Shown: positions 1 through 37,484 of the stretch, piece by piece
Layout: the number at the start of each line of letters is the position of its first letter
Position numbering within the stretch: the first letter of the stretch is position 1
Source of the DNA: Candidatus Bathyarchaeota archaeon
GTDB lineage: Archaea > Thermoproteota > Bathyarchaeia > Bathyarchaeales > Bathyarchaeaceae
DNA length: 37,484 nucleotides
NCBI GenBank assembly: GCA_029882515.1
Contig: JAOUKN010000011.1
Span: 1 to 37,484 of the forward strand
Direction of reading: 5' to 3'
The notes under the pieces: generated by a model
Databases searched by the model: none
What the model was told of the DNA's origin: nothing
The model's input: the letters and a program-made list of their open reading frames with translations, nothing else
Position numbers and translations under genes: made by a program

Positions 1-387
1 CAGTCCATTGATGAACAAGTCATCGACAGTGTGACTTATCTAAAAAACCGACCCTATGAAGACCTTCAGATAGCATACGTTCAACTATCTGATGACCATA
101 GCACTTTGGAAGATAGCTACATTGACTTACTTACAAATCATAATGCTCTTCTAACAGACCATGGTTCCTTGAACTCTACCTACCATAGCCTTCTCTCGGA
201 TTATTCATCGCTACAAGCCAGTTGCAACGAACTAAGATCAAAGTATGAATTCGGAGGTGAAATGGCTAACTCCCTCAACCTGATGTACGTCTTTATTGAA
301 ATGACAGTAATCTTTCTCACAACAACAATCTACTTCGCACGGGCTCGTATCTACTCTGCACTGCGAAAACCTGAACAACAAACTTAG
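1..387 (+). CDS. C-terminal part of a coiled-coil protein with a C-terminal transmembrane helix (5' truncated by window edge)
   Basis: The frame stays open upstream of the GTG at 31 to base 1. Heptad-like L/Y periodicity is followed by a hydrophobic segment LMYVFIEMTVIFLTTTIYF and a basic tail. Confidence 0.55.
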   Translation, partial: QSIDEQVIDSVTYLKNRPYEDLQIAYVQLSDDHSTLEDSYIDLLTNHNALLTDHGSLNSTYHSLLSDYSSLQASCNELRSKYEFGGEMANSLNLMYVFIEMTVIFLTTTIYFARARIYSALRKPEQQT

Positions 388-630
388 CGCCTCCTATTTT
401 CTCTTCATCTTGCGTTCAATAGGTATTTTAGCATCTATCGTGTGCGCATGAAATGTACATGCAAATCTGGTAAGAAGGATAGAAAGGCATAATCTTGCAG
501 CTCCACGAACTAGATTCACAGACACATGCAGTCCTGTTCAAAACATTCTCCGTTTTTTCAAGGTGCTATCGTTGCCTATTTAGAAAAACTCTTATTGAAA
601 AGACAAATACAAGTCTGAACAAGACGTAAC

Positions 631-1374
631 ATGAAACACAAAATCCCTGCGCTCACGATCCTTCTCATACTCCTCGTTTCCCCACCACACAATACCGACG
701 CTTCAGAAGCAGAAACGATCATACCTGTGGCAGACAGCTATATCGACGCTTTTTCATTTAATGCCACCTATGGAGAGAGAGACTATCTCGAAGTTTCAGA
801 GTATGCAAGTGGACTCTGCATTGCATTCCTAATGTTTGACATCTCAGACGTTTCACACGTTCTCAACGCTTCTTCTGAAATAAAGTTGCGGCTCTACTGC
901 TTCTTCGTTGATGCCCCACACATCGTTGGGGTGCGTTGGTGTGTAAACAACACATGGAACGAAGAAAACCTAAATGCACAGCGTGCAGGCGGATTTTCCA
1001 GAACAGACGCTGAAGATGCGGCCATGGTTGACTCTGGAGAAGACTGGTACGAATGGAAAGTGACTAATTTCGTGACCCAAGCAACAGAAGAAAACTATGA
1101 AAAAATAACATTGACTTTGGAGGTCGAAGACCCACTCCAAGGAGTTGCCCGCGCACTGTACGCCTCGAAAGACCAAACAACCCAAGAATGGCTCGAGTAC
1201 AGTCCACAACTAGTTTTCACATATCTTGAGCCTGAGGCAAATTCTCCGGACATAACCATCATGGTAGCATTAGGGTTGGCAGTCGCTATAGTAATTGGTC
1301 TTTTAACCTACACCCTCTCGAAAAGGCGCACACGAAAAAGGAGGCACGCGCGCCGTAAAGCCTCTAAGCACTAA
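631..1374 (+). CDS. Secreted/membrane-anchored DNRLRE (CBM96-like) domain protein
   Basis: N-terminal signal peptide (MKHKIPALTILLILLVSPP), 'ADSYIDAFSFNATYGERDYLEVS..' typical of DNRLRE domains, C-terminal TM helix and Arg/Lys-rich tail. Confidence 0.6.
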   Translation: MKHKIPALTILLILLVSPPHNTDASEAETIIPVADSYIDAFSFNATYGERDYLEVSEYASGLCIAFLMFDISDVSHVLNASSEIKLRLYCFFVDAPHIVGVRWCVNNTWNEENLNAQRAGGFSRTDAEDAAMVDSGEDWYEWKVTNFVTQATEENYEKITLTLEVEDPLQGVARALYASKDQTTQEWLEYSPQLVFTYLEPEANSPDITIMVALGLAVAIVIGLLTYTLSKRRTRKRRHARRKASKH

Positions 1375-1400
1375 GACATCGTGACTTTACTACATTCTGT

Positions 1401-2522
1401 CTATTGCAGAGAATTCGCCGATTCAATATTTCCAGCATTTAGTTCTTCCAACACTATGCCAACTATCTTACTACCAGCATTTCCGTCTCCATACGGAGAA
1501 AACTGGGGAAAATCAAACTTGCCCTCTAAAGTTCGTTCTATCGCATCAAGGATACCGTGCTTATCTACACCAACTACTTTGGCGAATCCATTTTCAACTG
1601 CTTCAGGTCGTTCTGTAGAAAGCCGTGTTACCAAGACTGGCTTTCGCAGATTTGGAGCAGTAGCCTCTTCTTGGAGTCCACCTGAATCAGTTATTATCAT
1701 TCTACATCCTTTCATCAATAACAAAAAGTCGAAGTATCCTAGGGGTGGCAGTATCTGCACATTTTCTGCAGATACAAAATTCCTCCACAATTTATGCTGA
1801 CGCAGGCGCTTTCGAGTTCTCGGATGAAGGGGATAAACGATTGGAACAGGTGCCTCAACGAAGGATTCTACAAGGTTTCTGAGGACAACTGGGTCGTCAA
1901 CATTCTCGGTTCTATGGGCTGTTACAAGCGCGAACTCCTTGAATCGTATCTTTTCTAAGATAGTGGACTTCTTTTCTGCAATAGGGAGGTGTTGCATCAC
2001 AGCATCAATCACAGTATTGCCTGTGACGTAAATCTTGCCCCAAACACTTTCTCTTTCAAGGTTTTTTCTCGCCCTATCAGTAGGTGCAAACAGATAAGTA
2101 GATGCATGGTCTACCAGACGTCGGTTGTGCTCCTCAGGCATACGTAAATCAAAACTTCGCAAACCAGCCTCCACATGACCAACTGGAACGTCAAGCTTCA
2201 CTGCGGCAAGGGCTGAAGCCAACACTCCATTAGTATCACCTTCCACTAGAACCAGTCTCGGCTTAACCTTTTCCATGAGTCTCCCTAAAATCATAATTAT
2301 CCTGCTAGTCTGAACACACGGCGAATAAACCTTAATCTTAAACCCATAATCTGGTTCGGGCAATCCAAGTTCTTCAATAAATTGTTGAGACATATTGTAG
2401 TCGTAATGCTGCCCACAATGAACGAACACAAATGGGATTGAATTATTCTGGAATGCTTTAACTATGGGTGCCATCTTGATTATTTCAGGTCTTGTCCCAG
2501 CGATAAGCACAATATCATTCAT
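1401..2522 (-). CDS. wecB: UDP-N-acetylglucosamine 2-epimerase (non-hydrolyzing)
   Basis: MNDIVLIAGTRPEIIKMAPIV, GHVEAGLRSFDLRMPEEHNRRLVDHAS, VTAHRTENVD, ITDSGGLQEEA. The true start is probably 2522, because the upstream ORF extension is low-complexity antisense sequence. Confidence 0.93.
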   Translation of the reverse strand: MNDIVLIAGTRPEIIKMAPIVKAFQNNSIPFVFVHCGQHYDYNMSQQFIEELGLPEPDYGFKIKVYSPCVQTSRIIMILGRLMEKVKPRLVLVEGDTNGVLASALAAVKLDVPVGHVEAGLRSFDLRMPEEHNRRLVDHASTYLFAPTDRARKNLERESVWGKIYVTGNTVIDAVMQHLPIAEKKSTILEKIRFKEFALVTAHRTENVDDPVVLRNLVESFVEAPVPIVYPLHPRTRKRLRQHKLWRNFVSAENVQILPPLGYFDFLLLMKGCRMIITDSGGLQEEATAPNLRKPVLVTRLSTERPEAVENGFAKVVGVDKHGILDAIERTLEGKFDFPQFSPYGDGNAGSKIVGIVLEELNAGNIESANSLQ

Positions 2523-2688
2523 TGAACTCCACCTGGTTTTGTGTTTTCTATGTATGTTCGACAATTTGTAATTAAATTTGTTACAATCGGATTGTGAACA
2601 TGAACCGCATCGGCTCTTATTTGGCAGTGGGGTGCACGTGCTTTGCGTGCCAAGCCTAAACTCTTTTATGCGCAGAGAGCGAGTTTTG

Positions 2689-2880
2689 ATGGTGAAAAAA
2701 ATGGCAGAAACTGTAAAGGGACTTGGTGAAAGCATCGCGCTACTAGTTGAGAAACTTGCAGGAAAAGGATCTAACCTCGAACTTAGCTTCAACGATCTAA
2801 CACTTGAAGTTGCTGGGCTGAAAACGAAGGTAAATGGGTCAGTAGTATTAAACATTCTCTACGTGTCAAAAGAGAAGTAA
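2689..2880 (+). CDS. Small hypothetical protein
   Basis: 63-aa reading frame MVKKMAETVKGLGESIALLVEKLAGKGSNLELSFNDLTLEVAGLKTKVNGSV.. with protein-like composition. The ORF track start at 2578 is probably too early. Confidence 0.5.
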   Translation: MVKKMAETVKGLGESIALLVEKLAGKGSNLELSFNDLTLEVAGLKTKVNGSVVLNILYVSKEK

Positions 2881-2908
2881 CCCTTCTACCCATCTCTTCG
2901 GTGAGCCC

Positions 2909-3262
2909 TTGGAAATTCCAGTCTTGCTACTACATTTTCTTAAATCAGGGGAGATCAATCTTCTCACAAAAGGAATAAAACGTCTCAAGTTAAAGGCCAA
3001 AAACAAAAATATAGACATTAATCTGCTGGATAGTGAAATACTGAAAGATCTAATAAAATTTGGTTCAAGGAAGATTTCTCTGGGAAAACTGAGAAGCCTT
3101 AGGCATATTGCCGACAACCTGAAGAAAGAAGGGGTGACAGTAGCGATATATTATGAAAGCTCCATAATACTAAGATTGGGCTCTGAAGCAAATCCCAGTT
3201 TTCTCGGAGATGCCATAGAAATCAGAAACCTAAGCAAATTACTACGCCTATTTTTAATGTAG
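2909..3262 (+). CDS. Hypothetical protein, Lys/Leu/Ile-rich
   Basis: 117-aa ORF with TTG start. Family not recognised. Confidence 0.45.
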   Translation: MEIPVLLLHFLKSGEINLLTKGIKRLKLKAKNKNIDINLLDSEILKDLIKFGSRKISLGKLRSLRHIADNLKKEGVTVAIYYESSIILRLGSEANPSFLGDAIEIRNLSKLLRLFLM

Positions 3263-3274
3263 CATACATGCAAA

Positions 3275-3751
3275 TCACTTAAGACTATTCAGCACACACA
3301 ACAGGCTTTGTTTGTGTTTGAACATGCCTTTACACGCATTCATATACTCATTGAACAGAAGATCATTACCTTCTGGAAGATACTCAAAGGTATGTCCAAC
3401 TTTTTCGTATAGCCGCTTCATTATTTGAATCTCAAGAAGTTTAGCCCCATCTCCAAAGATCTTCTCAATAGCGTTGGCAAACTCCTCAATCTTGTTCGGA
3501 ATATCCATCTGCTTAATCCTAAAATTCTTTTCCAGATGATAATAAATCGCTTGCTTCGAGGAATCTCCTAGCGAAGATAGCCCTTCATCTATTGCTTCTA
3601 GCACAAACTCTTTGAACTCAGGATTACCTGGTAGCGGCTCTTTCAAGGCAGATACTTTCGCGCAGCTGTCACCTTGCTGCTTAGGTTTACCAGATATTGA
3701 AGGCACACATACTCGGTACATGTACCCATTGATTATGGTTTCACGTTTCAT
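3275..3751 (-). CDS. Hypothetical protein, possibly NitrOD5-type output domain
   Basis: 158 aa. Central segment FKEFVLEAIDEGLSSLGDSSKQAIYYHLEKNFRIKQMDIPNKIEEFANAIEKIFGDGAKLLEIQIMKRLYEKVG resembles a recurrent archaeal output-domain pattern. The assignment is from memory. Confidence 0.6.
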   Translation of the reverse strand: MKRETIINGYMYRVCVPSISGKPKQQGDSCAKVSALKEPLPGNPEFKEFVLEAIDEGLSSLGDSSKQAIYYHLEKNFRIKQMDIPNKIEEFANAIEKIFGDGAKLLEIQIMKRLYEKVGHTFEYLPEGNDLLFNEYMNACKGMFKHKQSLLCVLNSLK

Positions 3752-3969
3752 CCATTCAACCTCTTATCGTGTATTTTTGTCGAACTGTTTGGGTGTTGTA
3801 CTCGCATACATATGGTATCGTGAGACTTAATATATTACTTATTTCATCTCCGATATATTTCAAAATTCGATATATGGTCGCACATGCACCTATTCGCCTT
3901 CTAGGGATTACAAAGATCGCACATGTGTACTAATCGCGAGCACGATTTCGAATGCAGGATTGGAGCAAA

Positions 3970-5070
3970 TCACAGGTTATGCAGTGGAAAAACGGTTTTC
4001 TTCACCTGCGTAATGGTTTCTCGAACTTCTTCCAAGACTTCTGGATTCTGAAACTGCACGTTTTTGTCGAAGAGTTCGCGATACATCTTTTCATTTTTTG
4101 GCGTGACTCCAGCCACAGTGATAAACATTAAAGCCCAACATCTGGAAACGTTGCTAGGTTCATACCCTCCACCGCCAAATATTAGATATCGTCCGTCTGA
4201 AACCTTGTGCGCCAGCTGATGGAGAGTAGAACTGACCTCCACGTACGATTTGGTCGTCAAAGATAAACCTACCAACGGATCCTGATAGTGAGTATCCACA
4301 CCGAACTGGTTCAGCAGAATCTCCGGATCATATTTTTCAATTAGAGGGGGCACTATCTCGTTGAACGCCTCAAGGTATGCTTCATCGAAGGTCCCACGTG
4401 GTAAAGGCACGTTCACCGAATACCCTTTTCCTTCACCTTCACCTATCTCGTCTACACTTCCAGTTCCGGGATAGAATCTACCCAAAAAACCGCCCCCATA
4501 TCGGTGGAGCGAAATTGTCAGAACAGGCTCCTTGTAGAATATCCATTGAGTTCCATCTCCGTGGTGTCCATCTACGTCGACAATTGCAATCCTCTTTACA
4601 CCATGCCTTTGCTGAAGATGTCTCGCCGCTATGGCAACATCGTTAAACACACAAAACCCGGCGGCACTATTCCTTGTCGCATGGTGTAAACCGCCACCAA
4701 CATTAAATGCATGGTTAACATCACCACGCATGATGAGATCCGCTCCCAGGATTGAGCCACCAACCTTGGCACACGACGACACGTAAACCCCTTTTCGGGC
4801 GGGAGTATCACCGTAATCAAGGTAACCCGTTCCTTCGCCGCATTTTTTCTCCACACTTCTGATATATTCCTCTGAGTGAACCAACTTCAGATCCTCTTCG
4901 TTGGCGCGATCCGGCTTGTAGTGCTTCACGTTTTCGTTGAAAATTCCTAGTTTTTGGAGCAACTGAAATGTGTCTTTGTACCTTTGTGGTCTAAGCGGAT
5001 GGCTGGGTCCAAAATTGTAACCGAGATAATCATCATGATATATGAAGGCGGTCTTCGCAGTCATCTCCAT
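3970..5070 (-). CDS. Histone deacetylase family protein (AcuC/HDAC-like)
   Basis: GGGLHHA, VDVDGHHGDGTQWIFY, ISLHRYGGGFLGRFYPGTG, LNQFGVDTHYQDPL, FGGGGY. The start at 5070 (MEMTAKTAFIYHDDYLGYNFGPSHPLRP) has a GAGAG-type SD upstream. The ORF track extends to 5133. Confidence 0.9.
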   Translation of the reverse strand: MEMTAKTAFIYHDDYLGYNFGPSHPLRPQRYKDTFQLLQKLGIFNENVKHYKPDRANEEDLKLVHSEEYIRSVEKKCGEGTGYLDYGDTPARKGVYVSSCAKVGGSILGADLIMRGDVNHAFNVGGGLHHATRNSAAGFCVFNDVAIAARHLQQRHGVKRIAIVDVDGHHGDGTQWIFYKEPVLTISLHRYGGGFLGRFYPGTGSVDEIGEGEGKGYSVNVPLPRGTFDEAYLEAFNEIVPPLIEKYDPEILLNQFGVDTHYQDPLVGLSLTTKSYVEVSSTLHQLAHKVSDGRYLIFGGGGYEPSNVSRCWALMFITVAGVTPKNEKMYRELFDKNVQFQNPEVLEEVRETITQVKKTVFPLHNL

Positions 5071-5361
5071 CACTCTCTTGTACTCTTTCAGAGTACTCAT
5101 ACATAAGACTACTTTTCTTCCATCCATGCACACGCGCGCGCAGAGAAAGAGTCCAATTTACAAGTTAAATCTGAGTGAATACACAGAAGACTGTTAGAGA
5201 CAGTTGCATACGCGAATAAGAATTTTATCGTCTTCTTCACACAATAGTTTCTCTGCAGTCTCTTTATGTCTCCATGGTCTCTGTATTTTCTTCTCACTTG
5301 AAATCATGATGCCTCAAACTTTAAATGCCGGAATTGTTGTTGTTAAACATGGAGAGTTAGA

Positions 5362-6594
5362 ATGAATAGGCAAGTTTCTGCATTAATGTTTATAGTATCG
5401 ATGTTTATAGTAATGTTATTGTTAATTCTCGCTGCTAAGACTTACTCATCTAGTTCTGGGATGCCAGCCACGGAATGGAGTAAGACGTATGGAGGAGCAG
5501 GCGACGATAGTGCGCTGTCTGTGGTTTGGACAAGTGACAGAGGATATGTGATAGCAGGACATACTGAGTCTTATGGTGCTGGTGGCTCAGACTTCTGGCT
5601 GGTTAAAACAGATTCGTCTGGAAGTTTGGAATGGAACAAAACGTATGGAGGACCAAGCGACGACTTCGCTAGATCCGTTGTTCAAGCTGATGATGGAGGA
5701 TACGCAATAACAGGCTTCACTAAGTCGTATGGTGCTGGTGATGATTTTGATTTTTGGCTGGTTAAAACCGATTCTTCGGGCAACAGACTGTGGAGCAAAA
5801 CATACGGAGAAGGCAGTCAAGCCTTTTCTCTGATTCAAACCAATGACGGAGGATACGCAATAACAGGTGACCATTTCGTGTTAGTCAAGACAGACACGTA
5901 TGGAAACAAGGAATGGAGTCAAACATACGGAGCAGCAGGGTCTGCATATAGTTGGTGTTTGATTGAGACAAGTGATGGAGGATATGCGATAACAGGAGGT
6001 TGCCAGCTTGTTGACGAGGAATGGAATGATTTTTGGCTGGTTAAAACAGACTCGTTAGGAAATATGGAGTGGAACAGGACGTACGGAAGATCAGGTGATG
6101 ATTTTGCGTATTCTCTGGTTCAGACAAATGATGGAGGATACGCAATCGCAGGCAGAACAGGCTATAACTATGATTCTCCTGACTATGATTTCTGGCTGGT
6201 TAAGACGGATGCAAATGGACATGTGGAGTGGAACAAAACATATGGAAGAACGGACAATGACCGTGCTTATTCTGTTTTGCAGACCTCTGATGGAGGCTAC
6301 GCGTTGGTTGGACGCTCACATTTTTGGGGATTTGAGCATGGAAACAGCTCCGACGTCTGGTTTATTAAGGTTGATCGGTCTGGAGATGCCCAGTGGAACA
6401 AGACCTTTGGTGGAGCCGACTGGGATTGGGCATGGTCCTTTGTGCAAATCTCTGATGGAAGCTACACAATAGCAGGGCACACTAAGTCTTACGGTGCTGG
6501 TGGCGATGACTTCTGGTTGTTTAGGGTTGCTGCACTCACACACGAATTCGATGTTGTCATAGAAGACATTCATTACGGAGCGCGCGTGCGTTGA
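5362..6594 (+). CDS. Secreted repeat protein with about 50-aa beta-propeller-like repeats (YGG..DD.A.SVVQT.DGGY.I.G.T.SYG...DFWLVKTDSSG...W)
   Basis: N-terminal hydrophobic signal/TM segment plus at least six tandem repeats of the DGGYAI-AG...DFWLVKTD motif. The C-terminus ends shortly after the repeats. Confidence 0.8.
   Translation: MNRQVSALMFIVSMFIVMLLLILAAKTYSSSSGMPATEWSKTYGGAGDDSALSVVWTSDRGYVIAGHTESYGAGGSDFWLVKTDSSGSLEWNKTYGGPSDDFARSVVQADDGGYAITGFTKSYGAGDDFDFWLVKTDSSGNRLWSKTYGEGSQAFSLIQTNDGGYAITGDHFVLVKTDTYGNKEWSQTYGAAGSAYSWCLIETSDGGYAITGGCQLVDEEWNDFWLVKTDSLGNMEWNRTYGRSGDDFAYSLVQTNDGGYAIAGRTGYNYDSPDYDFWLVKTDANGHVEWNKTYGRTDNDRAYSVLQTSDGGYALVGRSHFWGFEHGNSSDVWFIKVDRSGDAQWNKTFGGADWDWAWSFVQISDGSYTIAGHTKSYGAGGDDFWLFRVAALTHEFDVVIEDIHYGARVR
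5460..6520 (+). repeat. Tandem coding repeats (about 150 bp per unit)
   Basis: Recurring DNA such as 'gatggaggatacgcaat' and 'gatttttggctggttaaaac' at about 5690, 5750, 5845, 6030, 6130 and 6190. Confidence 0.75.
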
Positions 6595-6656
6595 AGCGCC
6601 TTATGGAACCAGAATCGGTATTAATGTCTCACCTGTCGCGAAAGCTTCTAAGCGCT

Positions 6657-6854
6657 TTAGCTGATTCTCCCCTCTCTTGGTTTGAGGTTAACTAGTGTAC
6701 CTATTTCCAAGCTTGTCAAAAGCTCCGCGTAAGCCTTCAATGTCGCACTCTTTTCCTCCACATTCGGCATAGCATCTATCTCTTTACGCATACGCACCAA
6801 GTCCCTTTTGATATTGCGTACAACTTCAAGGTCCTTCAAATCCACCAACCCCAA
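6657..6854 (-). CDS. Small hypothetical protein
   Basis: 65 aa: MGLVDLKDLEVVRNIKRDLVRMRKEIDAMPNVEEKSATLKAYAELLTSLEIGTLVNLKPREGRIS. Helical, protein-like composition. Confidence 0.45.
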   Translation of the reverse strand: MGLVDLKDLEVVRNIKRDLVRMRKEIDAMPNVEEKSATLKAYAELLTSLEIGTLVNLKPREGRIS

Positions 6855-7084
6855 TTCGCTAAACTAGTTCACGTGGAAGCTATCATCTGCTTTGTTAACA
6901 TGCAGAAATATTGCACCATGTATGAGGGCACACAAAAGAACATGAAAAGCGACGCCACGTTTTAACCATATGTGTAATAAAAGCAAGACTCTTTGCCACT
7001 TTTGAAGCGAAATGATGTAAAACACCCTAGACACGTGTACAAAGAACAGAATACATATAAACTCTGTTAAAGACGCGTGTACGC

Positions 7085-7708
7085 ATGACACCACTTTACA
7101 CCTTCCTAAAATATTGCGAAAATAGCAAACTGGAAAAGGAGATACTCGATTGCGGCGCTGGCGGGAAAAAGCCACCTCTTTACATTTTCCATCTGTTCGG
7201 TTACAAGACGCACGGTGTCGACATCTCTGAAGAACAACTGAGAAAAGCCCATGAGTTCTGTAAAGAAAAACGGATCGACTTAGACATACGAAAGGGGGAT
7301 ATGCGAAATCTGCCGTTTGAAGATTGTTCTATCAGTTTTGTCTATTCCTATGACACTATATTTCATATGCCGAAGAAAGAGATATCTATTGCAATGGAGG
7401 AAATGAAGCGAGTGTTGAAGAAGGAAGGCTTGCTGTTTGTGAACTTCGTTTCCACTGAGCACAGTGGATTTGGAAAAGGTGAGATAATTGAAGCAGGAGA
7501 ATTTCTACAGAATGGGCGTCATGAAAAAGTCCATATCAGTTACTATGAAGATGATGCGCCAGATCAATATTTCAATGGTCTAGCGATGCTATGCAAGGAA
7601 AAGAGAATTATGGAATTTACGCGCGAAGGTGCACGCGCGCTGGGGTTCAACGTGGACAGAAAAAAACATGTATATGCATCGCTAGATTATGTTGCCAGAA
7701 AGAAATAA
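7085..7708 (+). CDS. Class I SAM-dependent methyltransferase
   Basis: EILDCGAGGKKPPLYIFHLFGYKTHGVDISEEQLRKA, KGDMRNLPFEDCSISFVYSYDTIFHM, EEMKRVLKKEGLLFVNF. Confidence 0.85.
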   Translation: MTPLYTFLKYCENSKLEKEILDCGAGGKKPPLYIFHLFGYKTHGVDISEEQLRKAHEFCKEKRIDLDIRKGDMRNLPFEDCSISFVYSYDTIFHMPKKEISIAMEEMKRVLKKEGLLFVNFVSTEHSGFGKGEIIEAGEFLQNGRHEKVHISYYEDDAPDQYFNGLAMLCKEKRIMEFTREGARALGFNVDRKKHVYASLDYVARKK

Positions 7709-7805
7709 TCTACTGTCCGATGAAGACAAACCACTAGGTAAAATTCGGCTGTAGAAATAGGCTTGATGCGCGTGCTTTCTGAGTTAAGCCTAAATAAACA
7801 ATGTT

Positions 7806-8897
7806 ATGACCGAATTAGTGATGCTCATGCATAAAACGAACTCGGAGAAATTGTTATCTATTGAAAATCTCAAAACCCATTTTTACAGTAGAGAAGGAAC
7901 GATAAAGGCTGTTGACGGGGTAAGTCTCAATATCTTCCGAGGGACAACTGTTGGGCTGGTAGGTGAAACTGGATCTGGCAAGACAACAGTTGCGCTTTCA
8001 ATCCTAAGGTTGATTCCACACCTTCTTAGAACAAGATCTGCGGTAAGGTCAATTCCTCTTCTCCATAGAACCAGATCTCAAGTTTTCAAGATAGTTCCAG
8101 AAGTTGTTTCGACAGGTGAAATTGTCGATGGAAAAATACTCTTCAAGGAACGAGATCTGCTCGAATTGTCAGAAGAAGAGATGAGAGAGATAAGAGGAAG
8201 AGAGATATCAATGATCTTCCAAGACCCCATTGCTTCGATGCATCCAATGATGATGATCGGATACCAAGTGGGAGAGCCAAAAGGAGCACACGAAAAAATA
8301 AGGCGGGAAAGGATAAGGGAGATTGTTTTGGAATACCTTGGAAAAGTTCAGCTGGCCGACGCTAAAAAAAGATATTACCATGACCCGTATAGATTCAGTG
8401 GAGGCGAAGGGCAAAGAATAATGATTGCTATGGCACTCATGTGTAATCCATCCTTACTCATAGCTGATGAACCTACAAAATCGTTGGATGTACTGGTGCA
8501 AAGACAAGTGTTGGAGGTAATAAAAAGGATGAAGAGAGAGTTCGATTTTTCAATGCTTTTGATGACCCATGATCTAGGAGTAGTAGCTGAGATGTCTGAT
8601 TACGTCGGAGTTATGTATGCTGGGAAACTAGTGGAGTATGGCGATGTCCTAACTATTTTCAAAAAGCCCACACATCCTTATACAAAAGCACTGTTGGGTT
8701 CTGTGCTAAGAATTGATAGAAAAACAAAAATCGAGGGAATACCCGGATCTTCACCTGATCCTTGTAATTTGCCTAAAGGCTGCAGATTCCATCCAAGATG
8801 TAAATACTCACAGAAAATATGTCGTGAAGAAGAACCAGAACCTGTAGAAATAGAGCCATGCCATTTAGTGGCTTGTTCAAGAGCACATAATATCTAG
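7806..8897 (+). CDS. ABC transporter ATP-binding protein, OppD/DppD family
   Basis: Walker A GETGSGKTT, Q-loop MIFQDPIASMHP, signature FSGGEGQR, Walker B LLIADEPTKSLDV, H-loop MTHDLG, and the OppD C-terminal Cys motif CRFHPRCKYSQKIC. Confidence 0.9.
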   Translation: MTELVMLMHKTNSEKLLSIENLKTHFYSREGTIKAVDGVSLNIFRGTTVGLVGETGSGKTTVALSILRLIPHLLRTRSAVRSIPLLHRTRSQVFKIVPEVVSTGEIVDGKILFKERDLLELSEEEMREIRGREISMIFQDPIASMHPMMMIGYQVGEPKGAHEKIRRERIREIVLEYLGKVQLADAKKRYYHDPYRFSGGEGQRIMIAMALMCNPSLLIADEPTKSLDVLVQRQVLEVIKRMKREFDFSMLLMTHDLGVVAEMSDYVGVMYAGKLVEYGDVLTIFKKPTHPYTKALLGSVLRIDRKTKIEGIPGSSPDPCNLPKGCRFHPRCKYSQKICREEEPEPVEIEPCHLVACSRAHNI

Positions 8898-9019
8898 AAT
8901 TAGTTTAGATCTCAAGTGCATATATGCAATATTATGCGCATATGCTCTAACTCATGCATGTACCATTGAGGAAAAATAGTTTTACGCCCACACGAAATAA
9001 CTTCAGAAGGTGAGAGAGT

Positions 9020-9478
9020 TTGAATAAAGAACATTGGAGTCCTCCAAAATGGATATACCGAGACAAGCGACCTACAAACGATAATACATATTTTGAAAAC
9101 ATGACCCGAGTTATCTTCCTTGCAGGGTTAAGCTGGAAAATGATAGATGAAAAGTGGCCAAATTTCAGGCAAGCCTTTAAGAACTTCTCCGTAGACGAAG
9201 TTGCAAAATTTGGCGAAAAGGACATAGAACGACTTCTGACCGATGCAAGTATAGTGAGAAATCGCGCAAAAATAACTGCGGCAATTAACAATGCAAAACA
9301 GTTCCAAGACATAAGAAAAGAGTACGGGTCGTTCCGGTCATACCTCGATAGCCTCGATAAATCCAACAACGCGTTAGTTATCAAGGATCTTGGCAAGAAA
9401 TTCAATCGAATAGGACCCTCTTCAGCAAACATCTTTCTATACAGTGTCGGAGAAAACGTAACGCCTCAAGAAGAATAA
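9020..9478 (+). CDS. DNA-3-methyladenine glycosylase I (Tag)-like HhH protein
   Basis: FLAGLSWKMIDEKWPNFRQAFKNFSVDEVAKFGEKDIERLLTDASIVRNRAKITAAINNAK is typical of the Tag family. Confidence 0.8.
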   Translation: MNKEHWSPPKWIYRDKRPTNDNTYFENMTRVIFLAGLSWKMIDEKWPNFRQAFKNFSVDEVAKFGEKDIERLLTDASIVRNRAKITAAINNAKQFQDIRKEYGSFRSYLDSLDKSNNALVIKDLGKKFNRIGPSSANIFLYSVGENVTPQEE

Positions 9479-9593
9479 AAAAAATGCATTTTCATGCATA
9501 GAGGCTCTTTTATCTCTTACTAACGCGTGGCATTTGCGTTACAGAACAGCAGACTCTTATATCGTTTGGGCTAATTAATCTAATGTACTTCGG

Positions 9594-11981
9594 ATGGAGA
9601 GTCCGATGCAAAAAAGAATATCATTTCCATTTTCCGCCATCGTCTCGTTAGATAAGCTAAAATTGGCTATCTTGATCAACGCAATCAACCCCAAAATTGG
9701 AGGAGTATTGATTCAAGGACCCAAGGGCTCCGGAAAAACAACCGCAGTGCGAGGACTAACAGACATCTTGCCGAAATTGGAAGTCATAAAAGGATGTCCC
9801 TTCAACTGCAATCCTCATGACGCCTCAAACATGTGTGAGAAATGTGGCGAACGTTACCGAAAGGGAGGAAAACTGCCAATAGAAGAGAGAACAATGGTCG
9901 TCGTAAATCTTCCTCTCGGAGCAACCGAAGATAGGGTAATCGGAAGCATAGATGTGGAGAAAGCGATAAAGCTTGGAGTGGAGGCCTTGGAGCCTGGGGT
10001 TCTTGCAGAAGCAAATCAAAACATTCTGTATGTTGACGAAATAAATTTGCTCCCTGATCACATAGCAGATGACTTGTTGGATTCGGCCGCAACTGGTTGG
10101 AATGTGGTGGAGCGCGAAGGAATATCAGTTAGTCATCCCTCTCGCTTCATATTCATAGGAACCATGAACCCGGAAGAAGGCCAACTCCGACCACAGCTCC
10201 TCGACCGCTTCCCCCTATCGGTAAGCGTTGAAAGAATAATGACAGTTAAAGACAGAATGGAGGTCGTTAAGAGAAACCTAGAGTTTGAAACAGACCCAGA
10301 AGGCTTCATTAAAAAATATAGGACTAGTCAAGAAGAGATGAGAACCAGAATATTCCGTGCGAGAAAAATTCTTCCAGAAGTTGAGATGCCAGAAAAACTT
10401 CTAGAAGCCATATGCAAAACCTGCTTGGACCTGAAAGTTGATGGAATGAGACCCGACATTGTGATAAGCAAAGCTGCATGTACGCTTGTTGCATTTGAAA
10501 ACAGAATTAAAGTCGCCCCAAACGATATTTTAGTCGCCTCTGAACTCGCCCTACGCCACAGAACAAGAGAAGGCGGCTTCTTGGAACCCGCAACACCAGA
10601 AGAAATCTCAAAAGTATTCATGGCAAAGGTCAAAGAGGTAAAATACGTAGAGGAAACCAAACCAACTGAAGCCGAAAAAAGAAAAATGCAAGATAAACCG
10701 AAAGGGCGAACCATGATCTGGGCCAGAAAGGAAGCAAGCGAAAAAGAAGAAGCCTCTGTGGAAAAACTTCTCAGTAAGTTTCGTGCGCAAATCTTTGCAT
10801 TCTTAAGCCGAATCAGTCCAGTCTTCGGTTTTGGAAAAAGATTGAAAAAAGGTCCAAAAGACGCACCCGTTACAGACGGTGTTACTAGAGCGTCAGAAAA
10901 ATTAAGAGGACCAGTCTTTGAAGAACCAGAAAAAGGTGAGATAAAAGGGATTCCTACAGTTAGTTCAGCACTAAAACCACCAGAAATGACCGAAGGCATC
11001 GCTTTACTTACGAAGATCAAAGGAAGCATTCTTGCACCCTTCAAGCTCTTCTTCACAATAAAGCCGCCCATCAGAGGACTCGGTAGTTTCGCAGGGAAAA
11101 GAGCGGAGACGATAACCACACTCCATCGCGGTAGACAATGGGGATGGAAATTTCCACAAGGCAAGCCAAGAGACATCCACTTACCGGCAACGATCAGAGC
11201 TGCAGCGAGAAAGCAGAAAGACAGAGAACCTTCTCTTGAAACAGCCCTTAAAATATGTTTAGAGGATGTCCGTGAAAAATCAAGGCTATATAAGGCTCCC
11301 ATGACATTGCTCTTTGTCATTGACCTAAGCGGGTCTATGGTATTTAGCATTGAAGAAGCAAAAGAGGCTATATTAAAACTGCACACGGATGCCTACCGAT
11401 ATAGAGACAAAGTGGGAATCGTGGCCCTTAAAGAAACGAGAGCAGTTGTCGTGCAGCATCCTATAACTAATCTGGGAGTTGTAGCGAACAAGCTACTGGG
11501 ACTGCGGATTAGTAGCTTTACACCTCTGGCAGCTGGAATGTTGAAGGCTTGGGAGGTTTTGAAAGAAGCGAGGCGCCGAGATAGGACAGCAATCCCCGTA
11601 ATGGTTATCATAACCGATGGAAGCGCTAACGTTCCGCTTCACAAAAGCCTAGAGACTGGTGAAATCCGCGAATTTGACACCGTGGGCATCGCAGTAAGAA
11701 AATATGAAGACTTAGCTGTTAAAGATGTTATATCAGTTTCAAAGATTATCAAAAAAGAAGGAATCTATACCGTTGTCGTGAACACAAACCCCCACTATTA
11801 TGGACGAGAAACCTACGGATTTGCAGTAACTAAAATCATATCTTCAATAACAAATGGTAGCCATCATCAAGTGGGCAGACTTACTCATGGAAAAGAACTG
11901 GTCGAAAGAATCTTTGAAGGAATAACTGAAGACCAAAGAAAAATCACACACGAAGTTTCTTTATCACCAAAGTCATCATAA
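9594..11981 (+). CDS. Mg/Co-chelatase-like protein with fused AAA+ (ChlI/BchI-like) and vWA (ChlD/BchD-like) domains
   Basis: Walker [58 protein letters not shown], and the v[18 protein letters not shown]. Start may be 9606. Confidence 0.9.
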
Positions 11982-12006
11982 GTACAATCCACTTGGAACA
12001 ATAGAC

Positions 12007-12390
12007 ATGAGAGTTACGTATCTAAAGCGGCCAGTTATCGAAAATTTACTTAACTACGCAAGTGGCTTACACCCTAAAGAGAGTATTCTCCTCCTCCGGG
12101 GAAAAGTTAGTAAAGATGAAGTTTCCGTCAACGATACAGTTATTCCGCCTTTTGCAACTCATGGAAAAAGTTTCTCAGCTTTTCCTTTGCACATGCTTCC
12201 CATAGATTTTTCCATAATTGGTGTTGCCCACTCTCACCCCTCAGGCGTTCTCACTCCATCTACCAACGACCTTAACCAGTTTTATGGGAGGATAATGGTT
12301 ATTGTGGCTTTTCCTTACCACTCTGAACGTAACATAGCTGTATTTAATCACGAAGGAAAAGCGCTCAAGTTCAAAATTATTGATGATTAG
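12007..12390 (+). CDS. JAMM/MPN (Mov34-type) metalloprotease-like protein
   Basis: GVAHSHPSGVLTPSTNDLNQF matches the JAMM HxHPxx..PSxxD motif. Confidence 0.8.
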   Translation: MRVTYLKRPVIENLLNYASGLHPKESILLLRGKVSKDEVSVNDTVIPPFATHGKSFSAFPLHMLPIDFSIIGVAHSHPSGVLTPSTNDLNQFYGRIMVIVAFPYHSERNIAVFNHEGKALKFKIIDD

Positions 12391-12455
12391 TAGTAGATGC
12401 TTAGAACATTTTCAGCGTTCTTGAAGAGAAGGACCTTTTTTATCGCATACATGTA

Positions 12456-12980
12456 TTATAGTGGTTTTGAAATGATTTTTAGTAAGTCTGATCGGGTTAT
12501 TATTCCGACCACATCTCCTTTTCTCATGACTAGTACCCCATAATGATCTTCTAAGAGAGGACGAATCATACTTAAGTTTGTGTTCTCTGGAACACTGGGC
12601 AATGGAGTTTCCATGATTTCTTCAACTTTTTCGCCTGCGATGTTTGAACTCAAATTTTTGATGATACTTTCTTCTGTGACTGTGCCGATTACTTTCCCAT
12701 CTTCAATTATGGGTAACTGAGATATGGCGTGGTTCATCATTACTTGACTAATTTTCAAAATTGTATCTTCCGGTTTCGCGGAAATGACCTTTGTTGTCAT
12801 GATGTCTCCACATCTTTTCCCTTGGTCTTCTGTTAGAACCTGAAGTATTTTGTTGACGGTTGATAGTCGAGGGTCGACATTTTCTTTTTCGATTTTTGCA
12901 ATGTGGGCTTGTGAAATTCCGATTAGGTTGGCTAGCTGTCTTTGAGTTAATCCGGCTTCAATCCTTAGCTTTTTTAGCAT
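12456..12980 (-). CDS. Transcriptional regulator with N-terminal XRE-type HTH and C-terminal CBS-domain pair
   Basis: LRIEAGLTQRQLANLIGISQAHIAKIEKENVDPRLSTVNKIL (HTH), then GDIMTTKVISAKPEDTILKISQVMMNHAISQLPIIEDGKVIGTVTEESI and PLLEDHYGVLVMRKGDVVGIITRSDLL (two CBS). Confidence 0.9.
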   Translation of the reverse strand: MLKKLRIEAGLTQRQLANLIGISQAHIAKIEKENVDPRLSTVNKILQVLTEDQGKRCGDIMTTKVISAKPEDTILKISQVMMNHAISQLPIIEDGKVIGTVTEESIIKNLSSNIAGEKVEEIMETPLPSVPENTNLSMIRPLLEDHYGVLVMRKGDVVGIITRSDLLKIISKPL

Positions 12981-13041
12981 AGTGCCTGTGATGATTATTC
13001 TGATAACCTCCAGTTATTTTTATGTCAGTCTAAATATCGCA

Positions 13042-13057
13042 AAATATATATTTAATC
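13042..13057. promoter_or_regulatory. Near-palindromic AT-rich promoter element (AAAATATATATTTAAT) between the HTH-CBS gene and metK
   Basis: Archaeal TATA-like sequence in the 12981-13089 divergent intergenic region, about 33-48 nt upstream of the metK start. Confidence 0.5.
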
Positions 13058-13089
13058 CTATTCATTAACGAGCGCTAAAGGTAATTCCT

Positions 13090-14298
13090 ATGAGAAACAT
13101 ATTTGTAGACTCTTTAAAGCAAACTCCTCTGGAACAACAGAAGTTGGAGATAGTCGAGAGGAAGGGACTTGGCCACCCTGACTTCATCTGCGATGCCATA
13201 ATGGACAACGTCTCGGTAAGGTTGAGTCAAGAGTATCTGAGAAAAACCGGTGCCATATTGCATCATAACATTGACAAGTCCTTGTTAGCCGCAGGAGAAG
13301 CTGAAACACGTTTTGGCGGAGGAATCGTCAAAAAGCCCATGCTCCTTATTTTCGGTGACAGAGCAACCTTTGAAGCAAGAGGAGTGAAAATACCCGTTGA
13401 AGAGATAGCAATTCAGACAGCCAAACAATGGCTAAAGGAAAACCTACGGTTTGTAGATCCAGAAAAGCACGCTAGGTATCAGGTGGAACTGAAGCCAGGA
13501 CATCCTGAGCTTATGGATATTTTTCAAAGGAAAGGAAGAGTGCTCGGGGCCAACGACACTTCTGCAGCTGTAGGCTATGCACCAATGACACGAACAGAAG
13601 AGATTGTGTTGAAAACTGAGAACTTCGTTAACTCTCAGAATTTTAAGAAACAGCTTCCCGAATCTGGTGAAGACGTAAAAATTATGGCTTTCAGAAAGAA
13701 TAACAGCTTGCGTTTGACGATGTCCATGGCATTAGTGGATCGCTTCGTAGATAGCGAAAGGGACTACTTCCGAAAAAAAGAAGAGTTGTCCGAGGAAATC
13801 ACCAGATTTGTGAGAGAAAACACGGATTTTGAGGAGACAAACATTGACTTGAACACGTTGGACGTGAAAGGGAGGGGCATAGGAGGCGTTTACCTGACAG
13901 TTTTGGGCACTAGTGCGGAGGCCGGAGATTCTGGACAAGTTGGAAGAGGAAATCGAACCAATGGAGTCATACCCTTAAACAGACCTTACTGCTCTGAAGC
14001 TGCTGCTGGAAAGAATCCCGTCAGTCACGTTGGGAAGATTTACAATACGTTGACCCATAAATTGGCAAACGATATTTACAACAGAGTCCCGGGACTTGAA
14101 GAAGTCTACGTATGGTTGTTAAGCCAAATTGGCAAGCCTGTTGATGACCCCGCCATAGCCGCAGCACAAGTAGTAATGAAGGGCAACAACTCCTTTGAAG
14201 GTGTCAGGAAGCAGATACGAGAAGTTATAGACGAAGAGTTAGAAAACATTGACAAATTCTGCCGAGACCTCACAAACGGAAAAATCCCTATCTGCTAG
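13090..14298 (+). CDS. metK: S-adenosylmethionine synthetase, archaeal type
   Basis: ERKGLGHPDFICDAIMDNVSVRLSQEYL, GGGIVKKPMLLIFGDRA, NDTSAAVGYAPMTRTE, GDSGQVGRGNRTNGVIPLNRP, AAAGKNPVSHVGKIYN. Confidence 0.96.
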   Translation: MRNIFVDSLKQTPLEQQKLEIVERKGLGHPDFICDAIMDNVSVRLSQEYLRKTGAILHHNIDKSLLAAGEAETRFGGGIVKKPMLLIFGDRATFEARGVKIPVEEIAIQTAKQWLKENLRFVDPEKHARYQVELKPGHPELMDIFQRKGRVLGANDTSAAVGYAPMTRTEEIVLKTENFVNSQNFKKQLPESGEDVKIMAFRKNNSLRLTMSMALVDRFVDSERDYFRKKEELSEEITRFVRENTDFEETNIDLNTLDVKGRGIGGVYLTVLGTSAEAGDSGQVGRGNRTNGVIPLNRPYCSEAAAGKNPVSHVGKIYNTLTHKLANDIYNRVPGLEEVYVWLLSQIGKPVDDPAIAAAQVVMKGNNSFEGVRKQIREVIDEELENIDKFCRDLTNGKIPIC

Positions 14299-14375
14299 CC
14301 CATGGGCAATGCACAAATTAGATAGCTTCCTTAAGAGACTGCTGGACTTGTTTGTTAGCTGTGAGCTGATGGTAG

Positions 14376-14639
14376 ATGCCCTACTACGTTTACATCCTTC
14401 GTTGTAAAGATGGTAGCTATTACACTGGACATGCCAAGAATGTGAAACGCCGGGTTAAACAACATATAAAGGGTCAGGGCGCTCGGTATACGAGGATGCA
14501 CGAAACTGAAAAGATAGTGTACGTGGAGGAGTTCAACAGCCGTAGTGAGGCTATGAAGAGAGAACGAGAAATTAAAGCTCTAAGCCACAACAAGAAACAA
14601 CGATTGGCAAGCTTATATGATAAAACGAGCGCCCAATAG
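14376..14639 (+). CDS. GIY-YIG nuclease domain protein (UPF0213/SLX1-like small family)
   Basis: YYVYILRCKDGSYYTGHAKNVKRRVKQHIKGQGARYTR. Confidence 0.9.
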   Translation: MPYYVYILRCKDGSYYTGHAKNVKRRVKQHIKGQGARYTRMHETEKIVYVEEFNSRSEAMKREREIKALSHNKKQRLASLYDKTSAQ

Positions 14640-14710
14640 AATAACAGAACTGCATGCGATGGTAAACTTTATCCTAACAGCGTTCAATAGGACTTTTGAG
14701 GAGAACCTAA

Positions 14711-15715
14711 ATGGAAGCGTGGGAAGCAGCCAGAAACGCACTAGAATGCGTATTAGAGGCAGTTCCTGGCGAAAGTATAGTAATCGTTTGCGATGATGAA
14801 AAGAAGGAGATAGGAGAAGCATTCGCAGATGGAGCCTTAGCCATCGGACTCTGGACAAGACTAATGACACTCGAAACGTCAGAAGAAACAAGAACTGAAG
14901 TTCCACCTCAACTACTAGAAGTCTTAACCCAGCAAAAGCCTGACATCTACATCAACCTTATGAGAGGAGGCAGAGAAGAAACACCGTTCCGAATAAGAAT
15001 CATTCAAATCGAAACAAGAGACCACAAATCACGGTTGGGACATTGCCCAGGCGTAACCTTAGACATGCTCACCAAGGGCGCTTTGTCTCTAACCGCTCAG
15101 GAACACAGAAACATGCAAAGTTTCGCAGCTAGACTCATGCAAGCTCTAGATCGAACAGTTAGGGTGGAGATCACCAATCCATCTGGAACCAACGTATCCC
15201 TCAACACCGAAGGAAGAAAATTCTTCACAGACACCCGAATTGACTGGAAGTCCATGAAATGGATGAACCTCCCAACAGGAGAAGTCATTGTAGCACCTGA
15301 AGAGAACTCGTTAAATGGAAAACTTGTCTGTGATATGGCCATCGGAGGAATCGGACCTCTAAAAATCCCATTAGAAGTCAGCGCTGAAAACGGAAAAGCA
15401 AGAGAAACCACATCTAAAGACCAAGATGTACTTAGAAGAGTGAGAGAAACGCTTACCACTGACGAATGGTCCAACATAATTGGCGAATTCGCCTTTGGAA
15501 TCAACCCAAAAGCCAGATTTACACAAGAATTTTTAGAAGCTGAAAAGATGCTGGGGACAATTCACATAGCCTTTGGCAACAACACTGACATGCCTGGAGG
15601 AAAAAATACCTCCAAAAATCACATGGATCTATTAACGTCCAAGCCCACGGTGAAGGTAACTAAAGATGATGGAACAATCTTTACAGTTCTTGAGAGTGGT
15701 CGCTTCAAGATTTGA
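14711..15715 (+). CDS. Aminopeptidase-like protein (M29-type leucyl aminopeptidase fold)
   Basis: NPSGTNVSLNTEGRKFFTDTR, NLPTGEVIVAPEENSLNGKLVCD, GEFAFGINPKARFTQEFLEAEKMLGTIHIAFGNNTDMPGGKNTSKNHMDLL. Confidence 0.75.
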   Translation: MEAWEAARNALECVLEAVPGESIVIVCDDEKKEIGEAFADGALAIGLWTRLMTLETSEETRTEVPPQLLEVLTQQKPDIYINLMRGGREETPFRIRIIQIETRDHKSRLGHCPGVTLDMLTKGALSLTAQEHRNMQSFAARLMQALDRTVRVEITNPSGTNVSLNTEGRKFFTDTRIDWKSMKWMNLPTGEVIVAPEENSLNGKLVCDMAIGGIGPLKIPLEVSAENGKARETTSKDQDVLRRVRETLTTDEWSNIIGEFAFGINPKARFTQEFLEAEKMLGTIHIAFGNNTDMPGGKNTSKNHMDLLTSKPTVKVTKDDGTIFTVLESGRFKI

Positions 15716-16037
15716 CCCATAACACTTACGGACTGGAAACCCTAATCTTCTGGTTTGAGGGGAGGAGACTCACACACGCACAGGGTCTAGCCGCGCGCGC
15801 ATATACGCAGTAAAGCTAAGAAAGTACTATGTCAAGAGAGAATTCGACAACAATGTGATATATTTGTCAATAGTATGTTCATGTTTAAGCTATATTTTAA
15901 TGAGTGACCCATACAAATTTAAAACTATTTTAGAATAAAATGGAAAAGGAGACTTGTTTTGACAGTCTGCGATATATCTAGATGTTAGTAAAGGTTATTT
16001 TTGGTTTTTAATGCTAGCAAAGTGCAGGTGCGTAAAT

Positions 16038-16994
16038 TTGATTTCATGGAAGCACTCTTTTGAAAAAATAGGCAAGGATTTGGAGTTAGCGATGAAAAAG
16101 AAACAGGCTTTAGACGGCCTGTTCAGCAGTGGCAAGATTTCCCAAAATACCTATGACTCTATCAATGACGAAATTACAAATACCATTGCAGAGATCGAAT
16201 CTCTTCGGAAAGATTTGGCCGAAAAAATGACATCAAAGATCAGCGAACTCGAAGGCCAAATCAACGCTTTGGAGATGTTTCTTGCAAACTCAGAGCTCCA
16301 GTATGTGGCGGGAGAAATTGATGATCAATTACATGAGAGAGAAAGTGGCGCCTTTAATCTTGCATTAGAAGCAACAAAACAGCAGCTGAACGCCATAAAA
16401 GAAATCGTTGGAGAAATTCTACCAGAAGCTGTGCCTGAGATTTCGCATGAACCCAGCGAACCCGTGGAAACGCCTCCGAGTGAAGTTGTTGCTGAACCTG
16501 AAATAGAGACTCCTGAAGAAATTCCTTTAGAGGAAACACCTACAGAAACGTTGAGCGAAACGTCACTCGAATCAGAACCTACTTTAGGGGAAGTTGAAAC
16601 TGAACCTCTGGAAGAACTACCAGCAGAGGAACCTATAGAAGAAAGCACTGAAACACTGCCAGAAACACCTACAGAAGAAAACGCCGAGGCATTACCAGAA
16701 ATCCCAACAGAAGAAACGTTCACAGAAGAAAGTGTTGAAACACTACCAGAAACACCTACAGAAACAGAAGCCCCAATATCAGAGGAGACCGTTCAAGAAA
16801 CAATTGAAGAGACTACAGTTACTCCGGAAGCCACCACAGAAATGACTTCTGAAGAAACTCCAACAGAAGAAGAAATTGAAATCCCTGTAAAAGACGAAAC
16901 TTTCTTCCCAGAACAAGAGGACACAGCACAAGAGGAAAATTACGAAGAAACAGAAGAGGAGAGTTACGAGGAAACAGAAGAATACGAAGGATAA
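16038..16994 (+). CDS. CdvA-like coiled-coil protein with long acidic Glu/Thr/Pro-rich tail
   Basis: Coiled coil KKKQALDGLFSSGKISQNTYDSINDEITNTIAEIESLRKDLAEKMTSKISELEGQINALEMFLANSEL, followed by about 180 aa of EETPTEE-type repeats. TTG at 16038 or ATG at 16011 are the possible starts. Confidence 0.65.
   Translation: MISWKHSFEKIGKDLELAMKKKQALDGLFSSGKISQNTYDSINDEITNTIAEIESLRKDLAEKMTSKISELEGQINALEMFLANSELQYVAGEIDDQLHERESGAFNLALEATKQQLNAIKEIVGEILPEAVPEISHEPSEPVETPPSEVVAEPEIETPEEIPLEETPTETLSETSLESEPTLGEVETEPLEELPAEEPIEESTETLPETPTEENAEALPEIPTEETFTEESVETLPETPTETEAPISEETVQETIEETTVTPEATTEMTSEETPTEEEIEIPVKDETFFPEQEDTAQEENYEETEEESYEETEEYEG
16470..16990 (+). repeat. Low-complexity imperfect coding repeats (ETLPETPTEE.. 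units, then YEETEEESYEETEEYEG)
   Basis: Repeated 'gaaacactgccagaaacacctacagaagaa' (about 16648) and 'gaaacactaccagaaacacctacagaaaca' (about 16737). Confidence 0.8.
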
Positions 16995-17011
16995 CCTTCA
17001 AAGCGGAATCT

Positions 17012-17034
17012 TCCTAAATCTTCTTCTTTTTTAT
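17012..17034 (+). terminator. Pyrimidine/T-rich terminator-like tract between convergent genes
   Basis: 'cctaaatcttcttcttttttata' immediately downstream of the CdvA-like stop and just before the convergent PolB stop. Confidence 0.4.
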
Positions 17035-17080
17035 AGATCAACATTCGAAGAGTAATTTCTGCCTCTTTTATGCGCACGTT

Positions 17081-19399
17081 TCATGTTGTTGTCAGAGCGA
17101 AGTTGAGCATGGTCTGCTTCTCACCGTAATATGTCTCATCCTTCAGTCTTTCCTCAGTATATCCGAATGGACTCAGAATGTTTACTCCTGCCAAAATCAG
17201 CATATCCACATATTTTTCGGTATCAAAGCGAGTATCACTATTAACTAACTCAGCGACCTTCACACGGCTGTTTGGCCTCTTATTCTCTGCGCTAGTTATC
17301 AAGTATCGAACCGTTTGTCCTCCAGTCACTTCTATGCCCTCCTTTACCAACTGCTTAGCAGCTACGGCTTGGAAAACATCGTGAACATACCTGTCCGGAT
17401 GCATAGAAAGCCGCTTCGCAATAATCAGATCCAGCACGTCCACATCCTTTTCCCTCAGTTTCTCCACATAGCCTCTTAAAACGTCTATTGCCTGTGGAAT
17501 CCTCTTCACAAACGTGTCAGAGTTCTGAGCCCTCGCAAGAACCCTGATCATATCCATTTGAGCCCTCTTAATGAAGGGCGGCATGTCCCGCCTTACCGCC
17601 TCGATACCCCTTACCTTGATTTTCCCAGACTCAAACACTCCAAAATACCGGTTCAGAACAGGAACGCCCACATGCATTCTAGATGGCAGAAATACAACCC
17701 ATCGGTATCTACCTTCAACATTCAACTCCACCCCAATTTTCTTAGAAACTGCCTGACAAAGCTCAATATACTCCCTTGCAGAAGCCCCTTCCTTCTTAAG
17801 CCAAAGAGAATCAACAATCCCGTGAACTATTTCAAACCCTCTCTCCTCAGCCATACGCACAGTCCTCAACAAGACCTCTCTCGCAAAAGCACAAACCGCA
17901 ATGTGGGCGTCAACCTTACCAAAACGAGCATTCTTGTAACCTAGATAACCAAAACACGTCACCAAAATCCACTTCAAAGCATTCTGCCTACGATTGTAGA
18001 TCCGTCTTAACTTCAGGTCTTCAACCTCGTTTCTCAAACGCTTGTACGTAGCTCTTTTCCTCAGAACCATCCTTAAGGTCCTTGGCACGATACCTTCTCG
18101 CTTCTCGCACATATTGTAGCCAAGCTCTGGTACCCTCAACGTTGAATTTGGACAACATTTGCAAAGCACAGTTTCAGCCGAAACGTTCTGCTTCGCCATC
18201 AAAGTTGGATACATTGAAGAAAAGTCAACCTCAGTAACCCAATCATGGATGCCCATCTTCGGCTCAAAGATAAACCCTCCCCGGTCAGCCACCAAGAGTT
18301 CCCACGCCGACTTGAACACTTCAGGCTCCCTCTTCTTCCACGGAATCAAAATGCCATCCTTAGTAGCCTGATAAAGCTGCAAAGAAGACATAATCGTTCC
18401 AATAGAAGCCCTCGCAGCTCTATGTGTAGGAACCCTACAAGTCCTCGAAACCTCAATCAACCCATCTAACCCAGAAGCAGAATAGATGAACGTGTTCTCC
18501 TTATCCACATGGATTCGTCCATACAACCTTCGCATAGGCGCCTTAAAGTAAACCCTTCCATACGAGAAAAAAGTCATGCCTCGCTTCTTCTTAGCCCTAA
18601 GCGGAACATGTTCCCTTCCCAGAACAAGTCTGCTGAGAACTCCATTCACCAGTGCCCTATGAGCAAGATACGGAAAAAGAAACGAATCTCCACCTCGGGT
18701 GAAGATAATATCAGGATCCTTCTCTCTGATCACATCAACCATCATGAGTATCTTTTCCTCTTCATCTTCATTATCAATAACAATGTCTTCGCCATTCTCT
18801 TCGAGAATGATGGAGCCAATCGGATCGTTGAAGTTAGGGATAGGCCTATCTGTGGCTATTTCTAGGTGCAACGACAATAGACGAAGAGGAGGGAGATCAT
18901 AGTCCACGCTTTCTACCGAGTCCAACAACCAGTAAGCAAGCCTGTCACCCTGAACTATGACTCCCATAAAAGCAAGCGGAAAAATGTCCCTATCATAAAA
19001 ATAAGCCTGTGCATCTGGAACGTCCACGTTATGTAGCCGAAACTTCTGATATCCTCCAAATCTTAGCAACTTTCGGGCGAAGTAAGGAATCCTGCGACAA
19101 TCCGTTGTAGTAATTTCTAGCACTTTTGATCTCTTGTTTTCCATGAAATCAGCATATTTTTCAACATAACGCCATTTAGCCACCGATTTGCTTGTGCCAA
19201 GGCGTTTGGTCAACTTGGAAAGATCAGATATTTTAGCCGAAACATAGATTTTGGGCTGAAACTTGTCCACGAGCTTTATGCGTTCGCCGTTCTCAGATAT
19301 GATCCAAACTGTCATTTCGCCCGGATTGGAAGGATATACGTCGAGCAGCCAGCCACAAATCGGCTTAAGACTGGCCAAGTCGTTTCTCCAGCCTGTCAA
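17081..19399 (-). CDS. B-family DNA polymerase, PolB2/Dpo2-like, with degraded 3'-5' exonuclease motifs
   Basis: Pol motif A VTEVDFSSMYPTLMAK; motif B RRQNALKWILVTCFGYLGYKNARFGK; motif C EIVHGIVDSLWLK. Exo I reads LSLHLEIAT where DxE is expected. Exo II reads TRGGDSFLFPYL where NxxxFDxPYL is expected. Confidence 0.9.
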   Translation of the reverse strand: MTGWRNDLASLKPICGWLLDVYPSNPGEMTVWIISENGERIKLVDKFQPKIYVSAKISDLSKLTKRLGTSKSVAKWRYVEKYADFMENKRSKVLEITTTDCRRIPYFARKLLRFGGYQKFRLHNVDVPDAQAYFYDRDIFPLAFMGVIVQGDRLAYWLLDSVESVDYDLPPLRLLSLHLEIATDRPIPNFNDPIGSIILEENGEDIVIDNEDEEEKILMMVDVIREKDPDIIFTRGGDSFLFPYLAHRALVNGVLSRLVLGREHVPLRAKKKRGMTFFSYGRVYFKAPMRRLYGRIHVDKENTFIYSASGLDGLIEVSRTCRVPTHRAARASIGTIMSSLQLYQATKDGILIPWKKREPEVFKSAWELLVADRGGFIFEPKMGIHDWVTEVDFSSMYPTLMAKQNVSAETVLCKCCPNSTLRVPELGYNMCEKREGIVPRTLRMVLRKRATYKRLRNEVEDLKLRRIYNRRQNALKWILVTCFGYLGYKNARFGKVDAHIAVCAFAREVLLRTVRMAEERGFEIVHGIVDSLWLKKEGASAREYIELCQAVSKKIGVELNVEGRYRWVVFLPSRMHVGVPVLNRYFGVFESGKIKVRGIEAVRRDMPPFIKRAQMDMIRVLARAQNSDTFVKRIPQAIDVLRGYVEKLREKDVDVLDLIIAKRLSMHPDRYVHDVFQAVAAKQLVKEGIEVTGGQTVRYLITSAENKRPNSRVKVAELVNSDTRFDTEKYVDMLILAGVNILSPFGYTEERLKDETYYGEKQTMLNFALTTT

Positions 19400-19634
19400 G
19401 CCTCTCCTTGATCCCCGTTAACACCTTCTCTTGGTAAAGCAGAATCGACATGAACATTGCTTCAAGTAAAATCGGCCTCGTAGCCATGCTCCCAGCTGAT
19501 GCGAACATTCTGCAAGCATTCATCATACGATCAAAAGCCTCAGCGTCTTTTCCTCGCAACCCTTTCCTGAATCCCTTCCACCGCTCAACTTCTCTTTCCA
19601 ACGCGTGACGATATGAAGGAACAGTTCTTCCCAT
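19365..19634 (-). CDS. Small helical protein between the RadA-like ATPase and PolB2 genes
   Basis: 89 aa: MGRTVPSYRHALEREVERWKGFRKGLRGKDAEAFDRMMNACRMFASAGSMATRPILLEAMFMSILLYQEKVLTGIKERLDRLEKRLGQS. It overlaps the PolB start by 35 nt. Confidence 0.8.
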   Translation of the reverse strand: MGRTVPSYRHALEREVERWKGFRKGLRGKDAEAFDRMMNACRMFASAGSMATRPILLEAMFMSILLYQEKVLTGIKERLDRLEKRLGQS

Positions 19635-19638
19635 TCAT

Positions 19639-20376
19639 TTAGGTCTCCATAAACATGTCCATCGTGACCGCATTAGAAGGAAAATCAACAGCAAAAGGCT
19701 TAATGTTCGGATGATGCTCCAAAATGAACTTCAGAATACCCTTCGACTCCTTAAGGCTCACTACAACGTTTGCTCTTCCAAACAAAACCGCATCAAGAAA
19801 CAGACTTCTGTTAGAATAAAGCCGAGGGAAATATGAAGCAACAACGATGGCCTGCCTATTCAAAGCAAGTTCTGAAAGATACCGAGTCATTTTCATGAAG
19901 ATGTCTCTACCTTCTTTCTTAGGGACATCCCTATCCAAGAACAAATCAGTTATGTCCGAAACGATCACAAGTCTGGATCTGTACCCTTTCAAAGTTTCCT
20001 CCAACTTCTCAAAGATCAACGCCGTCAACTGATATGCTGTGAACGCTCTAGAAACCAAAATCTTCTCAAGCACAGATTTTGGCTCCAAACCATATTCTCG
20101 GGCTATCGACGAAACACCGTATGGATCAAAAGTGTTCCCACCATCAATGTAAACCACCCTTGAGTTCAGTCCTCCCTTTCTGAGAGGCAACTGACACCGG
20201 ACACTCAAAAGAAACAACAATGTCCTGCAGATAGGATGCCCAAACAAAACCGCAAAGTCACCCCTCTGAAAACCTAGAAAAACGTCATCTACTTTCGGGA
20301 TTCCAAGCGCTAACACTCTGTCAGATTTTCTGGACAAAGCAGTCACGTCATGCAAGTGGTATGAAAAAAAATTCAA
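19639..20376 (-). CDS. RadA/RecA-superfamily ATPase paralog with degenerate Walker A
   Basis: LGIPKVDDVFLGFQRGDFAVLFGHPICRTLLFLLSVRCQLPLRKGGLNSRVVYIDGGNTFDPYGVSSIAREYGLEP and RLVIVSDITDLF align by eye with RadA (GEYGVGKTQ..., [19 protein letters not shown]), but GKT is replaced by CRT. Confidence 0.8.
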   Translation of the reverse strand: MNFFSYHLHDVTALSRKSDRVLALGIPKVDDVFLGFQRGDFAVLFGHPICRTLLFLLSVRCQLPLRKGGLNSRVVYIDGGNTFDPYGVSSIAREYGLEPKSVLEKILVSRAFTAYQLTALIFEKLEETLKGYRSRLVIVSDITDLFLDRDVPKKEGRDIFMKMTRYLSELALNRQAIVVASYFPRLYSNRSLFLDAVLFGRANVVVSLKESKGILKFILEHHPNIKPFAVDFPSNAVTMDMFMET

Positions 20377-20494
20377 CTCATAAGCATTTAGTAGAAGAAT
20401 GTTCTACAACCCTAGAGACTCGTAAGTGAAAATAAAACCGATATGTGAATCTGTTCCGTGCTACCACTACGAAATTCCAGTTGAAGTTCTTTAG

Positions 20495-21442
20495 TTACTC
20501 TTGAACGTCTTCAATTCCCTTTTCTGTGATTTTGAATCGTGTACTGCTTTCGGGTAAGTATGGGGAGTCAATAACCTTGGCTATCCTTGTTCCCTTGCTT
20601 CCTTTTCTAAGATAAACCCGATGCGTGCAGGCATGAGCCATGATGTGTCCACCTGCTGGTTTGTTGGGGTCTCCAAAAAATTGGGCGGGGTTTGCCTGAA
20701 CCTGATTTGTCACTATCACAGGCAAGTTAAAGGCTTCGGTCAATCTCAGCAGCTTGTGGAGTAGGTTGTTAAGTTTTTGTTGGCGTTCGGACAGATGTTC
20801 TCTACCCACATATTCGCTTCTGAAGTGGCCGATCATTGAGTCCACAATGATGAGTTTTACGTTGTTCTCTGGACAGAACTTGAAAAGACTGTCTATCAAT
20901 AAACATTGATGGCTGCTGTTGTAGGCCCGTGCGAGAAAGATGTTTCCTAAGGTCTTGTGGGGATCACTCCCTAATGCGTTGGCTATTTCAAATATACGTT
21001 CCGGTATGAACGTGCCTTCCGTGTCGATATACACCACGTTTCCGTTCAATCCTCTCTTCTCTGCTGGAAGCTGGGCCATAACGCAGAGCATCAGACAGAT
21101 TTGTGTTTTGCCTACACCGTATTCGCCAATGAACTCAGTCATAGCTTGAGTTTCGATTCCTCCTCCCAAAAGCTCGTCTAAGTTCTTGGAGCCTGTGGAA
21201 CATTTTAGCATGTTTTGCCTTCTTTTCCAGAGTTCCTCAGCTGTGATAAAGTCAACATCGAGAGATTTTCTAGCCGCTGCAGCAATCTTTATGATCGTGT
21301 TGAACCCTATTGCGGTTTTTTCCGCTATCTCTCTAGGTGGAGTTACAGCAATTGCTTCAACGGTGGTTATTCCAGCCGAGCGAAGCTTGCTGGCTATGGC
21401 AGGCCCAACGCCTTCAAGGGTTGCAGGATCATCATACTTCAT
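20495..21442 (-). CDS. radA: DNA repair and recombination protein RadA
   Basis: HhH N-terminus [24 protein letters not shown], Walker [30 protein letters not shown], Walker [23 protein letters not shown]2-region [26 protein letters not shown]. Confidence 0.96.
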
Positions 21443-21682
21443 GTAAACTTCACCTTCTACCGATTGGTCTATTCATTCGTTACATAGAGAGCATCCGAGC
21501 GTATTGGTATTAAAATCTGCGACCCAACGTATGATGATGGAGAGGAGGGAGATCATTGAAAGTACTAGTTGTTATTTCAAAACACATACCTTATCGTAAT
21601 TTCCATGGGGATAAGAAGTACGTTGAGAACCCTTTGATCTGATCTGAAACCACGGAGGCTGCACGCGCACCTTGGTAATCAA

Positions 21683-22852
21683 CTATAATGAGGATTTCGT
21701 CGTGAGCGTCTCTATAACATAGATGCCACGCTCCGCGAGTTCCCTTAGAAGTCTTCGAAAAAGGTTGCCACGAACGACCCTCACAGGGGGGACGAGGCCC
21801 TTCTCAGCTATCTCACCGCGTCCAAGCATCCTGGCGACGATGGCAGCCGTGTAACTAGTCGTCTTCGCCATGGAGGTGACACCTCTATCATCGTCGTAGA
21901 AGTCGACCATTTCGAAGGTGTAGAAAGTTTCACAGCCATCCTTGACGCCCTCGACGACCACCCTGAGGACGGTGATGTCTTTTTCGCCCTCCTCAAAAAG
22001 CACCTTGGGATGGATAATTTTGCTGAAAATTTCGAAGGGAACGACCTTACGGCCTTTAGACTCGATGGGCTCCATGCTGAGGAGACCACACTCATCTAGG
22101 AATCGCACCTTCTCGCAATAGCCAAGATACCTCACCGTCTTACCGGTACACCGCTTCACACCCTTGAACTTTTCAACCTCGTAGAGGGTTTCTGGGAAGT
22201 TGTCATAGAAGCACTCCAAAGCCCGATCGATTCCCTCGAAGCAGACAGGATCGCCTAGAGTGTAGCGTTTCACCTCTTGGACCTCACCGTCCTTGATGAC
22301 TTTCACCATCCCTGGTCGTAGCGGCAGATATGGGCCACCGAATACGATCTTGTAGTCAAGGGGAGGCCTCGGATCCAGAGGTATGCCCCCGCACCAGATG
22401 TCGACCGCTGTGATGCTGTCCAGTATGTCCATGCCGTATGCGGCTAACATTTCGGTTAGACCTGGCTCCAAGCCACATCCGGGTATGATGGTGACATCTG
22501 CCTTCTCGGCCGCTTTGGTTATGTTCCCCCAGTCTTTTCGGGCGGGGCCGGAGAGGTCGACGACGTCGACGCCTGCCTCGATGGCGCCCCACATCACTTC
22601 GACGTTTAGCCATCTGAGGAGCGCGATACAGACTACATCGTACCCCCTCAGAGACTCGACCAGTCCGTGGCGATCTGTAATGTCCTGCGCCACGGTCTTC
22701 AGCTTCCATGGATTTCCGAACTTCGTTCTCACCTTGTCGAGCCTCTCGTTATCGATGTCGATGAGGAGAACCTCCTTGACTTCATCACTTTTTATGGAGT
22801 CCATCGCTATGGTAGGGCCCATGAGCCCCGCACCGACGACAGCTATCTTCAT
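21683..22852 (-). CDS. Saccharopine dehydrogenase-like oxidoreductase (NAD(P)-binding)
   Basis: MKIAVVGAGLMGPTIAMDSIKSDEVKEVLLIDIDNERL Rossmann motif, ALLRWLNVEVMWGAIEAGVDVVDLSG, TIIPGCGLEPGLTEMLAAYGMD. Confidence 0.88.
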   Translation of the reverse strand: MKIAVVGAGLMGPTIAMDSIKSDEVKEVLLIDIDNERLDKVRTKFGNPWKLKTVAQDITDRHGLVESLRGYDVVCIALLRWLNVEVMWGAIEAGVDVVDLSGPARKDWGNITKAAEKADVTIIPGCGLEPGLTEMLAAYGMDILDSITAVDIWCGGIPLDPRPPLDYKIVFGGPYLPLRPGMVKVIKDGEVQEVKRYTLGDPVCFEGIDRALECFYDNFPETLYEVEKFKGVKRCTGKTVRYLGYCEKVRFLDECGLLSMEPIESKGRKVVPFEIFSKIIHPKVLFEEGEKDITVLRVVVEGVKDGCETFYTFEMVDFYDDDRGVTSMAKTTSYTAAIVARMLGRGEIAEKGLVPPVRVVRGNLFRRLLRELAERGIYVIETLTTKSSL

Positions 22853-23080
22853 AAAGTTGTCCTCGGAGGCTATTCGTTCTTAGTGTATAAATAATTGTTG
22901 AGAGATTTCATCAAATGTATGGATTTGCCTTCAATAAGATCTACAATCACCGCTCCCTGTCTTGGCAAATAAAAAATGTTCATGTGAAAGACCTTGACGA
23001 ATTGAGATACTTGAATTCGATGATTTCTGGAAGAAGCAACTATCCAATGACGGTGGCGGCATGCATGCGTCAAAAATCTC

Positions 23081-24130
23081 TTAGATTAAATCATCCAAGG
23101 CTGACTCTATAAAAACATCTTCTTCTTGTATTTTGGGATTGGGTTCATAAACTTTCAGGGTAATTCCGTCACACGACACGTCAAATAAAGCAGTGAACAG
23201 TGTACGAACCCTCATGCGTTTATCAATCCTCATAATGCTATATGGTTTGGCTTCTAAACTCGACAGAATATCAAGGGCCGTTTGAGGTGTTTTTTCTTTA
23301 ACGTCAGATAGTAACCTGGATCCTACCTTGTACCTTGATATGCTGGATCTCAGCAACGATTTACGCTTTTCAAGACTACTCATTTCTTCCGAAACATAAT
23401 GATTCGTGTGTAAATATTTATCCACGACTTCTGTTATGCAATACCTTTCAGAAGTCGTTTCAATGTTCATTGCTTCCTTTTCCTTTTGAGACACAACGTT
23501 AAAGCTCCCTCCAGAAGCTCTTTGTCGAAACAATGTCCTTTTGATTACCTCTTTTACGTTCTTCCCTTCCAGCTGGGATCGATCGATAAAATGACGTGGA
23601 CACCCCATTCTTATGTCAGGAGTAGGCATGGCGTTATTAGTTATGATCATACCATATGCGTTAAAAGCAAAAGAATTTCCAGGAATCATCCCTGGATAAC
23701 AAAAACTCATGAACGGTGTTCCAGCTTCGGGATAGACTTTTAGCAACTGGCAATCATTCAAGTTGTCTTTGGTATTATCTTCATTGTGAGCGAGTATCAT
23801 CCTTCCAGATTCTTTAAAGATTACTGTCGTACACGCCTTTCTTGGGAAATCATACTTGCAATTTATCAGCAAGATATCTGTTAAACTCGAAATAGAACCT
23901 TCGGCGATTCCTCTAATCTCCTCCATATACTGAGGAAACCACCTTTCGCCATATTCCATCCATTTTTGAAGTCTCGGAGTTTTCTTTTCGACCGTTCTCA
24001 ACAACTTAAGCCGTTTGCTCTTTTCCAAAAAATCGGCAATCTGAAGTCTAAACCGTTTCCCAATTTCAAAACCGATCTCGAAGTTATTTCCACTGACTGA
24101 GTAAACAGGAAGCACCGAGTTCTTTGTCAT
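23081..24130 (-). CDS. C45-type acyl-CoA:6-aminopenicillanate acyltransferase-like Ntn hydrolase
   Basis: IRGIAEGSISSLTDILLINCKYDFPRKACTTVIFKESGRMILAHNEDN...; GMIPGNSFAFNAYGMIITNNAM; NVVSQKEKEAMNIETT. Confidence 0.8.
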   Translation of the reverse strand: MTKNSVLPVYSVSGNNFEIGFEIGKRFRLQIADFLEKSKRLKLLRTVEKKTPRLQKWMEYGERWFPQYMEEIRGIAEGSISSLTDILLINCKYDFPRKACTTVIFKESGRMILAHNEDNTKDNLNDCQLLKVYPEAGTPFMSFCYPGMIPGNSFAFNAYGMIITNNAMPTPDIRMGCPRHFIDRSQLEGKNVKEVIKRTLFRQRASGGSFNVVSQKEKEAMNIETTSERYCITEVVDKYLHTNHYVSEEMSSLEKRKSLLRSSISRYKVGSRLLSDVKEKTPQTALDILSSLEAKPYSIMRIDKRMRVRTLFTALFDVSCDGITLKVYEPNPKIQEEDVFIESALDDLI

Positions 24131-24275
24131 GTTAATTCTCTATTTAAATAGGACACTTTAAGCATTGTGATAAACATAATTGTATGTGCATACAAATTTC
24201 GAAAGTGCTTTCAAGTGCCAGAGTCCGATATTCTATTTTTAATTCCGACGCCAAAGCTCTTATGAGGACAACTAG

Positions 24276-25205
24276 ATGACACGATACCTCATCGGAGCAG
24301 GAGGATGGGCATATTTTCAAGTCCCAAACATACATCCTCTTGTAGCCTATTCAAAAGTATTCAACTTTGTAGAGGTGAACTCAACCTTCTACGAAATGCC
24401 AAGCCTCAAACTAGTAGAATCTTGGCGTAGGCTAGTACCACCAGACTTTAAGTTCGCGGTAAGATGCATCAAAGTGCTCACTCACAAACATAAGTTCCAA
24501 CTAGTCCCAGAAGCCTGTGAAGCTCTGGAAAAGATGATCACGATCTGCAACACCTTAAAAGCAGAGATTCTGCACCTACAAACTCCACCAACATTTCACA
24601 CTACAAAGCCCAACATTAAACTCATACGCAACTTCTTTTCAACAATGGACTTGGGCATCAGAGTCGCTCTAGAGATAAGAGGCGCCAAACGACGCTTAAA
24701 CTCAGACCTCGTGGAAACAATGCGAGATTACAACATCATTCATTGTGTCGACCTCTCCAAAGACGAGGAACCTGCGTACAAGTCTGACAGCCTGTATTCA
24801 AGACTTTTTGGTAAGGGTCCTCACAACATCTACCAACCGACGGATCAGGAACTGAGGAAAATTGACAGAAAAGCCTCCAAAGCTGGTCACAAAACAGTAG
24901 CTGTATCCTTTCACTATGTCAGGATGTATAAAGACGCTGCCCGATTTAAAATATTCAAGCAGACTGGAAAATTCCCCATGGTCACGAAGTCTACGGGCGC
25001 AAGTTCACTCACTGAAGTTCTTCGAGAGGATGCCACGTTTCCAAGCAGCAGGAAAGAACTAATTCGGCATCAAGGATGGAAACTCGTCGACTTGACAAAA
25101 GATAAGAGAGCCCACGCCTCCTCGATGCTCCAGAAACTTCCCGAAAAAACGTATAATAGCATCAAAGACGTAGTGCAGACGCTGGAGGCGCTAAACCCAT
25201 GGTGA
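24276..25205 (+). CDS. DUF72 (YecE-like, TIM-barrel) protein
   Basis: RYLIGAGGWAYF..., YSKVFNFVEVNSTFYEMPSLKLVESWRRLVPPDFKFAVRCIKVLTH. Confidence 0.88.
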   Translation: MTRYLIGAGGWAYFQVPNIHPLVAYSKVFNFVEVNSTFYEMPSLKLVESWRRLVPPDFKFAVRCIKVLTHKHKFQLVPEACEALEKMITICNTLKAEILHLQTPPTFHTTKPNIKLIRNFFSTMDLGIRVALEIRGAKRRLNSDLVETMRDYNIIHCVDLSKDEEPAYKSDSLYSRLFGKGPHNIYQPTDQELRKIDRKASKAGHKTVAVSFHYVRMYKDAARFKIFKQTGKFPMVTKSTGASSLTEVLREDATFPSSRKELIRHQGWKLVDLTKDKRAHASSMLQKLPEKTYNSIKDVVQTLEALNPW

Positions 25206-26380
25206 AAACATTGAACAACATTCTCTTCGGAACGTCGGGCTGGAGTTACAGAGACTGGATAGGACCGTTCTACAAGAAGGGAGAAAAGAGCATGTTGAGG
25301 GCGCACTCGAAGGTTTTCAAGACTGTGGAGATAGATTCCACGTTCTACGCTTATCCTTCTAAAGGAACGGTTATGGGATGGGTAAGATACTCTCCAGAAG
25401 AATATGTGTTCTCTGCCAAGCTTCCCAAAGTGATAACTCATGAAAAAATGCTTAATTTGGAGGAAGGCGTTGAGCGTGATCTCAATCGTTTCTGCGATTT
25501 GATTCGACCTCTTTTGTTGAACGGCAAACTTGGATGTCTGCTTATACAGCTTCCTCCGAAATATGCGTTTGATCTGGACCATTTGGATAGGTTCTTCCGA
25601 ATCCTTCCCGCGGAGTTTAGGTTTGCTGTAGAGTTTCGGCATGCGTCATGGATGAGAGACGACACTTGGAAATTATTGAAGAAGAATGGGGTCGCATACA
25701 CGATCGTAGATGAACCTCTGTTACCTCCTGAGGTGCAAGTTACCTCTGACTTTGCGTATATCAGATGGCATGGACATGGAACGAGACCTTGGTTCAACTA
25801 CCGTTACGGTATCGAAGAGTTGAAGCCTTGGGTACCAAAAGTGCGTAACCTAGCAAACAAAGTTAAGAAAGTATATGGTTATTTCAACAATCACTTTCAT
25901 GGCTATGCAGTTGAGAATTGCCTGCAAGTACTAGAAATGTTGGGCGCTTTAACCTCAGAGCAGGCCAAGGTCAAAGCAACCGTAGAGAATTACTTCGAAA
26001 TTCCAAGGAAGTTCAAGAAGCCAACCTTAGAAGCCTTCGCCGAAGCTAAGGAAATGACCTTCGAAAGCTTGCTCAGTACCTTTGTAGACGAGCCGAGGCT
26101 AAAGAGAGCGCGACGTATCAAAGATAAGGAGCTAACCATTCAAAAGGAAACACACAAGCAGATAGAAGCGCTGATAAGAGACTACCGCATAGAGATGGAT
26201 CTCGAAAATCATGTGATCCTACACGACTGTGCAGACTGGAGCAGAGTATTACCGAGCAAACGATTCTGTAAACACATTGGCAAGCTACTACTATCAATGG
26301 ATAAGGAAAAAGCCTTGAACATCCTAAAACAGATTTACGCAAACAAAGAAAAATGGGAATTCAAGCCCTACATAGAGTAG
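25199..26380 (+). CDS. DUF72 (YecE-like) protein with extra C-terminal domain
   Basis: ILFGTSGWSYRDWIGPFYKKGEKSMLRAHSKVFKTVEIDSTFYAYPSKGTVMGWVRYSPEEYVFSAKLPKVITHEK; FAYIRWHGHGTRPWFNYRYG; YGYFNNHFHGYAVEN. Overlaps the upstream gene by 7 nt (ATGGTGA). Confidence 0.92.
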   Translation: MVKTLNNILFGTSGWSYRDWIGPFYKKGEKSMLRAHSKVFKTVEIDSTFYAYPSKGTVMGWVRYSPEEYVFSAKLPKVITHEKMLNLEEGVERDLNRFCDLIRPLLLNGKLGCLLIQLPPKYAFDLDHLDRFFRILPAEFRFAVEFRHASWMRDDTWKLLKKNGVAYTIVDEPLLPPEVQVTSDFAYIRWHGHGTRPWFNYRYGIEELKPWVPKVRNLANKVKKVYGYFNNHFHGYAVENCLQVLEMLGALTSEQAKVKATVENYFEIPRKFKKPTLEAFAEAKEMTFESLLSTFVDEPRLKRARRIKDKELTIQKETHKQIEALIRDYRIEMDLENHVILHDCADWSRVLPSKRFCKHIGKLLLSMDKEKALNILKQIYANKEKWEFKPYIE

Positions 26381-26472
26381 CCCAGAACATAACAAGCCAG
26401 CAAGAAAAGAGGGAGGAGGTTGCGTGGAATATTGGGAGATGCCTCCACGGTGGGAGGGTCCAAATCCCCTGT

Positions 26473-26494
26473 AAATCTGAAGATTTTTCTTTTC
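26473..26494. terminator. Hairpin (AAATCT-GA-AGATTT) followed by T-rich tract
   Basis: 'aaatctgaagatttttctttt' between the convergent DUF72 and ABC permease genes. Confidence 0.45.
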
Positions 26495-26496
26495 CT

Positions 26497-28077
26497 CTAT
26501 TCGATTCTGCTCAGCCTTCTGTTTCCAAAGTAAAGAAATGTGACCCCCAATAGCCAAATTACTGCATTCTGCAGCAACAAGGTGTTAGGAATGCCTAGGT
26601 CTAGAACAACCATGGAACCAATAAAAACTCCGATCGAAGCAAACACGGCTATGTTCGCGTTTATCATTAGCCCAGCCATCTGTGCACGAGCATTTTCCGA
26701 GAACTGAGGGTTCAGGAGAGCTAAGCCGAGAGCTAAAGCCACATTCGCCGCAACGAGTAGTACAATGAGTACAGTGTAGGCCAACAGAGAACCAAGTGAA
26801 GCTTGCGGAACTAGGATCAACGAGACAGCTGTGATCACCACCGCTACTGGAACTACCACTAGCCAACCTTGTACTAACTTCGCCTTCACAAATCTTCTTA
26901 CGCCATAAGGTGTTTTCTTGTAGATGAAGAGCCCTTCTTTTCCATGAACTGTTACCTGACCAACTATGAATACTGCTAGGAAGGGAAACAGAAGTTGAGC
27001 CACTATAAGGGGACCTTCAGGGTCAGTAAAACCTTGAACAAAAAATATGTTCACCATAACGATTATCCCCAAAACGTAGGCGATTCTTGACAGGTTTTCA
27101 AGCCTCCGACCATAATCCTTGAAGACAGATACTAGGAGAGTGCCGAAGGACCCGCCACCGCCTAGATACCTAACGGTTCTATAAAAGAAGCCATCCGATT
27201 TAGCCCTAGAAGCTGTGAAAGTGGTGGGTTCAACACTATAGGCGCGATTAGCCGCTTTCGTGCCAAGCCACAGCACCGCTACAAAGAAAACGACGAGACC
27301 GCCGAATCGGGTCAGTGTCTCGAAACCAACCGCACCAATGTTGCCAGGGTTGGAGGCGAAGCCAACAATAACTTCAGCTCCCCAAGAACTAGGCAACAGG
27401 CTGAGAATGGCTCTCACCACTCCACTCGTCCCAGGATTGTCAAGAGCTTTTAGCAAGCCTCCACCAACGATTGCGTACATCACCGCGATCATGGGCAAAG
27501 CAAGGACAAGTGACAGGGCTTTTCCAATATCTCTTCCACGGGCGGATTTCGCAAACTTTGTACGTACCAAGGCGGCAATCACGGTGCCGATCCAGAGAGC
27601 AGAAAGAAACGTGACCACGAAAATTATGACGATTATTGCGATCTGCAGCACATCTAGCCCTAGCGGATTCAGAGCAGCTGTGAAAAAGCCAGAAATCACC
27701 GTGATGGCAATGGCATAGAAAGGTATTACGCCCAGAAATTCGCCTAGCAAAACGTCGCTTGGCTTTATGGGGGCTGCGAGGAAGATCTCCACCTGCCCAG
27801 CTTGCATTCCCTGCAATGTGTAGGTGATTGGAAGCATTATGAGGTAGAAAAAGATCATCACCATTAAGATCGGCACCATTGCTACAGCAATCCGGGACAG
27901 GAAGAAAGCGAGAAGATCGTCGATGAAGAGGCTAACGGTTGCTGGCGCAATGAACACCACATAAACCACTAACAGCCCAGTGACCAGATAGGGGAAGTAG
28001 GGCCTTATCTTACGTATGTTGTTTATGCGGACGCGGTATTCGTTCCTCGCAACCACGAGCCATTTAGGAATTGGCAC
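26497..28077 (-). CDS. ABC-2-type transporter permease
   Basis: Multiple hydrophobic TM segments; 'PITYTLQGMQAGQVEIFLAAPIKPSDVLLGEFLGVIPFYAIAITVISG' is typical of ABC-2 permeases. GTG start at 28077 is preceded by a GGAGGGAG-type SD; the ORF track extends to 28122. Confidence 0.85.
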   Translation of the reverse strand: MPIPKWLVVARNEYRVRINNIRKIRPYFPYLVTGLLVVYVVFIAPATVSLFIDDLLAFFLSRIAVAMVPILMVMIFFYLIMLPITYTLQGMQAGQVEIFLAAPIKPSDVLLGEFLGVIPFYAIAITVISGFFTAALNPLGLDVLQIAIIVIIFVVTFLSALWIGTVIAALVRTKFAKSARGRDIGKALSLVLALPMIAVMYAIVGGGLLKALDNPGTSGVVRAILSLLPSSWGAEVIVGFASNPGNIGAVGFETLTRFGGLVVFFVAVLWLGTKAANRAYSVEPTTFTASRAKSDGFFYRTVRYLGGGGSFGTLLVSVFKDYGRRLENLSRIAYVLGIIVMVNIFFVQGFTDPEGPLIVAQLLFPFLAVFIVGQVTVHGKEGLFIYKKTPYGVRRFVKAKLVQGWLVVVPVAVVITAVSLILVPQASLGSLLAYTVLIVLLVAANVALALGLALLNPQFSENARAQMAGLMINANIAVFASIGVFIGSMVVLDLGIPNTLLLQNAVIWLLGVTFLYFGNRRLSRIE

Positions 28078-28852
28078 CCTTCTGCTCCCTCCACGCCAGA
28101 AACTCCTTCTCCTCGACGCCACCAGTTATGGCTATGAACGCTGCTTCCAAAGTCTTCGTCTTGGTCTGAGCAATAATCTCATCCACTGTGCCTAGCGCGA
28201 TCAGTTTGCCTTGGTTAATGATACCTATGCGATCGCATAACTCCTCTACTACTGGGAGAATGTGGCTACAGATGAAGATGGTTTTTCCAGCGGACTCTGC
28301 TAACTTCTTGATCAAATCTTTCACCATGAGAGCAGCGCGAGGGTCCAACATAGATGTAGGCTCATCAAGGAACAGAAGAGGAGGATCATGAATGAGAGCT
28401 GACGCAATCAAGATTCTCTGTTTCATGCCTCGGCTATAGCCTTCAAGTAAGTAGTCCCGTCTATCATAAAGCCCAAACAGCTTCAGCAGGTCATCGATCC
28501 TTTCAACGAGAACATCACGCGGTACATCGTAAAGCGCTCCCATGAACTCCAGAAACTCGTAAGCACTGAGCTTCTCGTACAACCCAGGCGACTCAGCAAG
28601 CAAGCCTGTGACCCGCTTAACCTCGGTCTCCTCTTTGAGAATGTCATAGCCATTCACAGTGGCCGTGCCGCCTGTTGGCTTTATGATGCAATTTAACAAA
28701 CGAACGGTCGTCGTCTTACCTGCCCCATTTGGGCCGAGTAAACCAAAAGTCTCCCCCTCGTAGACTTCTAGATCAAGCTCATCTACAGCCTTAATCTCAC
28801 CACCCGTGCCATAATGTTTAGACAACCTATGAGTATGGATTACGGGTTTCAT
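28064..28852 (-). CDS. ABC transporter ATP-binding protein
   Basis: Walker A LGPNGAGKTTTVRLLNCI, signature YSRGMKQRI, Walker B LLFLDEPTSMLDP, H-loop CSHILP. Confidence 0.95.
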   Translation of the reverse strand: MKPVIHTHRLSKHYGTGGEIKAVDELDLEVYEGETFGLLGPNGAGKTTTVRLLNCIIKPTGGTATVNGYDILKEETEVKRVTGLLAESPGLYEKLSAYEFLEFMGALYDVPRDVLVERIDDLLKLFGLYDRRDYLLEGYSRGMKQRILIASALIHDPPLLFLDEPTSMLDPRAALMVKDLIKKLAESAGKTIFICSHILPVVEELCDRIGIINQGKLIALGTVDEIIAQTKTKTLEAAFIAITGGVEEKEFLAWREQKGANS

Positions 28853-29232
28853 TCATCATCGCTCTTTTTCTTGTTCGCACACTGGTTTACACAACTTCAC
28901 ACATTATTTTAAGCGTTTGCCAAGTCTTCTCTTTTCTGACATGTAGCTGCCGCCAAATGGGGATTTGCTGGGGATATCTCCACTGTACCTCGGTTTATTT
29001 CAACCAACCTAACACTGTGCCTTTGGAAGGATAAGCATGGAAGGTGGAGTTAATTTCTGCAGTCTCAAAAATCTCAGACTACGCTTTAAGCATATATTAT
29101 TGCTTGTGAATTGCTTTCTATCAGATTAAGAGCAGAAATCTGTAGCTATATCGTTTAGTTCAAAATCTAATTCACAGAAAACAAGATTTTTCTACTCTGA
29201 CTCTGATTCTGTAAGGTTGGAGTGAAACATGA

Positions 29233-29421
29233 ATGCAGGAACAGTCTCTCGATGCAGATGAAGAAATCACACGAACCATATACACAGTTACGCTTTCCAA
29301 AAATCTGTATGACGCCTTAAAAAGGATAACCATGAAAACTGGAAATCTATACGTGGGAAACACGATAGTGCAGTTACTTGAAGAAAATCCAAAAGTAAAG
29401 AAAGAACTAAAGAGACTCTAA
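29233..29421 (+). CDS. Small hypothetical protein (possible RHH-like)
   Basis: 62 aa: ...EEITRTIYTVTLSKNLYDALKRITMKTGNLYVGNTIVQLLEENPKVKKELKRL. Weak resemblance to a beta-alpha-alpha fold. Confidence 0.4.
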   Translation: MQEQSLDADEEITRTIYTVTLSKNLYDALKRITMKTGNLYVGNTIVQLLEENPKVKKELKRL

Positions 29422-29450
29422 CCGCATCAACTCAGATCACAGCGGAACTA

Positions 29451-29467
29451 TCTATTTTCTTTTTTAT
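29451..29467 (+). terminator. T-rich terminator-like tract downstream of the small ORF
   Basis: 'tctattttcttttttat' 30 nt after the stop codon. Confidence 0.35.
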
Positions 29468-29565
29468 AAAAACTCCAAATATACTATGTGTTGTAGATGC
29501 ATAGGTATTTATGATAGAAGGATAAATTTGGAGAGACTGAAACTCAGCGGCGAGGAAGAGTAGAG

Positions 29566-30276
29566 ATGGAAAATCAGTCCGTGTGGAGAGCAAAGCTAGC
29601 GTTGGCTTGCTATTTCGCCTTGGTTGGTGGGATTTTGCTCGGTACTTTCATAGTGTCGTTTGTATTGATTGGCATGTACGGTCTGAGAACAGATTACACG
29701 GATTTGCCTTTTCCAATTGCACTCATATCCCTGCCTGTCAACGAGACCATTATCTTAGGGGTCACGCTTTTGTTTGCTAGGTACAAAGGTGCGAGTTTGA
29801 GGGAACTGGGCTTGAAAAAGGCGAGCGTTACAATCTTGACGATTGTTTCGATTGTTGCTGTGCCTCTTTTTCTACTCGGTGTAGGCATTTCCACAGTGGA
29901 AGAAATGATTGGGCCTGATCCTACTGCAGACCTCGTTGAGATATCTATAATGCCCAGAGATTCTCTTCAGCTGGTTGCAATGATCGTGCTCTCTCTGGTT
30001 CTGGTTGGACCTTGTGAAGAGTTGGCTTTCAGAGGTTTTGTTCAGAGGGGTTTTGAAAACTCGTTTGGGAAGATGCGGGGGCTTTTGGTTACTTCCATCT
30101 TGTTTGGGCTTATGCATGGTCTCAACACTCTGTATGCGATTGTTCCAGTGTTTGTTGTTAGTTTGATTTTTGGTTATGTGTGGCAGCGGACTGGGGGAAA
30201 TACTACTGCTTCGGCTTTGATGCATGGCATATACGACTCGATAGCCCTAGCGACAGCGTATTTTCTTACTGTCTGA
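29566..30276 (+). CDS. CPBP family (CAAX-like, ABI) intramembrane metalloprotease
   Basis: VGPCEELAFRGFVQRGFEN, SILFGLMHGLNT, ASALMHGIYDS motifs. Confidence 0.92.
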   Translation: MENQSVWRAKLALACYFALVGGILLGTFIVSFVLIGMYGLRTDYTDLPFPIALISLPVNETIILGVTLLFARYKGASLRELGLKKASVTILTIVSIVAVPLFLLGVGISTVEEMIGPDPTADLVEISIMPRDSLQLVAMIVLSLVLVGPCEELAFRGFVQRGFENSFGKMRGLLVTSILFGLMHGLNTLYAIVPVFVVSLIFGYVWQRTGGNTTASALMHGIYDSIALATAYFLTV

Positions 30277-30306
30277 ATAACTCCCAACCCAAAACATGCG
30301 CATGCG

Positions 30307-31581
30307 CTATGAGATGCCCACACTCTTGAGCATGCCTACACGCTCTTCTGGTTCATGTACGAGAAATAGAATGACGAGAAGTGCGGGAACGACCAATCCG
30401 AGTGCTATGTAAAAGGGCAGCTGAGGCAGGTTCATGCCTTTTCCTTGTATAAAGAAATAGTTACCCAACAACATGCCGAAGCCCATCATGATATACCGCA
30501 CAAAGTTCCTGAATCCAACAACTTTGCCTCTGTTCACGGGGTCCACAAGGTCTGTTGCAAGCGCCATCGCTGAGGACATGATTAGCAACTGAGCAATTCC
30601 AAAAAGTACCATCGAAATCATGATAGTTAAGAAGTCACCGTAGGCAAAAATCAATTCGGCAGTACCTAGTACGCAAAGTCCTAGGATTAGCGGGAGTTTT
30701 CTACCAAATACGTCAACTGTCTTGCCTATGGGGATCGAGGCTACGACCATTGTTAAGAGAAGTGGGATAAAGACCAGCCACCATTGTTCTAAGGTAATTC
30801 CAAGCACGTCTACGGCGTAGAGTTGGTTAATCACTTGAGTTAGCGACATTCCGAACGTGACGAGAATTTGGACGACAAACAACCAGAACATTGATTTGGG
30901 GACCTTCTTCCAAACATTGATGCTTTCTCTTGTAGCTTTTGGGTAACTGGAGATAAAATAGCGAAAGCGGATTGGTTCTCCGTTTGTTATGGTCTCTCGC
31001 AATCTGAGTCGCCATAATGCGGCGGTTACGTAAAGAGTTGTCATGAGCAGGTAGATGATTCGCATGCTCCACTCTAGCCCGAATTGCCATAACAGAAAAC
31101 CTGCAAAGATAGGACCTGGCGTGTTGAAAGTTCCGTGGATAAGCTGTATGATCGACGAACCCATGCCTCGACGCTCTGGAGGAAGGGAATCTTGGACCAT
31201 CGCAAAAAGTGCTGGCTGATAAATTAGGCAGAGGCTGCTTACGATCGATCCCAGCAAAATGAAGTGCCATGTTGGGGCGAAAGCGAAGAAAAGCCAAGAC
31301 AAAGCCATACCAAAGGTCATCGTCGTGATGAGCCAACGTCTCCCGTATTTATCTGCAAGATAACCACCCGGAAAGGCTACAGCTGCCATAGCTAGGAAGT
31401 TAGCAAGACCGATCAGTCCCAGTGCCATATCCGGTCCTTGAAGAGTTTCGACGACGTATTTCTGGAAGTTCGGATTGGGCATTTCCATGGCAAGGTCCAT
31501 TATCACCCAGCTTATTACGAGAATTCGATAATTGCCTGTGATGAATGAGAACTCTTGCTTGAGAAAGTCAGTTAATCCCAT
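30307..31581 (-). CDS. Major facilitator superfamily transporter
   Basis: GLIGLANFLAMAAVAFPGGYLADKYGRRWLITTMTFGMALSWLFFAFAP, SIPIGKTVDVFGRKLPLILG. Start MGLTDFLKQEFSFITGNYRIL at 31581; the ORF track extends to 31653. Confidence 0.92.
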   Translation of the reverse strand: MGLTDFLKQEFSFITGNYRILVISWVIMDLAMEMPNPNFQKYVVETLQGPDMALGLIGLANFLAMAAVAFPGGYLADKYGRRWLITTMTFGMALSWLFFAFAPTWHFILLGSIVSSLCLIYQPALFAMVQDSLPPERRGMGSSIIQLIHGTFNTPGPIFAGFLLWQFGLEWSMRIIYLLMTTLYVTAALWRLRLRETITNGEPIRFRYFISSYPKATRESINVWKKVPKSMFWLFVVQILVTFGMSLTQVINQLYAVDVLGITLEQWWLVFIPLLLTMVVASIPIGKTVDVFGRKLPLILGLCVLGTAELIFAYGDFLTIMISMVLFGIAQLLIMSSAMALATDLVDPVNRGKVVGFRNFVRYIMMGFGMLLGNYFFIQGKGMNLPQLPFYIALGLVVPALLVILFLVHEPEERVGMLKSVGIS

Positions 31582-31731
31582 TAGCTTCACTCTGTTTCTT
31601 GAAGAGCGGACACAAGTCGTTACAAACATATAAGCCTTGACGCGCGCACCCACAGATTCATTGCAGTCTACAAAAAATAGAAATAAAACAAGACAACAAT
31701 AACACCAAAACCAAACAAGAGACGATCAGAC

Positions 31732-32427
31732 GTGCCAATAAAAAAAGGTGACTTCATCCTCATTGACTATACAGCCAAGGTAAAGGAAACAGGCGACATC
31801 TTCGACACCACAAACGAAGAAACAGCAAAACAAACAAAACTCGACAAAGAAGGAGAAATATACGAACCAAAACTAATAGTCGTAGGCGAAGGTTGGGTGC
31901 TAAAACCCCTAGACGAAAACCTAGCCACCCTAAAATCCAAGAAAACTGCGACCATTGAAATACCGCCCGAAAAAGCCTTCGGGCCACGAGACCCCGAAAA
32001 AGTGAGAATGATCCCATTACGAAGACTGACCAACAAGGGAATCACCCCCACACTGGGAATGCGCGTAGAATTTGACGGAAAGTTAGCAACCGTAAGAATC
32101 ATGGGCTCAGGAAGAGTTCAACTAGACTTCAACCCGCCACTAGCTGGCAAAACTCTCATCTATGAAGTTACACTCAAGAAAAAAATTGAAACAAAGAACG
32201 AGAAAATCTCTGCTCTCATCCACCGAAGAACACCAAACGTTGACATGGAAAAATTCAACTTACGACTAACCAAAAAAACCCTAGTCCTCACAATACCGGA
32301 AGAAGCGTTTTACATAGAGGGGTTACAACTTGCAAAAAGAGGAATTGCTATGGATATACAAAGGTTCTTTCCAGACATTACAACCGTCAAGTTTACTGAA
32401 ATCTTTAAGAAGAAAGAAGCAATGTAA
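31732..32427 (+). CDS. FKBP-type peptidyl-prolyl cis-trans isomerase with C-terminal extension
   Basis: IKKGDFILIDYTAKVKETGDIFDTTNEE, VGEGWVLKPLDENLATLKSKKTATIEIPPEKAFGPRDPEKVRMIPLRR, DFNPPLAGKTLIYEVTLKK. GTG start. Confidence 0.92.
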   Translation: MPIKKGDFILIDYTAKVKETGDIFDTTNEETAKQTKLDKEGEIYEPKLIVVGEGWVLKPLDENLATLKSKKTATIEIPPEKAFGPRDPEKVRMIPLRRLTNKGITPTLGMRVEFDGKLATVRIMGSGRVQLDFNPPLAGKTLIYEVTLKKKIETKNEKISALIHRRTPNVDMEKFNLRLTKKTLVLTIPEEAFYIEGLQLAKRGIAMDIQRFFPDITTVKFTEIFKKKEAM

Positions 32428-32451
32428 AACAAGCCTAGCCAACAAGACAGT

Positions 32452-33510
32452 CTAATCTATCACTCCGGTGATTTTCGCGAGTTTCTCAGCAAAATCATAA
32501 CTCATGCTTTTTCTTTCTAAGATCGTGTAACGTTCAGGTCGAATCTCACCTGCCCGAACTAAAGCTTGTACGATGAACTCGGGTTCAACTTCAAGTTCTT
32601 CAGCTGTCACAGGGGCACCTATTGTTTGCAATGTATCTTTAATGCGTTCCCAATTCATCTTGTGTAGATACGCCATCATTATAGCTCCAATTCCACACTG
32701 TTCCCCGTGCAAAGCTGAATTTGGGACAATAATGTCCAAGGCATGACTAAACAAGTGTTCAGAGCCACTACACGGACTACTGCTTCCTGCAATGCTCATA
32801 GCAACACCGCAACTTATCAAAGCCTCCAAAAGAACTCGAAGACCCGCCTCAGATTCGGGCTTAATCACGTCTGCATTCTTTAAAACGAGTTTGGCACTCA
32901 TTAAAGATAGACTTGCAGCATATCCACCATAATATTCATTTTTAATCTTATGTGCCAATTTCCAATCACGAACCGCAGTAAATTTGCCCATAATGTCCCC
33001 ACAACCACTGGCAGTAAAACGATAAGGAGCCTCTATAATGATACTAGTGTCCACAACAATTGCCATAGGAGACTGCGCCATCATAGAATAAGGTTTATTC
33101 AATCCTTTGATTGAAACCAGTGGACTTGCAATTCCATCATGAGAAGCGGTAGTTGGTACACTCATGAAGGGAATACCTTTATGTGCTGAACTAAGTTTTG
33201 CAACATCAATTTTTGTGCCGCCACCAATTCCAAGAACCACTTGTGGTTCAAATTCCTCGATTTTCTTTTCAACAAGCTCTACATCGTTCATCGCAGAGGA
33301 TGACACAATCATGCCCTCAACGCGAATCCCCTCATCTCCAAGCAGATCGATAGCTCCTTTGCCTGCAATGCGACAGGTGTGAGGACCAGTTACAACTAGG
33401 GCTGACTCAGAAAAATCAAGTTTTTTACAGATGTCACCAATAAGTTCTAAAGTTTTGTCTCCTACAATCACTTCACGTGGAAGCTGCATACGATGGAGCT
33501 TGATAGTCAA
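32452..33510 (-). CDS. egsA: sn-glycerol-1-phosphate dehydrogenase
   Basis: LPREVIVGDKTLELIGDICKKL, VVLGIGGGTKIDVAKLSSAHKGIPFMSVPTTASHDGIASPLVSIKG, SGSEHLFSHALD, LHGEQCGIGAIMMAYLH. Confidence 0.95.
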   Translation of the reverse strand: MTIKLHRMQLPREVIVGDKTLELIGDICKKLDFSESALVVTGPHTCRIAGKGAIDLLGDEGIRVEGMIVSSSAMNDVELVEKKIEEFEPQVVLGIGGGTKIDVAKLSSAHKGIPFMSVPTTASHDGIASPLVSIKGLNKPYSMMAQSPMAIVVDTSIIIEAPYRFTASGCGDIMGKFTAVRDWKLAHKIKNEYYGGYAASLSLMSAKLVLKNADVIKPESEAGLRVLLEALISCGVAMSIAGSSSPCSGSEHLFSHALDIIVPNSALHGEQCGIGAIMMAYLHKMNWERIKDTLQTIGAPVTAEELEVEPEFIVQALVRAGEIRPERYTILERKSMSYDFAEKLAKITGVID

Positions 33511-33550
33511 GAATGATCACGGGTCAAGATTGTTTCATCGTACTAAAGTT

Positions 33551-33570
33551 CACGAAACCTTTTTAAATTA
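33551..33570 (+). promoter_or_regulatory. Putative BRE/TATA-type promoter for psmB
   Basis: 'cacgaaacctttttaaatta' in the divergent egsA/psmB intergenic region fits an archaeal BRE plus TATA pattern. Confidence 0.5.
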
Positions 33571-33643
33571 GTCGGTTATGAATACATGTCGCTTATTTCT
33601 GGTCCAACCAGAACCAAGGCATTAAGTTTTAGGAGAACCAAAT

Positions 33644-34309
33644 ATGCGTGAAGCAGTAGATCAATTAACACTGAAAGGAACAACAACAGTTGGAGTAGTT
33701 TGCAAAGATGGAGTAATCCTTGCCTCAGACACTCGTGTCACAATGGGTTACTTTGTCGCTCATAAGAAAGGAAAGAAAGTCTACAAAGTTGATAACCACT
33801 TGGGCATGACTATCTCGGGAGTAGTCGCTGATGCACAGCAAACCGTCGATATACTCACAGCTAATGCACGATTATACAAGCTGAACGTTGGCCGTCCAAT
33901 GCCGATACACTCCGCCGCTCGTCTAATTGCGAATCTTCTGTTTTCATCTCGGTTTGCCCCTATGATAGCACAAGTTCTAGTCGGAGGCGTAGACGAAGCA
34001 GGACCACACGTATTCTCGTTGGATCCCTTCGGCAGCCTCACAGAAGAAAAATGCGTCGCAACAGGCTCAGGTTCCCCTATAGCCTATGGAGTGCTAGAAG
34101 ACAAATACAAAGAAAACATGCCAATCAAAATGGTTCTTCCAATAGTGGTACGTGCTATTGACTCGGCCATGAAGAGAGATGCTGCAAGTGGCGACAGCTT
34201 CGATGTTACAGTAATTAATGAAAAGGGATATCGCGAATTAGGTGATGACGAAAAAGGAAAGATTATTGGAGGCGCATCAGGAGCGATAAAAAAGCGTGCC
34301 AGCGCTTGA
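33644..34309 (+). CDS. psmB: Archaeal proteasome endopeptidase complex, beta subunit
   Basis: LKGTTTVGVVCKDGVILASDTRVTMG with Thr nucleophile region, FVAHKKGKKVYKVDNHLGMTISG, DAASGDSFDVTVI. Confidence 0.95.
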   Translation: MREAVDQLTLKGTTTVGVVCKDGVILASDTRVTMGYFVAHKKGKKVYKVDNHLGMTISGVVADAQQTVDILTANARLYKLNVGRPMPIHSAARLIANLLFSSRFAPMIAQVLVGGVDEAGPHVFSLDPFGSLTEEKCVATGSGSPIAYGVLEDKYKENMPIKMVLPIVVRAIDSAMKRDAASGDSFDVTVINEKGYRELGDDEKGKIIGGASGAIKKRASA

Positions 34310-36212
34310 CAAAACGAAGGCCGAAACCAGTCAACATATATTAGAACATATTCCAAAAGAAGCAGAAATTACTAGAATAGAATTTGAAGGCCCTGCTCTA
34401 GCGGTTTATACAAAAAAGCCAGAGATTCTTGCAGAACAGAGCTATATCGTGGGGGACATCGTTAACCTCATCAGGAAGAGGATAGTCATTCGATCTGATC
34501 CTTCTGTGAGGTTACCAGAGAAAGAAGCTGAAAGAAAAATACATGAAGTAGTTCCTCGAGATGCCGAAATCACAAATGTCAACTTCGATCCCAGTCTTGG
34601 CGAAGTCATTGTTGAAGCCAAGAAGCCTGGCTTAGTCATTGGAAAGAATGGAGCAATTTTGCAGGATATCGTGCGAGAGACTCGGTGGAGACCCCGAATC
34701 TTAAGAAGCCCTCCGATACCATCCAAAATCATAGCCCACATGCGTCACTATCTCCATGCCGAGAGCAAAGAACGAGAGAGAGTTCTTCGCACGGTTGGTG
34801 AAAGAATCTTCAGGCCCATGGTTCACAGGGTGGGAGATATCCGCCTCACGGCTTTAGGTGGGTTTCGCGAAGTGGGAAGATCAGCCATTCTTCTGCAGAC
34901 ACGAGAAAGTCAGGTGCTTATGGATTGTGGCATCAATCCAGGGTCAATGAATGCGTTTGAAGCGTTTCCTCGACTTGATACGCCTCAATTCGACTTAGAT
35001 AGTCTGGATGCGGTCATAATAGGTCATTCACATTTAGATCACTGTGGGTTACTTCCATTCCTGTACAAGTATGGCTATGATGGCCCGGTTTACTGCTCTG
35101 CGCCAACCTCGAATCTCATGACGTTACTTCAGCTAGACTATCTTGATGTAGCAAGCAAACAGGGAATAATGCCCCCATATGATCAACGGGATGTACGGGA
35201 AACCGTGCTACACACACTGCCATTGCGTTATGGCGCCGTCACGGATATAGCGCCGGATATTCGTTTGACTCTGCATAATGCAGGGCATATTTTGGGTTCG
35301 TCTATGGTTCATCTGCATATTGGAGAAGGCCTCCATAACATTGTGTACACTGGGGACTACAAGTATGGAAGAACTGTGCTCCTGGAGTCAGCCACTGTAG
35401 AGTTTCCACGAGTTGAGACAATAATCACTGAAAGCACATATGGTGCTTTGCAGGATGTGACGCCTTCCAGAATAGAAGCGGAAAATAAACTCACGTCAAC
35501 CATAAACGAAACCTTGGATCAGAAAGGTAAGGTTATGATTCCAGTTCCTGCGGTTGGAAGAGCTCAAGAAATCATGTTAATCATTGATGGATATATGCGA
35601 CGGGGGATGTTAAAGGAGGCGCCAGTATTTATTGAAGGCATGATTTCTGAAGCCACGGCAATTCACACTGCCTATCCCGAGTATTTGGCGAGGGATGTGC
35701 GAAATAGTATATTGCATGAAGGAATTAACCCGTTTCAATCGGATTACTTCACGATAGTGGAACATCCTAGCGCAAGGGATGAAATTATCGATGGCGAACC
35801 CAGCATCATTATAGCTACGTCTGGCATGTTGGAAGGGGGACCAATAATAGACTATTTCAAACGTTTGGCGCCGGACGAACGTAATACGATAATTTTTGTA
35901 AGTTATCAGATTGAAGGAACATTAGGGCGAAGAGTGCAAAAGGGGTTGGCAGAAACGCCCATGGTCACCACCGAAGGCAGGATCGAAGTCACAAAAGCGA
36001 ATCTGAGGGTGGAATCAGTTGAGGGATTTTCTGGTCACTCCGATCGAAAGCAGATCGTTAATTATATTCGTCGCCTTCAGCCGAGACCTGAAAGAATCAT
36101 TGTATGTCATGGTGAAAAAGCGAAATGCTTGAGTTTAGCTAGATTTTTCCACAGGAAATATAGGATTGAAACGATTGTTCCAGAAAATCTGGAAACGATC
36201 AAGCTACGATAG
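34296..36212 (+). CDS. KH-domain/beta-CASP metallo-beta-lactamase ribonuclease (aCPSF1)
   Basis: N-terminal KH motifs (GLVIGKNGAILQDIVRETRWRPRILRSPPIPS), metallo-beta-lactamase VIIGHSHLDHCGLLPFL, and beta-CASP STYG, GMLEGGPIIDYF and FSGHSDRKQI. Confidence 0.96.
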   Translation: MPALDKTKAETSQHILEHIPKEAEITRIEFEGPALAVYTKKPEILAEQSYIVGDIVNLIRKRIVIRSDPSVRLPEKEAERKIHEVVPRDAEITNVNFDPSLGEVIVEAKKPGLVIGKNGAILQDIVRETRWRPRILRSPPIPSKIIAHMRHYLHAESKERERVLRTVGERIFRPMVHRVGDIRLTALGGFREVGRSAILLQTRESQVLMDCGINPGSMNAFEAFPRLDTPQFDLDSLDAVIIGHSHLDHCGLLPFLYKYGYDGPVYCSAPTSNLMTLLQLDYLDVASKQGIMPPYDQRDVRETVLHTLPLRYGAVTDIAPDIRLTLHNAGHILGSSMVHLHIGEGLHNIVYTGDYKYGRTVLLESATVEFPRVETIITESTYGALQDVTPSRIEAENKLTSTINETLDQKGKVMIPVPAVGRAQEIMLIIDGYMRRGMLKEAPVFIEGMISEATAIHTAYPEYLARDVRNSILHEGINPFQSDYFTIVEHPSARDEIIDGEPSIIIATSGMLEGGPIIDYFKRLAPDERNTIIFVSYQIEGTLGRRVQKGLAETPMVTTEGRIEVTKANLRVESVEGFSGHSDRKQIVNYIRRLQPRPERIIVCHGEKAKCLSLARFFHRKYRIETIVPENLETIKLR

Positions 36213-36291
36213 ACGGCGTACCTGTGCGCGAAATCCTTAGCCACATACACAACAGAAAGGCGAAATTGTCTAGGTGCAGAAGACTAGGCAT

Positions 36292-36324
36292 ACTGTATTC
36301 AGCCTTCCCCTTTGTCAATACAGT
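36292..36324. other. Inverted repeat ACTGTATT-(17 nt)-AATACAGT
   Basis: 8-bp perfect arms in the intergenic region downstream of aCPSF1. Confidence 0.5.
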
Positions 36325-36513
36325 GTACTTTGGTGTTCGAGTACTTATCACGTTGTTCTTTGGCTAATGGTTTCTGAGCAGTGCTGGAATCGTAGTTTCT
36401 TGTGATCTGCTTGGTTTTGTGATTCTGATTAAGATGTGGTGCGCGGTGGTATGAACCCGATTTGAGACATAAGTTATATGAGATGAGGGCGGGGATATAG
36501 GATATCGGGGGTT

Positions 36514-37113
36514 TTGAAGTTGGTGGGGGATTTTGTGAAGGCTTGTTTAGGGATTCTTCTTAAAAGAAGCGCCGTTCATGCGGTTATGAGTATCGTTTAT
36601 TTTGGTTCGATTTTTGTTGCTGTTCTCTGGGCACAGATTCAGGTTCCGCCGCCCTATGTAGGGGTGCCTGTAGAACTTCCTGGGTTTCTGAGTGGTCTTG
36701 ATTGGCCACTTGTGGTTATTGGAATCTTTTTCTTTAATTTGGTTTGGAGTAGCTTCATAATCGTTACACTGCCAGGGTTGGTTTTTTTCCCGCTTTCAGC
36801 CGGAGTTCTTGTATATAGGGGCTTCTTGTGGGGTCTGCTTCTGAGTCAATTGCCTACATCACTGTTTCTGGTTGTTTTGCCTACGGCTGTTTTGGAGGGA
36901 GAAGGCTACGTGTTGGCATCGGTGACTGGAACAATTTTGGGAATGTCGTGGTTGAAACCAGACTGGGTTTTCAAAGGAGAGGAGATGTCTAGATTAAAGT
37001 CGTTTAAGAAGGTGACAAATGAATGTTTGCGATTATACGTTTTGGTGATTGTACTCCTTTTTGTGGCAGCGGTGGTTGAAACCTTCACGATTTCATCTTT
37101 AACTGTCGCCTAG
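36514..37113 (+). CDS. Hypothetical multi-pass membrane protein
   Basis: 199 aa with several hydrophobic segments (VMSIVYFGSIFVAVLWAQ, WPLVVIGIFFFNLVWSSFIIVTLPGLVFFPL, LYVLVIVLLFVAAVVETF). TTG start. Confidence 0.65.
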   Translation: MKLVGDFVKACLGILLKRSAVHAVMSIVYFGSIFVAVLWAQIQVPPPYVGVPVELPGFLSGLDWPLVVIGIFFFNLVWSSFIIVTLPGLVFFPLSAGVLVYRGFLWGLLLSQLPTSLFLVVLPTAVLEGEGYVLASVTGTILGMSWLKPDWVFKGEEMSRLKSFKKVTNECLRLYVLVIVLLFVAAVVETFTISSLTVA

Positions 37114-37182
37114 TGAGGATTCACTCTCTCTTAGGAATTTGATAGTACAATAGTATAGAATTTTGTTCAAGAACAATAATCA

Positions 37183-37484
37183 ATGGGAAAAGTTATAGGT
37201 AGTTTTCAACAGAACTTAAGGTCGGTCTTATCGATGGAGAGGAATGCTAGGTCGAAATGGATTGTCATCTCACTGATGGCTGTTGTACTCCCCATAGGCA
37301 TTCTCTTGGGGTTCAAGTTAGCAAGAATAATACCAGAACCGTTAGAACCGGAAAATATCATCGCAGAAGATGTCAGCTTGAATATGAGCAGACCATCTGA
37401 TACAATGTCTTTCGTTGGAATGATTGCGACGAATCATTTTTCTGATGATGCGACTTCAGTGAGATCAAAGGTTCACGTTTCGAC
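37183..37484 (+). CDS. N-terminal part of a membrane-anchored hypothetical protein (3' truncated by window edge)
   Basis: Open frame from ATG 37183 to the window end, absent from the ORF track because it has no stop: MGKVIGSFQQNLRSVLSMERNARSKWIVISLMAVVLPIGILLGFKLARIIPEPLEPENIIAEDVSLNMSRPSDTMSFVGMIATNHFS... Confidence 0.6.
   Translation, partial: MGKVIGSFQQNLRSVLSMERNARSKWIVISLMAVVLPIGILLGFKLARIIPEPLEPENIIAEDVSLNMSRPSDTMSFVGMIATNHFSDDATSVRSKVHVS

Follow-up and report, generated by a model that had tools for sequence, protein, structure and literature searches.

What role is left to a RadA-like protein that appears to have lost its ATPase? The question is raised by a gene in the window, the whole stretch of 37,484 nucleotides of bathyarchaeal DNA that was analysed. 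A first-pass annotation had read this gene as an ATPase-dead paralog with a RadA scaffold, lying next to an active radA gene, and had proposed a structural or recruiting role, possibly through binding to RadA filaments. We find that the gene is the iRadA of the published iRadA-PPB2-PolB2 operon, a new case of a known system, and that its product very probably serves the PolB2 translesion mutasome as a non-catalytic subunit of RadA fold.

19639 to 20376, minus strand: iRadA, an ATPase-dead RadA-fold protein (245 aa from the listed TTG start, which is uncertain; assigned by Pfam, alignment and AlphaFold)

The predicted scaffold is borne out by an open reading frame at these positions that matches the Pfam Rad51 model with 65.7 bits (E 4.9e-18; cut-off 22) and finds its best PDB sequence matches in RadA and RAD51. 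The NCBIfam models that match it are RadA, RAD51 and DMC1. Similarly, Foldseek searches with the AlphaFold model (mean pLDDT 90.1, both ends disordered) rank RAD51 and RadA first. The protein might instead be a RadB or a KaiC/ImuA-like RecA-fold protein that is not derived from RadA, given that RadB likewise lacks the N-terminal domain and that bathyarchaeal RadB-like proteins give a significant profile-profile match (E 2.6e-14). However, the same kind of comparison, suggested at the outset as a check, places RadA nearer (E 2.5e-22). An NCBIfam search at E 0.1 returned neither a RadB nor an ImuA (ImuA_translesion) match, and the genome holds a separate gene of the RadB-like group (C106) that keeps Walker A. 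A RadB should match RadB profiles better than RadA profiles and carry Walker A, and iRadA does neither. On the NCBIfam and profile comparisons we reject a RadB or ImuA assignment as highly improbable.

The state of the active site was read from a joint alignment in which iRadA was set against the adjacent RadA and some 30 further RadA/RadB sequences. Specifically, Walker A changes from GEYGVGKTQ in RadA to GHPI--CRT in iRadA, the catalytic Glu is replaced by Gly (DTEGTF to DGGNTF), and the Walker B Asp is replaced by Ser (LIIVDS to LVIVSD). Thus, the loss of the P-loop and of the catalytic Glu noted in the first-pass annotation is real, and the protein is ATPase-dead as far as its sequence can be read. 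The FxxA linker/polymerisation motif is also absent, and the region of the DNA-binding loop L2 is shorter by about 10 residues. As had been claimed, the N-terminal helical (HhH) domain is missing, both from the alignment and from the AlphaFold model, in which the core starts near residue 20. iRadA shares its core fold and best sequence match with active archaeal RadA/RAD51, but it lacks the Walker A, catalytic Glu, Walker B Asp, L2 length and FxxA by which an active RadA recombinase is recognised, as well as the HhH domain. For the RadA homolog of this operon, the absence of an ATPase site is already described (PMC4104785; PMC11791011), as are the missing N-terminal domain (PMC11791011) and the structural role that the annotation had anticipated (PMC4104785; PMC11791011).

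A degenerating radA duplicate without function could likewise show missing catalytic motifs and strong divergence from RadA. Against this, the active-site losses are common to all bathyarchaeal iRadAs compared, with relatives down to about 25-30% identity, and thus are not sequencing errors. Identical losses recur across archaeal classes, together with invariant motifs and a conserved operon, and dN/dS against six relatives is 0.16-0.26, indicating purifying selection and not the decay of a pseudogene. Conservation and dN/dS rule out both a pseudogene and a sequencing error, and we give a functionless duplicate virtually no chance of being correct.

The listed TTG start (region 20360-20395) adjoins a conserved TATA-like CTTATGAG. 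Because residues 1-14 also have pLDDT values below 50 in the AlphaFold model, the real start is probably downstream, and may lie about 7-13 codons from the listed TTG. Within the protein, the best-conserved columns are DGGN (78-81) and SRAFTAYQ (109-116), and the former P-loop columns are variable. SRAFTAYQ corresponds in the alignment to the part of RadA with the protomer-protomer (oligomerisation) pocket, as that pocket is placed by RAD51 structures. These conserved residues fit the published model, in which PolB2 docks on iRadA.

The two genes that follow iRadA give this docking role its context.

19365 to 19634, minus strand: PPB2 (arCOG07300-like), 89 aa, 4 nt after iRadA; starts MGRTVPSYR, with Arg3 and Arg9 kept

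17081 to 19399, minus strand: PolB2, a family B polymerase of 772 aa, overlapping the PPB2 ORF

The MGRT start of the 89-aa gene is the PPB2 signature, and M1, G2, T4 and R9 are invariant across 23 homologs. The PPB2 profile match has an E value of 3.7e-42, and matches are confined to operon genomes except for two partial ones in a single genome (G051). There, two PPB2-like genes (C15 and C38) lack the N-terminal arm, the profile match running from position 11, and no iRadA-level match was found. PolB2 keeps Asp381 of motif A, Lys465 and, in motif C, Asp519; this last motif reads I-V-D (HGIVDS), with the first Asp replaced and the second kept. The exonuclease motifs are lost, with LEIA standing in place of an exonuclease motif, and the D(K/R) motif is kept as DK at 288-289. 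D381, K465, D519, Y269-G270 and D288 are invariant. The AlphaFold model (pLDDT 86.9) matches archaeal PolB structures with E 2e-45.

Makarova et al. 2014 (PMC4104785) described the iRadA-PPB2-PolB2 operon, for whose products Timinskas et al. 2025 (PMC11791011) built a model of a translesion mutasome, a heteropentamer. The marks of iRadA, namely a Rad51-family core, missing ATPase residues, no N-terminal domain and an operon with PPB2 and PolB2, are all found here. The operon, with its genes arranged as here, is present in about 22 of 61 relatives, all of them genomes of the same family and order. A profile scan of GTDB contigs, unlike a single-sequence scan with iRadA, which gave no match, yielded 80 named loci in Bathyarchaeota, Thermoplasmatota, Nitrososphaerota and other archaea. 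PolB2 adjoins iRadA, in the order iRadA-PPB2-PolB2, in 60 of the 80.

How might the complex be assembled? In the published models, iRadA partners with PolB2 and PPB2 as a trimer, and PolB2 docks via a motif resembling that of RadA oligomerisation (PMC11791011). By analogy with these AlphaFold models, a PolB2 loop (FFSYGR..DK) would enter the iRadA pocket that in RadA receives the next protomer, and the PPB2 MGRT arm would pack in the cleft between PolB2 and iRadA. iRadA would then serve as a scaffold gripped by its two partners and not as a recombinase. The interaction as proposed rests on in-silico models of other species. The mutasome would be made after DNA damage and would extend primers past lesions without proofreading; the PolB2 of Saccharolobus islandicus (Dpo2) is an active extender polymerase that lacks proofreading (PMC8764526). 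By the same analogy, the flexible iRadA C-terminal tail (TMDMFM) may touch PCNA; a C-terminal clamp-binding motif is expected in a fraction of iRadAs. The tail here, AVTMDMFM, keeps the hydrophobic positions of the clamp motif but not the Gln, and relatives have NQTTLDEY or QTKLLNYF; its degeneracy relative to NQTTLDEY is a point against the mutasome reading.

RecA-fold accessories of translesion polymerases are also found in the E. coli Pol V mutasome (UmuD'2C-RecA) and in bacterial ImuA-ImuB-DnaE2. In these systems the polymerase family differs, the RecA of Pol V is an active ATPase, and iRadA has no NCBIfam ImuA match.

The gene immediately before iRadA is also a radA.

20495 to 21442, minus strand: RadA2, a second, apparently active RadA, 118 nt before iRadA, identified by its motifs and its own clade

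RadA2 keeps the HhH domain, FITA, Walker A, Glu, Walker B and L2. The earlier description of an active radA neighbour therefore stands as regards its intact motifs and position. iRadA is not an isolated paralog but lies in an operon, and its radA neighbour is RadA2, not the housekeeping RadA. The latter, another full RadA, is encoded on contig C214 and is 53% identical to RadA2. RadA2 forms its own clade of 24 rows in the tree (bootstrap support 100/99), and orthologs occur in about 25 of the 61 genomes.

iRadA and RadA2 appear to share a promoter element.

20415 to 20433, minus strand: putative promoter element of iRadA, ATTTTCACTTACGAGTCTC, with a TATA-like TAAATGCTTATGAG after it; conserved in relatives

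21549 to 21563, minus strand: the radA2 copy of this element, ACTTTCAATGATCTC, lying upstream of the gene

The genome, of 2.2 Mb, has no perfect match to WYTTTCAYTTNNNAGTCTC other than the site at 20415-20433. In many iRadA promoters of Bathyarchaeia, ACTTTCA stands some 50-110 nt ahead of the start; TCTC often comes after it, and a TATA-like TAAATNCTTATGAG lies downstream of these. The putative element, A[CT]TTTCA-N4-12-TCTC, is common to iRadA operons, orphan iRadA genes and RadA2 (L105-L155, L076-L098). The 7-mer ACTTTCA was found in iRadA promoters first and then tested on RadA2 promoters, where it occurs in 12 of 22, versus 10 of the 264 ORFs that served as controls at the same loci (p 6e-10, a value that overstates the evidence because related genomes are not independent samples). 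The bipartite ACTTTCA...TCTC occurs upstream of 17/35 operon iRadAs, 6/15 orphan iRadAs, 10/22 RadA2 genes and 0/264 controls, counts that are descriptive because the pattern was written after both groups had been seen. Within the element lies the hexamer ANTTTC, to which the S. islandicus damage regulator Orc1-2 binds (PMC9738581). The Dpo2 operon and Orc1-2 response of that organism also share with this locus the I-x-D motif C of PolB2, although the putative bathyarchaeal element is longer and bipartite. That an Orc1-2-type protein binds it too would be a guess. Relative to the cited papers, this putative shared element, a computational finding, is new.

Two broader or competing readings of the promoter region were rejected. 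That the element marks all RadA genes was not borne out: ACTTTCA occurs in 4 of 40 housekeeping RadA promoters, a held-out set (p about 0.1), such that housekeeping RadA does not clearly share it. A perfect 6-bp inverted repeat before iRadA, GTAGAACATTCTTCTAC, was considered as an operator, but a single relative (L110) has a match to it. Scanning whole genomes for the strict form of the element returned too few matches to delimit a wider regulon.

On the other side of the locus lie two genes for DUF72 proteins.

24276 to 25205, plus strand: DUF72 protein gene, directly divergent from iRadA in relatives

25199 to 26380, plus strand: another DUF72 gene, which overlaps the first and is likewise linked in relatives

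This pair is directly divergent from iRadA in about half of bathyarchaeal operon loci, and DUF72 is an enriched neighbour of the operon (PMC11791011). In the window, a block of radA2, a saccharopine-dehydrogenase-like gene and an acyltransferase-like (AAT) gene stands between iRadA and the pair. The DUF72 promoter (24126-24275) contains a related sequence, GCTTTCAAGTGCCAGAGTCC, and a CTCTTATGAG box. Compared with published iRadA loci (arCOG07763/04294/08101; PMC4104785, PMC11791011), this one has the same ATPase-dead RadA fold without an N-terminal domain, the same iRadA-PPB2-PolB2 order, the DUF72 neighbour and a C-terminal tail resembling the clamp motif. It differs in its active second RadA directly upstream and in the degeneracy of the tail motif.

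Could iRadA instead act on RadA itself? As a mediator in the manner of Rad51 paralogs, it would cap or load active RadA filaments, with RadA2 as its dedicated partner. The two genes lie 118 nt apart on the same strand and have the promoter element in common, and the iRadA model matches RAD51 chains, some of them from paralog-capped filament structures. In addition, two Nitrososphaerota MAGs (L168 3-1706 and L170 4644-6681) have a different second RadA that ends just before iRadA on the same strand, such that the pairing arose at least twice. In these MAGs, iRadA has an N-terminal CxxC...CxxC (zinc-ribbon-like) extension and is followed by two PPB2 genes and PolB2. However, a second active RadA abuts iRadA in just 3 of about 110 loci examined, two of which are close relatives, and at none of the other bathyarchaeal loci examined are RadA2 and iRadA adjacent. 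Many genomes carry the two genes independently of each other, iRadA lacks the ATP-site and FxxA motifs, and PolB2 modelled with active RadA scored poorly (PMC11791011). No result of this analysis supports the proposed binding to RadA filaments. They are thus a less likely partner than PolB2 and PPB2, and we consider the mediator reading improbable. A functional link between iRadA and RadA2 may nevertheless exist, since their genes appear to share a promoter element. The identity of the adjacent radA as RadA2 and the independent Nitrososphaerota pairing, both computational findings, go beyond the cited papers.

Membership in the mutasome may not be the only use of iRadA. Six genomes of one bathyarchaeal family (G039, G045, G048, G054, G057 and G060) have iRadA with no detectable PPB2 and no close PolB2, their best polymerase matches being at the PolB1/PolB3 level; this computational result is likewise beyond the cited papers. 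Three of the six have two copies of iRadA. Several of these orphans keep the DGGN/AFTAYQ core, some have the promoter element, and a tail resembling the clamp motif is frequent, one protein ending in QTKLLNYFKNN. The retention of iRadA in these genomes suggests some use outside the complex with PolB2 and PPB2. A search for a conserved partner gene gave only a 70-aa upstream ORF, at 7 of 24 loci. Loci at which iRadA has no nearby PPB2 or PolB2 include L053, L055, L057, L059, L060 and L062-L065, and further L122, L126-L128, L132, L136, L140, L141, L143, L147, L149 and L153.

A more speculative proposal, which we consider unlikely, is that in Bathyarchaeia RadA2, as a dedicated second recombinase, and iRadA-PPB2-PolB2 form one damage regulon via ACTTTCA...TCTC. 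iRadA would connect RadA2 filaments with the mutasome, in a manner resembling the activation of Pol V by RecA filaments, and some lineages would later have lost the polymerase and kept iRadA.

In archaea, PolB2 mutasomes correspond to the error-prone polymerases of the SOS response. With a putative element common to the mutasome and a second recombinase, an Orc1-2-like damage response would reach beyond Sulfolobales, and the lineages that have iRadA alone would offer a natural experiment on its function in the absence of the polymerase.
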